Source: Pseudofrankia inefficax
GTDB lineage: Bacteria > Actinomycetota > Actinomycetes > Frankiales > Frankiaceae
DNA length: 64,000 nt
Direction: 5' to 3'
Assembly: GCF_000166135.1 (NCBI RefSeq)
Contig: NC_014666.1
Location: 3,968,001 to 4,032,000 of the forward strand
The position numbers were made by a program, and so were the translations under genes. Under the pieces are notes generated by a model. The model saw nothing but the letters and a program-made list of their open reading frames with translations. It did no database searches and was not told where the DNA came from. Of the stretch, positions 1-64,000 are shown piece after piece; within the stretch, counting starts at the first letter, position 1, and each line of letters opens with the position of its first letter.

Positions 1-496
1 CGCCCTTGGACGCGGAGTAGGCGATCTGGCCGATCTGCCCGTCGAACGCGGCGACGGACGCGGTCAGCACGCACGCGCCCCGCTCGCCGTCGATCTCCTC
101 GTTCTTCGCCATGCTCGCCGCCGCGAGCCGCAGCACGTTGTACGTCCCGACCAGGTTCACCCGCAGGATCCGCGTGAAGTCCTCCAGGGTGCCGGGCGTG
201 CCGTCGCGGCCGACGAGCCGGATGGCGTTGCCGATCCCGGCGCAGTGCACCAGGGCGCGCAGCGGGCCGATGCCCTCCGCCGTGCGCACCGCGGCCTCGA
301 CGTCGTCCGGCTCGGCGACGTCACCCGGCGCGAAGGTGGCCAGCGGGCCGAGCTCGGCGGCGACCTCCTTGCCGCGCGACGCCGGCAGGTCGAGGATCAC
401 CACCCGGGCGCCCTCGTCGATCAGGCGGGCCGCCGAGGCAGCCCCGAGACCGGAGGCGCCTCCGGTGACGAGCGCGACAGTTCCGTCCAGGTTCAC
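1..496 (-). CDS. SDR oxidoreductase, HSD10-like 3-hydroxyacyl-CoA dehydrogenase (3' end cut by window edge)
   Basis: Short-chain dehydrogenase expected to oxidise 3-hydroxyacyl-CoA with NAD in beta-oxidation. The first 165 codons are present. The cofactor motif TGGASGLG sits near residue 11, an NNAG-like HCAG follows, and the final residues before the edge read TASVAAF...AYSASKG, the Ser/Tyr/Lys active-site region in the spacing and wording typical of human HSD10-type enzymes. The GTG start lies 2 nt after the thiolase stop, so it is the last visible gene of the minus-strand operon. The exact substrate cannot be read from the sequence. Confidence 0.85.
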   Translation of the reverse strand, partial: MNLDGTVALVTGGASGLGAASAARLIDEGARVVILDLPASRGKEVAAELGPLATFAPGDVAEPDDVEAAVRTAEGIGPLRALVHCAGIGNAIRLVGRDGTPGTLEDFTRILRVNLVGTYNVLRLAAASMAKNEEIDGERGACVLTASVAAFDGQIGQIAYSASKG

Positions 497-498
497 GA

Positions 499-1659
499 TC
501 AGGCTCCCAGCAGTTCAAGGATGGTGGCGTTGGCCAGGCCGCCGCCCTCGCACATGGTCTGCAGTCCGTAGCGGATGCCGTTGTCACGCATGTGGTGGAC
601 GAGCGTCGTCATGATCCGCGCGCCGGAGGCGCCGAGCGGGTGCCCCAGCGCGATGGCCCCGCCGTTCGGGTTCAGCGCCGCCGGGTCCGCCCCGGTCTCG
701 GCCAGCCAGGCCAGCGGGACCGGGGCGAACGCCTCGTTGACCTCGAAGACGCCGACGTCGCCGATCCGCAGCCCGGACCGGGACAGCGCCTTCCGGGTCG
801 CCGGGATCGGGGCGCTCAGCATCATCACCGGGTCGTCGGCGGCGAGCACCGCCGTGTGCACCCGGGCGAGCGGGGCCAGCCCGAGCTCGCGGGCGCGGTC
901 GCTCGTCGTCAGCAGGATCGCGGCGGCGCCGTCGCTGATCTGCGAGGCGTTGCCGGCGTGGATCACGCCGTCCGGCCTGAACGCCGGCTTCAGCCCGGCC
1001 AGCCGCTCTGCCGTCGTCCCCCGGCGAATCCCCTCGTCGGTGTCGAAGACGGAACCGTCCGGCAGCGGGTACGGGGCGATCTCGGCCTTGAAGGTCCCGG
1101 CGTCGATCGCGGCCGCGGCCTTCTCGTGCGACCGGGCGGCGAACTCGTCGAGCTCGGTCCGCGACAGGCCCCACTTCTCGGCCATCATCTCGGCGCCCAG
1201 GCCCTGGTTGAAGCCGTCGACGCCATACCGGGCGCGGATGGCGTCGGTGATCGGCTGGCCGAGGCCGGCGCCGCGGGCCGAGCCCAGCGGGATCCGCGAC
1301 ATCATCTCGACGCCGCCGGCGACGACGACGTCGTAGTGGCCGGCGACCAGCCCGGCGGCGGCGAAGTGGACGCTCTGCTGGGAGGACCCGCACTGGCGGT
1401 CGACGGTCGTCGCGGGCACGGTCTGGGGCCAGCCCGCGGACAGCACCGCGTTGCGGCCGATGTTGACGGCCTGCTCGCCGACCTGCTGGACGCAGCCCCA
1501 GATCACGTCGTCCACGAGGCTCGGGTCGACGCCCGAGCGCCGCTCCAGCTCGCACAGCACGTGCGCGCTGACGTCGATGCCGTGGCTGCCGGCCAGCGAG
1601 CCGTTCCGCCGGCCGATCGGGGTACGCACGGCGGCGACGATGACCGCGTCCCGTGTCAT
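499..1659 (-). CDS. Thiolase family acetyl-CoA acyltransferase
   Basis: A 386-residue thiolase that cleaves 3-ketoacyl-CoA with CoA, the last step of beta-oxidation. The nucleophilic Cys is about residue 90 (DRQCGSSQQ), followed by NEAFAP, the His motif GHPLGASGAR near residue 340 and the second catalytic Cys near 370 (CEGGGLANA). Length is normal for the family. The ATG at 1659 is preceded by a GGAG Shine-Dalgarno. It lies 10 nt after the upstream dehydrogenase and just before the HSD10-like SDR, giving a dehydrogenase-thiolase pair that fits degradative use. Confidence 0.93.
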   Translation of the reverse strand: MTRDAVIVAAVRTPIGRRNGSLAGSHGIDVSAHVLCELERRSGVDPSLVDDVIWGCVQQVGEQAVNIGRNAVLSAGWPQTVPATTVDRQCGSSQQSVHFAAAGLVAGHYDVVVAGGVEMMSRIPLGSARGAGLGQPITDAIRARYGVDGFNQGLGAEMMAEKWGLSRTELDEFAARSHEKAAAAIDAGTFKAEIAPYPLPDGSVFDTDEGIRRGTTAERLAGLKPAFRPDGVIHAGNASQISDGAAAILLTTSDRARELGLAPLARVHTAVLAADDPVMMLSAPIPATRKALSRSGLRIGDVGVFEVNEAFAPVPLAWLAETGADPAALNPNGGAIALGHPLGASGARIMTTLVHHMRDNGIRYGLQTMCEGGGLANATILELLGA

Positions 1660-1669
1660 GATCTGCTCC

Positions 1670-2956
1670 TCACGCCTGGTCGCCCTTCGGCCCGTTCTGC
1701 CAGGAGTCGATGTCGCGCAGCACCTCCGCGTAGGGGCGCGCGCTGTCGTAGCTGGGCTCACGCGGGAGCCCGAGGATCTGTTCGCTGATCGCGTTGCGCT
1801 GCATCTCGTTGGTGCCGCCGGCGATGCTCGGCATCCGGCAGTTGAGGTACGCGAAGACGGCCGCGCCGGCGGGACCCACCGGCGCGGCCGGGTCCCAGGT
1901 GGCCGCCGCCGCGCCGCCGATCTCCAGCGCCATCCGGGCGCGCAGCGGCGTGAACGTGCCACGCAGGAGCTTTCCGTAGGAGGCCACCGACGCGCTGTCG
2001 CGCCCACCTGCCCGCCCGAGCGCGACGACGCGGCGCATGACCGCGTCGTAGACGCGGTCGTTGACGTGGGCGGTGGCGATGAGCTCGCGGACGTGTGGGT
2101 CGCCGAGGCGCCCGGCCGCGGTGGCCAGCGCGACGAGGTCGTCCGGGAACTCCCGGGCCGGGGTGGCGGTGCGGCCCGACTCGGCCCGGGAGCCGCCGCC
2201 GCGCTCCAGGGCGAGCAGGCGCCTGGTGATCGGCCAGCCGCCGTTCACGTCCCCGATCACATCGGCGTCGTCCAGCCGGACGTCGTCGAAGAACTCCTGG
2301 CACAGCTCGGCGCGGTCGTCGATCTGGCGGATCATCCGGACTTCCACGCCGGGCGCCTGGATCGGCACGGCGAACCAGGTCAGGCCGCGGTGCTTGGGGA
2401 CCGTCCAGTCGGTCCTGACCAGGCACATGCCGTAGTCGGCGTAGTACGCGGCGCTGGACCACATCTTGGCGCCGTTGAGGCGCCAGCCGCCGTCCTCCCG
2501 GACCGCGGAGCTGCGCACCCCGGCCAGGTCCGAGCCGGCCTGCGGCTCCGAGTAGAACTGCACCCACAGCTCGTCTCCGGCGAGGACCCGCGGCACATGG
2601 CGGCGCAGGAACTCCGGCGACGCGCAGCCGAGCATCGTGGGGATGCAGATGTCGAAGGTGGTCTGGCCGGCGATCCCGAACCGGGGGGTGCGGAACGCCG
2701 CGGCCTCCTGCTGGAAGACCCGTTCGTGCGACGGGGTGAGGCCCCGGCCGCCGTACTCGGCCGGCCAGGCGATGCCGGCGAACCCGCCGTCGAAGATCCG
2801 TCGTTGCAGCGCCCGCTCCGGGGCCAGCAGCTCGGGCGTCCAGCGCTCCGGCGTGGTGGGCGGCCCGGCGGCCGGTTCGAGGTTCGCGTGGATCCAGGCT
2901 CGGGCCTCGGTCCGGAACGTCTCCAGGTCGACGGTGGCGTCGTCGGGCTCAGTCAT
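1670..2956 (-). CDS. Acyl-CoA dehydrogenase family protein (pair 2, larger subunit)
   Basis: A 428-residue FAD-dependent acyl-CoA dehydrogenase. The middle beta-domain motif YSEPQAGSDLAG is near residue 140, and the C-terminal motif GGTNEMQRN precedes LGLPRE, typical of subunits that bind the FAD adenine. Its start overlaps the end of the next upstream dehydrogenase by 8 nt. Paired, overlapping acad genes of this kind in actinobacteria often form alpha2beta2 enzymes (known for mycobacterial FadE pairs); that this pair does so is inferred. Confidence 0.9.
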   Translation of the reverse strand: MTEPDDATVDLETFRTEARAWIHANLEPAAGPPTTPERWTPELLAPERALQRRIFDGGFAGIAWPAEYGGRGLTPSHERVFQQEAAAFRTPRFGIAGQTTFDICIPTMLGCASPEFLRRHVPRVLAGDELWVQFYSEPQAGSDLAGVRSSAVREDGGWRLNGAKMWSSAAYYADYGMCLVRTDWTVPKHRGLTWFAVPIQAPGVEVRMIRQIDDRAELCQEFFDDVRLDDADVIGDVNGGWPITRRLLALERGGGSRAESGRTATPAREFPDDLVALATAAGRLGDPHVRELIATAHVNDRVYDAVMRRVVALGRAGGRDSASVASYGKLLRGTFTPLRARMALEIGGAAAATWDPAAPVGPAGAAVFAYLNCRMPSIAGGTNEMQRNAISEQILGLPREPSYDSARPYAEVLRDIDSWQNGPKGDQA

Positions 2957-4142
2957 CGCCGTCCTTCCCCTCCTGCTGCCCGCGCCACGGGGTGGCTGGG
3001 CTTGGTGGCGCGTCGGGCAGGTCGTGGAGCGCGAGGACCCTTCGGTAGTGGTGCGCCTCGTCGCCGTAGAGCGCGGCGTCGGTGGTGAGCCGGCGCAGGT
3101 AGAGGTGCTGGTCGTGCTCCCAGGTGAAGGCGATGCCGCCGAACACCTGCCAGCAGGTGTGCGCGACCTCGACGGCGGCGCGGCTGACGAAGGCCTTGGC
3201 CACCGACGCGGCGTCCCCGGGGCCCGTGCCGTCGAGGGCCTCGGCCGCCGCGTCGACGGCGGCCTTGCCGGCCTCGACGAGCGCGGCGGCGTCGGCGAGC
3301 TGGTGCTTGAGCGCCTGGAACGAGCCGATCGGCCGGCCGAAGGCGGTCCGGCTCTTCGCGTAGTCGATCGCGAGCTCCAGGTCGGCGCTCATCGCGCCGA
3401 CCATCTCGGCCGCCGTCAGCACAGCGGCGAGGTCGAGCTGCCGTTGCGCCAGCGCGCCGGCAGCCTCGCCCACCTCGCCGACGACGTCCGCCGCGGCGAC
3501 CTCCACACCGTCGAACCGGACCGAGCCGAATCGGCGGGTGACGTCGAGTGAGGCCAATGCCGTCACGGTGAGCCCTGGGGTGTCCTGGCGGACGAGTGCC
3601 TGGGCCACGCCGTCGGGGCCGGTCGCGGTCACCAGCAGCACGTCGGCCAGGTCGGCGTCCTGCACCGGCGTCGCGAGCCCCGACAGGCGCAGGCCGCCGG
3701 CGGTCCGGGCGTAGGTGACGGCGCCGAGGGCACCGGTGTCGCGGTCGTCGGCGAAAGCCCAGCTCACCCGCAGGACGCCCTCGAGAACACCGGGAAGAAC
3801 CGCGCCCTGCTGGGACTCGTCGCCTGCCTCGGCCAGCGCGAGCGCCACCACGTTCGCCGGGACGAACGCCACCGGCTGCAGCCACCGGCCGCGCTCCTGC
3901 GCGATCACCACCGCGTCCGCCCCCGGCCGGCCGGAGACCGTCCCGCCGCCGTGCTTCTCCGGGACGAGCATGGCGAACCAGCCCAGCTCGGCCGCCTGCC
4001 GCAGGTAGTCCGACGGCACCTGCGCACCGCTGTCGGCGACCTCCCTGACCCGGCTGAGCGGGTACTGGGCGCGCGCGAAGCGCGAGGTCGCCGCGCGCAG
4101 CGCGCGCTGCTCCTCGGTGAGTACCGGTTCCGCGAGTTCCAT
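2949..4142 (-). CDS. Acyl-CoA dehydrogenase family protein (pair 2, partner subunit)
   Basis: A 397-residue acyl-CoA dehydrogenase with the N-terminal helical domain (LTEEQRALRAATSRFA), a middle domain lacking a clear SEPxAGSD motif, and a C-terminal domain containing SRTAFGRPIGSFQALKHQ and GGIAFTWEHDQHLYLRR. The last motif is typical of FadE partners that pair with a GGTNExQR subunit. It overlaps the downstream acad gene by 8 nt and follows an enoyl-CoA hydratase. Probable function is alpha,beta-desaturation of an acyl-CoA as part of a heteromer. Confidence 0.9.
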   Translation of the reverse strand: MELAEPVLTEEQRALRAATSRFARAQYPLSRVREVADSGAQVPSDYLRQAAELGWFAMLVPEKHGGGTVSGRPGADAVVIAQERGRWLQPVAFVPANVVALALAEAGDESQQGAVLPGVLEGVLRVSWAFADDRDTGALGAVTYARTAGGLRLSGLATPVQDADLADVLLVTATGPDGVAQALVRQDTPGLTVTALASLDVTRRFGSVRFDGVEVAAADVVGEVGEAAGALAQRQLDLAAVLTAAEMVGAMSADLELAIDYAKSRTAFGRPIGSFQALKHQLADAAALVEAGKAAVDAAAEALDGTGPGDAASVAKAFVSRAAVEVAHTCWQVFGGIAFTWEHDQHLYLRRLTTDAALYGDEAHHYRRVLALHDLPDAPPSPATPWRGQQEGKDGDD

Positions 4143-4157
4143 AGCCGTTCGCCTACC

Positions 4158-4952
4158 TCATCCGTCCTGGTACTTCGCGGTCCTGCGCTCGGCGAACGCC
4201 TGGCGGCCCTCCCGGCTGTCGGCGGTCAGGCTGACCAGCACCTGGGCGCGGTCCTCCTGGACGACGGCATGGCGCAGCGAGGGCGCATCGACGTTCGCGA
4301 GCATCACGTCACGGGTCGTCCAGAGCGCGAACGGCGCGTTCGCCGCGATCGCGGCCGCGACCTCGACGGCGCCGGCGAGCGGATCGTCCACGACCCGCAG
4401 CACCAGGCCCCGCGCGTCGGCCTCCCGCGCGTCGATGATCCGGCCGGTCAACATCATCTCGAAGGCGAGCGTGGTGCCGACCGCGCGCGGCAGGTGGTAG
4501 GAGATGCCCACGTCCGCCCCGGACAGCCCGATCCGCACCGGCCCGACGCCGAACCGCGCCCCCGGGCCGGCGACCCTGGTGTCGCAGGCCAGCGCGAGCG
4601 CCAGGCCGGCGCCGACCGCCGGGCCGTGCACCGCCGCGACGAGCGCGGGGCGCAGCGCGTGCATCGACTCGACCAGTGCTGAGAAGGCCCGCTGGAACCG
4701 GAACTTGTACGGCACCTCGCCGAGGTCGTCGCTGTTCGGCGGCCGGCCCGGGGCACGCAGGTCCAGCCCGGCGCAGAAGCCCCGGCCGGCGCCGGCGAGG
4801 ACGATCGCCCGCACGTCGCGGTCGGCGTCGAGGCCGGCGAAGGCCCGGCCCAGGTCGGTGAGCAGCTCGTGGGTGACGGAGTTCAGCGAGTCCGGGCGGT
4901 TGAGCGTCACGACGGCGACGTGCTCGGCCGGCCGGGAGACCAGGACCGTCAT
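4158..4952 (-). CDS. Enoyl-CoA hydratase/isomerase family protein
   Basis: A 264-residue crotonase-fold protein. The N-terminal [10 protein letters not shown] and the oxyanion-hole stretch GFCAGLDL (near residue 60) with [16 protein letters not shown] are clear. The usual catalytic Glu position (as in PEVKLG) reads GPVRIG, so it is probably not a standard hydratase; isomerase or another crotonase reaction is possible. The ATG start overlaps the stop of the racemase gene (ATGA), indicating translational coupling. It belongs to the minus-strand beta-oxidation operon. Confidence 0.88.
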
Positions 4953-6031
4953 CGCGACGTGGCCCAGCGCTGAGCGATCGCGTCGGCGCCGGCTCGGCGC
5001 GGGCGGCTCGGCGCGGCGGGAGCGCTGCGCGAGAACCGGGGCGCCGGCGCGGGCTGCAGGTCGCCGGCGACGGGGGCGAACGTCCGCCGGGTGGCGAGCT
5101 GCGGATGGTCCGGTGCCTCGGCGAACGACAGGACCGGGGTGACACACGCGTCGCGGTCGGCGAACACCACCGCCCACTCGTCCCGGCCTCGGGACCGGAA
5201 GGCCGCGGCGATCCGGTCCCGCAGCAGTGGCCAGCCGGCGCGGTCCCGCTGGGCGGGCAGGTCCGCGGCGGCGAGACCGAGCCCGTCGAGCAGCTGGGCG
5301 TAGAACTTCGGCTCGACCGCGCCGACGGCGACGTACCGGCCGTCGGCGCACTCGTAGGTGTCGTAATAGGGCGCCCCCGAGTCGAGGGCGTTCGTCCCCC
5401 GGCGGTCCGACCACCTCCCGTCGGCCCGGAACGACCAGATCATCTGGCTCAGCACGCTCACTCCGTCCACCATCGCCGCGTCGACGACCTGACCGGCGCC
5501 GGACCGTTCCCGCTCCCACAGCGCGGCGAGGATGCCCACGAGCAGGAACATCGAGCCGCCACCGAAGTCGCCGACGAGGTTCAGCGGCGGCACCGGCCGG
5601 TCGCCCGCGTGCCCGATCGCGTTCAGCACCCCGGTCAGGGCGATGTAGTTGATGTCGTGGCCGGCCCGCGCCGCGAGCGGACCGTCCTGGCCCCACCCGG
5701 TGATCCGCGCGTACACCAGCCGCGGGTTCGCGGCCAGGCAGGCCGCCGGCCCGAGGCCGAGGCGTTCCAGCACCCCGGGGCGGAACGGGTCGATGAGCAC
5801 GTCCGCGCCGGCGGCGAGCGCCAGGGCCCGGTCCCGGCCGGCCGGCGACTTCAGGTCGAGCTCGGTCGCCGTCCGCCCGCGCAGCAGGAAGTCCGAGTCC
5901 GGCGCCTGCTCGTGGGGGCGGCTGACGTGGACCACGTCGGCGCCGAGGTCGGCCAGGATCATCCCGGCGTGCGGGCCCGGCCCGAGGCCGGCGAGCTCCA
6001 GCACCCGCAGCCCGGTCAGCGGCCCCGCCAT
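4949..6031 (-). CDS. Alpha-methylacyl-CoA racemase (CoA transferase family III)
   Basis: A 360-residue family III CoA-transferase-fold protein that closely resembles mycobacterial alpha-methylacyl-CoA racemase from end to end. It opens with [20 protein letters not shown]. The catalytic His (AGHDINY, His125) and Asp (VGDFGGG, Asp155) align with the known H126/D156 pair, and [12 protein letters not shown] follows. It inverts the 2-methyl stereocentre so methyl-branched acyl-CoAs can enter beta-oxidation. It overlaps a hydratase gene at each end (ATGA downstream, 16 nt upstream). This gene gives the best clue to the operon substrate: a 2-methyl-branched acyl chain. Confidence 0.93.
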
Positions 6032-6780
6032 ACCGGCGCCCTCCGCTCGGCGAAGGCCCGCGCACCCTCGCGGGCGTCCTCGGACGCGGCGACCGGCGCG
6101 ACGATCTCGGACTGCCGGCGCCACCGCTCGTCGGCGCGCCACTGAGTCCCGTCGGTCGCGAGCAGCTTCGACGCGGCCACCGCCAGCGGGCCGTTGCCCG
6201 CGATCGTCGTCGCGAGCTCGACCGCCGTCTGGAGCGCCTCGCCCGGCTCGGCCAGGCGGTTGACCAGGCCGACGTCGAACGCCCGCGCCGCGTCGACCGG
6301 CTCACCGGTCAGCAGCAGTTCCAGCGCGACGGCCGGGGCGATCCGGCTGGCCAGGGTGAGCGCCCCGCCGCCGGAGGCGACCAGGCCGCGCTTCACCTCG
6401 GGTACTCCGAACCGGGCCGCCGTCGAGGCCACCACCAGGTCGCAGGCGAGCGCCAGCTCGAACCCGCCGGCCAGCGCCCAGCCCTCGACCGCCGCGACCA
6501 TCGGCTTGCGCGGCCGGGTCTGGGTGATGCCGCACAGGCCGCGGCCCTCGATCACCGGCCGCTCGCCGCGCAGGAACGCCTTGAGGTCCATCCCGGAGCA
6601 GAAGGTGCCACCCGCGCCGGTGAGGACCCCGGCGCGCAGCTCGTCCGTCTCGTCCAGCTCGTCGACGGCGGCACAGATCTTCGTCGCGACGCTGAGGTCG
6701 AGCGCGTTGCGCGCCTCCGGCCGGTTGATCGTGATGACCTGGACCGCGCCGACGCGGCTCACCAGCACGTCGTCAGCCAC
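6016..6780 (-). CDS. Enoyl-CoA hydratase/isomerase family protein
   Basis: A crotonase-fold protein of about 254 residues with [21 protein letters not shown] and [15 protein letters not shown]. The first catalytic Glu is kept (PEVKRGL) while the second-Glu region is Gly-rich (SGGGAL). The GTG at 6780 is preferred as the start because GAGG lies 6 nt upstream; a second in-frame GTG at 6792 has poorer spacing. It overlaps the dehydrogenase stop upstream and the racemase start downstream, so it sits inside one transcription unit. Confidence 0.88.
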
Positions 6781-7759
6781 CTGCCACCTCACTCTCCAAC
6801 GCCGCCCAGACCCGGCCGCGGTGCAGCCGGTGGGTGCCCCACGCGGACAGCAGAGCCCGGACCTTCAGCAGCCAGACCGACAGGGTGTGCTCCGCCGTGT
6901 ACCCGATCGCGCCGTGCACCTGCAGCGCCGTCCGGGCCGCCAGGTGTGCCCCGGTGGCGCAGGCGACCCACGCCGCCGAGACGTCTCGGCCCACGGTCGG
7001 CCCGCCCGGCCCGGCCACGGCGAGGGCTGCGCCCGACAGCAGCGGGCGGGCGAACTCCAGCGCGACCGCGACGTCGGCGAGCTGGTGCTTCACGGCCTGG
7101 AACGAGCCGATCGGCGCACCGAACTGGCGGCGCAGCTTCGCGTAGTCGACGGTCTGCTCCAGGAGTGCCGCGCCCGCTCCCAGCAGGTAGGCGGCCGTCG
7201 CCAGGGCGCCGCGGTCGAAGGCCGCCGCGGGGTCGACCGCGCCCAGCGGCTCGCCGGCCTCGACGACGCCGAGGCGCCGCGACGGGTCGACCGAGTCCCG
7301 GCCGCCGGTGACCCGCGCGTAGGCGAGCCCGCCGGCGGTCACGACGAAGGAAACGTCGGCCGCGGCGGCGTCGACGGCGTAGGGCACCCGCGGGGGCAGC
7401 GCCACGGTCGCGACGAGCGAGCCGGCGCCGATGGGTTCGAGCCGGTCCGCGGCCGGGGTTCCGGCGAGCAGCATCGGCAGCACCGCGACCGACTCGACAT
7501 AGGGGCCCGGCACCGCGGCTCGGCCCAGCTGCTCGAAGGCGAGCACGAGATCGACCGGGGTGGCGTCGACGCCGCCGTGCTCCGGTGGCAGGCCCAGGGC
7601 GAGCACGCCCTGGTCGGCGAGCTTGCGCCACAGCGCGCGGCCCGGGGCCGGGTCGCCGGCGGCCCACGCCCGCGCGATCGACGGGGTGTCCTGGGCGGCG
7701 AGGAAGTCCCGCAGCGAGGCGGCGTAGTCGAGCTGCTCCGGCTGGGGCTGGAACCTCAT
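6773..7759 (-). CDS. Acyl-CoA dehydrogenase family protein (pair 1, short subunit)
   Basis: A 328-residue acyl-CoA dehydrogenase, shorter than the usual 380 or so because the middle domain is reduced. The C-terminal domain is well kept: KLRRQFGAPIGSFQAVKHQLADV and HGAIGYTAEHTLSVWLLK. Its ATG overlaps the stop of the preceding acad gene (ATGA). It most likely forms a heteromeric enzyme with the product of that gene, as inferred from pairing and length. Confidence 0.88.
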   Translation of the reverse strand: MRFQPQPEQLDYAASLRDFLAAQDTPSIARAWAAGDPAPGRALWRKLADQGVLALGLPPEHGGVDATPVDLVLAFEQLGRAAVPGPYVESVAVLPMLLAGTPAADRLEPIGAGSLVATVALPPRVPYAVDAAAADVSFVVTAGGLAYARVTGGRDSVDPSRRLGVVEAGEPLGAVDPAAAFDRGALATAAYLLGAGAALLEQTVDYAKLRRQFGAPIGSFQAVKHQLADVAVALEFARPLLSGAALAVAGPGGPTVGRDVSAAWVACATGAHLAARTALQVHGAIGYTAEHTLSVWLLKVRALLSAWGTHRLHRGRVWAALESEVAGG

Positions 7760-8889
7760 CGGGGCAGCCCCAGCATCCGCTCGGCCACCACGTTGCGCTG
7801 GATCTCGTTGGTGCCGGCGTAGATCGGCCCGGCGAGCGAGAAGAGGTAGCCCGCCATCCAGTCGCCGTCCAGCTCGCCGTCGGCGCCCAGCAGGTCCAGC
7901 GCCGTCTCGTGCAGCGCGACGTCCAGGTCGGACCAGAAGATCTTGGCCAGCGACGACTCGGCGCCCAGCTCGCCGCCGTCGAGCAGTCTGGTGACGGTCT
8001 GCCAGGTGTGCAGCTGGTAGGCCCGCGCGGCGATCCAGGCGTCGGCGACGCGGCCGGTCACCCCTTCGCCCGCGCCGGTCTCGCCGCGTTCGAGCGCGAG
8101 CGCGCGCAGCCGGGCCGCCGAGGCGAGGAAGCGGCCGGGGGAGCGCAGCGACAGGCCGCGCTCGTTCGCCGCGGTCGACATCGCGACCCGCCAGCCGTTG
8201 CCCGGCGCCCCGAGCACGTCCTCGTCGGGCACGAACACGTCGTCCAGGAAGATCTCGGCGAAGCCGGGCCGGCCGTCGAGCTGGGGGATGCCGCGGACGG
8301 TGACCCCGTCGGCGCCCAGGTCGAACAGGAAGTACGTCAGGCCGCGGTGGCGCTCGGCGGCGGGATCGGTGCGGAACAGCCCGAAGCCGCGGTCGGCGAA
8401 CGCGGCCCGCGTCGACCAGGTCTTCTGCCCGGACAGCCGCCAGCCGCCGTCGACCCGGTCGGCCCGGGACCGCAGCGCGGCCAGGTCGGAGCCGGCGTCC
8501 GGCTCCGACCACGCCTGCGCCCAGATCTGCTCCCCGCGCGCCATCGGCGGCAGCAGCCGAGCGCGCTGCTCGGGCGTGCCGTGGGCGAACAGCGTCGGCG
8601 CGAGCAGGAAGACGCCGTTCTGGCTGACCCGCGGCGGGGCGCCGGCCGCGTAGTACTCCTCCTCGAAGACCACCCAGTCCACGAGCGAGGCGTCCCGCCC
8701 GCCGAGCTCCGCCGGCCAGGACACGACCGACAGCCGAGCCTGCGCCAGCCGGGCCTCCCACGCGCGGTGCGCGGCGAAGCCCTCGGCCGTGTCCAACGGC
8801 GGCAACGGCGGCGCCGGGACGTTGTCGGCGAGCCACGCCCGCACCTCGTCGCGGAACGCCACGGTCGACGGGCCCAGTTCAAGATCCAT
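7756..8889 (-). CDS. Acyl-CoA dehydrogenase family protein (pair 1, long subunit)
   Basis: A 377-residue acyl-CoA dehydrogenase with AWSEPDAGSDLAALRS and LSGQKTWSTRAA in the middle domain and AGTNEIQRNVVAERMLGLPR at the C-terminus. This is the full motif set for FAD binding and acyl-CoA desaturation. It is translationally coupled to the shorter acad gene downstream and follows the first hydratase of the operon by 14 nt. Confidence 0.92.
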   Translation of the reverse strand: MDLELGPSTVAFRDEVRAWLADNVPAPPLPPLDTAEGFAAHRAWEARLAQARLSVVSWPAELGGRDASLVDWVVFEEEYYAAGAPPRVSQNGVFLLAPTLFAHGTPEQRARLLPPMARGEQIWAQAWSEPDAGSDLAALRSRADRVDGGWRLSGQKTWSTRAAFADRGFGLFRTDPAAERHRGLTYFLFDLGADGVTVRGIPQLDGRPGFAEIFLDDVFVPDEDVLGAPGNGWRVAMSTAANERGLSLRSPGRFLASAARLRALALERGETGAGEGVTGRVADAWIAARAYQLHTWQTVTRLLDGGELGAESSLAKIFWSDLDVALHETALDLLGADGELDGDWMAGYLFSLAGPIYAGTNEIQRNVVAERMLGLPR

Positions 8890-8903
8890 AGTGGCAGCCG
8901 CTC

Positions 8904-9746
8904 TCAGGTCGCGCTTGTCTTCATGGCGCGCGCGTCCATCCCGCCCAGCGAGTCGGCGCCGACCTCGGCGTTGTGCGCGTGCGCGAAGTGGTGCAGCCCG
9001 AACACCGAGTCCATGCCCGCGCGCAGGCCCATCAGGTCCTCGCACTGGTTGACCGCCCGCTTCGTCAGCGCGAGGCCGAACGGTGGCATCCTGGCGATCC
9101 GCTCGGCGAGCGCGTCGGTCTCCGCCTCCAGCGCCTCGCGGGGCACGACGCGGCTGACGAAGCCGAGCTCGTACGCGCGCCGTGCGCTGAACCGGTCGCC
9201 GGTGAACAGCGCCTCCTTGGCGAACCGGGTGCCCAGCACCCACGGGTGGGCGAAGTACTCGACGCCGGGGATGCCCATCCGCACCACCGGGTCGGCGAAG
9301 AAGGCGTCCTCCGAGGCGACGACGAGATCGCAGGTGAACGCGAGCATCAGGCCGCCGGCGATGCAGGCGCCCTGGACCATCCCGATCACCGGCTTCGGGA
9401 TCTCCCGCCAGCGCCGGCACATGCCCAGGTAGACCTCCATCTCGCGGGCGTAGCGCCGGTCCCCGCCGGCATGCCCGAGGTGGTCCCACCAGACGACGGC
9501 GCGGTTCTCGAAGTGCTCGTCGACGTCGCGGCCCGGCGTGCCGATGTCGTGGCCGGCCGAGAAATGCCGGCCCGCCCCGGCCAGCACGATCACCCGGACG
9601 GCGTCGTCGTCGACCGCCCGGGTGAAGGCCGCATCCAGCGCATAGGTCATCGCCGAGTTCTGCGCGTTGCGGTACTCCGGGCGGTCCATGGTCACGACCG
9701 CCGCCTCCCCGCGCCGCTCGTAGCGCACCGGATGATCTTCGGACAC
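8904..9746 (-). CDS. Enoyl-CoA hydratase/isomerase family protein, first gene of the operon
   Basis: A 280-residue crotonase-fold protein with MDRPEYRNAQNSAM, HFSAGHDIG and GACIAGGLMLAFTCDLV. The usual PEV Glu region reads DPVVRMGIPGVEY, as in a mycobacterial EchA subgroup of unknown substrate. The GTG at 9746 was chosen because AAGGAG lies 7 nt upstream; an in-frame extension to 9812 has no coding character. It heads the minus-strand operon and diverges from the IclR gene, so the 258-nt gap between them holds both promoters. Confidence 0.88.
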   Translation of the reverse strand: MSEDHPVRYERRGEAAVVTMDRPEYRNAQNSAMTYALDAAFTRAVDDDAVRVIVLAGAGRHFSAGHDIGTPGRDVDEHFENRAVVWWDHLGHAGGDRRYAREMEVYLGMCRRWREIPKPVIGMVQGACIAGGLMLAFTCDLVVASEDAFFADPVVRMGIPGVEYFAHPWVLGTRFAKEALFTGDRFSARRAYELGFVSRVVPREALEAETDALAERIARMPPFGLALTKRAVNQCEDLMGLRAGMDSVFGLHHFAHAHNAEVGADSLGGMDARAMKTSAT

Positions 9747-9904
9747 AGGGGAACTCCTTGAGGGCGGGCTGCTCCGGGCACCGATCGTGCGCGCTCGGCC
9801 GAAGCGGCGCACCCCTGCGTCCCGCAGACCGGGAACGCCAGCCGGGCCCGTGACCAGGCTGGATGCTCCGTTGCCTCTGGTCAGGGGCGTTTCGGCGTGG
9901 CATC

Positions 9905-9946
9905 ATCGCCTCGCGGCGATACTGAAGGCCGTTCGGTATGGCCTTC
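9905..9946. promoter_or_regulatory. Two adjacent inverted repeats in the divergent IclR/beta-oxidation promoter region
   Basis: ATCGCC-TCGC-GGCGAT occupies 9905-9920, and GAAGGCC-N9-GGCCTTC occupies 9924-9946, 3 nt apart. Both are perfect dyads lying between the divergent hydratase operon (start 9746) and the IclR gene (start 10005). This is the expected place for an IclR operator controlling itself and the operon. Binding is inferred. Confidence 0.45.
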
Positions 9947-10004
9947 GACAACCCGCGCCCGGTCCTCCGCCTCGGGCGGGACGGCACCCCTTGGGAGGCT
10001 TCGC

Positions 10005-10784
10005 GTGAGCACAGCACTGGACGTCAGACCCTCGGAAGCCGCGCTCGCGGAGGGCCAGGACCTGCCGGCCTCCATGATCGAGCGGATGACGCTGATTCTG
10101 GATCTGTTCAAGCGGCCCAAGACCCGGCTCAACCTCGAGAACGTCGTCAGCGCGACCAACCTGCCGCGCTCGACCGCCCACCGGATCCTCACGCAGCTGG
10201 AGCTCACGGGCTGGATCACCCACTCCGCCTCCGGCTACCGCCTGGGCTGGCGCGCGCTGTCGCTGGGCGGCCGTGACGTCGAGTACGGCCCGTTACGCGC
10301 CGCCGCCGCGCCGCGGTTACACGAGCTGGCCCTGCGCACCGACATGACGGCCCACCTCGCGGTCCTCGACTACCGCGACGTCTACTACCTCGACAAGGTC
10401 GGCGGCCAGAGCGCCACCGCGCTGCCGTCCCAGGTCGGCGGCCGGGCCCCGGCGCACCGCACCGCGTCGGGCCGGGCGATCCTGGCGTGGCTGTCACCCG
10501 AGCAGCTCGACCAGCTCTACGACGACCTTCCCCTCGACGGCCGCGCGTCCAACCTGGACGCGCTGCGCGGTGACCTGTCGACGATCCGCCACCGCAACGG
10601 GCTCTCCTTCGTCCGAGGCCTGTTCGACACGGGTTCCGTCGCGCTCGCGGTCCGCGGGGTCGACGGGCCGGTCGCGGCGATCTCGCTCAGCGGGCGCCAG
10701 GACCGCAGCCTGGAACGGCTGGTACCGCAGCTGGTCCACCATGTGCGCGCCATCGCCGCCGACCTGCGCGCCACGGACCTCTGA
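10005..10784 (+). CDS. IclR family transcriptional regulator
   Basis: A 259-residue regulator with an N-terminal winged helix-turn-helix (SMIERMTLILDLF through PRSTAHRILTQLELTGWI, about residues 25-70) and a C-terminal IclR effector domain with GRAILAWLSPEQL and a final LVHHVRAIAADLR. The GTG at 10005 has GGGAGG 6 nt upstream. It diverges from the beta-oxidation operon and is followed 4 nt later by the cyclase gene, so it probably controls one or both units in response to a small carboxylate or CoA-pathway intermediate. Confidence 0.9.
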   Translation: MSTALDVRPSEAALAEGQDLPASMIERMTLILDLFKRPKTRLNLENVVSATNLPRSTAHRILTQLELTGWITHSASGYRLGWRALSLGGRDVEYGPLRAAAAPRLHELALRTDMTAHLAVLDYRDVYYLDKVGGQSATALPSQVGGRAPAHRTASGRAILAWLSPEQLDQLYDDLPLDGRASNLDALRGDLSTIRHRNGLSFVRGLFDTGSVALAVRGVDGPVAAISLSGRQDRSLERLVPQLVHHVRAIAADLRATDL

Positions 10785-10788
10785 CCCC

Positions 10789-11718
10789 GTGGCAACCGTC
10801 AAGGACTTCGACGCGCTGGCCGACCAGGTCCGCAACTGGTCGCGGTGGGGGACGGCGGACCAGCGTGGGACGCTCAACCTGATCACCCCCGAGGTCGTGC
10901 GGAAGGCCGCCGCGACCATCACGGACGGCACGACGTTCCCGCTGGGCATGGACCTCTCGCCGCGGGGGCCCCAGCTGCCCGGCGAGGTGACCGGGCGCAT
11001 GAACCCGATCCGCACGATGCTCGCCGTCAACGTGCCGCTCGCGCCGCCACCGGACACCTCGGCGTACAGCGACGATCTCGTGATCACGCCCACGCAGACG
11101 GCGACGCACTGGGACGCCCTCTCGCACACCAGCTTCCGCGCCTCGCTCTACAACGGCATCCCCGCCGGCGTCATCACCGCGGCCGGAGCCACCGAGCTCG
11201 GCATCGACCGGTTCGGGGTGGTGCTGTCCCGCGGGGTGCTCCTCGACGTCGCGCGCCACGTCGGCGGCGCGCACCTGCCGCGCAAGTTCGCCATCACGCG
11301 AGAGGTGCTCGAGGCCACCGAACGGGCCCAGGGCGTCGCCGTCGAGCCGGGTGACGTGGTCCTCGTCCGCACCGGTCTGGGGCGCTTCTTCCTCGACGGC
11401 GACATTCCCGGGTACCGGACCGAGGTGCCGGCGCTCGACGTCGACGCGGCGCTGTACTTCCACGAGCGCGACGTCGCGGCCGTCGCGATCGACAACATGC
11501 CGACCGAGCTGCTGCCGTCGGCCGTCGAGGGCGTCGCTCTCCCACTGCACACCCTCTGCCTGGTGATGATGGGCCTTCCCCTGGGGGAGAACTGGGTGCT
11601 GGAGGACCTGGCACAGGCGTGTGCCGCCGACGGGCGGTACGCGTTCCTGCTCGACGCCACGCCGGAGCCGTTCGTGAACAGCACCGGTGGTCTCGTCAGC
11701 CCGGTCGCGATCCGCTAG
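10789..11718 (+). CDS. Cyclase family protein (kynurenine formamidase-like metal hydrolase)
   Basis: A 309-residue member of the putative cyclase family (PF04199). The metal-binding region reads THWDALSHTSF near residue 110, where the family has an HxGTHxDxxxH-like motif. The protein ends with a conserved-looking core (PLHTLCLVMMGLPLGENWVLEDL). Such enzymes hydrolyse amides, lactones or similar bonds. GTG start 4 nt after the IclR stop, and 14 nt before the glyoxalase-like gene, so the three are one transcript. Substrate unknown. Confidence 0.85.
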   Translation: MATVKDFDALADQVRNWSRWGTADQRGTLNLITPEVVRKAAATITDGTTFPLGMDLSPRGPQLPGEVTGRMNPIRTMLAVNVPLAPPPDTSAYSDDLVITPTQTATHWDALSHTSFRASLYNGIPAGVITAAGATELGIDRFGVVLSRGVLLDVARHVGGAHLPRKFAITREVLEATERAQGVAVEPGDVVLVRTGLGRFFLDGDIPGYRTEVPALDVDAALYFHERDVAAVAIDNMPTELLPSAVEGVALPLHTLCLVMMGLPLGENWVLEDLAQACAADGRYAFLLDATPEPFVNSTGGLVSPVAIR

Positions 11719-11732
11719 CGGGAGGAGCCCCG

Positions 11733-12749
11733 ATGATCTCCAGTGCCGCCGGCTCGATCGGCGACCGCATCCGGCGGATCTCTCACGTGGTCGTGAACGT
11801 GAGCGACCTCGACCGGTCGGTCCAGTTCTACGAGAAGGTCTCCCCGCTTCGCCTGGTCACCACCTTCGAGGCGCCTGAGCAGTCGTTCGAGCCCCTGCGC
11901 CTCGGCTGCGACCGGGCCCGGTTCGTCGCGGCTGTGCTGGAGGACCAGACCGGAGGCGACCCGGTCGCCGTCCACCTGGTCCAGTGGGTGAACCCGCCGC
12001 CGACCGGAGCCGCCTACCGGACCTTTCTCGACAGCGGCATCACGAAGCTCGGGATCTGCTACCCGGACCCGGAGCGCAAACGGGCCCAGCTGCGAGAGGC
12101 CGGGGCCGTGCTGACCAACGAGAAGACCGTACGGAACTACTTCACGACGACCGATCCCGACGGGATCTTCGTCTCGTTCATCAACCTGCCGGGCACGGTG
12201 TCCGAGCGGCTGTTCCACACGTGCCTGGCGATGACGGCGCCGGTAGACCAGACGGTTCGTTTCTACCGTGACGTGCTGGGGCTGGAGCACTGGATGAGAG
12301 TCGCCGTTCCTGAGCCCGTCCCGGCGTCGCTCGGTGCCGGGTCGGACCTGGGCTTCTACGAGTCGCATTTCTTCCGCGGCTGGGGCGACCACCGCTTCTC
12401 GCTGGACTGCTCGAAGAACTTCCTGCCCTACGCGCAGGCCGCGCCGCCGCGCGAGGCGGCCCACCACATCGGCATCGCCCGCTTCGCGATCGAGGTCGAC
12501 GACGTCGGACGCTGCTTCGACGTGCTGCGCGCGGCCAGCGCCGGCCTCGACCATGGCCCGGTCGGCGCCGGGCCGGTGCGCTGGGTGTACGGCCCGCCGT
12601 TCGGCCCGCGCCGGGTGCTGGTGGTCCGCGACCCGTCCGGCCACCTGTTCGAGCTGTTCACACCGGAGCAGCGGCCCTTCCTGGACCGCGCGCCCGGCAC
12701 CGCCCAGGCCGGGCACCCGCCGGCAGCCCCCAGTGCCGACGGCGGATGA
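11733..12749 (+). CDS. Two-domain VOC (glyoxalase/extradiol-dioxygenase fold) protein
   Basis: A 338-residue protein with two vicinal-oxygen-chelate modules. The first begins ISHVVVNVSDLDRSVQFYEKV near residue 15; the second begins FHTCLAMTAPVDQTVRFYRDVLGL near residue 160, and DPSGHLFELFTPEQRPF closes the fold. Tandem VOC proteins include extradiol ring-cleavage dioxygenases, but not enough metal ligands can be assigned here to claim that. GGAGGAG lies 6 nt before the ATG. Position between a cyclase-type hydrolase and a BVMO suggests a role in oxidative breakdown of a cyclic substrate. Confidence 0.82.
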   Translation: MISSAAGSIGDRIRRISHVVVNVSDLDRSVQFYEKVSPLRLVTTFEAPEQSFEPLRLGCDRARFVAAVLEDQTGGDPVAVHLVQWVNPPPTGAAYRTFLDSGITKLGICYPDPERKRAQLREAGAVLTNEKTVRNYFTTTDPDGIFVSFINLPGTVSERLFHTCLAMTAPVDQTVRFYRDVLGLEHWMRVAVPEPVPASLGAGSDLGFYESHFFRGWGDHRFSLDCSKNFLPYAQAAPPREAAHHIGIARFAIEVDDVGRCFDVLRAASAGLDHGPVGAGPVRWVYGPPFGPRRVLVVRDPSGHLFELFTPEQRPFLDRAPGTAQAGHPPAAPSADGG

Positions 12750-12914
12750 CCGGAAAGCCGTCCCGCGCCCGCGCGGCCGGGCCGATCCGCCCGTGGCGGG
12801 CGGCCCCGCGTCCGGCGGCGACCGGGCTCCCGACCAGCGGGAGACGGCGTCGCCCACGTCCTTTCCGCCCCCTTACGATTCGCCGACGATTCTCCGGCTA
12901 TCGACGGACAGGTC

Positions 12915-14744
12915 ATGACTCAGGACAATGCGATCGTGGACGCGACCGAGCTTGAGCGCGCCCGGGCCAAATACCGACTGGAACGCGACAAGCGCATCGA
13001 CCCGGCGCGCCATGACATCGTCGACCTGACCGAGCATCCGGAGTATCTGGAGGATCCCTATACCGGGGTCGTCGAACGCGAGCCGGTCACCGACGCCGTC
13101 GACGCCGTCGTGGTCGGCGCCGGGTTCGGCGGGCTGCTCGCGGCCCTGCACCTGAAGAAGCAGGGGCTGGCCCGGGTCCGGCTGGTCGAGAAGGCCGGGG
13201 ACGTCGGGGGCGTCTGGTACTGGAACCGCTATCCGGGCGCGATGTGCGACGTCGAGTCGTACGTCTACCTGCCGATGCTCGAAGAGCTCGGCTACATCCC
13301 CCGGCACCGGTACTCCTACGCGCCGGAGATCTTCGAGCACGCCCGCCGGATCGCCCGCCACTTCGATCTCTACGGCCTCGCGCTGTTTCACACCGCGGTC
13401 ACCGGCATGACCTGGGAGCCGGCGACCGGGACGTGGCAGGTGCGGACCAGCCGGGGCGACCGGATCGCCGCTCGCTACGTGGTCGTCGCGCACGGCTCCT
13501 TCGGCTCGTTGAAGCTGCCCGCGATCCCGGGCATCGACGGCTTCAAGGGCGCGATGTTCCATACCTCCCGGTGGGACTACGAGTACACCGGAGGCGACTC
13601 CCAGTCGCCGCTGGACAAGCTCGGTGACAAGACCGTCGGCATCATCGGTACCGGCGCCTCCGCGGTGCAGGTCGTCCCGGCGGTCGCGCGGGCGGCCCAG
13701 CAGCTGTACGTGTTCCAGCGGACCCCGTCCACCGTGGGCGTGCGTGACAACACCGAGACGGATCCGGTCTGGGCCGCCTCGCTGCGGCCGGGCTGGCAGC
13801 GGCGCCGGCGGGAGAACTTCACGCGGATCACGAACGGGGAGGCCGTCGGCGAGGACCTGGTCCGGGACGCGTGGACGACCTTCTTCCACGCGATGCTGAA
13901 CGAAGTCGACCTCGGCGAGCTGACGCCCGAACAGCGGTCGGGACGGCGCGAGCTGATCGACCTGCAGCACATGGAGAACATCCGGGCGCGGATCACGCAG
14001 GAGGTGCACGACCCCGCCGTCGCGGAGGCGTTGAAGCCCTACTACCGGTACCAGTGCAAGCGGCCCTGCTTCCACGACGACTACCTTCCGGCCTTCAACC
14101 GGCCCAATGTGCACCTCGTCGATACCAACGGCCGTGGCGTCGAGCGCGTCACCGCCTCGGCCGTCGTGGTCGGCGGGGAGGAGTACCCGGTCGACTGCCT
14201 GATCCTCGCGACGGGCTTCGACCAGGAGTCGACGTACGTGAGCCGGATCGGTTTCGACGTCGTCGGGCCGCACGGCGAGGTGCTGTCGCAGAAGTGGGCG
14301 GACGGCCCGGAGACCCTGCACGGGGTCATGACGGCCGGGTTCCCGAACTTCTTCTTTCAGCCGACCAACTACATGCAGGGGACGGCGGGCGTCAACTTCG
14401 TCCACACGCTGGAGGAGAACGCCGTCCACATCGCGGCGATCATCGGCGAGTTCGAACGGCGAGGGGTGTACGGGAGCCCGGCCAGGTCGGCGGAGCAGGA
14501 ATACGTCGCCCGCGTCACCTCGGGGGAGGGCCTGGCCCTCATCGGAGACGGCCGCCGGTTCCTCCAGGAGTGCACGCCGGGCCGCTGGAACAACGAGGGC
14601 GACCCCGACGCCCAGCCGTCGAAGGCCGTGAACCACCCGGGTACCTCGACGCTGTACTTCGCCATGCTCAAGCGCTGGCGGGACGACGGTGACCTGCTCG
14701 GGCTCGAGCTGACCCCCGTGCCCGACACCGAGGCGCTCTCCTGA
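12915..14744 (+). CDS. Flavin-containing Baeyer-Villiger monooxygenase
   Basis: A 609-residue FAD/NADPH monooxygenase that inserts oxygen next to a ketone to give an ester or lactone. The FAD Rossmann motif GAGFGG is at residues 68-73, followed by GGVWYWNRYPGAMCDVES. The BVMO fingerprint FKGAMFHTSRWD spans 210-221, and the NADPH-binding GTGAS is near 245. Length and the extended N-terminus match cyclopentadecanone/steroid-type BVMOs. It is 165 nt after the glyoxalase-like gene and may be in the same unit or have its own promoter. Confidence 0.93.
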   Translation: MTQDNAIVDATELERARAKYRLERDKRIDPARHDIVDLTEHPEYLEDPYTGVVEREPVTDAVDAVVVGAGFGGLLAALHLKKQGLARVRLVEKAGDVGGVWYWNRYPGAMCDVESYVYLPMLEELGYIPRHRYSYAPEIFEHARRIARHFDLYGLALFHTAVTGMTWEPATGTWQVRTSRGDRIAARYVVVAHGSFGSLKLPAIPGIDGFKGAMFHTSRWDYEYTGGDSQSPLDKLGDKTVGIIGTGASAVQVVPAVARAAQQLYVFQRTPSTVGVRDNTETDPVWAASLRPGWQRRRRENFTRITNGEAVGEDLVRDAWTTFFHAMLNEVDLGELTPEQRSGRRELIDLQHMENIRARITQEVHDPAVAEALKPYYRYQCKRPCFHDDYLPAFNRPNVHLVDTNGRGVERVTASAVVVGGEEYPVDCLILATGFDQESTYVSRIGFDVVGPHGEVLSQKWADGPETLHGVMTAGFPNFFFQPTNYMQGTAGVNFVHTLEENAVHIAAIIGEFERRGVYGSPARSAEQEYVARVTSGEGLALIGDGRRFLQECTPGRWNNEGDPDAQPSKAVNHPGTSTLYFAMLKRWRDDGDLLGLELTPVPDTEALS

Positions 14745-15148
14745 CAATCCCGGCACGCCGGATACCCGCCAGCGTTCCGTGACCTGACTGCCGGTGGCCC
14801 CGCGCTCCGGCGCGCATTCAAATCCTCGCGGCGCCGGTGCGGGCAAACCCGCGAATATGGCGGCCCACGGGTCCGGTCCCAGCCACCGGGAATGCCCGCT
14901 GGACCGCCAGGTGTACCGGAACTATCTTGGCCGCCAATACCAGGGGCCGCTGGGACCGCGGCATCGACATTACGAGTCGCGCTGCCGGAAACGGTGATGT
15001 CACCGTCCTCCAGCTGCGTCGGATTCCGTTTTCATGGCCAATTTTCGCCGGGCCTCAGAACGCTGCGGCGTTCTCGATCGCCGTGAACAGGAACGTCGCG
15101 CTGGACGGTTGTACCGGCCGCGCGGGAGCAGACGAGGGGGGCTCGGCG
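14745..15148. other. 404-nt intergenic region
   Basis: No convincing gene in either strand. A small hairpin GCGGG-CAAA-CCCGC lies at 14839-14852, about 95 nt after the BVMO stop, without a T tract. The stretch from about 14900 to 15100 is less GC-rich than its surroundings and probably carries the promoter for the SDR-ABC importer unit, but no clear -35/-10 pair was found. Confidence 0.5.
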
Positions 15149-15883
15149 ATGTCAAGGTCCGTGGTCATAAGCGGCGGCGGAACCGGGATCGGCCGGAGCA
15201 TCGCGCGCTCGTTCGTCGAGAACGGGAACGAGGTCGTCATCATCGGCCGTCGAGCCGCGGTGCTGAATACAGCGGCGACCGAGCTCGGCGACCGGGTCCG
15301 GCCGGTCGTCTGTGATCTCGCCGATCCCGTAGCGGTCCAGCGGGCCCTGATCGAGCTGCCGGCGCGGATCGACGTCCTGGTGAACGCCGCCGGCGCGAAC
15401 CTGGCGACCCGGACGCCGCGGCCGGATTCCCTCGCCGAGGTCGTCGCGCTGTGGGAAGGGCAGGTCCGCGCCAATCTGCTCACCACCGTGGCGTTGACCT
15501 GCGCGGTGCTGGACCGCCTCGGGCCTGGCGGGCGGATCGTCGGCTTCAGCTCCGGCGCCGCGCGTTCCGGCGGTCCACACTCCTACGGCTACGGCGTGGC
15601 GAAGGCCGCGGTGGAGGCCTGGGCCCGCGGCCTCTCCGCCGAGGTCGGCTCCCGGGGAATCACCGTCAACGCCGTCGCGCCGGGTCTCACGGACGGGACC
15701 GAATTCTTCCCCGCCGACGTCGACGACGAGACGCGCGCCCGCCTGGTGGCGCGGGCGGACAACAGGCGCGCGGGCACCACCGGCGACGTCGCGGCCGCCG
15801 TGTTGTTCCTGACCTCTCCCGACGCCGGCCACATCTCCGGCCAGACCTTGGCGGTGGACGGGGGTGTGGCTCTCTCCCGGTAA
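15149..15883 (+). CDS. SDR family oxidoreductase
   Basis: A 244-residue classical short-chain dehydrogenase. SGGGTGIGRSIA is the NAD(P) glycine motif, NAAGAN the structural motif, GFSSGA..YGYGVAK the Ser-Tyr-Lys site and VAPG the C-terminal loop; it ends GQTLAVDGGVALSR. The ATG has GAGGGGG about 8 nt upstream. It precedes the ABC importer gene set by 76 nt and follows the BVMO, so an alcohol/ketone step in the same pathway is plausible. Confidence 0.9.
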   Translation: MSRSVVISGGGTGIGRSIARSFVENGNEVVIIGRRAAVLNTAATELGDRVRPVVCDLADPVAVQRALIELPARIDVLVNAAGANLATRTPRPDSLAEVVALWEGQVRANLLTTVALTCAVLDRLGPGGRIVGFSSGAARSGGPHSYGYGVAKAAVEAWARGLSAEVGSRGITVNAVAPGLTDGTEFFPADVDDETRARLVARADNRRAGTTGDVAAAVLFLTSPDAGHISGQTLAVDGGVALSR

Positions 15884-15959
15884 GCGCCGGGAGCCCAGGT
15901 AGGTCCTTGAAATCCCGTTGTCTCCGAACGACGACTGCATATCTGACAAAGGTGGGGAA

Positions 15960-17297
15960 ATGAACGCAGGACTCAGAAAGTCGACCGCATTATTAACGGC
16001 CGTGGTGGCCGCCGGAGTGCTCGCCTCCGCGTGCAAGTCGAACGCGTCCTCCGGGTCCAGCGGCGGTTCGAGCCCGGCCGCGGCGAACAGCGCGGCCGCG
16101 AACGGCTCGTTCAGCGTCGATGCGGCGAACTGCCCGGCCGACGCGAAGACGGCGCTCGCCAGCGGCGAGACGATCAAGGTGGGTGACGTACTCGCGCTGT
16201 CCGGCCCGGCCGCGGTGGCAGCCGGGTACGCGCAGGGCATGAAGCTGTACTTCGACAAGGTCAACGCGGAGAGCAACGGTGTCGACGGCCACAAGCTCCA
16301 GCTGATCGCGAAGGACGACCAGTACGACCCGACGAAGACCGTCCCGCAGGTCACCAGCCTGCTGGGCCAGGACCACGTCTTCTCCATCGTCGGGGAGACC
16401 GGGACGGTGAACGCCGCGGCGGTCCAGCCGGCCGTCGAGAAGTCCTGCACGCCGCAGCTGGAGGTGATCTCCACCTCCCAGTTCAGCGACCCGGCGAAGC
16501 ACCCGTGGACCACGACCGCCTTCGCGACGGCGGCGGCCGAGGCCGTGGTCTGGGCCAAGTACATCGCGCAGGAGAAGCCCGGCGCCACGGTCGGCTACGT
16601 GGCCGTCGACAACGACGCGGGCGCCACCTACATCAACCAGTTCTCCACCGCGGCCAAGACGGCGGGCCTGAAGATCGTCGCCGGTGAGAAGTACGCGCTG
16701 ACCGCGACCAACATCTCGAGCCAGATCACCGCGGTCCTGGCCGCCAAGCCGGACTTCGTGATCGGCATGGTGTTCAACAGCGTGTGCGCCCAGGTGCCGA
16801 ACCTCCTCGCTCAGGGTGGCTACACGGGCGGTCTCATCGAGACCACGACCTGCGGGTCGAAGGCCATCCTCGGGCCGCTGGGCGACCGCGCGAACAACCT
16901 CGTCTACGCGGCGTCCTTCCGTGATCCCACCCTGCCGGTGAACGCGGACCAGGCCGACGTCAAGACCTTCGCGGCGGACGCCTCGAAGTACGGCGGCAGC
17001 GGTTTCGCGGTTTCCTCCTTCACGGTCGTGGGATACCGGTTGGCCAAGCTGTACGTCGACACCCTGCGGGCCGCGTCGGCGCTGCCCGGTGGCCTGACCC
17101 GGGTGAACGTCATGAACGCCGCCTGGAATCTCAACACCACGTTGTTCGACTCGTACTGCGGCGCCGCCAAGACCAGTGGCCCGGCGGACCCGTACGTCGA
17201 CGAGTGCCTCGCGGTCCTGCAGTACAACGCGACCGACGGCCCGAAGCAGCTCACCACCTTCGACGCGGAGGGCACCACCGCCAAGCTCGGAGCCTGA
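15960..17297 (+). CDS. ABC transporter substrate-binding lipoprotein (branched-chain amino acid/amide type)
   Basis: A 445-residue Leu/Ile/Val-binding-family lipoprotein. The signal peptide ends in the lipobox LASAC with the lipidated Cys at residue 25, followed by a Ser/Ala/Gly linker. The mature domain holds the periplasmic-binding fold (VGDVLALSGPAAVAAGYAQGMKLYFDKVNAE). AAGGTGGGGA precedes the ATG. It is the first gene of the importer set, separated from the ATPase genes by a strong hairpin. Ligand unknown; in this setting a carboxylate or terpenoid/aromatic acid is as likely as an amino acid. Confidence 0.9.
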   Translation: MNAGLRKSTALLTAVVAAGVLASACKSNASSGSSGGSSPAAANSAAANGSFSVDAANCPADAKTALASGETIKVGDVLALSGPAAVAAGYAQGMKLYFDKVNAESNGVDGHKLQLIAKDDQYDPTKTVPQVTSLLGQDHVFSIVGETGTVNAAAVQPAVEKSCTPQLEVISTSQFSDPAKHPWTTTAFATAAAEAVVWAKYIAQEKPGATVGYVAVDNDAGATYINQFSTAAKTAGLKIVAGEKYALTATNISSQITAVLAAKPDFVIGMVFNSVCAQVPNLLAQGGYTGGLIETTTCGSKAILGPLGDRANNLVYAASFRDPTLPVNADQADVKTFAADASKYGGSGFAVSSFTVVGYRLAKLYVDTLRAASALPGGLTRVNVMNAAWNLNTTLFDSYCGAAKTSGPADPYVDECLAVLQYNATDGPKQLTTFDAEGTTAKLGA

Positions 17298-17303
17298 CGG
17301 GCC

Positions 17304-17331
17304 CGGGACGGCCGCGCGAGCGGCCGTCCCG
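17304..17331 (+). terminator. Strong GC hairpin after the binding-protein gene
   Basis: A perfect 12-bp stem (CGGGACGGCCGC pairing with GCGGCCGTCCCG) with a GCGA tetraloop starts 6 nt after the binding-protein stop. There is no T tract. Between a binding-protein gene and its ATPase genes such hairpins commonly act as partial terminators or 3'-end protectors that raise binding-protein mRNA relative to the rest. Confidence 0.7.
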
Positions 17332-17496
17332 TACCCACACCTGCCGCCCCCGTCGCGCGGCGCGAGCCGGGTCCGGCCAGGTCCCGAAGAGCGGGAATGG
17401 CCGGTGACCGTCGCACGGCCGGCTGGTTAGCGTTCCCGCCCAGCTCACAGCGCTGACCGCGACGGAAATGGTTCGGTCACGAGAGGAGGAATCCGA

Positions 17497-18261
17497 ATGG
17501 CCCTGCTGGACGTCGAGGACGTCAGCGTCCGTTTCGGCGGTGTGGTCGCCCTGGATGGCGTCTCGTTCGACATCGAGGCCGGCCAGGTCTGCGGCCTCAT
17601 CGGCCCGAACGGCGCGGGCAAGACGACGCTTTTCAACTGCATCAACCGCATCTATCAGCCGACCGAGGGAAAGCTGACATTCGACGGCCGCGATCTCCTT
17701 CACATCCCCGCCCACGGAATCTCGCGGGCCGGCATCTCCCGGACCTTCCAGAACCTCGCGCTGTTTCCTTCGCTCACCGTGCTGGACAACGTGATGATCG
17801 GGGCGCACTCGTCGTCCCGGCAGAACTGGCTCAGCGCGCCGCTGCGGTTCGGCACCAGGCGGGAGGAGACGAGGCTGCGGTCGCGGGCCGCGGACATCCT
17901 CCGGTCGCTGGATCTTGACCGGTTCGCCCTGCTGCCGTGCGCGGGGCTGCCGTTCGGAACACTCAAGCGGATCGAGATCGCCCGCGCCATCGCCAACGGA
18001 CCACGGCTCCTCCTGCTGGACGAGCCGGCCTCCGGCCTGACCCACAGCGAGGTCGACGAGCTGGCCGGCACGCTGCGCCAGCTCCGGGCCGAACGGGACC
18101 TCACGCTGCTGCTGGTGGAGCACCACATGCAGATGGTCATGGGCCTCTCGGACAAGGTCGTGGTGCTCGACTTCGGCAAGAAGATCGCCGAGGGCCGCCC
18201 GGCCGACATCCAGAACGACCCGCTGGTGATCGAGGCCTACCTGGGCAGCGCGGTGTCATGA
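17497..18261 (+). CDS. livG: ABC transporter ATP-binding protein, LivG type
   Basis: A 254-residue ATPase. Walker A GPNGAGKTT is at 36-44, the signature region is the LivG-type variant FGTLKRIEIARA rather than LSGGQ, Walker B LLLLDEPASGL is near 170, and the switch His lies in VEHHMQMV. The ATG at 17497 has GAGGAGGA upstream. It overlaps livF by ATGA. Works with LivF to power import by the two permeases. Confidence 0.93.
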   Translation: MALLDVEDVSVRFGGVVALDGVSFDIEAGQVCGLIGPNGAGKTTLFNCINRIYQPTEGKLTFDGRDLLHIPAHGISRAGISRTFQNLALFPSLTVLDNVMIGAHSSSRQNWLSAPLRFGTRREETRLRSRAADILRSLDLDRFALLPCAGLPFGTLKRIEIARAIANGPRLLLLDEPASGLTHSEVDELAGTLRQLRAERDLTLLLVEHHMQMVMGLSDKVVVLDFGKKIAEGRPADIQNDPLVIEAYLGSAVS

Positions 18262-18977
18262 CGGCACTTCTCGAGGTCGACGGGCTGAGCGCCACCTACG
18301 GCCAGGCGCCGGTGCTGCACGGGCTGGACTTCACGGTCGGGGAGAGCGAGATCGTCGTCCTGCTCGGCGCCAACGGAGCGGGCAAGACGACGACACTGCG
18401 GGCGCTGTCCCAGCTGGAGTCGGTCACGGTCGGCGGGAAGATCCGGCTGCGTGGCCGGTCGCTCGTCGGCCTGTCGCCCCAGACCGTCGTGCGGCGGGGA
18501 GTCAGCCACGTCCCGCAGGGACGCGGCACGTTCGGCGACCTGACCGTCGAGGAGAACCTCCTGGCCGGCGCCTACGTGCGCCGGGACCGCCAGGGCGTGC
18601 GCAGCGACATCGCGCGGTGGTTCGACACGTTCCCGCGGCTGGCCGAGCGTCGCGAGCAGCGCGCCGGAACGCTCTCCGGCGGCGAGCAGCAGATGCTCGC
18701 CATCGCCCGGGCCAGCATGAGCCGCCCGGCCCTGCTGCTGCTCGACGAGCCGTCGCTCGGACTGGCACCGCTGATCATTCGCGGTCTCTTCGACCTGCTC
18801 GGCGGGCTCAACCGTGACCACGGCACGACCATGCTGATCGTCGAGCAGAACGCGAACCTGGCGCTGTCCATCGCGAACCGCGGATACGTCATGGAGGCGG
18901 GCACGATCGCCGTCTCCGGCGACGCCGACCAACTACGGACCGACGACGCGGTCCGCCGCGCCTATCTGGGCTTCTAG
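18258..18977 (+). CDS. livF: ABC transporter ATP-binding protein, LivF type
   Basis: A 239-residue ATPase with Walker A GANGAGKTT (37-45), signature LSGGEQQ near 139, Walker B LLLLDEPSLGLAP and switch region VEQNANLAL, the standard LivF set. Its ATG overlaps the livG stop (ATGA). The permease gene follows after 12 nt with AGGGGAGG as ribosome binding site. Confidence 0.93.
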   Translation: MTALLEVDGLSATYGQAPVLHGLDFTVGESEIVVLLGANGAGKTTTLRALSQLESVTVGGKIRLRGRSLVGLSPQTVVRRGVSHVPQGRGTFGDLTVEENLLAGAYVRRDRQGVRSDIARWFDTFPRLAERREQRAGTLSGGEQQMLAIARASMSRPALLLLDEPSLGLAPLIIRGLFDLLGGLNRDHGTTMLIVEQNANLALSIANRGYVMEAGTIAVSGDADQLRTDDAVRRAYLGF

Positions 18978-18989
18978 GGGAGGTCGACC

Positions 18990-19943
18990 GTGCGGCTGGT
19001 GGCGATGCCGGGGATCAACGATGCGCTGTTTCATCCGGCGTACTTCTTCGGCCTGGTGACAAGTGGCCTGACCGTGGGCTCGATCTACGCGCTGATGGCG
19101 ATCAGCCTGGTCGTGACCTTCCGGGCCTCCGGGCACATCAACTTCGCCCAGGGCGAGATGGGCACGCTGGGCACGTTCGTCGTGTTCACGCTGTGCGTCC
19201 AGCACGGTCTGCCGTACTGGCTGGCGGTGCCCCTGGTGATCCTGCTGTCGATCCTGTTCGGGGCCGGGGTGGACCGGGGGCTGATCCGCCCGGTGGAGCG
19301 GCGTGGCCCGCAGGGAGCGATGCTCGCGACGCTCGGCCTCTATCTGATCTTCAACGCGGTGACGGCGATCATCTGGGGTGTCGACCAGGTCGCGCCGATC
19401 ACGCCGTTCCCGAGCAAGGTCCACGACCAGTGGGTGCTGCTGGACGGTCCGCCGCAGTTCGCCCTGCGGTACTCCACGCTCTACATCTGGGTGACCGTCG
19501 CGGTGGTGACGACCGCCCTCGTGCTGCTGATGCAGCGGACCCGCCTCGGGCTCAGCTACCGGGCCGCGGCGACGAACCCCGACTCGGCGAGCCTGGTCGG
19601 CATTCCGGTCGGGCTGATGCGCACCTTCGGCTGGGGCCTGGCCGCCGCGGTGGGCTCGATCGCCGCCATTCTCTTCTCGGCCCAGGGCGGTGCGCTCGAC
19701 TTCAACCTCATGTCGGGCGTCCTGCTGTTCGGGCTCGCGACCGCCGCCTTCGGTGGCTTCGACAGCATCGGCGGCGCCGTCATCGGAGGTCTCGTCGTGG
19801 GACTGGTCGAAATGCTTCTGCCCGCCTTGTTCACGTTCATCGGCGGGCAGTTGAGCACCGTCACGGCCCTTCTGGTCATCGTCGTCGTCCTGCTGATCCG
19901 GCCCTATGGACTGTTCGGCAACAAGCCGGTGGAGCGAGTATGA
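18990..19943 (+). CDS. livH: Branched-chain amino acid-type ABC permease, LivH type
   Basis: A 317-residue integral membrane protein with about eight hydrophobic segments. The LivH signature TVGSIYALMAISLVVTFRASG.INFAQGEMG is at the N-terminus, and GIPVGLMRTFGWGLAAAVG is the cytoplasmic coupling loop. GTG start at 18990 after AGGGGAGG. It ends 4 nt inside the livM start. Partner of LivM in the membrane channel. Confidence 0.92.
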   Translation: MRLVAMPGINDALFHPAYFFGLVTSGLTVGSIYALMAISLVVTFRASGHINFAQGEMGTLGTFVVFTLCVQHGLPYWLAVPLVILLSILFGAGVDRGLIRPVERRGPQGAMLATLGLYLIFNAVTAIIWGVDQVAPITPFPSKVHDQWVLLDGPPQFALRYSTLYIWVTVAVVTTALVLLMQRTRLGLSYRAAATNPDSASLVGIPVGLMRTFGWGLAAAVGSIAAILFSAQGGALDFNLMSGVLLFGLATAAFGGFDSIGGAVIGGLVVGLVEMLLPALFTFIGGQLSTVTALLVIVVVLLIRPYGLFGNKPVERV

Positions 19944-21100
19944 AAGCCCTGGTCGTCCGGCACGGCTCGGTCACCCACCGCGGCATCCAGATCGTGTGCT
20001 GCGTGGCCGCGGCTGTCATCGTGCTGTTCCTGGCCGCCTACGAGCCCGACTACCGGCTCGTGAACTACGGGAGCGTCGCCGCCTGGGCGGTCGCACTGCT
20101 CGGCCTCAACCTCGTCGTCGGCTACAGCGGACAGTTCACGTTCAGCCAGAGCGCGTTCTTCGGGCTCGGCGGATATGTGACGGCGATCCTCGTCTCCGAC
20201 CACGGCTGGCCGTTCCTGGCGACGCTGCCCGTCGTCGCGGTCGCCGGCGCGGTCGTCGGCCTGGTCCTCGGCCTGCCGGCGCTCCGGGTCCGGGGGCACT
20301 ACCTGGCCATCATCAGCTTCGCGCTGGTCGTGGCCTTCCCGAGCATCGTCAACATGGACCAGCTCCGCGACCTGACCGGCGGCGCGAACGGCAAGTCCGC
20401 GTTCATCGAGTGGTCGGCTCCGGCCTGGTTCCCGATCGCCATGAGTGACCGGGGCTGGCAGTTCCTCACGCTGGCTGCCCTCGCCGTGCTGTTGTTCTGG
20501 CTGGTCTCCAACGCACTGCGCAGCCGCGTGGGACGTGCGCTGATGGCGATGCGGGACAACGAGATCGGCGCCGCGGCGTCCGGCATCAGTCTCGCCCTGT
20601 GGAAGGCGAGTGCGTTCGCCATCGGGTCGGCGCTGGCCGCCCTGGGCGGCGCGATGCTGCTGCTCGTGGTGCCGATCGTCGGCCCGGACAGCGGCGGCTT
20701 CCTGGTCGCGCTGGAGCTGATCACGGGTCTGCTGCTCGGTGGGTCGGGAACGATCGCCGGTGCCGCCATCGGCGGCGCGGCCATCGTCTGGCTGCCGCAG
20801 ATCAGCCAGAACCTCGCCGGCTCGCTGCCCTTCCTGGACAGCAACCAGGCGCCGGCCTTCACCAACGTCGTCTACGGCGCGATCCTCGTCGTGGTCATCT
20901 TCGTGATGCCGGGCGGGATCGTGTCGTTCCTCCGTCGGGCCCGTGGCCGGTTCCTGCCGATCAAGGACGAGCTGCCGCCACCCAGCGACCCGGCCGGGGC
21001 GGGGAGCTTCGAGGGGCTCCAGCCGGTCAGCGAGCACTCGACCGTGCCTGACCGTGGCGAGAGCACGACGTCACCAGCCGGGCGGGTCACGCCGTGGTAG
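19940..21100 (+). CDS. livM: Branched-chain amino acid-type ABC permease, LivM type
   Basis: A 386-residue permease with the LivM core motifs LNLVVGYSGQFTFSQSAFFGLGGY near residue 60 and RVGRALMAMRDNEIGAAASGI as coupling loop. After the last membrane segment (about residue 325) it carries a roughly 60-residue hydrophilic Pro/Ser/Gly-rich tail that is longer than usual. Its ATG overlaps the livH stop (ATGA). Confidence 0.92.
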   Translation: MKALVVRHGSVTHRGIQIVCCVAAAVIVLFLAAYEPDYRLVNYGSVAAWAVALLGLNLVVGYSGQFTFSQSAFFGLGGYVTAILVSDHGWPFLATLPVVAVAGAVVGLVLGLPALRVRGHYLAIISFALVVAFPSIVNMDQLRDLTGGANGKSAFIEWSAPAWFPIAMSDRGWQFLTLAALAVLLFWLVSNALRSRVGRALMAMRDNEIGAAASGISLALWKASAFAIGSALAALGGAMLLLVVPIVGPDSGGFLVALELITGLLLGGSGTIAGAAIGGAAIVWLPQISQNLAGSLPFLDSNQAPAFTNVVYGAILVVVIFVMPGGIVSFLRRARGRFLPIKDELPPPSDPAGAGSFEGLQPVSEHSTVPDRGESTTSPAGRVTPW

Positions 21101-21164
21101 CGGTGGTGGCGCTCCCATAGACGGAGCCCAGCGATCCGGAAATCTTCGAGACTGGAGAAGAGTC

Positions 21165-22013
21165 ATGGTCGAAGCGGAACTTCCGAGCATCGAGGATTTC
21201 AGCGGCCTGCACGCGGTGGTGACCGGCGGCGGCACCGGCATCGGCAGGTCGATCGCGCTGAGCCTCGCCGAGGCCGGCGCGGCGGTCGCCGTGGCAGACA
21301 TCGAGCCGGACGTCGCGAACGCGGTCCGGGACGAGATCGTCGACAAGGGCGGCCGAGCCATCGCCGTCCAGGTGGACGTCTCGAAGCACGACGCCGTCGT
21401 CGCGCTGGCCGACCGGGTGTTCGACGAGTTCGGTACCGTCGAGATTCTGGTCAACAACGCCGGCGTGACGGTGCGTCCGTTCCGTGCGCTGTGGGAATCC
21501 TCGATCAGTGACTTCGAGTGGGTGATGGCCTGCAATTTCTGGGGCGTGCTGTACGGAATCCGCGCGTTCCTGCCGAGGATGCTCGAGCAGAGTGGCTTCC
21601 GGCAGATCCTCTGCACGTCCTCGACCAGCTCGCTGACCGGGCTGGGCGGCCACACCGCCTACACAGCCTCCAAGGGAGCGGTCGACGGACTGGTCCGCTC
21701 GCTGACGGCGGAGGTGCGTCCCGCGGGCATCGGTGTGACGACCCTGTTCCCGGGACCGGTGGAGACGCGGATCTGGTCGAGCGAACGGCTGCGTTCCGAG
21801 CAGGAGAAGTCCGATCTCCGTGACGTGCCCGCATACGTCGGTCCGGACCGCCCCCACAAGCCGGTCAAGATCGGGGCAGACCGGGTGGGGCCGATGGTCG
21901 TCGAGGCGCTCAGGCAGCGGGCCCCGTACGTGCTCACCCACGAAGAGCCGATGCCGAACACGATCGCCTATCTCGACAGCCTCGGTACCTACGCCGGAAT
22001 TCCTGGTGCATGA
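21165..22013 (+). CDS. SDR family oxidoreductase
   Basis: A 282-residue short-chain dehydrogenase with TGGGTGIGRSIA, NNAGV and the active site CTSSTSS..YTASKGA. It has a C-terminal extension beyond the classical 250 residues (about residues 220-282, including PYVLTHEEPMPNTIAYLDSL). GGAGAAG lies upstream of the ATG. It follows livM by 64 nt and is the last convincing gene of the plus-strand run. Confidence 0.88.
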   Translation: MVEAELPSIEDFSGLHAVVTGGGTGIGRSIALSLAEAGAAVAVADIEPDVANAVRDEIVDKGGRAIAVQVDVSKHDAVVALADRVFDEFGTVEILVNNAGVTVRPFRALWESSISDFEWVMACNFWGVLYGIRAFLPRMLEQSGFRQILCTSSTSSLTGLGGHTAYTASKGAVDGLVRSLTAEVRPAGIGVTTLFPGPVETRIWSSERLRSEQEKSDLRDVPAYVGPDRPHKPVKIGADRVGPMVVEALRQRAPYVLTHEEPMPNTIAYLDSLGTYAGIPGA

Positions 22014-22217
22014 GCACGCTCCGAGGTCCGACGAACATCACGGCTAAAAGCTGATAGATAGGAGAACGGGAATGAACCAGCGACTGGGGGATTATTGGAT
22101 CAGTCTTCCGGAAAATTCGCTGCTCACCTCGTGCCATCTGCGCATCGCGCTGGAAGGTTCAGGTGATCGTTACGTGAACACGATCGTGTTCCGGCCGTCA
22201 TGGGGCGCAAACCCGAA
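22014..22217 (+). other. Possible leader or broken ORF after the SDR gene
   Basis: An ATG at 22072 has AGGAG 8-9 nt upstream and opens a 105-codon frame (MNQRLGDYWISLPENSLLTS...). The protein is not recognised, loses coding character after about 50 codons, and its frame runs through a hairpin at 22218 and into the opposite-strand gene. It may be the 5' remnant of a gene or a non-coding leader-like segment. Confidence 0.2.
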
Positions 22218-22242
22218 GGGCCTCCAGCCGGACAGGAGGCCC
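22218..22242. terminator. Hairpin between converging units
   Basis: GGGCCTCC (22218-22225) pairs perfectly with GGAGGCCC (22235-22242) across a 9-nt loop. It is 37 nt past the stop of the minus-strand AveC-like gene and downstream of the plus-strand SDR, so it can act for both directions. No T tract, as usual in high-GC actinobacteria. Confidence 0.6.
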
Positions 22243-22278
22243 CGCGCCCGCGACCACAGCGGCGTCGTGTCCGGTCTG

Positions 22279-23451
22279 CTATTTCCCGCGTTCGAACGGT
22301 ACGGCGGATTTCGGGGCCGTGACGCCGCTGGGGGGTACGAACCTGCCGTTCAGGTCGACGTATCCGGAGTGTTTCGTCGGTATCGGTAGCGCGGGGTCTG
22401 GGCAGGGTGTGTTCGTGCCGTCTCCGCAGATGCCGCCGTTGAGGTAGGAGCGTTTCTGGACGTCCTGGGGCCAGGCGTCGGCGTGTAGGCCGATCCATTG
22501 GGCGGGGAGGTTGTAGCAGACGAAGAAGCAGGCGCTCGCGGCGGCGAAGATAGCGAGGAAGCGGACGGACTGGCGCCGGACCGCGCCGCCGCGGATGGCC
22601 TCCAGCCCGCGTTCGGGTATGGTGCGGCCCTGGTCGTCGGTGAAGAACCGCAGGCAGCACAGGGCGGTCTGGACGCCGCCCCACATCAGCCCCTCGTAGA
22701 GCGGGTACTGGTGGTAGGTGCCGGCGAAGAGCGAGACGGATCGGATTGCTCCGGGGTAGCTGTAGAACCCGATCGGCATGAGGACCAGGCCCTCCATGAC
22801 GACGTCGAAGAGGAAACAGATCACGAAGGTGATGCCGATCAGCCGCAGGTTGCCGATGCCGGGCCACCGATTTTTGATCCTGTGCATGGCTGTGCAGAGC
22901 GAAATCGTGAGGACCAGTACGCCCCAGGTGTAGCCGGGCACGTTTGTCAGGATGGGGGCCGGTACCTGGTGGCCTGGTGCCTCGGGGGAGATCCAGCCCG
23001 GGATGAAGTGGGACCAGGAGCCGCGGTTGAACAGCCAGGTGTTGTAGACACACCAGGTGTTCGTGTAGTTCAGCAGCGGGTCCTGGAAGCCCATCAGCCC
23101 GAGGCTGGCCAGCAGCATCCCGTCCAGGGTGATCCGGCGCTCGCGTAACCAAGGCCTGACCAGGAAGTGCCAGATGGCGATCGGCAGGCCGATCCACATC
23201 GCGGCGGCGTCCACCACCAGCGGGATCTTCATGTACAGCGGGGGATCGCTCGGGCCCTGCGGGACGCGTGCGAAGTAGGGGCTGGTGACCCAGCGGATCC
23301 ACACGTAGAGCTGGACCAGGAGCAGGACACCCCCGACGACCGACCAGACCCGGACGGCGTTGCGGGGCGGCGGGCTGTTCTCCGACTCGGGCCCTGGCGT
23401 TCGCTGGACCTCGGCCGGGGGTGGACTGGACGTCACCGACTGATCGCTCAT
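22279..23451 (-). CDS. AveC-like (spirocyclase AveC family) integral membrane protein
   Basis: A 390-residue protein with about seven hydrophobic segments, a Pro/Ser-rich N-terminal cytoplasmic stretch, and motifs that recall the AveC family: FQDPLLNYTNTWCVYNTWLFNRG, HFIPGW, SYPGAIRSVSLFAGTYHQYPLYEG. AveC of Streptomyces avermitilis helps form the spiroketal of avermectin; most actinobacterial homologues have no known role. It stands alone and diverges from a TetR gene with a palindrome between them, so the pair is probably an autoregulated unit. Family call rests on motif recall. Confidence 0.68.
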   Translation of the reverse strand: MSDQSVTSSPPPAEVQRTPGPESENSPPPRNAVRVWSVVGGVLLLVQLYVWIRWVTSPYFARVPQGPSDPPLYMKIPLVVDAAAMWIGLPIAIWHFLVRPWLRERRITLDGMLLASLGLMGFQDPLLNYTNTWCVYNTWLFNRGSWSHFIPGWISPEAPGHQVPAPILTNVPGYTWGVLVLTISLCTAMHRIKNRWPGIGNLRLIGITFVICFLFDVVMEGLVLMPIGFYSYPGAIRSVSLFAGTYHQYPLYEGLMWGGVQTALCCLRFFTDDQGRTIPERGLEAIRGGAVRRQSVRFLAIFAAASACFFVCYNLPAQWIGLHADAWPQDVQKRSYLNGGICGDGTNTPCPDPALPIPTKHSGYVDLNGRFVPPSGVTAPKSAVPFERGK

Positions 23452-23483
23452 GACACTGCCTCCCGCGCCGCGACCGGCCCACT

Positions 23484-23509
23484 TAATAGATCGACCGGTC
23501 GATTCATTA
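23484..23509. promoter_or_regulatory. Long palindromic operator between aveC-like and TetR genes
   Basis: A 26-bp near-perfect dyad whose 14-bp core is the perfect palindrome ATCGACCGGTCGAT (23490-23503), flanked by TAAT on the left and ATTA on the right. The only mismatches are the two positions flanking the core on each side. It sits midway between the divergent starts (23451 and 23582), in an AT-rich spot fitting a promoter. Size and symmetry are typical of a TetR operator. Confidence 0.7.
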
Positions 23510-23581
23510 CGGGATTGTGTTGGCTGCCTGTCGGACAGTCAAGATGGGTGTCGTCGGGCTGGTCGCGAGAGGAGCGTGGTG

Positions 23582-24262
23582 GTGTCGGAGAGCGCATCGA
23601 CGCTGGGGCGGCCGGTGGGTTCGCGGGGTGAGGACACCCGCCGCCGGATCGTCGCTGCCACCATGCGGTGTGTCGCCGAGGTGGGATACGCCCGGGCGAC
23701 GATTCGCGAGATCGCCCGGGCCGCCAATGTCACCAGCAGCGTCCTGTACCACTACTTCCCGAACAAGGCCGAGATCGTCAAGGCGGCGTACGTCGACCTC
23801 AGCGCCGCGGCGATGCCGGGGCTGCTCGACTCGGCGAAGCAGTCGGGCGGACTCGTCCACAAGCTGGTCGCGGTGATGCACCGGGGCGGCGAGATCGTGC
23901 AGGAATACCCCTACGCCCTCGCGTTCGACCGGGCGGTGCGCGCGCCCGGCGTCGCGGACGCCGAACTGGCGACCATCGGAGAGACGATCTTCGCGTCGCT
24001 GCGCGGTCTCGTGGAGGACCTGGTCTGGCAGGCCCACCGCGACGGCGAACTGAACCCCGACGTGACGCCACCGGCAGCCGCCGAGGCCGTGTTCGCTCTC
24101 ATGCGCGGGCTCTACGACCACGCCTCCCTCGCGACCCCCGACCAGTTCGCGACCACCGTCCACGCGGTCAAGCTGCTACTGCTCGGAACCCTGATGACCA
24201 GCGACAACCGAGGCCAGAGCGCGACGCCGACGGGTCCCGCCACCTCACCTCGTTCGCCCTGA
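23582..24262 (+). CDS. TetR family transcriptional regulator
   Basis: A 226-residue TetR protein. The N-terminal helix-turn-helix runs from DTRRRIVAATMRCVAEVGYA to TSSVLYHYFPNKAEIVKAAY, about residues 15-60, and the rest is an all-helical ligand domain. Three consecutive GTG codons (23576, 23579, 23582) could start; 23582 gives the best spacing to AGAGGAG. It probably represses itself and the divergent AveC-like gene through the palindrome at 23484. Confidence 0.88.
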   Translation: MSESASTLGRPVGSRGEDTRRRIVAATMRCVAEVGYARATIREIARAANVTSSVLYHYFPNKAEIVKAAYVDLSAAAMPGLLDSAKQSGGLVHKLVAVMHRGGEIVQEYPYALAFDRAVRAPGVADAELATIGETIFASLRGLVEDLVWQAHRDGELNPDVTPPAAAEAVFALMRGLYDHASLATPDQFATTVHAVKLLLLGTLMTSDNRGQSATPTGPATSPRSP

Positions 24263-24336
24263 CCGCCAACGCCGTGCGACGCCACCCCCTGGTGGTTCGC
24301 GCTCCGTCATCTCGGGCGCCCGTGCGGGGAGCGCGG

Positions 24337-24792
24337 CTAGCTCGGCGGCCGCATCCGGGAGTTGTCCCAGGTCAGCAGACGGCCCTCGGGGGCGAGACGC
24401 AGCACGGCGAAGGTGGCGTACGCCTGGCGGGCGGTTTCGGGCATCGCGTCGGGCGCCAGGCGGTAGTCGCGGTACTTCTCGTCCAGCGCGCCGTGGACGT
24501 GTGCCTGCTCGGTGTCGTCGGTGACGGTTCGCAGCTGCCCGCTGAGGTGGACCCCGAACAGCGCCTGCCACTGTTCGCCGTGCTCGACGAGGAAGGACGC
24601 GCGGGGGTCGCGCCGGACGCGTGCCACCTTCTTGGAGCCGACCGGCGTGCGCAGGCACACGGTGCGGTCGACGACGACGAACCAGGTCGGCAGCGTGATC
24701 GGGCGGCCGTCGGCGCGCAGGGTGGTCAGGATGCCCGTGTGGGCGGCCTCGATCGCGGCCCAGGCCTCGTCGTCGGTCAGCCGGATGCTCAT
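24337..24792 (-). CDS. Pyridoxamine 5'-phosphate oxidase-like (F420/FMN split-barrel) protein
   Basis: A 151-residue split-barrel protein with AAHTGILTTLRADGRPITLPTWFVVVDRTVCLRT and the core TPVGSKKVARVRRDPRASFLVE, typical of PPOX-class F420- or flavin-dependent reductases. Its ATG overlaps the stop of the upstream hydratase (ATGA), so it is co-translated with a CoA-pathway enzyme. Reaction unknown. Confidence 0.82.
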   Translation of the reverse strand: MSIRLTDDEAWAAIEAAHTGILTTLRADGRPITLPTWFVVVDRTVCLRTPVGSKKVARVRRDPRASFLVEHGEQWQALFGVHLSGQLRTVTDDTEQAHVHGALDEKYRDYRLAPDAMPETARQAYATFAVLRLAPEGRLLTWDNSRMRPPS

Positions 24793-25544
24793 GTGGGGTC
24801 CTTGACGATGTCGCGGCCGCGGGCGGCGAACGCGGTGGGGCTGAGGGGGCGGCTGAAGGCGGTCGCGGTCTCGTGGCTCAGCGCCCCGGAGAGCGGAAGG
24901 TCCTCCCCGCGGGCGTAGAGCGCGAGGACGTCCCGCACCGCCGAGGTGTCCGCGACCGACGCGGCGAGCCGGGCCGTGAACGGCAGGAGGTCCTCGTGGG
25001 GCACGACGTGGTTGACCAGGCCGCGGGCGAGCGCCTCGGTGGCGTCGAGGAACCGGCCGGTGATCGACATCTCGCGGGCCAGCCGGACGCCGACGGCGCG
25101 CGGGAGCAGGGCGGACAGGCCCCAGGTCGCGATCACGTCGAGGCGAGCGTGGGTGTCGGCGAAGCGCGCGCGGTCGGAGGCCACGATGAACGACGCGCTG
25201 AGCGCGATCTCGAGGCCGCCGGACACGCAGGCGCCGTTGACGGCACAGATCACCGGGGTCCTCATGGCGCGCAGGGCGCGGCCGGGATCGGTGCGGAACT
25301 GGTTGGCGTACCGGTCGGCGAACTGGCCGAGATCGGTGAAGTCGTTGCCGGCGCAGAACGCCGGGTCGGTGCCGGTGAGGACGACGACGCGGACGGTCGG
25401 GTCCTGGTCGGCGGCCGCGAGCGCCGCGACCAGGCCGGCCTGCATGTCGCTCGACAGCGCGTTGCGCGCCTTCGGCCGGTTGAGCTGGATCGTTCGGATG
25501 CCGCCGTCGGTCGACACCTCAATTTCGGACAACGTCTCCTCCAC
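24789..25544 (-). CDS. Enoyl-CoA hydratase/isomerase family protein
   Basis: A 251-residue crotonase-fold protein: NRPKARNALSSDM, AFCAGNDF, NGACVSGGLEIALSASF. The catalytic-Glu region is altered (FADTHARLDVIATWG), so the reaction may not be simple hydration. It follows the SDR gene by 72 nt and is coupled to the split-barrel gene downstream. Confidence 0.87.
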   Translation of the reverse strand: MEETLSEIEVSTDGGIRTIQLNRPKARNALSSDMQAGLVAALAAADQDPTVRVVVLTGTDPAFCAGNDFTDLGQFADRYANQFRTDPGRALRAMRTPVICAVNGACVSGGLEIALSASFIVASDRARFADTHARLDVIATWGLSALLPRAVGVRLAREMSITGRFLDATEALARGLVNHVVPHEDLLPFTARLAASVADTSAVRDVLALYARGEDLPLSGALSHETATAFSRPLSPTAFAARGRDIVKDPT

Positions 25545-25616
25545 GCCTAGAGCCCGGCGGGCCGCAGGAGGCGTGGGAACGTTCGTCCGCGCGCCTCGGC
25601 CCGGTCTTCAGGAGCA

Positions 25617-26438
25617 CTACAGGGTTTCCCCGCCGTCGAGGCCGATGATCTGGCCGGTGAGGAAGGCCGACTCCGGCCCGGCCAGCGTGGTGACCAGCCA
25701 GCCGATCTCGGCCGGGTCTCCGGCGCGGCGGACCGGAATGCGCCGCATCAGCCACGCGGCGGTCTTCGGGTCGTCGTGGGCGGCCTCGGTCATCGAGGTG
25801 CGGACCTGCCCGACGGCGATGGCGTTGACGGTCACCCCGTAGCGGGCCCACTCGAAGGCCAGCGACCGGGTCAGCTGTGCCAGGCCCGCCTTCGCGGTGT
25901 CGTAGGCGCTGCTGAACGGGACGACCCGCCCGAGCGCCGACGACACGATGTTGATCACGCGCCCGTGGCCGCGGGTGAGCATGGCCGGGGCGAACGCCCG
26001 CAGGACGTGGAACGCGCCGTCGAGGTGGACGGACTGGGTCGAACGCCAGTCGTCGAAGGTCAGCCCGGCCCGCGCCGAGTCGGTGGGCAGCGCGACGAAC
26101 GGGGCGAGCACGAGGTTCCCGGCGTTGTTGACCACGATGTCGACGGCCTCGAACCTGGCGATCGCCTCGTCGTGCACGCGCCCGACCTGCTCGGGTGAGG
26201 TGACGTCGGCGGCCACGGCCAGCGCCTCGCCGCCGGCGTCCTCGACGAGCGCCGCGGTGGCGGCGAGCTCGTCGGCGTTCCGGGCGGTCAGCACGACCCG
26301 GCAGCCCGCCCTGGCCAAGGACAGGGCGATGGCGCGACCCAGCCCGCGACCGGCACCGGTGACCACGGCGGCCTGGCCGTGGAGCGGGGAGGCGGACGAA
26401 CCGCCCTCCTCGTCATCATCCCAAAATCGTTTTAACAT
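25617..26438 (-). CDS. SDR family oxidoreductase
   Basis: A 273-residue short-chain dehydrogenase: TGAGRGLGRAIA, NNAGN, IVSSALG..YDTAKAG and the C-terminal TGQIIGLDGG. The chosen ATG gives an acidic, Ser-rich N-terminal tail (MLKRFWDDDEEGGSSAS) before the Rossmann fold. It is divergent from the hydratase at 26488 with only 49 nt between starts, so promoters overlap; an AT-rich box falls over its 5' end. Confidence 0.88.
   Translation of the reverse strand: MLKRFWDDDEEGGSSASPLHGQAAVVTGAGRGLGRAIALSLARAGCRVVLTARNADELAATAALVEDAGGEALAVAADVTSPEQVGRVHDEAIARFEAVDIVVNNAGNLVLAPFVALPTDSARAGLTFDDWRSTQSVHLDGAFHVLRAFAPAMLTRGHGRVINIVSSALGRVVPFSSAYDTAKAGLAQLTRSLAFEWARYGVTVNAIAVGQVRTSMTEAAHDDPKTAAWLMRRIPVRRAGDPAEIGWLVTTLAGPESAFLTGQIIGLDGGETL
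26425..26434. promoter_or_regulatory. AT-rich box, site A (AATCGTTTTA)
   Basis: The decamer differs by one base from AATCTTTTTA, which occurs at 27311 and 32997. It lies at the divergent promoter of the SDR (start 26438) and hydratase (start 26488). All three sites fall at promoters of one catabolic locus that contains a GntR/FadR-type regulator gene, which suggests a shared operator half-site. Confidence 0.4.
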
Positions 26439-26487
26439 TTGTGGATATCCTAGACCCGTGCCCGCCGCCGAGTCCAGGAGATCCCGC

Positions 26488-27285
26488 ATGGCCGAACCGC
26501 TGCTGATCGACCGCCACCCGACCGGCGTGACCGTCGTCCGCCTCAACCGGCCGGAACGGCTCAACGCCCTGTCGGGGGAACTGATGGACCGCCTCCACGC
26601 GCTGTGGCGTGAGCTGGCCGGTGACCCGTCCCTGCGCGCGGTGGTGCTCACCGGGCAGGGGCGCGGGTTCTGCTCCGGCGCCGACGCGGCGTTTCTCGCC
26701 GGCGAACGCGCGCCCAGGGGGCGCGACCTGGACGACGAGCTGAACTTCCTGCCCGGCCGGACCCTCGAGGTCCCCGTCGTCGTGGCGGTCAACGGCACCT
26801 GTGCCGGCGCCGGCCTGCACTTCGTCGCCGACGCGGACATCGTCCTGGCGGCGCCGCAGGCGGAGTTCCTCGACCCGCATGTGTCGGTGGGCCAGGTGAG
26901 CGGGGTGGAGCCGCCGTCCCTCGCCCTGCGCCTGCCGCTGCCGATCATCGCTCGCATGGTGCTGATGGGCCGGGCCGAACGCCTGCCGGCCCAGCGGGCG
27001 TTCGATCTGGGGCTGGTCTCCGAGCTCGTCGACCAGCCGGGGCTGTTGGCCCGCGCCGTCGAGGTCGCCGAGCACATCGCCGCCGCGTCGCCGCGCAGCG
27101 TCCGGCAGACGCGCCGCGCGCTGCGCCGCGTCGCCGACCGGCTGGAGCCGTTGATGCAGGCTGGCTGGGCCGACGTGCAGGCACATTGGGGCCACCCCGA
27201 CGCCGCCGAGGGCCCGAGCGCGTTCGCCGAGAGGCGTCCGGCCGTCTGGCAACAGTCCCTTGACGAGGTTGAAAAACCCTCGTAG
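26488..27285 (+). CDS. Enoyl-CoA hydratase/isomerase family protein
   Basis: A 265-residue crotonase-fold protein with NRPERLNALSGELMD, GFCSGADAAF and NGTCAGAGLHFVADADI. The Glu region reads FLDPHVSVGQVSGVE, unlike standard hydratases. AGGAG lies 7 nt before the ATG. It precedes the ABC importer genes on the same strand by 60 nt, with an AT-rich box between them. Confidence 0.87.
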   Translation: MAEPLLIDRHPTGVTVVRLNRPERLNALSGELMDRLHALWRELAGDPSLRAVVLTGQGRGFCSGADAAFLAGERAPRGRDLDDELNFLPGRTLEVPVVVAVNGTCAGAGLHFVADADIVLAAPQAEFLDPHVSVGQVSGVEPPSLALRLPLPIIARMVLMGRAERLPAQRAFDLGLVSELVDQPGLLARAVEVAEHIAAASPRSVRQTRRALRRVADRLEPLMQAGWADVQAHWGHPDAAEGPSAFAERRPAVWQQSLDEVEKPS

Positions 27286-27310
27286 TGTCCGCCCGGTCCG
27301 CAAAAGGATG

Positions 27311-27320
27311 AATCTTTTTA
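27311..27320. promoter_or_regulatory. AT-rich box, site B (AATCTTTTTA)
   Basis: Exact 10-nt match to site C at 32997, located 26 nt before the start of the binding-protein gene. The box continues as CAAAG, so CTTTTTACAAAG forms a partial dyad. Candidate operator of the GntR regulator encoded at 32065. Confidence 0.45.
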
Positions 27321-27345
27321 CAAAGCGTTGGGGGCTACGACCGCG

Positions 27346-28428
27346 ATGACACCAACTCGACGGACGACATCTGCGATCGCCGTTGCCGCGCTCAGCGCCG
27401 CCGCGCTGGCGGCGTGCGGCAGCAGCGGCAGTGACGGCGGCTCCGCCGGCTTAGGCGCCGGCGGCGGCTCGTCGTCCATCACCATCGACGTCGGGACCCA
27501 GAAGCTGACCTTCCCCGCGGGCACCAAGCCGAAGATCGCGATGTTCGCCGGCAGCGGCATCGCCTACCAGACGGCGTACCGGGACGAGATCCCCAACCTG
27601 GAGAAGAAGTACGGCATCTCGATCACCTACCTGGACTCCAAGTTCGACCCGACGACGCAGCTCAGCCAGCTGCGCACGGCGATCCAGGGCAAGAAGTACA
27701 ACGCGTTCCTGGTGGAGAACTACAGCGCGGCGTCGGCCTGCACGCTGCTGACCAAGCAGGCTCCGGCCGCCGGCATCCTGGTCAGCCAGCTCGACAACCC
27801 GACCTGCGACCAGGCGACGAAGCCGGCCGGTGACGAGTTCTGGACGCCCGGCACGCTGAACTCGATCGGCGCCGAGTCGACCGTCACGTACTACACGGGC
27901 TGGGCGCGCGAGGCCAAGCAGCTGCTCGGCGCCGGCGACCACGAGGTCGCGGTCATCAACGGCCCGCCGCTGGTCGCCGCCACGAAGAACATGGACAGCG
28001 CGATGAGCGCGAACGGCTTCAGCCCGGTCGCCAACCTCAACTCGGACTACACCACGCCGACCGCGCTCAAGCAGACCGCGGACCTGCTGCAGTCGCACCC
28101 GAACGTGAAGGCCATCTTCTCCGTCGGTCCCGACGTGACCGTCGGCATCGTGAGCGCGCTCAAGCAGGCGGGGAAGAAGCCCGGTGACGTGCAGGTCTTC
28201 GAGGTCGGCGGCGCCAAGCAGAACGCGCAGCTGATCAGGGACGGCTGGCTGACGATGAGCGTGCCGTACACCCCGAAGACCATCATCGACACCGCGGTCG
28301 CGTCGATCGTCAACGCCCTGGCGGGCAAGCAGGGGCCCAAGTTCGACGCGGCCCTGAACGCCGGTACCGCTGACACGCCGTTCCAGATCACCAAGGACAC
28401 GGTCGACACGTACCAGTTCGAGTACTGA
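27346..28428 (+). CDS. Sugar-type ABC transporter substrate-binding lipoprotein
   Basis: A 360-residue periplasmic-binding protein of the ribose/LacI-like type (PF13407). The signal peptide ends LAAC with the lipid-modified Cys at residue 24, followed by a Gly/Ser linker. The mature part has KPKIAMFAGSGIAYQTAY, then a hinge and VKAIFSVGPDVTVGIVSALKQAG. The ATG at 27346 is used; an upstream in-frame TTG adds six residues. First gene of an importer set with an amidohydrolase inserted second. Ligand unknown. Confidence 0.9.
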   Translation: MTPTRRTTSAIAVAALSAAALAACGSSGSDGGSAGLGAGGGSSSITIDVGTQKLTFPAGTKPKIAMFAGSGIAYQTAYRDEIPNLEKKYGISITYLDSKFDPTTQLSQLRTAIQGKKYNAFLVENYSAASACTLLTKQAPAAGILVSQLDNPTCDQATKPAGDEFWTPGTLNSIGAESTVTYYTGWAREAKQLLGAGDHEVAVINGPPLVAATKNMDSAMSANGFSPVANLNSDYTTPTALKQTADLLQSHPNVKAIFSVGPDVTVGIVSALKQAGKKPGDVQVFEVGGAKQNAQLIRDGWLTMSVPYTPKTIIDTAVASIVNALAGKQGPKFDAALNAGTADTPFQITKDTVDTYQFEY

Positions 28429-28473
28429 GCGCCGACGCCGCCGAGACAACCGCTAGCGCAAGGGGCTTGAGGC

Positions 28474-29367
28474 ATGCAGATGCCGCAGGAACCGACCCCG
28501 GTGGTCGATTCGCACATCCACTGGTGGGACCCGGGTAACGCCTGGATGGTCATGGCCACCCAGGAGCAGGCCGACGAGCTGGGGATGGGTGACATCAGCC
28601 CGATGGTCCGGCCATACCTGCCGGCCGACTACCGGGCCGACGCCACCGGCGCGGTCGAGGGCTACCGGGTCGAGCGCGTCGTGTGGGTGATGGCGACGCT
28701 CTTCGACGGCGGGCACGTCGACGAGGTGCGCTGGGTGCGCGCGGTGGCGAAGGACGAGCCGCTGCTCGGCGCGGTCATCGGCAGCGTCGACCCGAGGCTG
28801 TCGGCACGCGAGCGGCAGGAGTCGTTGGCCGCGCAGGCGGACTGGGAGCTGTTCCGCGGCGTGCGGGTCATCGGCGAGCTGGACTACGGCTCGCCGGTGG
28901 CCGGCGACTACATGCGGATGCTGGCCGACGCCGGGCTGGTGTACGACCACATGGGTCATCACCAAACGATGGCCGACGCCGCGCGGCTGGCCGAGCGGCA
29001 TCCGGACGTCCCGTGGATCCTCGAGCACTGCGGCTGGCCGCGGCACCCGGACGACCCGGCGGACGTCGCGGCCTGGCGCGAGGGGATCCGGGCGCTGGCG
29101 GCGGTGCCGACCGTGCACTGCAAGCTGTCCGGGCTGGCGATGGCGATCCACGCCTTCGACGCCGACCGGCAGCGCCCGTTCCTCGAGTTCTGCCTGGAGC
29201 AGTTCGGCCCGGGGCGGTGCCTCTACGGCAGCAACTTCCCGGTCGACCGAAACTACGGCCACTACGACGAGCTGCTGCGGATGTTCCTGTCCGTCATCGC
29301 CGGCCTGTCCGCCGAGGAACAACGGCAGGTCCTGTACGCCAACGCGCAGCGGATCTACAGGATCTAG
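28474..29367 (+). CDS. Amidohydrolase family protein (amidohydrolase_2/ACMSD-like)
   Basis: A 297-residue metal-dependent TIM-barrel protein of the PF04909 group, which includes decarboxylases and lactone hydrolases. The metal motif DSHIHWWDP is at residues 12-20, YDHMGHHQ and EHCGWPRHP supply later ligands, and YGSNFPVD contains the conserved Asp. It lies between the binding-protein and ATPase genes of an importer and ends directly against the ATPase start, so it probably acts on the imported compound (lactone opening or decarboxylation, inferred). Confidence 0.88.
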   Translation: MQMPQEPTPVVDSHIHWWDPGNAWMVMATQEQADELGMGDISPMVRPYLPADYRADATGAVEGYRVERVVWVMATLFDGGHVDEVRWVRAVAKDEPLLGAVIGSVDPRLSARERQESLAAQADWELFRGVRVIGELDYGSPVAGDYMRMLADAGLVYDHMGHHQTMADAARLAERHPDVPWILEHCGWPRHPDDPADVAAWREGIRALAAVPTVHCKLSGLAMAIHAFDADRQRPFLEFCLEQFGPGRCLYGSNFPVDRNYGHYDELLRMFLSVIAGLSAEEQRQVLYANAQRIYRI

Positions 29368-30945
29368 ATGGCAGCCGACGAACGACCGGGTGACCGCACC
29401 CCGGCCGCGGCCTACCGCGGGGTGTCGAAGACCTTCGGGGCGGTCACGGCGCTGCACGACATCACCCTGACGATCGAGCAGGGAACGATCCACGCGCTGG
29501 TCGGGGAGAACGGGGCCGGGAAGTCGACCGCGCTCGGCATCCTCGCCGGGCGGCTGGCTCCGAGCACCGGCACGGTCGAGCTGTTCGGCCACCGCCTGCC
29601 CGCGCTCCAGCCGCGCGAGTCGCGTCGGCTCGGCGCCGCGGCGATCTACCAGGAGCTGACGATCGCGCCGGCCCTGAGCGCCGAGGCCAACGTGTTCCTC
29701 GGCCAGCCGATGGCACGCCTGGGCGTGTTGTCGACCGGCTCGATGCGCCGGCGCTACGAGCAGCTGTGTGACCGGCTCGGGGTTCCCCCGGTGCCCTCGG
29801 GCCGGCCGGCCGGCGCGCTCTCGGTCGCCGACCAGCAGCTGCTGGAGATCATGCGGGCGATGGCGTCCGACGCCCGGCTGATCCTGTTCGACGAGCCGAC
29901 CGCGTCCCTCGGCATGGCCGAACGTGATGCCCTGCTGCGGCTGATGGGGCAGATGCGGGCCGACGGCCGGACGATCGTCTTCGTCAGCCACAACCTCGAC
30001 GAGGTCCTTCAGGTGGCCGACACCGTCACGGTGTTCCGCGGCGGGCGCCTCGTGCGGACCACGCCGCGCGCGCAGATCACCAAGCGGGAGACGGTGCGCA
30101 GCATGCTCGGCGACGAGGTGGATCTCAGCCTCGTCCGCAGCCTGCAGGGCGAGGCGGGCCAGGACGTCGCCCGCCGGGCGCGCCCGGCGTCGTCGGCCGG
30201 CGAGCCGCTCCTGCGCGTCGAGGGGCTGGCGCTGCCCGGCGCGCTGGACGACGTGCACCTCGAGGTCCGCGCGGGCGAGATCCTCGGCCTCGGCGGGCTC
30301 GTCGGCTCGGGCCGCACGTCGATCCTGCGGGCGCTCGCCGGCCTGGAGCCGCGGGCGAGCGGCCGGATGATCCTGCGCGGCCAGGAGGTCCGCTGGCCCC
30401 GATCCGTGCGCCGGGCCCGGGACTACGGCATCGCGCTGGCGCCCGAGGACCGCAAGACCCAGGGCCTCGCCCTGGAGATGTCGGCCGCGGTCAACGTCGT
30501 GATGAGCGACCTCGGCCAGGTGTCCAGCTGGGGCTGGATCTCGAGCTCCCGCCTGCGGGCGCGGGCCAGGGACGCGGTGACCCGGTTCGGCTTCGACCCG
30601 GCCCGGGTCGACGAGCAGGCCGGGCGGCTGTCCGGCGGCAACCAGCAGAAGCTGCTGCTGGGCCGGTGGAAGCACTCCGAGCCCGCGGTGCTGCTGGTCG
30701 ACGAGCCCACGCGCGGCATCGACATCGGGGCGAAGGAAGAGGTCCTCACCGCGCTGGAGGAGATGGCCTCGCGCGGGCTGGCCATCATCGTCGTCTCCTC
30801 CGAGCTGGAGGAGCTGGTGGTCGTCAGCGACCGGGTGATCGTCCTGGCCGAGGGCCGGTACGCCGGCCAGCTCGACCGCGCCGAGCCGGACTTCTCCATC
30901 TCGGCGATCCTCGACAAGGCGTTCTCCGGAGGGCAAGGCGTATGA
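29368..30945 (+). CDS. Sugar-type ABC transporter ATP-binding protein with two ATPase domains
   Basis: A 525-residue RbsA/MglA-type ATPase. Domain 1 has Walker A GENGAGKST (46-54), signature LSVADQQ near 151 and Walker B LILFDEPTASL. Domain 2 has the degenerate Walker A GLVGSGRTS, the intact signature LSGGNQQKLLLGRW near 420 and VDEPTRGIDIGAK. The asymmetric pattern is normal for the family. The start is immediately after the amidohydrolase stop, and the end overlaps the permease start (ATGA). Confidence 0.94.
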   Translation: MAADERPGDRTPAAAYRGVSKTFGAVTALHDITLTIEQGTIHALVGENGAGKSTALGILAGRLAPSTGTVELFGHRLPALQPRESRRLGAAAIYQELTIAPALSAEANVFLGQPMARLGVLSTGSMRRRYEQLCDRLGVPPVPSGRPAGALSVADQQLLEIMRAMASDARLILFDEPTASLGMAERDALLRLMGQMRADGRTIVFVSHNLDEVLQVADTVTVFRGGRLVRTTPRAQITKRETVRSMLGDEVDLSLVRSLQGEAGQDVARRARPASSAGEPLLRVEGLALPGALDDVHLEVRAGEILGLGGLVGSGRTSILRALAGLEPRASGRMILRGQEVRWPRSVRRARDYGIALAPEDRKTQGLALEMSAAVNVVMSDLGQVSSWGWISSSRLRARARDAVTRFGFDPARVDEQAGRLSGGNQQKLLLGRWKHSEPAVLLVDEPTRGIDIGAKEEVLTALEEMASRGLAIIVVSSELEELVVVSDRVIVLAEGRYAGQLDRAEPDFSISAILDKAFSGGQGV

Positions 30946-31949
30946 AGACGAGCACCCAGGCGGAGCCCGCCACGTCGCGGGCCGAGTCCGCCCCGAGCCG
31001 GCCCCGGGGCGTGGCCGCCGTCGACCTGGCGAGCCGCTACTCGATGGTCGGCGTGCTGGTCATCCTGGTGATCGTGGCGCAGGTGTCGGTGCCGGGCTTC
31101 CTCGACGCCGGCAACCTCGAGGTCGTACTGGTCAACACCACGTCGGTGGGCCTGGTCGCGATCGGCATGACCTTCGTGCTCATCGGCGGCGGGTTCGACC
31201 TGTCCGTCGGCGGGATCTTCGCGGCGGCCGGCGTCCTGTACGCCACCCTGGCCAACTCGATGCCGGTCGGGCTCGCCTTCGCGCTCATGGTGCCGATCGC
31301 GCTCGCCGCCGGCCTGATCAACGGGCTGATCGTCACCCGGCTGCACGTCAACCCGTTCGTGGCCACGCTCGGGTCGTCCTCGATCTTCTCCGGCATCGCC
31401 TACCTGATCAACACGTCGGGGGCGGTGACCGTCACGCGGCCGGGGTTCGACTACCTCGGGAACGCGAAGTGGCTGGGCGTCCACGTGGAGATCTGGATGC
31501 TCCTGCTCTTCTTCGTCATCGGCGGCGCGGTGCTCGCGCGCACCGTGTACGGCCGGTCGGTGTACATCGTCGGCGGCAACCCGGACGCGGCCCGGCTGTC
31601 CGGCATGCGGGTCAGCACGGTGCAGGCGTCGACCTACGCGCTGACCGCCCTGTGCGCCGCCGTCGGCGGGATGCTGCTGACCTCCCAGACCGGCGTCGGG
31701 CAGGCCAACGTCGGGGTGGACGTCACCCTGAACTCGATCGCCATCGTGATCATCGGTGGCACCTCGCTGCGGGGCGGCCAGGGGGCGATGTGGCGGACCC
31801 TGATCGGGCTGCTGATCATCGCGACGATCGACAGCCTGTTCAACCAGCTGGCCTGGGACTCCGCGACCCAGTCGCTCGCCAAGGGCGCGATCGTGATCGT
31901 CGCCGTCGCGCTGGACTCCTGGTCCCAGCGCCGCGCCGAGAACAGGTGA
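30942..31949 (+). CDS. Sugar-type ABC transporter permease (RbsC-like)
   Basis: A 335-residue permease with a hydrophilic 30-residue N-terminus and about eight to ten membrane segments. The family motif MTFVLIGGGFDLSVGGIFA is near residue 75; HVNPFVATLGSSSIFSGIAY and GGTSLRGGQGAMWRTLIG are also typical. One permease, presumably a homodimer, completes the importer. Confidence 0.93.
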   Translation: MKTSTQAEPATSRAESAPSRPRGVAAVDLASRYSMVGVLVILVIVAQVSVPGFLDAGNLEVVLVNTTSVGLVAIGMTFVLIGGGFDLSVGGIFAAAGVLYATLANSMPVGLAFALMVPIALAAGLINGLIVTRLHVNPFVATLGSSSIFSGIAYLINTSGAVTVTRPGFDYLGNAKWLGVHVEIWMLLLFFVIGGAVLARTVYGRSVYIVGGNPDAARLSGMRVSTVQASTYALTALCAAVGGMLLTSQTGVGQANVGVDVTLNSIAIVIIGGTSLRGGQGAMWRTLIGLLIIATIDSLFNQLAWDSATQSLAKGAIVIVAVALDSWSQRRAENR

Positions 31950-32016
31950 GCCAGACCAGCCGGGCCGCGAGCGAGCCGCTCGGGCCGGGCGTCGTCGTGG
32001 GCGGCGAGGCGCGCCG

Positions 32017-32039
32017 GCCGGTCATGCAACCCGACCGGC
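32017..32039. terminator. Hairpin between converging permease and GntR genes
   Basis: GCCGGTC and GACCGGC pair perfectly (7 bp) across a 9-nt loop. The hairpin lies midway in the 115-nt gap between the permease stop and the GntR stop, so it is placed to end both transcripts. Confidence 0.5.
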
Positions 32040-32064
32040 GTGTGCGCGGATGAGCCCGCGCCGA

Positions 32065-32889
32065 TCACTTTCCCAGGTCGCGCAGGCTGTCGCGCAGGGC
32101 CGTCGCCCTGATCACCTGGGACTCGGAGTTCTCCAGCGCGTAGCGCTGCGAGTGGGTGACGTGGCCGGCGTCGATCTTGCGGGCCGCCTCCCCGTCGCCG
32201 GCGGCGATGGCGTCGAGCAGCGCCGTGTGCGCCGCCAGCACCGCGCGCCGCTGCTTCGTGTCCGGGTAGCGGCCCTCCGACGTCACCCGCGCGGCCCACT
32301 GGCGCTCCTGCTCGGACCACAGGCTCTCCAGCGCGCCGACCATCACGATGACGGTCTCGTTCCCGCACGCACTGACCATCAGCTCGTGGAACTCCCGGCT
32401 GGCCTTGGTGAACTCCTCGCCGTCGTCGATCGCGGCGGCGGTGCGCTCGACGTTGGCCCGCAGGCCCGGCAGCACGGCGTCCATCCGGTCCGGCCGCGCC
32501 GCGCACAGCGCGGCGGCGAGCGGCTCGATCTGCTCGATCGCCGCCGCCAGGTCGCTGATCGACGCCTTGCGCGACTGCAGCACCAGGCCGAACGTGTAGG
32601 CGGACGTCGCCGCGGTGGGAACCTCGACGACCGAGCCGCCGATGCTTCCGCGGCGCACGGTGAGCAGGCCCTCGTTCTCCAGGTGACGCAGGGCCTCGCG
32701 CAGGGTCGGCCGGCTGATGCGGAACTCCGCCATCAGGTCTTCCTGCTTCGGCAGCGAGTCGCCACGAGCCAGGTCGCCGTCGATGATGCGGTCACGCAGG
32801 ATGCCGGCGACGAACTCGGCCACCCGGGGCGGCCGGAACTGCGCCGGGCGCGGGCTGGCCTGGTCCGCGCCCGGTTCGGCCCCCGTCAT
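32065..32889 (-). CDS. GntR family transcriptional regulator, FadR subfamily
   Basis: A 274-residue regulator with an N-terminal winged helix (VAEFVAGILRDRIIDGDLARGDSLPKQ, then ISRPTLREALRHLENEGLL, about residues 23-80) and a helical FCD effector domain with the metal/acid-binding residues in FHELMVSACGNETV and HTALLDAIAAGD. It lies between the importer genes and the acyl-CoA ligase and diverges from the latter. It probably senses a carboxylate or acyl-CoA of this pathway and may bind the AATCTTTTTA boxes. Confidence 0.92.
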   Translation of the reverse strand: MTGAEPGADQASPRPAQFRPPRVAEFVAGILRDRIIDGDLARGDSLPKQEDLMAEFRISRPTLREALRHLENEGLLTVRRGSIGGSVVEVPTAATSAYTFGLVLQSRKASISDLAAAIEQIEPLAAALCAARPDRMDAVLPGLRANVERTAAAIDDGEEFTKASREFHELMVSACGNETVIVMVGALESLWSEQERQWAARVTSEGRYPDTKQRRAVLAAHTALLDAIAAGDGEAARKIDAGHVTHSQRYALENSESQVIRATALRDSLRDLGK

Positions 32890-32996
32890 CTCTTGCCTCC
32901 CGCTCGCCTGGCCGGCCCACGCCTTGTCATCGTTTCCTCTCGGTATGCGGTCACGATATCCGGACCGCTTCGAGGCCCTCGCGCGGCCGATTGACC

Positions 32997-33006
32997 AATC
33001 TTTTTA
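32997..33006. promoter_or_regulatory. AT-rich box, site C (AATCTTTTTA)
   Basis: Identical to site B at 27311. It lies in the divergent region between the GntR gene (start 32889) and the small ORF/ligase unit (start 33050), within the least GC-rich 30 bp of the neighbourhood (through TTTATACTTTAA at 33009-33020). TTGACC just upstream (32991-32996) could serve as a -35 for the plus-strand unit. Confidence 0.45.
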
Positions 33007-33049
33007 TGTTTATACTTTAACGCAGACCTTGAGCCGAGGGAGCGGTGCC

Positions 33050-33202
33050 ATGGACGTCCATCTCGGGGAGTTCGCCGATCGAGCGCGTCCCCAGCCCCGC
33101 GACCTGGTCGAGGCCTGGCTTCCGCGGACGTCGCTCGGTGCCTTCACGCAGGCCGCGGTGCCTTTGGTGGGCGGCCGGTCCCTGCCGGAGAAGGCCGCGT
33201 GA
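33050..33202 (+). CDS. Small 50-residue protein coupled to the acyl-CoA ligase gene
   Basis: ATG preceded by GAGGGAG at good spacing, 50 codons, and a TGA that overlaps the ligase GTG (GTGA). The peptide begins MDVHLGEFADRARPQPRDLV and ends SLPEKAA; no family is recognised, and there is no signal peptide or membrane segment. The good ribosome binding site together with exact stop/start overlap argues for real translation, either as a functional peptide or as a device to couple ligase translation. Confidence 0.5.
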   Translation: MDVHLGEFADRARPQPRDLVEAWLPRTSLGAFTQAAVPLVGGRSLPEKAA

Positions 33203-34692
33203 CCGGCACCGTCGCCGACGTTCTGCGGCCCGCGCTCGCCGATCTGCCCGACGCGCCGGCCCTCGTTGGCCCCTCGGGGTCGCTCACCTACGCCGAGCTC
33301 GACGCGGCCGCCGACGCGGCCGCCGGCGCGCTGTGGGACCTCGGGGTCCGCCCCGGCGACCGGGTGGCGGCCTGCCTGCCGAACGACCTGGACATCGTCG
33401 TCGCCTTCCACGGTGCCCAGCGCGTCGGCGCGCTCTGGCTCGGCATCAACGAGGCCTACACCGAGGCGGAACAGGAACAGCTGCGCGCGCTCAGCACCCC
33501 CCGGGTCGTACTCGGGGGTCCTCGCTGCCGGCTGGGCGGCCCGTCGGTGGTGGGCGTGGACCGGTGGGCGAGGCTGGTCCGGGCCGGCTCGCGCGCGCCG
33601 GCGGTGGACATCGACCCCCACGCCCCGGCGGCCATCGCCTACACCAGTGGGACGACCGGCCTGCCCAAGGGCATCGTGCACAGCCAGCACAACCTGCTGC
33701 TGCCCGGCGCCGTGCTCGGCGCGACCCGCGGATGGGGGCCGGACCTGCGCAAGGGCGACAGCATGCCGATGACCATCCTCAACCTGCTGGTGCTGAGCAC
33801 GCTCACGGCGGCCCAGGCCCGGGGCTGCGCAGTGCTCATCGACCGCCGGGACATCGACGGCATCGTCGAGCAGCTCCGCGCGCACGACGTCAACGTCTGG
33901 AACGGCGCGCCGCCGCAGATCTACGACCTCGCCCGGCGCCCGGAACTCGACCTGAGCGCCCTGCGCGAACTCTGGAGCGGCGGCAGCGACTGCCCGGACG
34001 AGCTGCGCCAGAACGTGCGTGACGTCCACGGGCTCGGGATCCACTCGACCTACGGGCTCACCGAGGCGCCGACGGTCGTCGCGATCGACCCGGTGGACGG
34101 CCGGACCAGGACCCGCGCCTCCGGAGTCGTCCTGCCTCATCTCGAGCTGGCCGCCTGTGACGCCGACGGCGTCGGCCAGCCGAGCGGCTCGATCGGCGAG
34201 TTCCGCGTCGCGGCCGCCGGCACGGGCGACTGGGCGCACCAGTGGCGACCGCCGCTGGGTCAGTGGCGGGACGGCGAGATGATCGCGCACCAGCCGCCGG
34301 GCGCTGTGGTGACGGGTGACGTGGGAACCGTCGACGCGGACGGCTGGGTCACCGTGCTCGACCGCGAGAAGCTGGTGATCGTCCGCGGCGGCGCGAACGT
34401 CTACCCGGCCGAGGTCGAGCGGGTCCTGCGCCTGCACCCCGGGGTGGCGGCGGTCGCGGTCTTCGGCGTCCCCGACGACCGCCTGGGCGAGCGGGTCGCG
34501 GCCCTCGTCGTCACGAGGGGCCCGGTGACGGGGGCCGAGCTCGCCGCGCTGTGCCGCGAACGGCTCGCCCGGTACAAGGTGCCCGAGGTGTGGGGCCGGG
34601 CCGACGGGCTGAGCATGAATCCCATGGGAAAGGTGAACCGTCAGGGGCTGGTGGACGCCCTGTCGGCCGCGGAACCGCTGGGTAGTTCCTAG
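33199..34692 (+). CDS. Class I adenylate-forming acyl-CoA ligase
   Basis: A 497-residue AMP-binding enzyme that activates a carboxylic acid to its CoA ester. The P-loop YTSGTTGLPKG is near residue 148, YGLTEAP near 285, TGDVG near 373, the hinge REKLVIVRGGANVYPAEVE near 389 and the catalytic Lys in NPMGKVNR near 479. GTG start overlaps the small ORF stop. In this locus it probably activates the acid delivered by the importer for the nearby hydratases and SDR. Confidence 0.92.
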   Translation: MTGTVADVLRPALADLPDAPALVGPSGSLTYAELDAAADAAAGALWDLGVRPGDRVAACLPNDLDIVVAFHGAQRVGALWLGINEAYTEAEQEQLRALSTPRVVLGGPRCRLGGPSVVGVDRWARLVRAGSRAPAVDIDPHAPAAIAYTSGTTGLPKGIVHSQHNLLLPGAVLGATRGWGPDLRKGDSMPMTILNLLVLSTLTAAQARGCAVLIDRRDIDGIVEQLRAHDVNVWNGAPPQIYDLARRPELDLSALRELWSGGSDCPDELRQNVRDVHGLGIHSTYGLTEAPTVVAIDPVDGRTRTRASGVVLPHLELAACDADGVGQPSGSIGEFRVAAAGTGDWAHQWRPPLGQWRDGEMIAHQPPGAVVTGDVGTVDADGWVTVLDREKLVIVRGGANVYPAEVERVLRLHPGVAAVAVFGVPDDRLGERVAALVVTRGPVTGAELAALCRERLARYKVPEVWGRADGLSMNPMGKVNRQGLVDALSAAEPLGSS

Positions 34693-34890
34693 CGCCAGCG
34701 GCCTCGCCGGATCATCCCCAGTCCCGACGGGCGGGCCTTCGGGTTGAGCCCGAAGTGGCGACGAGCTTGTCTGGACCGGGGAAACGCGTGAAGCCGCGGA
34801 CGGCCGCCAGGCTGGAGATTCCGGCGGCCGTGTCCACTCCCGGGATCGTCAGCAGTCTGGGCGTGCGTCCAATCCGCCGCTCACGAGTCG
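34689..34890 (-). pseudogene. IS110-family transposase remnant (C-terminal part, frameshifted)
   Basis: On the minus strand one frame reads LLTIPGVDTAAGIS then RFPGPDKLVA, and the next frame continues FGLNPKARPSGLGMIR to a stop at 34691-34689. Joined, these give the C-terminal transposase_20 region of IS110 elements (usual wording TIPGV...KLVSYFGLNP). The switch occurs at GTCGCCACTTC, where one missing T would restore AYFGL. No N-terminal DEDD domain or element ends remain. The fragment abuts the ligase stop. Confidence 0.75.
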
Positions 34891-35100
34891 CCGGCGTTGA
34901 CCGGTGTCGGGCCGGCTCGTGCCGTGCTCGCCGGCGGCGCCGCGGCCGCCGTCACGACGCTGATCGCGCTGGCCGTCGCGGCCACCCTCGGCGGCACCTG
35001 ATCCCCGTCCGCGTCCCTGGGACATCCCTGGGACGGTCGCAGCGCGGGGAAGAGGGGTCCGCCGGGAAGGTGTTCGCGACCCGGCTCGCCGACTACCTCG
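34693..35100. other. 408-nt region of gene debris between ligase and esterase genes
   Basis: Besides the IS110 fragment, a plus-strand frame from about 34897 to the stop at 34999-35001 encodes an Ala-rich hydrophobic end (LTGVGPARAVLAGGAAAAV then TLIALAVAATLGGT) that looks like the last membrane segment of a transporter, perhaps VIT1/CCC1-like. It has no start or upstream domains. The remaining 100 nt hold nothing recognisable. Confidence 0.35.
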
Positions 35101-36066
35101 TTAGTCGGTGGTTGCGGGCGAGAGGCCGAGCGCGGTGGCGAGGACGGTCGTGGCCTCGGCGCGTTCCCGTCGGCTGACGGTGGCGTGTGGCGCGATCCCG
35201 CCGGAGCCGTGGAACGTTCCGGGGAACAGGTGGAGTTCGGCTGGGACGCCGGCGGCGAGGAGCGCCTGTGCGTAGGCGATGCCCTCGTCGCGCAGGGGGT
35301 CGAACTCCATCACGGAGATGTAGGCGGGCGGCAGGCCGATCAGGTCGGTCGCCCGAGCGGGCGCGGCGTAAGGCGAGACGTCCGGTGTGCCGGGGATGCC
35401 CTCGCCGAGGTAGGCGTTCCAGCTGATGACCGCGTTGGACCGGTTGAGCACCGGGGTGTCGACGAACTGGCGCATGCTGGCCGTGTCGAGCCGGTCGTCG
35501 AGCTCGGGGACGGCGAGGAACTGGAAGCACAGCGGCGAGCCGCCGCGGTCGCGGGCGAGCAGCGCCAGCCCGGCCGCCAGTCCGGCGCCGGCGCTGGTCC
35601 CACGGACCGCGACGCGGGCCGGGTCGATGCCGAGACCGGCGGCGTTGCTCGCCAGCCACGTCAACGCGGCGTAGCAGTCCTCCAGCGCGGCGGGAAACGG
35701 GTACTCCGGGGCCAGGCGGTAGTCGACCGCCACGACGACAAGATTCAGCGCCCGGACGAGGTCCAGACAGGCCCGTTGCACGCCACGGTCGCCGATCACG
35801 AATCCGCCGCCGTGGATGTGGAGCAGACCGGCGGAGGCGCCGGGCCGGCCGGCGGTCCGCGCGGGCTGGTAGACCCGGACAGGAACCTCCGGCGCGCCTG
35901 GGGGCCCAGGAACGTGAACGACGCGTATGTCGACGCCGGAGGTGTCACGTCGCTGGCCATGCCGGGCTTCGGCAAAAGACGCCCGGACCGCCGCCAGGTC
36001 GGTGAAGTCCAGGGCCGGCAGCATCGGGACCACCGCGGCCAGCTCGGGATCGAATCGGTAGGCCAA
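35101..36066 (-). CDS. Alpha/beta hydrolase (HSL-type esterase)
   Basis: A 321-residue carboxylesterase of the hormone-sensitive-lipase family. The oxyanion motif HGGGFVIGD, VDYRLAPEYPFPA, the nucleophile GTSAGAGLA, the Asp in EFDPLRDE and the His in FPGTFHGS form the complete catalytic set. It is cytoplasmic (no signal peptide). It is followed upstream by an SCO6745-type gene in the same direction with a 155-nt gap that holds nothing clear. Confidence 0.92.
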   Translation of the reverse strand: MAYRFDPELAAVVPMLPALDFTDLAAVRASFAEARHGQRRDTSGVDIRVVHVPGPPGAPEVPVRVYQPARTAGRPGASAGLLHIHGGGFVIGDRGVQRACLDLVRALNLVVVAVDYRLAPEYPFPAALEDCYAALTWLASNAAGLGIDPARVAVRGTSAGAGLAAGLALLARDRGGSPLCFQFLAVPELDDRLDTASMRQFVDTPVLNRSNAVISWNAYLGEGIPGTPDVSPYAAPARATDLIGLPPAYISVMEFDPLRDEGIAYAQALLAAGVPAELHLFPGTFHGSGGIAPHATVSRRERAEATTVLATALGLSPATTD

Positions 36067-36221
36067 TGCAACGCTCCCTTCGGCCCGAGGAAAGTCGCGG
36101 AGGCCGTCGATCGGATCAGGCTGCAGCTCCTTACCGACGACGGCCTCGACATGGGCATCCGTATCGAGGGTGCCCGGCCGCTGGCGGGGCTGGGCGGGGA
36201 ACGCAGCGAGTATGCCGCCGT

Positions 36222-37043
36222 CTACCAGTCCTGGTCGGCGAGTAGCAGTTTGGCGAGTGGTTCGAGGGTGGTCACGAGCTCGTCGAGTTCGTCGGGCTGG
36301 AGGCTCTCGTACGGCTTCGCGGCGAGGTCATCGGTGAGCGCCTCGACCCGCTGTTTGATGGCGCGGCCCGTGTCGCTGAGCCAACCGTCGGCTGCGATCA
36401 GGTCGCGGTCGCGCATTCCGTCGATCACGGCGGTGAGCTGCGCTGGGGGGAGGTGGTGGATCCGTCCGAACTTCTGCGCGGGCATGCCCACGTCGAGGGC
36501 GTGCAGGACGTGGGCCTCCAGGCCGCCGACCCCTTCGATCATGAGGGCGGCGATGTGCCCGTCGCCGCGGTGCTCGCGCAGCATGGAAGCGGCGTGGAAG
36601 AGGCGAGCCACCGTGTCAGCGGGGATCGGGATCGCGCGTAGCGCGGCGTACATGGGCCGGCCCTCGACCGGTGCGCTGGTCGCGGCCCTGAGCAGCAGTT
36701 CGGTGGCCCGTGCGAAGGCGGGCGAGTCGACGTGGTCGGCGAGGATCCGCCGCAACGCCCTCACACAGCCCCTCTGACGGGCGGCGATCGCGGCTTCGGG
36801 CGTGGTTGTGTCCCACACCTGCGGGATGTGGCGGGCGACCTCGCCGGGAGCGAAGTTGTAGAAGAGCGCGTCGACCACCTGCGCCGGGACGAGGCCCAGG
36901 GGCGCTGCCCGTCCGGCGAAGTAGGTGTCCCAGTAGTTGGTGAACCCCAGGGCGAACATCGCCTCGTTGGGTTCGTCGGCCGCGTAGGGGATGACACCGA
37001 TCGGCTCGACCAGCTCGAACATCCGGCGTGCCGTCGCGTTCAT
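36222..37043 (-). CDS. SCO6745 family protein
   Basis: A 273-residue mostly helical protein that matches the actinobacterial SCO6745 family: ARRMFELVEPIG, then GFTNYWDTYFAGRAAPLG, FYNFAPG, and the hallmark LLREHRGDGHIAAL near residue 160, then a winged-helix-like C-terminus (GWLSDTGRAIKQRVEALTD). Its role is unknown; the C-terminal part looks like a helix-turn-helix. No nearby gene suggests a partner. Confidence 0.82.
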   Translation of the reverse strand: MNATARRMFELVEPIGVIPYAADEPNEAMFALGFTNYWDTYFAGRAAPLGLVPAQVVDALFYNFAPGEVARHIPQVWDTTTPEAAIAARQRGCVRALRRILADHVDSPAFARATELLLRAATSAPVEGRPMYAALRAIPIPADTVARLFHAASMLREHRGDGHIAALMIEGVGGLEAHVLHALDVGMPAQKFGRIHHLPPAQLTAVIDGMRDRDLIAADGWLSDTGRAIKQRVEALTDDLAAKPYESLQPDELDELVTTLEPLAKLLLADQDW

Positions 37044-37174
37044 GGCCTGATCCTCCTACTGTCCAGCCCGTCTTGCGGACACTCACAATCGCTTAGACGC
37101 TTCGATCCCACGAAACTCATCGACGTCCTGGCCCGGCGGCGGCGCCTGCCCGGCCGGGGGCTGCACCGTCGAGG

Positions 37175-37477
37175 ATGGGATGCGTGCGGGTGACGATAAG
37201 AGTGCGACCAGGGGCCAGCGGGACCGCCGTCGGCGGCGAGCTGGGCGGCCCGGACGGCGAGCCGAGCCTGGTGGTGCGTGTCTGCGCGCGGGCGGTCGAC
37301 GGGAAGGCGACCGAGGCGGCACTGCGGGCGCTCGCCGACGCGCTCGGCCTGCGCCGTGCCGATGTGTCCCTCGTACACGGCGCCACGAGCCGCACGAAGC
37401 TCGTGGAGATCGCCGCGTCGCCGGCCGATGAGCCCGCGCTACGCGACCGCCTGACCGCCCTGCGCCAGCGCCGTTGA
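37175..37477 (+). CDS. DUF167 (YggU-like) family protein
   Basis: A 100-residue protein. VRVTIRVRPGASGTAVGG at the start and GKATEAALRALADALGL with SRTKLVEI are the family pattern. Function is unknown for the family. The ATG at 37175 is nearly adjacent to GAGG, so the in-frame GTG at 37184 (spacing 9) is an equally good start. Confidence 0.82.
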   Translation: MGCVRVTIRVRPGASGTAVGGELGGPDGEPSLVVRVCARAVDGKATEAALRALADALGLRRADVSLVHGATSRTKLVEIAASPADEPALRDRLTALRQRR

Positions 37478-37539
37478 CCAGCGCAGACCGTCCACCGGCC
37501 GCCCGAACCGGCCCGCTCGGGGCGCCTGCGCACCGGCGG

Positions 37540-38319
37540 CTAGCGGCCGGACCAGCGCGGCTCCCGCCTCGCGCGGAACGCGGCCACGCCCTCCTGAAGG
37601 TCCGCTGTGGAGAAGGCGAGGGCGAGCTGGGTCTGCAGGTAGCCCAGGGCGGCGTCGAGTGGCTGGTCGCGGGTCGTGTCCACCGCATCCTTGCCCATGC
37701 GCATCAGCACGGGTGAACGGGATGCGATCAGGCCTGCCCACAGGTCCACCTCGGCGGCGAACCCGTCGGCGGGCACCACCGCGTTGACGACGTGGAGTCG
37801 TTCGGCCTCCTCCGCGGTGATCAGTCGGCCGGTCATCATGAGCTCGTTCGCCTTGGCCCGCGGCATGCTTCGGTAGATGAGCGCGGAGATCATGAAGGGG
37901 AACATCCCGACGTTGATCTCAGGGCAGCCAAACCGCGCCCCGGCGCGGGCGATGATCAGGTCGCAGGCGAGTGCGAGACCGAACGCCCCGGCGAGGACGT
38001 CCCCGCCGGCCGCGCAGATGACTGGTCGTCCAAGCTGTCCCAGCAGGCGAAAAACTCGGGGAAATCGGTTCAGACCGGCGTACCGCTCCAGGAGCGGAGT
38101 GTCGTCGGTGAACGCTTTGAGATCTCCGCCGCTCGAAAATATCCGATCATCGGCTGACGCCAGTACGACCACTCGCACAGAATCATCCATTTGGGCCTGT
38201 TCGAGCCGGTCGATCAGTTCGTCGAGCAGGGAACTACTCAGGGCGTTACGCGTGGCGGGATCCTTGAGCGTCATGGTGGCCACGCCGCGAGCATCACATT
38301 CGTATTCCACAAGGGACAT
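37540..38319 (-). CDS. Enoyl-CoA hydratase/isomerase family protein
   Basis: A 259-residue crotonase-fold protein: DPATRNALSSSLLDEL, IFSSGGDLKAF, GGDVLAGAFGLALACD. The first catalytic Glu is present (GCPEINVGMFPF). It is the last gene of a minus-strand trio (two SDRs then this) that faces the carboxylase operon, fitting hydration of a carboxylated enoyl-CoA in terpenoid-type breakdown. Confidence 0.88.
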   Translation of the reverse strand: MSLVEYECDARGVATMTLKDPATRNALSSSLLDELIDRLEQAQMDDSVRVVVLASADDRIFSSGGDLKAFTDDTPLLERYAGLNRFPRVFRLLGQLGRPVICAAGGDVLAGAFGLALACDLIIARAGARFGCPEINVGMFPFMISALIYRSMPRAKANELMMTGRLITAEEAERLHVVNAVVPADGFAAEVDLWAGLIASRSPVLMRMGKDAVDTTRDQPLDAALGYLQTQLALAFSTADLQEGVAAFRARREPRWSGR

Positions 38320-38427
38320 CGAGCGGTTTCTCGCCTTCTACGGGGTCGGCGGAACCGGAGACGGTTCCGCGCCGCACGCCAGAGTGCCGCGTCAGGTGTC
38401 GACCGCGTCCGGTCGGTCTCCGCCTGG

Positions 38428-39216
38428 TCAGCTCTGCGGAGCGGCGAACAGGGTGAGCATGTCCGGGAAGCTGCGCAGGGTGTGGCCGCCGTCGACCGAG
38501 AGGTGCTGGCCGGTGACCCAGCTTGATTCGGGGCCGGCCAGGAACCGGACGGCGGCGGCGGTGTCCATCGCCTTGCCGTGTCGGGGGATGGGCTGACCGG
38601 CGAGGAAGGCGGCGCGCACGGTCTTGTTGCTGAGCATGCCGCTGGTGCTGTCGGTCTGGGTCATTCCGGGGCGGACGGCGTTGACTCGAATGCCGCGCTC
38701 GCCGAGTTCGTCGGCCGCTACGCGGACGAGGTGGTCGACTCCTGCCTTTCCCGCGGCGTAGCTGGCCAGGTAGCGGGTGGAGAAGACCGCGGCGGTGGAG
38801 GAGATCGCAACGATGGAGCCGCCGTCCGTCATCGCGAGGCCGCCGTACTTGATCAGTAGAAAGACTGGGCGGAGGTTCATCTCGACCTCGCGGGTGAAGT
38901 CGTCCGGGTCGCGTTCCAGGATCGGGGCGAAGGTGCCACCGCCCGGCACCGTCACCCCGATGTCGAGCCGCTCACCGTCGGCGGCGACCTCGACGGCCCG
39001 CTTCACGTCGTCGGCCACGAGGGTGTCGCACCGGGCCGTGTGGAGGACCAGACCCTCGCCGTCCTTGAGTCGCGCAGCCGCCGCGTCCAGTTTGGCCTGG
39101 GTACGCCCGGCGATCGTGACGCGGGCGCCGTCGCGGGCGAGCAGTGTCGCGCTCGCCAGGCCGAGGCCGCTGCCGCCGCCGATGACCAAGGCGTGCAGTC
39201 CGTCGAGTTGTGCCAT
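38428..39216 (-). CDS. SDR family oxidoreductase
   Basis: A 262-residue short-chain dehydrogenase: IGGGSGLGLASA, VPGGGTF in place of the usual NNAG, AISSTAAV..YAAGKAG, VRPG and GQHLSVDGGHTL. The loss of NNAG (VTVPGGG) is unusual but found in some subfamilies. It is 28 nt downstream of the next SDR. Confidence 0.87.
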   Translation of the reverse strand: MAQLDGLHALVIGGGSGLGLASATLLARDGARVTIAGRTQAKLDAAAARLKDGEGLVLHTARCDTLVADDVKRAVEVAADGERLDIGVTVPGGGTFAPILERDPDDFTREVEMNLRPVFLLIKYGGLAMTDGGSIVAISSTAAVFSTRYLASYAAGKAGVDHLVRVAADELGERGIRVNAVRPGMTQTDSTSGMLSNKTVRAAFLAGQPIPRHGKAMDTAAAVRFLAGPESSWVTGQHLSVDGGHTLRSFPDMLTLFAAPQS

Positions 39217-39244
39217 CGCGTGCTCCTTAAGGCGACGTGCTCGG

Positions 39245-39997
39245 TCAGAGGAAGCTTCCGCCGCCGTCGACCATCAGGGTGCAGCCGGTGATGTAGCTGG
39301 CGGCCGGGGAGACGAGGAACGCGACCGCGCGGCCGATATCCTGCTCCGCGTCGCCGGTTCTCTTGATCGACAATGAGCGCAGGATTCCGTCGAGCATCTC
39401 CGGGTGCTCCTCGAACTTGGCCTGCGTCGTCGGACCGGGCGCGAACGGCGCGACCGCGTTGACGGTGATGCCGTGTGCACCCCACTCGCGGGCGGCGACC
39501 TTCGTCAGTCCACCCACGGCGGCCTTAGCCGCGACGTAGGCCGAGTAGCCGGGTAGTCCGGACAGCTCTGAACCGGACCGCAGGTTGACGATTCGCCCGT
39601 CGCCCTGGAGGTGAGGGAAGGCGGCCCGCATGAACGCGAACGTCGCGGCCGGGCCGGTCGCGAACGAGAGCGCGAACGCCGCGTCGGTCGTCTCCTCCAG
39701 GGGTATTCCGACGACGCTCGCCATCGCGTTGTTGACCAGGATGTTCAGACCACCGAACCGCTTCACGGTCGCGGCGACGCAGGCTGCGACCTGCGCATTG
39801 TCCCGGATGTCACAGGGGTAGGCGAGTGCCGAGGCGCCGCGTTCCTCGACCTCGGCGGCGACCTTCTTCGCGTTGCCCGCGTCCAACTCGGCGATGGTGA
39901 CGGCCGCGCCTTCGGTCGCCAGCGCGAGCGCGATTCCCCGGCCGATACTCTGTCCGGCGCCGGTTACGAGGGCGATCTTGCCGTCGAGTGAGCCCAT
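39245..39997 (-). CDS. SDR family oxidoreductase
   Basis: A 250-residue short-chain dehydrogenase: TGAGQSIGRGIA, NNAMA, NLRSGSELS..YSAYVAAKAAV and GCTLMVDGGG. First gene of the minus-strand trio. It diverges from the carboxyltransferase gene; the 452-nt gap between them contains two copies of a TAGTGA dyad. Confidence 0.88.
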   Translation of the reverse strand: MGSLDGKIALVTGAGQSIGRGIALALATEGAAVTIAELDAGNAKKVAAEVEERGASALAYPCDIRDNAQVAACVAATVKRFGGLNILVNNAMASVVGIPLEETTDAAFALSFATGPAATFAFMRAAFPHLQGDGRIVNLRSGSELSGLPGYSAYVAAKAAVGGLTKVAAREWGAHGITVNAVAPFAPGPTTQAKFEEHPEMLDGILRSLSIKRTGDAEQDIGRAVAFLVSPAASYITGCTLMVDGGGSFL

Positions 39998-40248
39998 GCG
40001 CCCACCTTTCGTGAAGTCGGGGAATTACGGAGAGGTGTCCGCGGCGGCGCGGCGGCAGACCGGTGACGGGCCCGAGCTGCTGCCACAGGACGATCTTTCG
40101 GCCGTTGATGCCTCCCGCGTCGTTGGCCGCGTCGAACCAGACCCTGGCGCCGCAGGGTAGCAGTCGCTATGTAGTGGTGCAATGATCCGTTCCCTGGTGG
40201 CCAGGCGTGCGTGACGCCGCTGTCCTCCGCTCGCTTGCGAGTCCACGC

Positions 40249-40268
40249 TAGTGACTCTACATTCACTT
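40249..40268. promoter_or_regulatory. TetR-type operator candidate, site 1
   Basis: TAGTGA-CTCTACAT-TCACTT: arms match over five bases on each side around an 8-nt centre. Same arm sequence and spacing as site 2 located 84 bp downstream. Likely bound by the TetR regulator encoded as the last gene of the carboxylase operon. Confidence 0.6.
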
Positions 40269-40332
40269 ACATGCCGGAAGTGGACCATCTGACCCCTCGG
40301 TTCTCCAGCCAGGGCGCCCAGTGGCGGCGAGA

Positions 40333-40352
40333 TAGTGATCGAAGGGTCACTA
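40333..40352. promoter_or_regulatory. TetR-type operator candidate, site 2
   Basis: TAGTGA-TCGAAGGG-TCACTA: a perfect 6-8-6 inverted repeat, 98 nt before the carboxyltransferase start. The 84-bp distance to site 1 is 8 helical turns, placing both on the same DNA face. Confidence 0.65.
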
Positions 40353-40449
40353 GGGTCACGTGTGGAGCCGGCGTGGGGCGCAGACCCGCGGGACGGCGCT
40401 GCGAGGCCCCGGACGAACGACGAGACGACCGAGAAGGGAGCAGGCAGCG

Positions 40450-42102
40450 ATGAGCAACCTCGCCGGGCCGGTCACGGGGACCGCGCGTGCGCGGGTGGCC
40501 GAGGGGACTGTGCTGCGGTCCCGGCTGGACACGAACGCCGGGCAGTACCGGGCGAATCGGGTGGCCCAGCTGGCGATCCTCGCCGAGTTGGAGGGGGAGC
40601 TGGACAAGGCCCGCGACGGCGGCGGCCTCCGCTACCGGGAACGCCACCGCGGACGTGGTCGGCTGCTGGTCCGGGAACGGATCGAGCTGCTCGTCGACCG
40701 GGACTCGCCACTGCTGGAGCTTTCGCCGCTCGCGGCATGGGGGAGCGAGTTCGCGGTCGGCGCGAGTGTTGTGACGGGGATCGGCGTCGTCGCCGGCGTG
40801 GAGGCGGTGATCATCGCGCATGACCCGACGGTCCGCGGCGGCGCGATGAACCCGTTCTCGCTGCGCAAGACCCTGCGGGCGCTCGACATCGCCAAGCGCA
40901 ACCGGCTGCCCGTGGTGAACCTGGTCGAGTCTGGTGGCGCCGATCTGCCGAACCAGTCGGACCTGTTCGTCCAGGCCGGCAAGATCTTCCACGACCTGAC
41001 CGAGCTGTCGTCGCTGGGAATTCCGACGATCGCGCTGGTCTTCGGGAACTCCACGGCGGGCGGTGCCTACGTCCCCGGCATGTGCGATTACGCCGTGCTC
41101 GTCGACCAGCACGCCAAGGTGTTTCTGGGCGGCCCGCCGCTGGTGAAGATGGCTACCGGCGAGGAGTCCGACGACGAGGATCTCGGCGGCGCCGCGATGC
41201 ACGCCCGGGTTTCCGGGCTCGCGGACTACTTCGCCACCGACGAGCGGGACGCGATCCGGATCGGTCGGCGCATCCTCTCGGAGCTCAACTGGCGCAAGCT
41301 CGGCCCGGGGCCGACTCTGGCCGCCGACCCGCCGCGGTACGACCCCGACGAGCTGCTCGGCATCGCCCCGGCCGACTTCCGGACGCCGTTCGACCCGCGC
41401 GAGGTGCTCGCGCGGGTCGTCGACGGCTCCCGGTTCGGTGAGTACAAGCCGGACTACGGCCGGAGCCTGGTGACGGGCTGGGCGTCGGTACACGGTTTCC
41501 CGGTCGGCGTGCTCGCGAACGCGAACGGCATCCTGTTCTCCGAGGAGTCGAAGAAGGGCGCCGAGTTCATCCAGCTCGCCAACCAGACCGACACGCCGCT
41601 GATCTTCCTGCAGAACACGACCGGATTCATGGTCGGCGCTGCCTACGAGCAGGGCGGCATCATCAAGGACGGCGCCAAGCTGATCAATGCCGTCACGAAC
41701 AGCTCGGTGCCCCATGTCACGATCAACATGGCCGCGTCTTTCGGCGCCGGGAACTATGGCATGTCCGGGCGCGCCTATGACCCGCGCTTCATGTTCGCCT
41801 GGGTCAACGCGAAGCTCGCCGTGATGGGCGCGGCCCAGCTCGCCGGCGTGCTGTCCATCGTCGGGAAGGCGGCGGCAGCCGCGTCGGGCCGACCGTTCGA
41901 CCAGGACGAGGACGACGCGAGGCGGGACACGATCGAACGGCAGATCGCCGCGGAGTCGCATTCCTTCTTCATCAGCGGAAAGCTCTATGACGACGGCGTG
42001 CTCGACCCCCGCGACACCCGCACCGTGCTCGGTATCGCGCTGTCAGCCGCGCATTCGGCGCCGATCGAGGGACGCCGTGGCTACGGCGTCTTCAGGATGT
42101 AG
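40450..42102 (+). CDS. Acyl-CoA carboxylase, carboxyltransferase (beta) subunit
   Basis: A 550-residue carboxyltransferase of the methylcrotonyl/geranyl/propionyl-CoA carboxylase class. It contains ANRVAQLAILAELEGELDKA, ESGGADLPNQSDLF, GNSTAGGAYVPGMCDY and LQNTTGFMVG.AYEQGGIIKDGAK, the latter two being the two oxyanion-hole regions. The ESGGADLP..(F) wording is closest to the MccB/AtuC-type, not PccB. It transfers carboxyl from biotin to an acyl-CoA. It starts the operon and ends 7 nt before the biotin-carboxylase gene. Confidence 0.9.
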   Translation: MSNLAGPVTGTARARVAEGTVLRSRLDTNAGQYRANRVAQLAILAELEGELDKARDGGGLRYRERHRGRGRLLVRERIELLVDRDSPLLELSPLAAWGSEFAVGASVVTGIGVVAGVEAVIIAHDPTVRGGAMNPFSLRKTLRALDIAKRNRLPVVNLVESGGADLPNQSDLFVQAGKIFHDLTELSSLGIPTIALVFGNSTAGGAYVPGMCDYAVLVDQHAKVFLGGPPLVKMATGEESDDEDLGGAAMHARVSGLADYFATDERDAIRIGRRILSELNWRKLGPGPTLAADPPRYDPDELLGIAPADFRTPFDPREVLARVVDGSRFGEYKPDYGRSLVTGWASVHGFPVGVLANANGILFSEESKKGAEFIQLANQTDTPLIFLQNTTGFMVGAAYEQGGIIKDGAKLINAVTNSSVPHVTINMAASFGAGNYGMSGRAYDPRFMFAWVNAKLAVMGAAQLAGVLSIVGKAAAAASGRPFDQDEDDARRDTIERQIAAESHSFFISGKLYDDGVLDPRDTRTVLGIALSAAHSAPIEGRRGYGVFRM

Positions 42103-42109
42103 GGACGCC

Positions 42110-44158
42110 GTGAAGACGATTACCAAGCTGCTCGTCGCGAACCGGGGAGAGATCGCCGCCAGGGTGATCCGCTCCGCGCGTGAGCTCGACATCGCCACCG
42201 TCGCGGTGTTCTCCGACCCTGACGCCGACGCGCCGTTCGTCGCCGCGGCCGACGAGGCGATCCGGCTGCCGGGGGCCACCCCGGGCGAGACCTACCTGCG
42301 CGCCGACCTCATCCTCGCCGCGGCGAGGCGCGTCGGAGCCGACGCCATCCACCCCGGCTACGGCTTTCTGTCGGAGAACGCCGGCTTCGCCCGCGCGTGC
42401 GCCCAGGCCGGCGTCACGTTCGTCGGGCCGTCACCGTCCGCCATCGAGTCGATGGGCTCGAAGACGCGAGCGAAGGACCTGATGGCGGCGGCCGGGGTTC
42501 CCGTACTGCCAGGGCTGGTCGTGGACGAGGCGCTCGCCGCGGACGCGGACGCACTCGTCCGCGCGGCGGCGGACCTGGAGTTCCCGCTGCTGGTCAAGGC
42601 CGTCTACGGCGGTGGTGGTCGCGGCATGCGGATCGTGCGCACCGGGCCGGAACTGGCCGAGGCCGTCACGGGCGCCCGGCGTGAGGCGGCCAGCGCGTTC
42701 GGAGACGGCGCGGTCTTCCTGGAGCACTACGTCGAGCGGCCCCGGCACATCGAGGTACAGGTCCTGGCCGACACCCACGGCAGCGTGGTGCACCTGTTCG
42801 AGCGAGAATGCTCGATCCAACGGCGCTTTCAGAAGATCATCGAGGAAGCCCCCTCGGTCGCGGTCGACGCCCAGCTGCGCGGGCGGCTGGGCGCGGCGGC
42901 GGTCGCGGCGGCGGCGGCGATCGGCTATGTCGGCGCCGGCACCGTCGAGTTCGTCCTCGACCAGTCCGGGCGGTTCTTCTTCCTCGAGGTCAACACACGC
43001 CTGCAGGTGGAGCACCCGGTCACCGAGGAGATCACAGGCCTGGATCTGGTCGCGCTGCAGCTCCTGGTCGCCGAGGGCCATCCGCTGCCTCCCGAGGTCC
43101 ACACCGCGAAGATCAACGGCCATGCGATCGAGGCCCGGCTGTACGCGGAGGACGTGCCCGCGGGCTTCCTGCCGTCGACCGGCACGCTGCACCGGTTCGA
43201 GGTGCCGGAGACGCCGGGAATCCGGGTTGATTCGGGCGTCGCCGCGGGCTCGGTCGTCGGGGTGCACTACGACCCGATGCTGGCCAAGGTGATCGCCCAC
43301 GGTGCCACCCGTGAGCAGGCGATCCGCAGGCTGGCCGCGGCCCTGGACGCCACCCGGGCCCACGGCGTGAGGACGAACCGGGCGTTGTTGGTCGCGATCC
43401 TGCGGGAGGCCGAGTTCCGCGCGGGCGCGATCGACACCGGCTACCTCGATCGACACGACCCGGTCGCGATGGGCTCGCCGGTCGCGGATGAGGAGATGCG
43501 CGCCGCCCACCTGGTCGCCGCCGCCCTCGCCGCCGCGGCCGACCGCCGGTCCACGGCGATCCTCCCGGGAGCGCCGTCCGGCTGGCGCAACGTCGCGTCC
43601 GGGCCGCAGTGCGTCGAGTACGAGACCGCGGGCGACACCGTCGAGGTGACCTACCGTCATCGCGGCAGCGGGGTGGAGGCGACTGTCGCCGGACGACCGC
43701 TCGACGTCGAGCTCCACCACGTCGCCGCCGACCTCGCCGACCTGACCGTCCAGGGCGTCCGTTCTCGGGTGCGGATCACGCGGGTCGCGGCGCCGGCCGC
43801 GGGCCCCACCGTCTATCTGGACGGCAGGGGAGGATCGACGGCCGCGCGCGAGGTGCCGCGGTTCGTCGAACCCGGGTCCGCCACCCCGCCGGGGTCACTC
43901 GTCGCGCCGATGCCGGGCACGGTCGTCCGGCTCGGTGTCGGCGCCCACGGCGCCGTCGCGAAGGGAGACGTCGTGATCATCCTGGAGGCGATGAAGATGG
44001 AACACACGATCAACGCGCCCTACGACGGCGTCGTCGCCGAGCTGTACTTCGCCGCGGGCGACACCGTCGACGGCGGGACCGTGCTCGCCGTGATCACGCC
44101 GAGCGACCCTGCGTCGACGGCGTCGGTCGCGGCGGCGAACCCGGTCGCGGTCGCCTGA
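42110..44158 (+). CDS. Acyl-CoA carboxylase, biotin carboxylase/BCCP (alpha) subunit
   Basis: A 682-residue fusion. Biotin carboxylase domain from KLLVANRGEIAARVIRSA to about residue 445, with the ATP loop KAVYGGGGRGMRIV and the catalytic RLQVEHPVTEEITG. A central linker domain follows. The biotinyl domain at the C-terminus has EAMKMEHTI with the biotinylated Lys629. GTG start follows AGGG. Together with the beta subunit it makes a complete carboxylase. Its stop overlaps the next start (TGATG). Confidence 0.94.
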   Translation: MKTITKLLVANRGEIAARVIRSARELDIATVAVFSDPDADAPFVAAADEAIRLPGATPGETYLRADLILAAARRVGADAIHPGYGFLSENAGFARACAQAGVTFVGPSPSAIESMGSKTRAKDLMAAAGVPVLPGLVVDEALAADADALVRAAADLEFPLLVKAVYGGGGRGMRIVRTGPELAEAVTGARREAASAFGDGAVFLEHYVERPRHIEVQVLADTHGSVVHLFERECSIQRRFQKIIEEAPSVAVDAQLRGRLGAAAVAAAAAIGYVGAGTVEFVLDQSGRFFFLEVNTRLQVEHPVTEEITGLDLVALQLLVAEGHPLPPEVHTAKINGHAIEARLYAEDVPAGFLPSTGTLHRFEVPETPGIRVDSGVAAGSVVGVHYDPMLAKVIAHGATREQAIRRLAAALDATRAHGVRTNRALLVAILREAEFRAGAIDTGYLDRHDPVAMGSPVADEEMRAAHLVAAALAAAADRRSTAILPGAPSGWRNVASGPQCVEYETAGDTVEVTYRHRGSGVEATVAGRPLDVELHHVAADLADLTVQGVRSRVRITRVAAPAAGPTVYLDGRGGSTAAREVPRFVEPGSATPPGSLVAPMPGTVVRLGVGAHGAVAKGDVVIILEAMKMEHTINAPYDGVVAELYFAAGDTVDGGTVLAVITPSDPASTASVAAANPVAVA

Positions 44159-44967
44159 TGGCGGTCGATGCCGCGGTGCTCGTCGCGGACGTGGCCGCTG
44201 AGGCCGCCGACCTCGCCACCCTGCTGCGCCCGCTGGACGAGAACGGCTGGCGTACCCCCACCCCCGCGAAGGGATGGGACATCCTCGACCAGATCGCTCA
44301 CCTCGCCTTCTGGGACGAGGTCGCGACGCTCGCCGCCACTGACGCCGAGGGGTTCGCGGTCGAAAGACAGGCCCTCGTCTCGCTCGGCGACGACTTCGCC
44401 GACGTCGTCGCCGCGCGCTTCCGTGACCGAACCGGCGCGGAGGTGTTCGGTTGGTTCCTCCAGGCACGCCGGGAACTGCTGGCCGCGCTGGTCGCGGTGC
44501 CCGACGGGACGAAGCTGCCGTGGTTCGGCCCGCCGATGAGCGCCGCGAGCTCGCTGACCGCACGGCTGATGGAGACCTGGGCGCACGGACAGGACGTCGC
44601 CGACGCGCTCGGCGCCTCCCGAATACCGACGAGGCGGCTACGCCACATCGCCCGGCTCGGCGTCGCGACGATCGCCTGGAGCTTCGCCGTGCACGGCCGG
44701 CCCGCGCCGACGGCGCCGTTCCGCGTCGAGCTGTCAGCACCCGACGGTGGCCTGTGGGCGTGGGGCCCGCCGGACGCCGCGAATGTCGTGCGCGGCCCGG
44801 CGCGCGATTTCTGCCTGCTGGTCACGCAGCGCCGCCACCGCTCGGCGCTGGCCCTGACAACCACCGGCACGGAGGCGGCGACGTTCCTGGAGGTCGCCCA
44901 GATCTTCGCCGGCCCGCCAGCGGCCGGCCGCGCGCCGATCAGCCAGACACCGGAGCAGCCGCGATGA
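44158..44967 (+). CDS. TIGR03084 family metal-binding protein (DinB/maleylpyruvate-isomerase-like)
   Basis: A 269-residue four-helix-bundle protein. Conserved metal-ligand positions appear in GWDILDQIAHLAFWDEVA near residue 39 and METWAHGQDVADALG near 139. This family recurs next to carboxylase and AtuA-like genes in actinobacteria; no activity is established. It overlaps the carboxylase stop by 1 nt and the AtuA-like start by 4 nt, so all are translationally linked. Confidence 0.85.
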   Translation: MAVDAAVLVADVAAEAADLATLLRPLDENGWRTPTPAKGWDILDQIAHLAFWDEVATLAATDAEGFAVERQALVSLGDDFADVVAARFRDRTGAEVFGWFLQARRELLAALVAVPDGTKLPWFGPPMSAASSLTARLMETWAHGQDVADALGASRIPTRRLRHIARLGVATIAWSFAVHGRPAPTAPFRVELSAPDGGLWAWGPPDAANVVRGPARDFCLLVTQRRHRSALALTTTGTEAATFLEVAQIFAGPPAAGRAPISQTPEQPR

Positions 44968-46844
44968 CGAGACCCGCGGCGGACCAACCTGACGGCACGC
45001 GCCGGCCGGTACGGATCGCCAACTGCTCAGGCTTCTACGGTGACCGGCTCGACGCGGCCCGCCTCATGGTCGACGGCGGCCCGATCGACGTACTCACCGG
45101 CGACTACCTCGCCGAGCTGACGATGCTCATCCTCTGGAAGACCAGGGGCCGGCCCGGGGGGGTCGGCTACGCTCGCACCTTTCTCGCCCAGGTCGAGGAC
45201 GTCCTCGGGAACTGCCTGGACCGTGGCATCAGGATCGTCGCCAACGCCGGCGGGCTCGACCCGGCCGGCCTCGCCGCGAAGGTCCGCGCGGTCGCCGCGG
45301 ACCTCGGCCTGCGCCCGAACATCGCCTACGTCACAGGCGACAACCTGATCGACCGGATTGGCGCGCTGCAGGCCGCCGGCGAGCCGTTCGCCCATCTGGA
45401 CACCGGCCGCCGCCTCGCCGACGCGGGCGTTGAACCGGTCACGGCGAACGCCTACCTCGGCGGCTGGGGCATCGCCGCCGCGCTGTCCAGTGGCGCGGAC
45501 GTGGTCATCGCCCCGAGGGTCACCGATGCCTCGCTCGTACTCGGCCCGGCCGCCTGGTGGCACGACTGGCGGCGCGGCGACTGGGACCGTCTCGCGGGCG
45601 CGGTCGCCGCCGGGCACGTCATCGAGTGCGGCCCGCAAGCCTGCGGCGGCAACTACCCCTTCCTCGACGAGGTGACCGACGGCGGCTATCCCGGCTTCCC
45701 CATCGCCGAGGTCGCCGCCGACGGCAGCAGCGTCATCACCAAGCACCCCGGCACCGGCGGTGCGGTGACCGCCGGCACGGTCACCGCGCAGCTGCTCTAC
45801 GAGATCGCGGCGCCCGCCTACGCGAACCCCGACGTCACCGCGCACTTCGACACGACGCGCCTGACCCACGAGGGCTCCGACAGGGTGCGGCTCGCCGCGA
45901 CGCGGGGCACGCCGCCCTCCGGCCAACTCAAGGTCGCGATGAACTACCTCGGCGGTTATCGCAACACCGTCACCATGGTCATCACCGGTCTCGACATCGA
46001 AGAGAAGGCCAGCCGGGCGCGCCGGGAACTGTTCGACGGCCTGGGAGGGGAGAGCGGCTTCGACGCCGTCGACGTCCAGCTCCTGCGTTTCGATCAGCCG
46101 GATGCCGCGTCGAACGCGTTGGCGACCGCCCACCTGCGGATCACCGTCAAGGACCGGGACGCCACGAAGGCCGGCCGGCGATTCTCGGACGCGGCCAACA
46201 GCCTCTTCCTCGGTGGCTACGCCGGCTTCCACACCACCACACCGCCCGGCGACGCGAGCGCCTTCGGGGTCTACTGGCCCACGCTCATCGCCCGCGACGC
46301 CGTCGCGCAGACGGTCGTCCTCGACGACGCGACCACCCTGGCGATTCCCCACAGTCCCTCCGCTCCCCACAGTCCCTCCGCGGGCCACAGTCCCTCCGCT
46401 CCCCACAGTCCCTCCGCGGGCCACGCCGAAGCCGTCCAACCTACGGCGCCTGCCGTCCCCGCGGTCTGCGGCGGCGCGACGATGCGGGTGCCACTGGGCC
46501 GGATTGTCGGTGCGCGCTCGGGTGACAAGGGCGGCAACGCCAACGTCGGTCTGTGGGCGCGCACCGACGCGTCCTACCGCTGGCTGGCCGGAGCCCTCAC
46601 CGTCGAGACGTTCCGCGCCCTGCTTCCTGAGGCGCACGGCCTGCCTGTCCATCGGTTTGAGCTGGCGAACCTTCGAGCACTGAACTTCGTCGTCGTCGGC
46701 CTGCTGGGCGACGGCGTCGCGTCCAGTGTCCGGGTCGACCCACAGGCCAAAGGGCTCGGCGAGTACGTACGCTCCCGATTCATGGACATCCCCGCGGTCC
46801 TTCTGGAGACCGCCCGGCCCGGATCACGGGCGATCGCCCCGTGA
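44964..46844 (+). CDS. AtuA-like acyclic terpene utilization protein (DUF1446)
   Basis: A 626-residue protein. The N-terminal DUF1446 domain spans about 16-455: RIANCSGFYGDRLDAARLMV, DYLAELTMLIL, ANAGGLDP, ECGPQACGGNYPFLDEV. A Ser/Pro/His linker (about 460-495) contains four 6-residue repeats. The C-terminal ferredoxin-like domain begins PLGRIVGARSGDKGGNANVG. AtuA is required for citronellol/geraniol growth in Pseudomonas, with unknown chemistry. Here it shares an operon with a carboxylase, as in the Atu and Liu pathways. The start overlaps the TIGR03084 stop. Confidence 0.9.
   Translation: MTRPAADQPDGTRRPVRIANCSGFYGDRLDAARLMVDGGPIDVLTGDYLAELTMLILWKTRGRPGGVGYARTFLAQVEDVLGNCLDRGIRIVANAGGLDPAGLAAKVRAVAADLGLRPNIAYVTGDNLIDRIGALQAAGEPFAHLDTGRRLADAGVEPVTANAYLGGWGIAAALSSGADVVIAPRVTDASLVLGPAAWWHDWRRGDWDRLAGAVAAGHVIECGPQACGGNYPFLDEVTDGGYPGFPIAEVAADGSSVITKHPGTGGAVTAGTVTAQLLYEIAAPAYANPDVTAHFDTTRLTHEGSDRVRLAATRGTPPSGQLKVAMNYLGGYRNTVTMVITGLDIEEKASRARRELFDGLGGESGFDAVDVQLLRFDQPDAASNALATAHLRITVKDRDATKAGRRFSDAANSLFLGGYAGFHTTTPPGDASAFGVYWPTLIARDAVAQTVVLDDATTLAIPHSPSAPHSPSAGHSPSAPHSPSAGHAEAVQPTAPAVPAVCGGATMRVPLGRIVGARSGDKGGNANVGLWARTDASYRWLAGALTVETFRALLPEAHGLPVHRFELANLRALNFVVVGLLGDGVASSVRVDPQAKGLGEYVRSRFMDIPAVLLETARPGSRAIAP
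46350..46421 (+). repeat. In-frame 18-bp tandem repeat (4 copies, ABAB) inside the AtuA-like gene
   Basis: Four 18-bp units starting CACAGTCCCTCCGC alternate between endings TCCC and GGGC, so a 36-bp unit is present twice. They encode HSPSAP, HSPSAG, HSPSAP, HSPSAG in the linker between the two AtuA domains. Near-identity at DNA level points to recent expansion. Confidence 0.9.
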
Positions 46845-47440
46845 CGCAGCAGACGGGCAGCCGGGTGCGCGATCCGGAACGCCGGGAGAAGATCCTCGCC
46901 GCGGCGACCGAGCTGATCGCCGCCCGTGGCTACCACGCGGTCACGATGGCGGAGATCGGCCGAGAAGCCGGGATCGTCGGCTCCGGCGTGTACCGGCACT
47001 TCACGGGCAAGGCCGAGGTGCTTTCCGCTCTCCTCGATCAGACCCTGGCCACCTTGCTCGCCGACGCCGCGCGGATCATCGACGCGGGCCACGACAGCGC
47101 GACCACGATCCGGATGCTGGTCCGCTCCCAGGTCGACTTCTCGATCGACAACAGGGACATGGTCCGCCTCTACCGGCAGGAGGCCCCGACGCTGCCCGCC
47201 GAGGATGGACGCCGACTCCGTCGCGCCCAGCGCCACTACAACGAGGAGTGGGCCGCCACGGTCAGCGAGCTACGCCCCGATCTGAACGACGCCGAGACGG
47301 CCGCCCTCGTTCAGGCCGCGATCGCCGCGATCCAGTCGGTCGTCACCTACGACAGTGGACTACCGCGTGCCGATCTCGTCCCGCTGCTCACCACAGCCGC
47401 CCTTTCCTGCCTGGGCCTGGGAGGACTGGGTGACAGATGA
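46841..47440 (+). CDS. TetR family transcriptional regulator
   Basis: A 199-residue TetR protein with HTH from RREKILAAATELIAARGYHAVTMAEIGREAG to SGVYRHFTGKAEVLSALL (about residues 15-62). It belongs to the group with a C-terminal TetR_C domain used for CoA-ester sensing in actinobacterial lipid catabolism (KstR2-like in style). GTG start overlaps the AtuA-like stop (GTGA), so it is made with the operon it probably represses through the TAGTGA sites. Confidence 0.9.
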   Translation: MTQQTGSRVRDPERREKILAAATELIAARGYHAVTMAEIGREAGIVGSGVYRHFTGKAEVLSALLDQTLATLLADAARIIDAGHDSATTIRMLVRSQVDFSIDNRDMVRLYRQEAPTLPAEDGRRLRRAQRHYNEEWAATVSELRPDLNDAETAALVQAAIAAIQSVVTYDSGLPRADLVPLLTTAALSCLGLGGLGDR

Positions 47441-47534
47441 ACAATTCTCACTGTGAGCCGCTGGCCCGACGCCGTCATCGCCCAGCCGCGGGCCAAGACT
47501 AGAGTGACATATGGCGCATAGTGAAAACTATTGT

Positions 47535-47596
47535 CATGGCGGTCATGGCGGGCATGGCGGTCATGGGGGTCATGGCGGTCAGGCGGTCATGGCGGG
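47535..47596 (+). repeat. 9-bp tandem repeat CATGGCGGT upstream of the P450 gene
   Basis: Five in-register 9-bp units (47535-47579), with one or two substitutions, then a degenerate copy and a sixth unit at 47588-47596. If translated from the in-frame ATG at 47511 they encode a (HGG)n tract joined to the P450 N-terminus. Otherwise they are 5' untranslated sequence. Also note ATAGT-GAAA-ACTAT just before, at 47518-47531. Confidence 0.85.
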
Positions 47597-47639
47597 AGGG
47601 TGCGCCGCTGGCGAGTCGACGCAACGGGACGGGATAGCG

Positions 47640-48917
47640 ATGACCTACCTATCCAGCAAGCATCCGGCGGTGCCGTACGGCGAGACGCGCCGCCGCGGGG
47701 TGCCTGCCGCACGGTATCCGGCGCATTCCGACGCGCCTCGGCTCTACGGTCCTGGCGTCAGCCAGAGTCTCGCCGCGCTGTACCGGCAGCTGCGCGCCGA
47801 GCACGGGGTTGTCGCACCCGTTCTGCTCGAGGGGGACATTCCGGCCTGGCTCGTGCTCGGGTACCGGGAGGCGCGTTTCGTCGCCAGCCGCGGCGAGCTC
47901 TTCGACCGAGACTCCGCTCGCTGGAACGCCTGGGACCTGGTTCCACCAGGGTGGCCCCTGCTGCCAGCCGTCGGTAAGGCCGATTCGGTGATGTGGGTGA
48001 GCGGCGCCGAGCACGCCCGCCGCTCCGGTGCCATTCACGACGTGCTTACCGAGGTCGACCTCTTCGAGCTGCGGTCGCGATGCGCGCGGATCGCGGACGA
48101 GCTGGTCGACCGGTTCGCGGACACCGGCGAGGCTGAGCTGATGTACCAGTACGCCCACGTGCTGCCCGCGCGGGCGATCGCCGGGATCCTCGGCATCCCG
48201 GCGCACGAGACGGCAGCGGTTGTGCTCGACCTCGTGCGGATCCTCGACCAGGGCCCGGACGCGCTCGACGCGCACGGCCGGATCAGCGCGCTGCTGGCTC
48301 GACTCGTCGCGCAGCGGCGCGCGGCACCCGGGCGCGATGTCATCTCCCGGCTGGTCGCGCATCCGGCGGCGCTGTCGGACGAGGAGGCGATCCAGGACAT
48401 CTTCGTGCTGGTCGGCGCCGGTCAGCAGCCGACCGCGTACTGGATCGGGAACACGTTGCGGCTCCTGCTCTCCGACGACCGGTTCGCGACGACCCTCGCC
48501 GGCGGTCGGCGCAGCGTCGGCCAGGCGATGGCCGAGGTGCTCTGGGAGGACCCGCCGGTCGCGAACTTCACCGGCCGCTGGGCGGTGCGGTCCACTCAGC
48601 TGGGCGGGCAGCGTATCCAGGCCGGCGACATGCTCGTTCTCGGCGTCGCCGCGGCCAACGTCGACCCGACGATCCGCCCCGACGCCTGTGTCGGCTCCGC
48701 GGGCAACCAAGCCCACCTGGCGTTCGGCCACGGCGAGCATCGATGCCCCGTGCCCGCCGAGGAACTCGCCGAGGCCATCGCCGAAACGGCTGTGGAGGTC
48801 CTCCTCGACCGGCTCCCAGACATCACGCTGGCCATCCCGGCCCACCACCTCGTCTGGACGCCCGCCGTGTGGGTTCGCGGCCTCGCCGCCCTGCCCACCA
48901 CCTTCACCGCCGTCTGA
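47640..48917 (+). CDS. Cytochrome P450, CYP157-like, lacking the ExxR motif
   Basis: A 425-residue P450. The heme loop is FGHGEHRCPVP with Cys369. The I-helix reads LVGAGQQPTA (257-266), without the usual Thr pair. The K-helix, where nearly all P450s have ExxR, reads EVLW (299-302), followed by EDPPVANFTGRWA. These features match CYP157-family P450s of Streptomyces, known for lacking ExxR and often part of conservons; no conservon genes are present here. ATG at 47640 follows GGGACGGG; an in-frame ATG at 47511 would add a Gly/His-rich 43-residue leader. Confidence 0.9.
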   Translation: MTYLSSKHPAVPYGETRRRGVPAARYPAHSDAPRLYGPGVSQSLAALYRQLRAEHGVVAPVLLEGDIPAWLVLGYREARFVASRGELFDRDSARWNAWDLVPPGWPLLPAVGKADSVMWVSGAEHARRSGAIHDVLTEVDLFELRSRCARIADELVDRFADTGEAELMYQYAHVLPARAIAGILGIPAHETAAVVLDLVRILDQGPDALDAHGRISALLARLVAQRRAAPGRDVISRLVAHPAALSDEEAIQDIFVLVGAGQQPTAYWIGNTLRLLLSDDRFATTLAGGRRSVGQAMAEVLWEDPPVANFTGRWAVRSTQLGGQRIQAGDMLVLGVAAANVDPTIRPDACVGSAGNQAHLAFGHGEHRCPVPAEELAEAIAETAVEVLLDRLPDITLAIPAHHLVWTPAVWVRGLAALPTTFTAV

Positions 48918-49259
48918 CCGCCGGGCTCACTGTCAGTAGCCTTCCGACCGCGCACCTACCCGCGCGTGACCTCGCCCAGGGCTTCCCGCCCACGCTGCTC
49001 ACCAGCGGCACCCGCGACCTGTTCCCGTCGAACACGACGCCGGCCTGCCGCTCCCCGGCTACCCGTGTGTTTGAGATCAGCATGCGAGGGCGCGGGGCGG
49101 ACGTCGCGGCGGCCGACAGGCCCGGTCGGCGTCGCGTCGCGCGGTGATCCAGCTCCAGGCGGTCTACCGACGTCGTCCGGCGACCGCTGGACAGCGAAAC
49201 CATAAAGCTGTTTAGGATATGCACGCGGAGGTCCCCGGGACGCACTTTCTGGAGCTGGT
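48918..49259. other. 342-nt intergenic region with gene debris
   Basis: Contains an esterase remnant at 48935-49044. From 49195 to 49225 it is AT-rich (CATAAAGCTGTTTAGGATAT), probably the promoter of the oxidoreductase operon starting at 49260. Nothing else recognised. Confidence 0.5.
48935..49044 (+). pseudogene. Alpha/beta hydrolase (HSL-type esterase) fragment
   Basis: One plus-strand frame reads ARDLAQGFPPTLLTSGTRDL then FPSNT, the piece around the catalytic Asp of HSL-type esterases (usual wording GFPPTLLTSGTRDLLLSNTVR). There is no nucleophile region before it and no His region after it, and the frame then loses similarity. A decayed gene end. Confidence 0.6.
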
Positions 49260-50330
49260 ATGTCACTGCGGGTCATTCAGTTCGCGACCGGGAACGTCGG
49301 GCGTCATGCTCTGCGCTCGATCATCAACCGGCCGGGTCTGGAACTGGTGGGGGTGCACGCCAGCAGCCCCGAGAAGGTAGGACGGGACGCGGCCGAGCTC
49401 AGCGGCCTCGAGACCCCGACCGGCATCGTGGCGACCAACGACCTCGAGGCGCTGTTGGCACTGAAGGCCGACTGCGTCGTCTACACGTCGCAGGCGGAGA
49501 CGCGTCCGCAGGCCGCCCTCGCCGACATCACGGCCTTCCTCGCCGCGGGCACCAATGTCGTGGCGACGTCTCTGGTCTGGCTCGTCTATCCGCCCCATGC
49601 CGATGCCTGGCTGCGCGAGCCGATCGAGGCGGCCTGCGCGGCCGGGGGCAGCACCATGTACGTGAACGGCATCGACCCCGGCTTCTCCGGTGACCTCTTG
49701 CCCCTCGCGGCGCTGAGCCTGACCGAGCGGGCCGACGAGATCCTGGTGCAGGAGATCTTCGACTACGGCTCGTACGAGGACGCCGAGTTCACCGGAGCGA
49801 GCTTCGGGTTCGGCGCCCCGCCGGACGTCGTGCCCACCCTGTTCCTGCCCGGCGTGCTCGCGTCGATCTGGGGCGGTCCCGTCCGGCTACTGGCGGACCA
49901 GCTCGGGGTGCAGATTGAGGAGCTCCGCGAACGGCACGAGACCTGGACCGCCACGCGGACCATCACCTGCGCGATGATGACCGTCGAGCCGGGCCAGGTC
50001 GCGGCCGCCCGTTTTGCCGTCGAGGGCTTCGTGCGCGGGCGCCCCGCGATCGTCATGGAGCACGTGAACCGGCTGACCTCCCAGGCCGCGCCCGAATGGC
50101 CGTTTCCGCCCGAGGGGCGGCCGGGCGTGCACCGGGTCGTGATCAAGGGTGTGCCGGGTGTCGAGATCAACACCCACGTCGGCGGCGGGCGCATCGATCA
50201 CAACGAGGCGGGTGTCATCGCGACGGCGGCCAAGGCCGTGAACGCGATCCCCGCGGTGTGCGCGGCGTCTCCGGGGCTCACGCACCTGTCCGAGCTTCCG
50301 GTCGCCCAGGCTCACGGCCTCATGTCGTGA
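49260..50330 (+). CDS. DAP-dehydrogenase/DHDPR-like NAD(P)-dependent oxidoreductase (paralogue 1)
   Basis: A 356-residue Rossmann-fold protein of the group annotated as dihydrodipicolinate reductase-like or NAD(P)H-dependent amine dehydrogenase-like (DAP_DH_C). It starts RVIQFATGNVGRHALRSI, has ALKADCVVYTSQ at the end of the cofactor domain, then GSTMYVNGIDPGFSGDLLPL and a C-terminal AVNAIPAVCAASPGLTHLSELP. GGAG lies before the ATG. First of four paralogues within 10.7 kb. Natural substrates are unknown; an imine or keto group is expected from the fold. Confidence 0.85.
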   Translation: MSLRVIQFATGNVGRHALRSIINRPGLELVGVHASSPEKVGRDAAELSGLETPTGIVATNDLEALLALKADCVVYTSQAETRPQAALADITAFLAAGTNVVATSLVWLVYPPHADAWLREPIEAACAAGGSTMYVNGIDPGFSGDLLPLAALSLTERADEILVQEIFDYGSYEDAEFTGASFGFGAPPDVVPTLFLPGVLASIWGGPVRLLADQLGVQIEELRERHETWTATRTITCAMMTVEPGQVAAARFAVEGFVRGRPAIVMEHVNRLTSQAAPEWPFPPEGRPGVHRVVIKGVPGVEINTHVGGGRIDHNEAGVIATAAKAVNAIPAVCAASPGLTHLSELPVAQAHGLMS

Positions 50331-51040
50331 CACCGCGCACCACGCGTCGCCTCGGGCCGATCCCGCCGACCCGGCCCGCGAGCGGGGCACAGGAACGCGG
50401 CGAGCGGACGCGGGCTCTGATCATGGACGAGACCGTGCGCTGCGTGGTCGAGGAAGGCTTCGCCGCCGCCAGTGCCCAGCACATCGCCGAGCGCGCCGGC
50501 GTCACCTGGGGCGTGATCCAGTACCACTTCGGGGACCGTAACGGTCTGCTGACCGCGGTCGTCGAGGCGAGCTTCGCCGAGCTTCGCCAGCGGATGGCCG
50601 CTGTCGGGGTGTCGGTGGGCTCCACGCGCGAGCAGGTCAGCGCACTCGTCGAAGCCGCCTGGGCCGTGTTCTGCACACCGGCGTCGCGAGCGAGCCTGGA
50701 GATCGCCGTCGCGACCCGCAGCCAACGTGACGCGGCGACGAGCGAGCATTTCGCCCTGATCGCGGCAGAGCTGGCGCGCCTCGGCGAGGAACTGATCGCC
50801 GAACGGCGGCACCGGGGCGACGCCCGGGCCGTCGGCCACCTGCTCTGGGCGGCGCTGCGCGGGCTCGTCTTCGCCCAGCTGGCCACGCGCGAGCCGCTCG
50901 ACACCTCCCGCGAGCGCGCGGCGCTGGTCGACCTGCTTGTCGCGCACCTGGAGCCCGGCCTCGACGGCGCGGCCCGCGCGGATGCTCACCTGGACGGAGA
51001 CTCCTCCCGGGCCGCCTGGCAGCTTACGGAGCAGCCATGA
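50327..51040 (+). CDS. TetR family transcriptional regulator
   Basis: A 237-residue TetR protein with HTH from RTRALIMDETVRCVVEEGFAAASAQHIAERAG to WGVIQYHFGDRNGLLTAVV (about residues 27-78), after a basic Pro/Arg-rich N-terminal tail. It is encoded inside the operon: GTG overlaps the stop of paralogue 1 and its stop overlaps the SDR start. Probably represses this operon. Confidence 0.9.
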   Translation: MTPRTTRRLGPIPPTRPASGAQERGERTRALIMDETVRCVVEEGFAAASAQHIAERAGVTWGVIQYHFGDRNGLLTAVVEASFAELRQRMAAVGVSVGSTREQVSALVEAAWAVFCTPASRASLEIAVATRSQRDAATSEHFALIAAELARLGEELIAERRHRGDARAVGHLLWAALRGLVFAQLATREPLDTSRERAALVDLLVAHLEPGLDGAARADAHLDGDSSRAAWQLTEQP

Positions 51041-51903
51041 CGAAACCGGACCGTCAGCACGCCGGGATTCTCGCTGACGAGATGACCGGTATCGCCGGCT
51101 TGGCGAGCGGGCAAGGCCCGGCCCTGTTCCAGGCCGGGAAGGTCGCGGTGGTGACCGGGATCGGGCCGGGCATGGGGCGCAGCATCGCGCTGGGATTCGC
51201 CCGGGCCGGCGTCGACGTCGTGCTCGCGGCGCGGCGGGCGGACCGGCTGGCGGCGGTGGCCGACGAGATCCGGGCCCTCGGCCGCGAGCCGGTGGCCGTG
51301 CCGACGGACATCACCGACGCGGGCGCCTGCCAGCGCCTGGTCGACGCGGCGGTCGACCGGTTCGGCGGCGTCGACATCCTCGTGCAGAACGGCCATCACG
51401 AAGGCGACTGGCAGCCCGTCCTCACCGCCGACCCGCAGGTGTGGCGGGGCATCTTCGAGGTCAACCTGTTCGGCGCGTTGCATCTGGTGCAGGCCGCGGT
51501 GCCCGTGATGAGCGAGCGCGGCGGCGGCTCGGTCATCCTGGTCAACTCGGGAGCCGCGGTCCGAACGCCGGCCACGATGGGCGCCTACTCGACGTCGAAG
51601 GCGGCGCTCGCGGCACTGACGCGGACGCTCGCGCTGGAGGTCGGTGCCGCCGGCGTCCGGGTGAACGGCGTCTTCCTCGGCCCGGTGCTGGGGGAGAACC
51701 TCGAGCGTCTCGGCGCCGGCGCGGCGGCGGCCGCGGGCACCAGCGTCGAGGAGTGGCTGGAGACGAAGGCGACGGAGATGCCGCTGGGCGTCGTCCCGTC
51801 GCCCGACCAGTGCGCCGGAGCGGTTCTTTTCCTCGCGTCCGACCTGGCCAGCGTCATCACTGGCCAGCACCTCGCCGTCAACGGAGGCCAGTGGCTGACA
51901 TGA
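51037..51903 (+). CDS. SDR family oxidoreductase
   Basis: A 288-residue short-chain dehydrogenase with a 30-residue N-terminal extension before TGIGPGMGRSIA. The usual NNAG reads QNGHH; the active site is LVNSGAAV..YSTSKAA. It ends GQHLAVNGGQWLT. Starts and ends with ATGA overlaps, linking it tightly to the TetR and paralogue 2 genes. Confidence 0.87.
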   Translation: MTKPDRQHAGILADEMTGIAGLASGQGPALFQAGKVAVVTGIGPGMGRSIALGFARAGVDVVLAARRADRLAAVADEIRALGREPVAVPTDITDAGACQRLVDAAVDRFGGVDILVQNGHHEGDWQPVLTADPQVWRGIFEVNLFGALHLVQAAVPVMSERGGGSVILVNSGAAVRTPATMGAYSTSKAALAALTRTLALEVGAAGVRVNGVFLGPVLGENLERLGAGAAAAAGTSVEEWLETKATEMPLGVVPSPDQCAGAVLFLASDLASVITGQHLAVNGGQWLT

Positions 51904-53009
51904 GTGCCTCAACGGTGACCGACTTACCTGGGCGTTCTTACCGGGTCATCCAGTGGGCGACGGGCTCGATCGGCCGGATCGCGATCCGGCACTTCGTCGA
52001 CACCCCTGGTTACGAGCTGGTCGGCGTCTATGTCACCAACGCGGAGAAGGTCGACGTCGACGCGGGAACGCTCGCGGGTATCGACCCCGTCGGGGTTGCC
52101 GCGACCGGGTCCGTGGCCGACGTCCTCGCGCTGGACGCGGACTGCGTGAACTACGCGCCGCTGTACGCCGACGTCGACGAGATGTGCCAGATCCTGCGGT
52201 CGGGCAAGAGCATCGTCACGCCGACGGGCTGGGTGTTCCCGGCCGGCCTCGCGAACCAGGAGCCGGTCGGACGGCTCGCCGCGGCCTGCCATGACGGCGG
52301 TAGCTCCCTGTTCGGCGCCGGCATTCATCCGGGCTTCTCGGGCGACCTGCTGCCGCTGACCGTCGCGAGGCTGTGCACCCGCATCGACCGGGTCACCGTC
52401 CAGGAGGTAGCCGACCTCGCCCTCCATCCCTCGCCCGCGATGACCTTCGACGGCCTCGGCTTCGGCCGCGACCCCGACGACGCGCGCGAGCACCCCAGCC
52501 CCCTGATCCACACGATGGAGGACATCTTCCGCGAGTCGATGGCGCTGCTGGCCGAAGGCCTCGGAGTCACCGTCGACGAGTACACGACCGACTTCGACGT
52601 CGCGGTGGCGAAGACCGACCTGACCGTGCGGTCGGGCGAGATTCCCGCCGGAACCGTCGGGGGCATGCGTCACGAGTGGATCGCCCGGGCCGGCGGCCGG
52701 CCCGTGATCGTCTTTCGCAGCTTCTGGAAGATGTCCGACGACCTGGAGCCGAACTGGGGCTACGGGACCGTCAAGTACACGGTCAGCATCGAAGGCGAGC
52801 CGTCGACCACCCTCACCCTCGAACCGTCCCGCAGACACCCAGACGGAGACGAGGGCTACTGGGGCCGTGTCTGGACCGCGATGAACGCCGTCAACGCGAT
52901 CCCGGCCGTCTGCGCCGCCCCGCCGGGCATCCACACCCACCTGGATCTGCCGCTCGTGCGCCCGCCGGGACGCGTCCGGCCCGAGCCGTCCACCGTCGTG
53001 CGGTCCTGA
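51900..53009 (+). CDS. DAP-dehydrogenase/DHDPR-like oxidoreductase (paralogue 2)
   Basis: A 369-residue member of the same group as paralogue 1: YRVIQWATGSIGRIAIRHF, LDADCVNYAPLY, GSSLFGAGIHPGFSGDLLPL and AVNAIPAVCAAPPGIHTHLDLP. The middle contains the insert EHPSPLIHTMEDIFRESMALL. The ATG overlaps the SDR stop. Presumably acts in the same pathway as that SDR. Confidence 0.85.
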   Translation: MSASTVTDLPGRSYRVIQWATGSIGRIAIRHFVDTPGYELVGVYVTNAEKVDVDAGTLAGIDPVGVAATGSVADVLALDADCVNYAPLYADVDEMCQILRSGKSIVTPTGWVFPAGLANQEPVGRLAAACHDGGSSLFGAGIHPGFSGDLLPLTVARLCTRIDRVTVQEVADLALHPSPAMTFDGLGFGRDPDDAREHPSPLIHTMEDIFRESMALLAEGLGVTVDEYTTDFDVAVAKTDLTVRSGEIPAGTVGGMRHEWIARAGGRPVIVFRSFWKMSDDLEPNWGYGTVKYTVSIEGEPSTTLTLEPSRRHPDGDEGYWGRVWTAMNAVNAIPAVCAAPPGIHTHLDLPLVRPPGRVRPEPSTVVRS

Positions 53010-53082
53010 CCCCCACCGCGACTACTCCAAGACCGCAAGCCCCCTGCGCGCCGACCGGCGCCGACGGATCGGTAGGACAGAC

Positions 53083-53940
53083 ATGTTCAAGGACAAGTAC
53101 GGGCCCTGGGCCTTCATCGCCGGCGCGTCGATGGGTATCGGCCGGGCGTTGTCGCTGGAGGCGGCGGCCCGCGGGCTGAACGTGGTGATGAACGCCCGCG
53201 GCGCCGAGACGCTGGCCGCGACCGCCGCGGAGGTGCGCGCGACGCACGGTGTCGAGGTGCGCGAGTTGGCCGCGGACCTGACCGACCCGGAGATCGGCGA
53301 GATCGTCGCTGCCGCGACGGACGACCTGGAGATCGGGTTGTTCGTCTACAACGCGGCGGTGGCGCCGATCGGGCTGTTCCTCACCCACCCGCTGGAGCTG
53401 CAGCTGCGGTCGGTGCGGGCGAACTGCGCGACGCCGCTGATCCTGCTCAACCTGTTCGCGCCCAGGATGGTCGCGCGCGGCCGGGGCGGGATCTCGCTGG
53501 TCAGTTCGACCGGTGGCACCCAGGGCGCCGTCACCAGCGCCACCTACAACGCGGGCAAGGCCTTCGAGTGGATCCTCGCCGAATCGTTGTGGGGCGAGTT
53601 GGGCGACCAGGGCGTGGACGTCACCGCGATGCTCGTCGGCGCGACCGCGTCGCCGAACTTCAACGCCTTCAAGGACACCCTCGACCCGGCCCTGTGCGAC
53701 AGGGCCGACTCCGAGGACCTGCTCGACCGGATGCGCAACGCCCTGGTGAACCCGACCGAGCCCGAGCAGGTCGCGATCGCGCTGTACGACGGGCTGCCGA
53801 ACGGCCCGGTGACCTGGTCCAAGCCCCTCGACGAGTGGATCACGACCAGGTCGCTGGCGATGCCGCGCGGCGAGGTGACGCTGACCTGGCGGGCGCTCAT
53901 GGAGACCTCGACCCGGCCGCCCGAGCGGCAGGCCCGGTAG
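53083..53940 (+). CDS. SDR family oxidoreductase
   Basis: A 285-residue short-chain dehydrogenase: GASMGIGRALS, YNAAVAP, LVSSTGG..ATYNAGKAF. It lacks the usual C-terminal DGG motif and instead ends in a helical PPERQAR tail, like the SDR group with sterol/ketoacyl reductase-type C-termini. The next oxidoreductase begins 28 nt downstream. Confidence 0.86.
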   Translation: MFKDKYGPWAFIAGASMGIGRALSLEAAARGLNVVMNARGAETLAATAAEVRATHGVEVRELAADLTDPEIGEIVAAATDDLEIGLFVYNAAVAPIGLFLTHPLELQLRSVRANCATPLILLNLFAPRMVARGRGGISLVSSTGGTQGAVTSATYNAGKAFEWILAESLWGELGDQGVDVTAMLVGATASPNFNAFKDTLDPALCDRADSEDLLDRMRNALVNPTEPEQVAIALYDGLPNGPVTWSKPLDEWITTRSLAMPRGEVTLTWRALMETSTRPPERQAR

Positions 53941-53968
53941 GAACGCCCGGACACGGAAGGGAGACGCT

Positions 53969-55000
53969 GTGCGGAAGTTACGCGTCGTCCAGTGGACGAC
54001 CGGGAAGACAGGCTCCGCCGCCGTGCGCGGGCTCGTCGGACATCCCGCGCTGGAGCTCGTCGGCTGTTACGCCTACTCGCCGGACAAGGTCGGCCGCGAC
54101 GTCGGCGAGCTCGCCGGGATCGCGCCGATCGGGATCACGGCGACCGACGACGTGGACGCGCTGCTGGCGCTGAAGCCGGACTGCGTCGCCTACATGGCCT
54201 TCCGGCCGGATTTCGACCACCTCGACCGGATCCTCTCGGCCGGCGTGAACATCGTGTCCACGATGTACATGCTCGCGGGCGCGGGCTACGGCGAGGACGT
54301 CAGGGACCGGCTCGCGGCGGCCTGCGAGCGCGGCGGATCCTCGCTCTACACGACTGGGGTCTACCCGGGCCACATGGGCATGTCCGTGCTCGCGGCGAGC
54401 GCGATGTGCACCCGGATCGACCGGATCTCGATCCTGGAGTCGCTCGACATGAGCGGCTACGCCAACGAGCGGATGTTCCGGGCCATGAGCATCGGCCTGC
54501 GGCCCGACGACCCGGCCGCGCCCGGGATGATCGAGGTCAACTGCGGGTCGTTCAAGGAGCAGATCCGCGTCCTCGCGCACGCGCTGACCGTCGACCTCGA
54601 CGAGGTGCGGTTCACCGCCGAGTTCGCCGCCGCCACGCGGGATGTCGACTTCGGCTTCATGCGGCTGAAGGAGGGCGAGATCTCCGGCTTCAAGGGCGTG
54701 ATCGCCGGGATCTCCGCTGGCCGGTCGGTGATCGAGTGCCGGTTCGTATGGAAGGTCGGCGACCAGATGACGCCCAACTGGCCCGTCGAGGACGGCTACG
54801 TCCTCGAGATCGAGGGCGACCCGGGCGTCCAGGTGCGCCTCGCGCCGATCGGCAGCGCGCACTTCGCCTCGGCAGGCCCGACTGCGATGCCCGCGATCAA
54901 CGCTATTCCCCACGTCGTCGCGGCCAGGCCCGGCATCGTCAACCATGCCGATCTGCCGTTCGTCACCGGCCGTCACCTGTTGAACCGCCAGAACCCGTGA
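53969..55000 (+). CDS. DAP-dehydrogenase/DHDPR-like oxidoreductase (paralogue 3)
   Basis: A 343-residue member of the group: LRVVQWTTGKTGSAAVRGL, ALKPDCVAYMAF, GSSLYTTGVYPGHMGMSVLA, SLDMSGYANERMFR and PAINAIPHVVAARPGIVNHADLP. It is closer in wording to paralogue 4 than to 1 and 2. GTG start after GGAAGGGA. A strong hairpin follows the stop at 24 nt, so this ends the operon. Confidence 0.85.
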   Translation: MRKLRVVQWTTGKTGSAAVRGLVGHPALELVGCYAYSPDKVGRDVGELAGIAPIGITATDDVDALLALKPDCVAYMAFRPDFDHLDRILSAGVNIVSTMYMLAGAGYGEDVRDRLAAACERGGSSLYTTGVYPGHMGMSVLAASAMCTRIDRISILESLDMSGYANERMFRAMSIGLRPDDPAAPGMIEVNCGSFKEQIRVLAHALTVDLDEVRFTAEFAAATRDVDFGFMRLKEGEISGFKGVIAGISAGRSVIECRFVWKVGDQMTPNWPVEDGYVLEIEGDPGVQVRLAPIGSAHFASAGPTAMPAINAIPHVVAARPGIVNHADLPFVTGRHLLNRQNP

Positions 55001-55023
55001 CGTTCTTCGGCCGTGAACGGGCG

Positions 55024-55045
55024 CCGCGGCCTTCCAGGGCCGCGG
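55024..55045 (+). terminator. Terminator-like hairpin after paralogue 3
   Basis: CCGCGGCC pairs with GGCCGCGG (8 bp perfect, 6-nt loop TTCCAG), starting 24 nt after the stop of the oxidoreductase operon. No T tract. Confidence 0.55.
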
Positions 55046-55080
55046 TGGCTCGACCCGAACCCGCCGCGCGAGTTTCAGTA

Positions 55081-55116
55081 CATTGGCCTGTCTCTGCACA
55101 TTGGCCTGTCTCTGCC
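55081..55116. repeat. 18-bp tandem duplication upstream of panD
   Basis: CATTGGCCTGTCTCTGCA is followed directly by a second copy differing only in the last base (C). It lies 70 nt before the panD start and could affect its promoter or 5' leader. Confidence 0.8.
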
Positions 55117-55185
55117 GGGTGACTCGCCGAAGGCCGCATGCCCCCAGCCCGTGGACCCGCCCGACCGTTCCCCAGGGAGCCTCTC

Positions 55186-55629
55186 GTGTACCGGACCCTG
55201 CTTTCAAGCAAGATCCATCGTGCCACCGTCACGCAGGCCGACCTGCACTACGTCGGCTCGATCACGATCGATCAGGACCTGCTCACGGGCGCCGACCTGG
55301 TCGAGGGTGAACAGGTCCAGGTCGTGGACATCGACAACGGCGCACGGCTCACCACCTACGTCATCGCCGGCCCCGCCGGGTCAGGCGTCATCGGCATCAA
55401 CGGCGCCGCGGCACGCCTGATCTCACCCGGAGACCTTGTGATCATCATGGCGTTCCGGCAGGTCGACGACCGCGAGGTCGCCACCTTCGCTCCCCGGATC
55501 GTGCACGTGGACTCCCGCAACCGGACCGTCGACATTGGCACCGACGCGGCCGCCCCCGTGCCTGGCGCCATCGATCAGATCTCCGGAGCGCTGGCGGCCC
55601 ACCACCACCCCGCCGCGGCCGTCCACTAG
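55186..55629 (+). CDS. panD: Aspartate 1-decarboxylase proenzyme
   Basis: A 147-residue PanD that makes beta-alanine for pantothenate and CoA. It is a pyruvoyl enzyme: self-cleavage occurs at Gly24-Ser25 in HYVGSITID; Lys9 (SKIHRATVT), TTYVI and [12 protein letters not shown] are the other active-site elements. The GTG at 55186 sits 10 nt after GGGAG and puts the cleavage site at the usual position. It is not next to panC or panB here. CoA supply fits the CoA-rich surroundings. Confidence 0.95.
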
Positions 55630-55782
55630 GGCCTGTCTGGGAAGTGGGACTGCTTCAAGATCGGCTCCGTCGCGTATTCGCTGGTCGGGGTCGGCCCCGG
55701 TCGAAAACTGACCGCCTGGCGGTCTCATCTGCCCGACCACTCGTGACCACCATCGACCCGTCTCGTTCAGCTTGACCGAACA

Positions 55783-55797
55783 CTTGCACTAGACAAG
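55783..55797. promoter_or_regulatory. Possible MarR operator
   Basis: CTTG-N7-CAAG (CTTGCACTAGACAAG) lies 10 nt before the MarR GTG start. A short dyad directly over the likely promoter (TTGACC at 55772-55777) suits autoregulation by a MarR protein. The arms are short, so chance is possible. Confidence 0.3.
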
Positions 55798-55807
55798 ACT
55801 TGCGTCT

Positions 55808-56299
55808 GTGAAGAGAACTGGAGGCGCGCCGGGGCGAATCGAACCGCCCGAGGACGTCGCCGCGCTCGAACAGCTGACCCGCGCGCTGGTCGGGATCACG
55901 CTGGCGAGCCTGGACGCTCTGGACGGAGCGCTCACTGTGCCGCGGTTCCGCGCGCTGTTGACCCTCGACGCGCTGGGCCGGGTGCCGTCGTCCGCGCTGG
56001 CCGCGGAGCTGGGCATGGTCGCCTCCTCCGTCACGCGTCTCGTCGACCGGCTGCAGGCATCCGGACACGTCGCGCGCGGCGCGGACCCGGCGAACCGCAG
56101 TGTCGTCACCGTCGAGGTCACCGACGCGGGACGAGACCTGGTAACCGCCGTGCTCAACCGACGCCACGCGCTCCTGGAAGCCGTGCTCGACCGGATGGAG
56201 CCGGACCAGCGCGAGGACGTCCGGCGGGCGGCCCGCGCGGTTACCCAGCGGGCCGCGCAGACCAGCGTCGCGGCGGCGACCAGCCCGCTACCGCTGTGA
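55808..56299 (+). CDS. MarR family transcriptional regulator
   Basis: A 163-residue MarR protein. The winged helix runs from TVPRFRALLTLDALGRVPSSALAAELGMVASSVTRLVDRL to RGADPANRSVVTVEVTDAG (about 44-105). GTG start without a clear Shine-Dalgarno, so a leaderless or near-leaderless transcript is possible. Its stop overlaps the ClC gene start (GTGA), suggesting it controls that channel gene. Confidence 0.88.
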   Translation: MKRTGGAPGRIEPPEDVAALEQLTRALVGITLASLDALDGALTVPRFRALLTLDALGRVPSSALAAELGMVASSVTRLVDRLQASGHVARGADPANRSVVTVEVTDAGRDLVTAVLNRRHALLEAVLDRMEPDQREDVRRAARAVTQRAAQTSVAAATSPLPL

Positions 56300-57924
56300 C
56301 CGCCACCGTCCGCGGCGCCGAACGCGGCCGCGCGCCGCACCTGGGCGACTTCACCCTGACGCCGCGGGTTCTGCTCGTGGCCGCCGTCGCGGTGCCGGTC
56401 GGCGCGGCGAGCGCGCTGGCCGCGTTCGCTCTGCTGCGCCTGATCGGGCTGATCACAAACCTGGTCTTCTACCACCGGGCGGCGGCCACCCTGGTCAGCC
56501 CGGGTGGCGGCCACCAGCCGGCCTGGCTGGTGCTGTCCGCGCCGATCGCCGGTGGGCTCGTCGTCGGGGTGCTGGCCCGGTTCGGCTCGGAGAGGATCCG
56601 CGGGCACGGCATGCCCGAGGCCATCGAGGCGATCCTCGTCGGCGGCAGCCGGGTCTCGCCCCGGGTCGCGGTCCTCAAGCCCGTCTCCGCGGCGGTCAGC
56701 ATCGGGACCGGCGGCCCGTTCGGCGCCGAAGGCCCGATCATCATGACCGGCGGGGCGGTCGGCTCGATCCTGGCGCAGACCCTGTCGCTGTCCGCCGACG
56801 AGCGCAAGGCGCTCCTCGTGGCAGGCGCTGCCGGTGGGATGGCCGCCACCTTCAACGCCCCGCTCGCCTCGGTGCTGCTCGCCGTCGAGCTCCTGCTCTT
56901 CGAGTGGCGGCCCCGCAGCCTGATCCCCGTCGCGGCGGCCGTGTCCACCGCGGTCATCTGTCGGGGCCCACTGCTGGGCACCGCCCCGGTCTTCCCCGTC
57001 ACCGACCTCGTCCGGCCCGGTGCCGGTGCGCAGGCCCTCGCGCTCATCCCCGGCCTGACCGGCGGCCTGCTCGCGATCGCCGCCACCCGGCTGGTCTACG
57101 CGGCCGAGGACGCCTTCGCCTGCCTTCCCGTTCACTGGATGTGGTGGCCCGCGATCGGCGGGTCGATCATCGGCGCCGGCGGACTCGTCGAGCCCCGCGC
57201 GCTCGGCGTCGGCTACGACGTCATCGACAGCCTGCTCACCGGCCGCGCCGCGCTGTCCCTGATCGTCGGCATCCTGCTCGTCAAGACCGCGATCTGGTCT
57301 CTCTCCCTCGGCTCGGGCACCTCCGGCGGGGTGCTCGCTCCCGTCTTCATGATCGGTGGGGCGCTCGGCGCGCTGGAAGGCATGGCGCTACCCACCGTGT
57401 TCCCCGGCTTCTGGGCCATGGCGGGCCTGGCCGCCGTCGTCGGCGGGGTCATGCGCTCCCCACTGACCGGCGTCGTGTTCACCCTCGAACTCACCCACGC
57501 CTGGAACGACGCCCCCTCCCTGCTCGTCGCCTCCATCAGCGCCTACACCCTGTCCGCGCTCCTGCTCAAACGATCCGTGCTGACCGAGAAGATCGCCCGA
57601 CGCGGGCTCCACCTCACCCGCGAATACACCACCGACCCCCTCGACGCGTTCTACGCCCACCAGGTCATGACACCCGAGATGCGGACGCCGGACCCGGAAG
57701 CGCCGCTCCTCGTCGTCGTCCACACCGACAACACCCTGCGTGAAGTCGCCAACGCGCTCGCTCACCACAGCGTCACCCGCGCCACCGTCACCCACCGCGG
57801 CGAGCCGGCCCGACCTGCCGGCGTCATCACCCTCGACCAGCTTCTCCACGCCCGCCGCCACGACCTCCACGAAGAACACCACCGCGAACGCCACATCCCC
57901 GCGCGCCGTGGCCCCACAACCTGA
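56296..57924 (+). CDS. ClC-type chloride channel/antiporter
   Basis: A 542-residue membrane protein of the ClC family. The three anion-pathway motifs are recognisable: GHGMPEAI near 103 (for GSGIP), GTGGPFGAEGPII near 137 (for GxEGP, with the gating Glu) and GTSGGVLAPVF near 341 (for GxFxP). About ten hydrophobic helices are followed by a C-terminal stretch of about 90 residues that resembles a CBS domain (AHQVMTPEMRT to GVITLDQLL). Coupled to the MarR gene. Probably moves Cl- or another halide. Confidence 0.9.
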   Translation: MTATVRGAERGRAPHLGDFTLTPRVLLVAAVAVPVGAASALAAFALLRLIGLITNLVFYHRAAATLVSPGGGHQPAWLVLSAPIAGGLVVGVLARFGSERIRGHGMPEAIEAILVGGSRVSPRVAVLKPVSAAVSIGTGGPFGAEGPIIMTGGAVGSILAQTLSLSADERKALLVAGAAGGMAATFNAPLASVLLAVELLLFEWRPRSLIPVAAAVSTAVICRGPLLGTAPVFPVTDLVRPGAGAQALALIPGLTGGLLAIAATRLVYAAEDAFACLPVHWMWWPAIGGSIIGAGGLVEPRALGVGYDVIDSLLTGRAALSLIVGILLVKTAIWSLSLGSGTSGGVLAPVFMIGGALGALEGMALPTVFPGFWAMAGLAAVVGGVMRSPLTGVVFTLELTHAWNDAPSLLVASISAYTLSALLLKRSVLTEKIARRGLHLTREYTTDPLDAFYAHQVMTPEMRTPDPEAPLLVVVHTDNTLREVANALAHHSVTRATVTHRGEPARPAGVITLDQLLHARRHDLHEEHHRERHIPARRGPTT

Positions 57925-57951
57925 GAGATCACCGTGTTCGTCCGCGACCCC

Positions 57952-57993
57952 CGCCGCTCGCCGCCACCGAGGGCTCTCCGGCGGCGAGCGGCG
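57952..57993 (+). terminator. Strong hairpin after the ClC gene
   Basis: A perfect 14-bp stem (CGCCGCTCGCCGCC with GGCGGCGAGCGGCG) around a 14-nt loop, starting 28 nt after the ClC stop. It ends the MarR-ClC transcript and is the strongest such structure in the window. No T tract. Confidence 0.7.
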
Positions 57994-58175
57994 CGTGAGC
58001 GCGTCCACCACAGCGCCGGTCAATGCCGCACAAGTGCTCCAGGGCGCAAATACCCCCGAACCGGACAGGGAGCACGGCGCCGGCCAGCCCGATCGATCGC
58101 TTTGACGAACAGATCGATGGTCTGTCCCGCACGATTGACCTGGAGCTGGCGCAGGGTCATCGCGATCTCGTTCGC

Positions 58176-58652
58176 TCAGCGGGCGGGAACGGGAACGAGA
58201 CCCGCCAGTCCCGCGCTTCCCGGTGGCCACCGCACGTCGGCCTCTCGGCTGACGAACCGCCAGGCTGTCCCGTCGAACTCGACAACGTCGTAATAACGCC
58301 CGGCGGCCACGACGGTCCAGGTCTCCGCCGGACATTGCAGCGCGATCTGGTCGGTCCAGACTCGCGCTCGTGTCGCCGACTCGAAATCGATCACGGGATC
58401 GAGGCTGAGGTGCTTGGTCCGCCCGGGCTCGGCCGGCTCCATCGCCCCGACGCCCTCGACGATGGCTGCCCTGCCCTCGAAGGTGACCAACGGAATTCGC
58501 CAGATCGCATCCTCGGTGAAGAGGTGCCCCCACTCCTCGAGGCGAAGATCATCCAAGAGCTGCCCGTAAAGCGAGATAAGCCTTCTGATGGCCTCTCGGG
58601 CCTGCAGTTCCACCAGGCTCATCAGCGCGCGACCTTCCTGCGTCGAACTCAT
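58176..58652 (-). CDS. SnoaL-like/NTF2-fold protein (nuclear transport factor 2 family)
   Basis: A 158-residue SnoaL_4-type protein: EAIRRLISLYGQLLDDLRLEEW at the N-terminus, LFTEDAIWRIPLVTFEGRAAIVE and RYYDVVEFDGTAWRFVSREADV. The fold serves dehydratases, isomerases and ring-dioxygenase beta-subunit-like proteins; this one could act on a small polar substrate. The ATG follows AGGAGAGGTGAG. It is the first gene of nothing obvious; the next minus-strand gene upstream starts past 59900. Confidence 0.85.
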   Translation of the reverse strand: MSSTQEGRALMSLVELQAREAIRRLISLYGQLLDDLRLEEWGHLFTEDAIWRIPLVTFEGRAAIVEGVGAMEPAEPGRTKHLSLDPVIDFESATRARVWTDQIALQCPAETWTVVAAGRYYDVVEFDGTAWRFVSREADVRWPPGSAGLAGLVPVPAR

Positions 58653-58927
58653 AGGATTCTCACCTCTCCTTATATTGAACGAACGCCATGGGGCCCGGCG
58701 GTCCGGGCGCACGAGCCACCCATCGGCAGTACCCGTCGACCGCCTTCTGCTCATTCCGCCCACACTGCTGCCGTGAGACTGGTGCTGCCGTGAGCTAGGC
58801 GCTGCCGTGCGACTGGTGACCGCGCCGAGAACCTGTGCGGTTTTCGCCGCGGCCCGTGGTGCCGGCGTCGCGGCCAGCGGCGTCGTCCTCGCCGTCCCGC
58901 TGGGCGCCCCTCGACGCGTCGCGGCTG

Positions 58928-59971
58928 TCAGGCACCCGTTCCGGCGAGGCCGGCGGCGGTGATCATCGACAGTTCGTCGACGGTCACCAGGCCGGGAGCC
59001 GCGACGACGACGTGGGGGATGGCGTTGACGGCGGGGTTGGCGGTGGGCATGCCGAAGTCGACGCCGAGGGTGTCGTAGCGGACCGTGAACGTGGAGTGGA
59101 CCGACGGCTCGCCGTCGACGTCGATGACGTAGCCCTCCTCGATGGGCCAGTCGGGTTCCATGGCGTAGCCGAGCCGCCAGACGAGGCCGAGTTCGATGAC
59201 GGACCGTCCACCGACCCGCCCGGACCACAGGCCCTTGAGTCCGCAGACGTGGCCTTTGGCGATCTTCATGTAGCCGAGGTCGAGGTCCTCGGTGGCGACA
59301 CCGAACTCCGGTGTGTAGACGATGTCATCCAGTGTGACGCGCAGGGCCTCGGCCATCATCTCGACGGCGTCGACAAAGACGAGCTGGCGGCTCTTCGCGA
59401 GCTCGGCGAGACCGGGTGTGTCGGGCGGGACGGCGAAGCCGGTCTCCAGCCAGGTCTGTGGTGAGGCGTAAGCCGTGCAGTCGACGGATTCCAGGACGGA
59501 CACCCGGTCCACCCGGCGGCACACGGCGGTGGCCATCAGGCCGAGGGCGTTGGCGTAGCCGGGGTTGATGCCGGTGCCGTAGAGGGACACCCCGCCGCGT
59601 TTGGCGGCGTCGTCGAGACGGCGCATGTCGTCGTCGCCGTAGGACCGGCCGGTGATGAAGTTCGCGGTCGAGACGACGTTGATGCCCGCTTCCAGCAGCC
59701 GGACCATGTCGTCGACCCGCCAGTGCAGCGGCATGTAGAGCACCGCGTCCGGGCGCAGCCCGAGGATCTCCTCGACGCTGTCGGTGGCCACCACCCCGAC
59801 CGGGCCGATACCGCACAGCTCGCCGACGTCCCTGCCGGCCTTGTCGGCGCTCCACGAGAAGCACCCGACGAGCTCGAGGTCCGGATGGGCCAGGACCGTG
59901 CGAACCGCGCTGCGGCCGACGATGCCCGTAGTCCACTGAACGACTCGTAACGGCAACATTCTTCCTTTCAT
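58928..59971 (-). CDS. DAP-dehydrogenase/DHDPR-like oxidoreductase (paralogue 4)
   Basis: A 347-residue member of the group on the opposite strand: LRVVQWTTGIVGRSAVRTVL, GLRPDAVLYMPL, GVSLYGTGINPGYANALGLM, SVDCTAYASPQTW and AVNAIPHVVVAAPGLVTVDELS. Both an ATG at 59971 and one at 59959 (MLPLRVVQW) are possible; AAGGA lies just before the second. It follows the flavin oxidoreductase gene by 45 nt in the same direction, so the two are probably co-transcribed. Confidence 0.85.
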   Translation of the reverse strand: MKGRMLPLRVVQWTTGIVGRSAVRTVLAHPDLELVGCFSWSADKAGRDVGELCGIGPVGVVATDSVEEILGLRPDAVLYMPLHWRVDDMVRLLEAGINVVSTANFITGRSYGDDDMRRLDDAAKRGGVSLYGTGINPGYANALGLMATAVCRRVDRVSVLESVDCTAYASPQTWLETGFAVPPDTPGLAELAKSRQLVFVDAVEMMAEALRVTLDDIVYTPEFGVATEDLDLGYMKIAKGHVCGLKGLWSGRVGGRSVIELGLVWRLGYAMEPDWPIEEGYVIDVDGEPSVHSTFTVRYDTLGVDFGMPTANPAVNAIPHVVVAAPGLVTVDELSMITAAGLAGTGA

Positions 59972-60016
59972 CGGAGAGCTGTCGTCAGATCTCCCGCTCG
60001 ACTGGTTGAGCGGGAG

Positions 60017-60994
60017 TCACCGGGCGAGGGCGGGCATGACCTGCTCGTCGACGACCTTCAGGTAGCGCCACGCGATCTCCGGCGGAAGGCCGCCGATGAG
60101 CGGATGCAGCCCGAGCGGCGCGCCGGCCCGTACGTGTTCGATGGCCTGGGGCACCGACAGGATCCGGTGGCTGCGGTTCTCCTTGCGGAGTTCCTCGGCC
60201 GTCTCGACGAACGACAGGCTGGCGGTGTCGGTGTTGCCCTCGTTCCACGCGGCGTAGCTACGCACGTCGTGCATGAGGTATGGGCCGAGTTCCTCCCAGG
60301 CGGCGTCGACGTCCTCGGCGACGAATATCGTCGTCGGGGCGTCCTCCGGCGTCAGCACGCACATGCCGGGCTCGTGACCGGCGGCGCGGGCGGCCTCGAC
60401 GTAGGCGACCTGAAGCTCGGGGTCGCCCTTCTGGGCGAAGAACCCGACGCCGTTGCGGCCGGCCCGCCGCGCCGCGGCGATGCTGCCGCCACCCCAGGAG
60501 ACCATCGGGCCGCCGGACGTCACCGGCGCGGGAGTGACCTGGATCCGCCGGCCCTGGTACTCGAAGGCTTCGCCGGTCTTGGCCCGGAGAAGCACGTCGA
60601 GCTTCTCGTCGGCGATCTTGCCGCGGCGACGGTACTCGACGCCGTACATCTCGTACTCAGCAGGGCGGTACCCGATGGCGGTGACGTACATGACGCGGCC
60701 CTTGCTGATGATGTCGAGGACCGCCATCTCCTCGGCGAGCTGGACCGGGTCGTGCAGCGGGAGGATGACGATCGCGATCATGATTGGCAGCGTGCTGGTG
60801 CGGGCGGCCATCGCGCTGGCCAGCGTCAGGGGCGCCGGCAGGTAGCCGTCGCTGGCCATGTGATGCTCACAGAGCACGGCCGACAGGCAGCCACGGGACT
60901 CCGCCCAGGACGCCATCTCCAGGGCCGCGGCGTATAACTCGGTGGCAGGGGCGCCGGTCTCCGGAGCCCGCATGTCGAAGCGCAGCGTGAACAC
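60017..60994 (-). CDS. LLM-class flavin-dependent oxidoreductase
   Basis: A 325-residue luciferase-like monooxygenase-fold enzyme: FTLRFDMRAPETG, CLSAVLCEHHMASDGYLPAPL, IMIAIVILPLHDPVQLAEEMAVLDIIS-KGR and VSWGGGSIAAARRAGRNG. It uses FMN or F420; the EHH motif is common in alkanal/limonene-type monooxygenases. The GTG at 60994 has GGAGG 8 nt upstream, which excludes the longer frame. First gene of a two-gene unit with paralogue 4. Confidence 0.9.
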   Translation of the reverse strand: MFTLRFDMRAPETGAPATELYAAALEMASWAESRGCLSAVLCEHHMASDGYLPAPLTLASAMAARTSTLPIMIAIVILPLHDPVQLAEEMAVLDIISKGRVMYVTAIGYRPAEYEMYGVEYRRRGKIADEKLDVLLRAKTGEAFEYQGRRIQVTPAPVTSGGPMVSWGGGSIAAARRAGRNGVGFFAQKGDPELQVAYVEAARAAGHEPGMCVLTPEDAPTTIFVAEDVDAAWEELGPYLMHDVRSYAAWNEGNTDTASLSFVETAEELRKENRSHRILSVPQAIEHVRAGAPLGLHPLIGGLPPEIAWRYLKVVDEQVMPALAR

Positions 60995-61409
60995 GCCAGA
61001 AACCTCCAGAAGCAGTTGGTGCCGAGATATCGAACTCAGGCGCTGGGATGCGGGGCAACCCGTGGGGGCGCCCGACCCCGGCGGACGAGGGTCCAGCGCG
61101 TCCAGGTCGCGACCCATGAGCGCAACTCGGCCCGGGTCCACGACCGGACGTACCGGCCCTCCGGGAAGGACCTCGCCGCGTCGAAGCAATGCTCAGGCGC
61201 TGGCGGTGGGCGTGAGCCAACGATCCTGACTGGCGGCCGCGGCCGTGACGATCATCGATCGGTGTGGCAGGCGGGGTCCATAGGCCGGGACTCCCTAGGG
61301 TCGGTGGCATCTCCGCTGGCGCGAGGCCAGGCGAGTGATCTCGGTCCGAGGCGTCAGGCGGATCTCCTGCGGTCACGGGCCGGGGCTGGCGCGCCCAGTC
61401 TCGCAGAGG

Positions 61410-61434
61410 TGCAACCGCCAAATCAACGGTTGCA
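61410..61434. promoter_or_regulatory. Perfect inverted repeat TGCAACCG-N9-CGGTTGCA
   Basis: An 8-bp dyad with a 9-nt AT-rich centre, about 415 nt upstream of the flavin oxidoreductase start and 470 nt upstream of the IclR start. Shape suits a regulator binding site; the distance from both starts is long, so a hidden transcript or a decayed gene promoter may be involved. Confidence 0.45.
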
Positions 61435-61800
61435 TTATGCAGACGGAGGCGAAGGTCGTACGCCGTTCGCGCCGCTCGGACGGGCCCGGCTGTCGAGACC
61501 CGTGGGTCGCGCGACAACCCGGGAGGCGCCCGGAGCGCCTCCGATACCGAGGCGGGCCACCGCCCTTTGCCGCGGATCACCACGTCGAGACGATCGAGGT
61601 GGACGAACCCACCCCCAGGCCCGGACGAGTGCGTCGTCGGCCTCGACGGCGTCGAGGCTGCCGTCGCCCGGCTGAGGACGGGCGACGGGGATCGCACGGT
61701 GATCGTCAAGCCGGCGCTCGCACCGGAACGGCGGGCGAGGCATCGCGGCGGTTCGCCACGCGCGGGCTCGTCGGTGCACCTGAGGGCAGGTCCGCCGAGA

Positions 61801-61835
61801 GCGTCGAGGAGCGTCGAGGAGCGTCGAGGAGCGTC
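61801..61835. repeat. 10-bp tandem repeat GCGTCGAGGA (3.5 copies)
   Basis: Three exact 10-bp units and half of a fourth, then divergence. The period is not a multiple of 3, which supports a non-coding state here. It lies 72-106 nt before the IclR gene. Confidence 0.85.
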
Positions 61836-61906
61836 CGGGATGCAATGCCCAGCCTCTCGGTTGGACTGTGCAACGGCTGGTCCGTGCCGGCTATCGTCAG
61901 GGCGTT

Positions 61907-62902
61907 ATGACCAGACCCTCGCCCCAGACGGAGCGGCTTCTCGACCTGTTCGAGCTGCTGGCCTCTCGACCCGACGAAAGCCTCACGCTCGCCGACATCG
62001 CTCGGTCGGTCGGCGTCAACAAAGCCACGGTTCATCCGATGGTGGTTGCCCTCGCGCAACGTGGCTGGCTTCTGCGCCACCCCCGGCGACACACCTACAG
62101 GCTGGGGCCTTCGCTCGTGGCCGCGGGCCGCGTCGCGGCGCGGGGCCACCCGGTGATCGACGCCGCGCGGCCGGTCGTCCGGGAGGTCGCCGAGAGCACG
62201 GGAATGCTGTGCCTCGCGCTCGTCGCCGGCGCGATCCCGGGCGCGCACGACGACCTCATGATCGCGGAGATCGGCCAGCCCGGTCTCGACGCCGCGGCCG
62301 GCGCGGGCGCTGACCTGCTGACGAGCGCCTACGGTGGCATCCGTCTAGGCCAGCGGATACCCATCCAGCCGCCGCTGGCCTCGGTCTGCGTCGCGTGGAC
62401 CGACGACGCCACCATCGATCGATGGCTCGCTCGGCTAGGCGCGGACCGGCCGCCGGACGCACTGGCTCGGGTGGCGCCCGGGCTCGCTGCTGTCCGCGAC
62501 CGTGGCTGGGCGCTTGAGGTCGAGAACCGGATGCGTGAGCGCCTCGGCTCGCTCGCCGCGGAACTGGACGAGGACCAGCGCAACGCAGCGCAAGCCGCCC
62601 TTCTGCGGCGCATCATCGACGACATCGGTGACCGGTTCGACCTCGGAGATGCCCTCCCAGCGACCGTCGACCCGGCCGCCCGTTATCGCGCCTCCGCGGT
62701 CAACGCTCCGGTGTTCGACGCTGAGGGCGCGGTTGTCCTCGTGCTGTGCCTACTCCTCACACCCGCCGGGCACACCGGAGTGCCGGCCCGTACCGGAGCC
62801 GAGCTGCTCACACTGGGAGACCAGGTCCGGGCCGCCGCCGACGCGCTGACAGTCGCTACTCAGGGACGCCGCCCCCACTTCGCGGGTTCTGAGCGCGTCT
62901 AG
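61907..62902 (+). CDS. IclR family transcriptional regulator
   Basis: A 331-residue IclR protein, longer than the usual 250-280. The HTH covers TERLLDLFELLASRPDESLTLADIARSVG and NKATVHPMVVALAQRGWLLR (about 8-60); the effector domain spans about 80-310 with an insert near 195-265 (VENRMRERLGSLAAELDEDQRN) that is not typical. The ATG at 61907 lacks a strong Shine-Dalgarno. It probably regulates the divergent flavin oxidoreductase/paralogue 4 unit or a decayed neighbour. Confidence 0.85.
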   Translation: MTRPSPQTERLLDLFELLASRPDESLTLADIARSVGVNKATVHPMVVALAQRGWLLRHPRRHTYRLGPSLVAAGRVAARGHPVIDAARPVVREVAESTGMLCLALVAGAIPGAHDDLMIAEIGQPGLDAAAGAGADLLTSAYGGIRLGQRIPIQPPLASVCVAWTDDATIDRWLARLGADRPPDALARVAPGLAAVRDRGWALEVENRMRERLGSLAAELDEDQRNAAQAALLRRIIDDIGDRFDLGDALPATVDPAARYRASAVNAPVFDAEGAVVLVLCLLLTPAGHTGVPARTGAELLTLGDQVRAAADALTVATQGRRPHFAGSERV

Positions 62903-62931
62903 GGGACTCCTGAGCGGTCTTCAGGAGCCCT
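62903..62931 (+). terminator. Intrinsic terminator-like hairpin after the IclR gene
   Basis: CTCCTGA (62907-62913) pairs with TCAGGAG (62921-62927) across a 7-nt loop, with GGG/CCC able to extend the stem. It begins directly after the stop codon. TCT follows but no true T tract. Confidence 0.65.
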
Positions 62932-63423
62932 CTGGACGAGGATGTCCTCAAGGTTCAGTGGTAGTAGGCGATCAGCGAGCCGCTGACGGGCGCGGCGGAT
63001 TTGTCGTGCCAGTCGCCGGGCCGTCGCCCGCGGACGCTGAGCGAGCCGGACCGCGACGCCCGCGCAGTTCCGTCCGCCGTGTCATCGCAGGTCAAGCTGC
63101 CACGTGAGGGTGTCGTGTGACCGATTCGGTCCGGCTTGGCTCGTCCGACCTGCTCACGTACGCCATCGCCACGAGCAGGACGACGCCGTGACGCCGGACC
63201 CCGGTCAGGACGCCTTGGCGATGGCGCCGCACCGCAGTGCCGGCGCGCTCCAGGTGCCGTTGGTGAGATGTGCCAGTGTCCCGCAGGGCGTGGGGGCGAC
63301 GTGACGGCGCCTCGTCGGGAGCAGTAGCGCCCCGGTAACTGGGTAGGAAACGTCGGTCTGTCTCGAGTGCTCCGGCTTGGGCGGCCGACGGAGGGTGGTG
63401 ACCATGCATCGGCGAGGTGGGCC
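62932..63423. other. 492-nt region before the last gene
   Basis: No complete gene. On the minus strand, 62955 to about 63110 encodes an open C-terminal end reading TARASRSGSLSVRGRRPGDW then SAAPVSGSLIAYYH and a stop, which has the look of a small secreted beta-rich protein but has no start codon or signal peptide in frame. The rest shows no coding signal. Confidence 0.4.
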
Positions 63424-64000
63424 ATGAGGACTCGCGATCGCTCGAAGTTGACGACCGCTTCCTGGATCGGTGCCGCGTACATCCTCGTTATCACGATCTG
63501 CGCACTCACCCTGCCTTCGCGTGTCGCCGCGATGGTCACCGGGTCCGCTTCGGCGGTTGCCTGCCTGGCCGTGGCGATCAGTCTGGGGTGGACGGGGTGG
63601 AAGGCGCGAGGGGCAGACCGCAGGTGGCGGATTCTGATCGGCGCGGCGGCCATCCCGACCGCCGTGGCGACAGGTTGGCACATTGGCTGGATTTCCGGAC
63701 ATGGGACGGCCATCCCGGCACACGTGCCCTGGGCCGCCGACGGCTTCCTGCTGATAATCGTGCTGTACCTGGCCGGCGTGCTCACGTTCCCGACCGACCC
63801 ACTCGGCGGAGAGAAGGATGCTTCCTCTCCGAGGAGGGAGGGGTTCCATTGGTACGTCATTACCGCGCTGGATAGCCTGGTGGTGGTCGGCGCCCTGTTC
63901 CTGCTCGCCTGGCTGACAATTCTGAAACCAATTGCCGAGATGCGGCATTTCGACACGGCGGGTCTCGTGTCGTCCTTGGCGTCGGTGGCGGGATACCTGC
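63424..64000 (+). CDS. Multi-pass membrane protein, N-terminal part (cut by window edge)
   Basis: An open frame from the ATG at 63424 runs off the end with 192 codons. It has about six hydrophobic segments, among them WIGAAYILVITICALTL, AVACLAVAISLGW, ILIGAAAIPTAVATGWHIGW, GFLLIIVLYLAGVL and SLVVVGALFLLAWLTIL. The wording ALDSLVVVGALFLLAW is reminiscent of the membrane sensor region of actinobacterial GGDEF/EAL proteins, but the signalling domain would lie beyond the window, so the call is tentative. Confidence 0.6.
   Translation, partial: MRTRDRSKLTTASWIGAAYILVITICALTLPSRVAAMVTGSASAVACLAVAISLGWTGWKARGADRRWRILIGAAAIPTAVATGWHIGWISGHGTAIPAHVPWAADGFLLIIVLYLAGVLTFPTDPLGGEKDASSPRREGFHWYVITALDSLVVVGALFLLAWLTILKPIAEMRHFDTAGLVSSLASVAGYL

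Follow-up and report, generated by a model that had tools for sequence, protein, structure and literature searches.

We read the P450-type protein encoded in the window, the whole 64-kb stretch of DNA analyzed here, as an orphan CvnE-type accessory protein that probably serves, in trans, a NIT-less CvnA encoded at 2.53 Mb of the same genome, and we put the probability of this reading at about 0.5. Both the reading as a CvnE-type subunit and the choice of the 2.53-Mb CvnA as its partner draw on published findings. According to the accessible part of PMC13343842, CvnA proteins that have no sensor domain come with CvnE and CvnF genes, CvnF8 binds CvnA8 and activates it, and a contact between CvnE11 and CvnA11 is predicted; the same part states that earlier work had not covered the biochemistry of either accessory type, the new biochemistry there concerning CvnF. 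The accessible part of PMC8510531 describes conservons 9–12 of S. coelicolor with CvnE accessory proteins. For the CvnE P450s of conservons, which are actinobacterial G-protein signaling systems, the analyzed genome (G000; 8,815,781 bases in one contig), together with a sister genome (G006), separates linkage from function. The features referred to below are the following.

41987..46844, plus strand: acyl-CoA carboxylase (41987-44158) together with an AtuA-type protein (ORF 44451-46844, probably starting further downstream), an acyclic-terpene-type operon; a neighbor only, the association not being conserved
46841..47440, plus strand: TetR-family regulator, encoded at the end of the upstream operon; a neighbor and not part of the system (annotation of neighbors)
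47511..47639, plus strand: possible N-terminal leader in the same frame, containing seven 9-bp repeats (HGG repeats) and missing from the closest relative
47640..48917, plus strand: CYP157A-type P450-fold protein of 425 aa, putative orphan CvnE homolog (ORF, alignment and fold model)
48417..48443, plus strand: I-helix motif AGQQPTAYW, residues 260-268, with Gln-Pro in place of the acid/Thr pair (alignment)
48501..48521, plus strand: loop before helix K, GGRRSVG, residues 288-294 (alignment and AlphaFold2 confidence)
48534..48545, plus strand: K-helix EVLW, residues 299-302, at the ExxR position (alignment)
48720..48764, plus strand: heme-ligand loop AFGHGEHRCPVPAEE, with Cys369 at 48744-48746 (alignment)

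The open reading frame around the P450 gene runs from 47511 to 48917 on the plus strand, with its longest in-frame reading opening at 47511. Position 47640 is a better start than 47511, because homology to the closest relative, the copy in the sister genome, begins at 47626, the start context GATAGCG-ATG-ACC is common to both copies, and the HGG leader is not. This leader (47511-47639) contains a tandem repeat of seven 9-bp copies at 47533-47595, which encodes HGG in the P450 frame upstream of the likely start, and it is probably not translated. A start at 47511 including the His-Gly-Gly repeats was set aside on account of the leaderless relative, though the leader could still be strain specific.

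An AlphaFold2 model of the protein, based on a 78-sequence alignment, had a mean pLDDT of 89.4 and a pTM of 0.90, and its top Foldseek match scored a TM of 0.83/0.88. The model indicates a complete, full-length P450 fold. The best structural likeness in the PDB was to CYP154C1 (1gwi) and CYP154C2 (9u53), with Z of 45.7 and 45.6 over 384 aligned residues at 2.0 Å, yet identity was about 27%. CYP154s are true monooxygenases with both ExxR and the acid/Thr pair, in keeping with our alignment and with the PDB entry titles. Model confidence fell below 50 at residues 285-289 (GGRR loop 288-291) and at residues 354-356 (around N356); both stretches are conserved, and the GGRR loop and the N356 stretch are possible candidates, on the model, for partner-contact surfaces.

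Profile searches recovered the protein poorly. The Pfam P450 profile PF00067 gave no match to it at E 0.1, and it was missing from the 71 matches of a whole-genome PF00067 search; at E 0.01, the profile likewise gave no match to a conservon copy (L061) or to a 70% paralog (L021). CYP157A proteins can therefore escape PF00067 (3/3 tested), and P450 surveys based on this profile may undercount them. A Pfam EAD1 match (E 0.016, below cut-off) was taken as chance. The P450-derived glycosyltransferase activators (TIGR04515) are a case of the P450 fold in a helper role and, to our knowledge, have no heme Cys; a reading of the window P450 as one of them was rejected, its one basis being a weak NCBIfam score far below cut-off (76.7 versus 343).

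By motif and by identity to conservon-borne relatives, officially named CYP157 sequences not being among them, assignment of the protein to the CYP157A family is supported. It was 49–61% identical to 79 of the best 80 named loci and 75% identical to one genus member. Most of the 79 best named relatives, which come from actinomycetes, sit directly behind cvnD and carry the same motifs, a likeness to the CvnE of conservons. The accessible part of PMC3599690 gives EVLW as the CYP157A motif, listing it for CYP157A of S. virginiae (Svu023) and of S. avermitilis (CYP157A2). The proteins described there share with the window P450 membership of the P450 superfamily, EVLW in place of ExxR, and a heme-loop motif departing from GxxxCxG, but that family is tied to upstream conservons, whereas the window P450 has none. 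The CYP157-type call made in the earlier note on this DNA thus stands. CYP157C, with the published motif EQxLW, resembles CYP157A in having Trp for Arg and a conservon location, and copies reading VEQ[MI]LWDDP were present in genomes G002, G003, G006, G010, G014, and G029. It differs from the window P450 in that identity is about 40%, the I-helix Glu is kept (6/6 copies fetched), and no insertion follows the Cys.

Our motif alignment comprised 70 CYP157-type rows and 8 ordinary P450s, with redundant rows removed beforehand. Both hallmarks of an ordinary monooxygenase, the ExxR Arg and the I-helix acid/Thr pair, were missing from the window P450 in this alignment, in agreement with the earlier note on both points. 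EVLW aligned with the ExxR of the ordinary P450s, placing Trp302 opposite an Arg present in 8/8, so that the K-helix Arg is replaced by Trp and no Arg was found there. In the I-helix, the Glu263/Thr264 of 8/8 ordinary P450s is Gln263/Pro264, while the following Thr265 is retained. The same note had also claimed that only the heme Cys was kept, which was wrong: the Glu of ExxR is present in the window P450, as in 61/70 CYP157-type rows, so two classic residues remain (Glu and Cys). Cys369 lies in FGHGEHRC, which fits FxxGxxxC, and Cys was present in 70/70 CYP157-type rows; relative to ordinary CxG P450s, the window P450 has a two-residue insertion after it. Conservation among the CYP157-type rows also extended to W268 (67/70), G288 (70/70), and R290 (67/70). 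The meander Arg found in 6/8 ordinary P450s was not conserved in the CYP157-type rows, and the L-helix Arg of 6/8 ordinary P450s was Glu in 60/70.

The K-helix Trp was present in 70/70 CYP157-type rows, partly owing to motif-based fetching, as the best 80 named loci were retrieved with two peptide patterns, one of which contains Trp ([ED]VLWED[PT]P). Because this biases the Trp counts of the named set and of the 70-row alignment, we prefer the family set, which was gathered by whole-protein similarity and without the motif. There, Trp was found in 52/53 matches above 250 bits with a readable K-helix, the remaining one being an ordinary P450; fragments and two Arg-bearing ordinary P450s, all scoring below 250 bits, had been removed from the count. 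The first K-helix residue among the 52 Trp-type proteins was E in 34, Q in 10, D in 4, R in 3, and A in 1, and Cys was absent from only 2, each a split reading frame. An acid at position 263 occurred in 1/46 CYP157A-like copies, and acid plus Thr in 0/46. The K-helix, I-helix, and Cys-loop traits are thus, across these alignments, a family property, none of them unique to the window P450. Loss of the acid/Thr pair and of the presumed proximal-side arginines would suggest a non-catalytic protein.

The genome has six DUF742 (cvnC) loci, corresponding to six conservons, four with a NIT domain in CvnA and two NIT-less. No cvnA-D genes were found within the 64-kb window, and the nearest conservons lie about 1.49 Mb away (at 2.53 Mb) and 1.59 Mb away (at 5.61 Mb), which bears out the earlier observation that this P450 stands outside any conservon. 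The CvnE of a conservon would be expected in an operon directly downstream of cvnA-B-C-D; the window P450 gene is not in such a position and, reciprocally, the conservon of its cognate type is without cvnE.

That conservon is the one at 2.53 Mb. In a CvnB+C+D tree of 28 conservons, it (L152) and its sister-genome ortholog (L159) grouped with the CYP157A-carrying conservons of genomes G001, G002, G003, G005, and G007, where CYP157A lies 81 to 426 bp behind cvnD. No NIT domain was detected by profile in the CvnA of L152 or L159. DNA synteny of the 2.53-Mb conservon with G001 and G003 covers galT/galK-like upstream genes (identified by eye) as well as cvnA-D but reaches no further than the end of cvnD, which an unrelated gene faces at a distance of about 25 bp. 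Searches of 14 kb around this conservon and of the 14 kb fetched around its ortholog found no CYP157A. The only conservon of the CYP157A-carrying type in the genome is therefore intact but without an adjoining CYP157A, and comparison with the sister genome gave dN/dS values of 0.25 for cvnA, 0.10 for cvnB, 0.22 for cvnC, and 0.03 for cvnD, so that the operon is under purifying selection. Most simply, cvnE would have been lost from this operon in the lineage of the two genomes; that it never arose there seems less likely, since it is present in five sister operons and in those of other genera.

CYP157A genes are present elsewhere in the genome. In addition to the window gene, we found a copy at 5.60 Mb (70% identity) and two solitary copies, at 4.12 Mb and 4.15 Mb (53%); when the P450s of the genome were ranked by similarity to the window P450, the fourth CYP157A scored E 2e-131 and the fifth match was far weaker, at E 1e-23. 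A distance of 2.9 kb separates the 5.60-Mb gene from a conservon with a NIT domain in its CvnA. The sister genome also contains four CYP157A genes, none beside its ortholog of the 2.53-Mb conservon.

A tree of 109 sequences, from which redundant rows had been removed, placed the window P450 and its sister-genome counterpart in a clade that also holds the 5.60-Mb copy and orphans of G001, G002, and G003. This clade was sister (support 0.98) to one holding most of the genus conservon copies (L057, L059, L060, and L061, with one orphan, L062), for which reason the window P450 would most simply have arisen by duplication of a conservon CYP157A. That the conservon's own cvnE moved directly to this site is not supported, as G001, G002, and G003 have members of the clade and retain a conservon copy as well.

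The window copy and its sister-genome counterpart share 91% protein identity, with DNA homology limited to 47626-48930 (90.3%) and only two further, distant matches (224 and 314 bp, 73–75%). In the sister genome, the AtuA operon and the downstream genes of the window lie on separate contigs (C214 and C278), and the flanks of the sister-genome copy are scattered in the analyzed genome. The 4.12-Mb pair similarly has only 1.47 kb in common between the two genomes, and synteny extends over many kilobases in the remaining two pairs. For the window pair, dN/dS was 0.14 (bootstrap 0.09-0.20), with 0.25-0.30 against more distant paralogs, and dS was 0.29 compared with 0.08-0.15 for seven other gene pairs of these genomes, about a twofold difference. 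These estimates indicate an intact gene under purifying selection with an accessory-genome history. A pseudogene reading was rejected on the intact frame and the low dN/dS. Genome G004 had no intact CYP157A at cut-off, only a remnant (L163, 2863-3153, minus strand) beside a NIT-type conservon, where the two sister genomes hold the 5.60-Mb type of copy.

Across 35 family genomes, the same 22 had both a CYP157-type gene (E <= 1e-75) and a CvnA resembling that of L061 (E <= 1e-60), and the other 13 had neither. The P450 lies close behind cvnD in 20 of the 22, where co-occurrence is expected from physical linkage; the telling cases are the analyzed genome and its sister, as both keep the two parts apart. 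Absence of NIT was established by profile in these two genomes only, and elsewhere by similarity to the L061 CvnA, which shows HATPase_c alone. Individual genomes varied: G010 had only the CYP157C type with its CvnA, G029 had a CYP157C-type copy with no second CvnA match at cut-off though cvnD adjoins it, G017 had CvnA and CYP on different contigs with the CYP behind cvnB-C-D, and the sister genome also had a CYP157C-type conservon (L185).

With matches below 400 bits removed, CYP157-type copies lay directly after cvnD in 62/89 of the named set and 23/49 of the family set, and were orphans in 13/89 and 12/49, the counts not being additive because the two sets overlap in at least nine loci. "Orphan" here means that the stretch fetched contained no cvnB, cvnC, or cvnD and extended more than 4.5 kb upstream; two rows of the named set labeled "near" (L101 at 9909 and L146 at 1) are actually upstream of a cvnD. 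In themselves, orphans of the CYP157 type are no rarity. Four genomes (G001, G002, G003, and G005) hold a conservon copy as well as orphans, so orphans need not be replacements, and 10/10 genomes with an orphan CYP157A carry 2 to 10 CYP157-type matches. A plasmid search returned relatives below 60% identity in 68 records. What is new here is the genomic context, an orphan CYP157A together with a cvnE-less conservon of the cognate type, the EVLW/CYP157A kind being already known; the literature searched, which held few subscription papers, yielded no description of an orphan CvnE together with a conservon lacking cvnE.

Broken copies were also seen. In G026 and G028 (L179 5459-6709 and L181 5118-6368, both plus strand), the CYP157A behind cvnD is split into two open stretches, and an intact second copy lies about 0.5 kb downstream. 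In G003, two frames are also all that is left of an orphan CYP157A of the LLMSQAKT type (L041/L069, contig C1, around 7545923-7547120), which is open over its length in G001 (L064) and G005 (L063).

From these data, a working model can be proposed. The window P450 has retained its P450 fold and its heme-ligand Cys, with the oxygen-activation and K-helix machinery partly missing, and we therefore consider it most likely that the protein binds heme and responds to redox, gas, or a ligand, rather than being an ordinary monooxygenase. Its partner would most likely be a CvnA histidine kinase without a sensor domain of its own. The 2.53-Mb conservon would then, in the absence of its own cvnE, probably receive the subunit in trans from dispersed paralogs, the window P450 among them. 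A heme-sensor role is best in line with the co-occurrence with NIT-less CvnA and with what the accessible part of PMC13343842 describes. Counting against action in trans, the tree makes the window copy a paralog and not the relocated cvnE, the 70% copy 2.9 kb beyond a NIT-type conservon blurs the rule of sensor-less CvnA, and any of the four copies could serve the 2.53-Mb kinase. More tentatively, and with some doubt on our part, CvnE proteins may be exchangeable trans-acting heme sensors, with a sensor-less CvnA of this actinomycete genus that would have lost the CYP157A of its operon being served by a pool of dispersed paralogs, the window P450 among them; if true, several heme-protein inputs would feed one G-protein system. 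Should the orphan bind and tune the kinase of the P450-less operon, the CvnE–CvnA partnership would be shown directly; should it not, the P450 would have a life of its own.

The main rival takes up this last possibility. The orphan CYP157A may have left conservon signaling and act independently, be it as an enzyme (in peroxygenase, isomerase, or dehydratase chemistry, for instance, without the acid/Thr pair) or as a heme protein, which we regard as possible but rather unlikely. Such a role would suit the complete fold with its Cys ligand and the coexistence of orphans with a conservon copy in four genomes. Selection was also tighter on orphan pairs (dN/dS 0.14-0.17, n=6) than on conservon-linked pairs (0.39-0.45, n=3), which could likewise mean a role of their own. 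However, orphan and conservon copies are alike in their unusual K-helix, I-helix, and Cys loop, which gives no hint of a return to ordinary catalysis, and the surroundings of orphans vary between genomes. Nor was a credible separate ferredoxin gene seen near the window P450, using three patterns on short frames (five matches were judged by eye to be chance). A further alternative, that this is a mobile gene of the accessory genome kept by transfer, a spread duplicate with no fixed partner or settled role, seems improbable to us. The orphan pairs window/L052 and L022/L065 are homologous only in the gene region and have different flanks, the dS of the window pair is raised, and remnants do occur (G004, and the split copies in G003, G026, and G028), all as such a history would predict. 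The window P450 is nonetheless intact and under purifying selection, and a tandem-repeat scan of the gene edges, also inspected by eye, showed only the leader repeat.

The earlier note had placed the P450 after a terpenoid-type operon and suggested catalysis on terpenoids. The position was correct: a same-strand set of AtuA, acyl-CoA carboxylase, and TetR genes ends 199 bp upstream. The best NCBIfam match of the P450 was, moreover, to pentalenolactone synthase, a terpenoid P450, but its score of 95 bits is far below the cut-off of 700. Membership of the AtuA operon as a terpenoid-active P450 nevertheless looks very improbable. Three relatives (G002, G005, and G006) have the operon, and in 0/3 does a CYP157A adjoin it; the closest CYP157A relative, in the sister genome, sits in unrelated surroundings, with homology ending at the gene; and the acid/Thr pair is missing. 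The AtuA-type protein has a Pfam AtuA_ferredoxin domain, which we take as the name of a fold and not as a redox partner.

Finally, other genes were observed beside conservons of these genomes. At one NIT-less conservon of the analyzed genome (L156, C1:2329000-2343000; 5251-7120, minus strand), the gene of a styrene-monooxygenase-like flavoprotein (Pfam Smoa_sbd, E 1e-44) begins within cvnD; it occupies the accessory slot and encodes neither a P450 (CvnE) nor a GAF protein (CvnF). The same flavoprotein gene, 88% identical, also follows cvnD in G002 (L067, same contig as L122). At L021 (4045-9519, minus strand) and L055, a thioesterase-like gene and a gene for an unknown protein lie between a NIT-type conservon and CYP157A, an arrangement that departs from the usual pairing of CvnE with a sensor-less CvnA.
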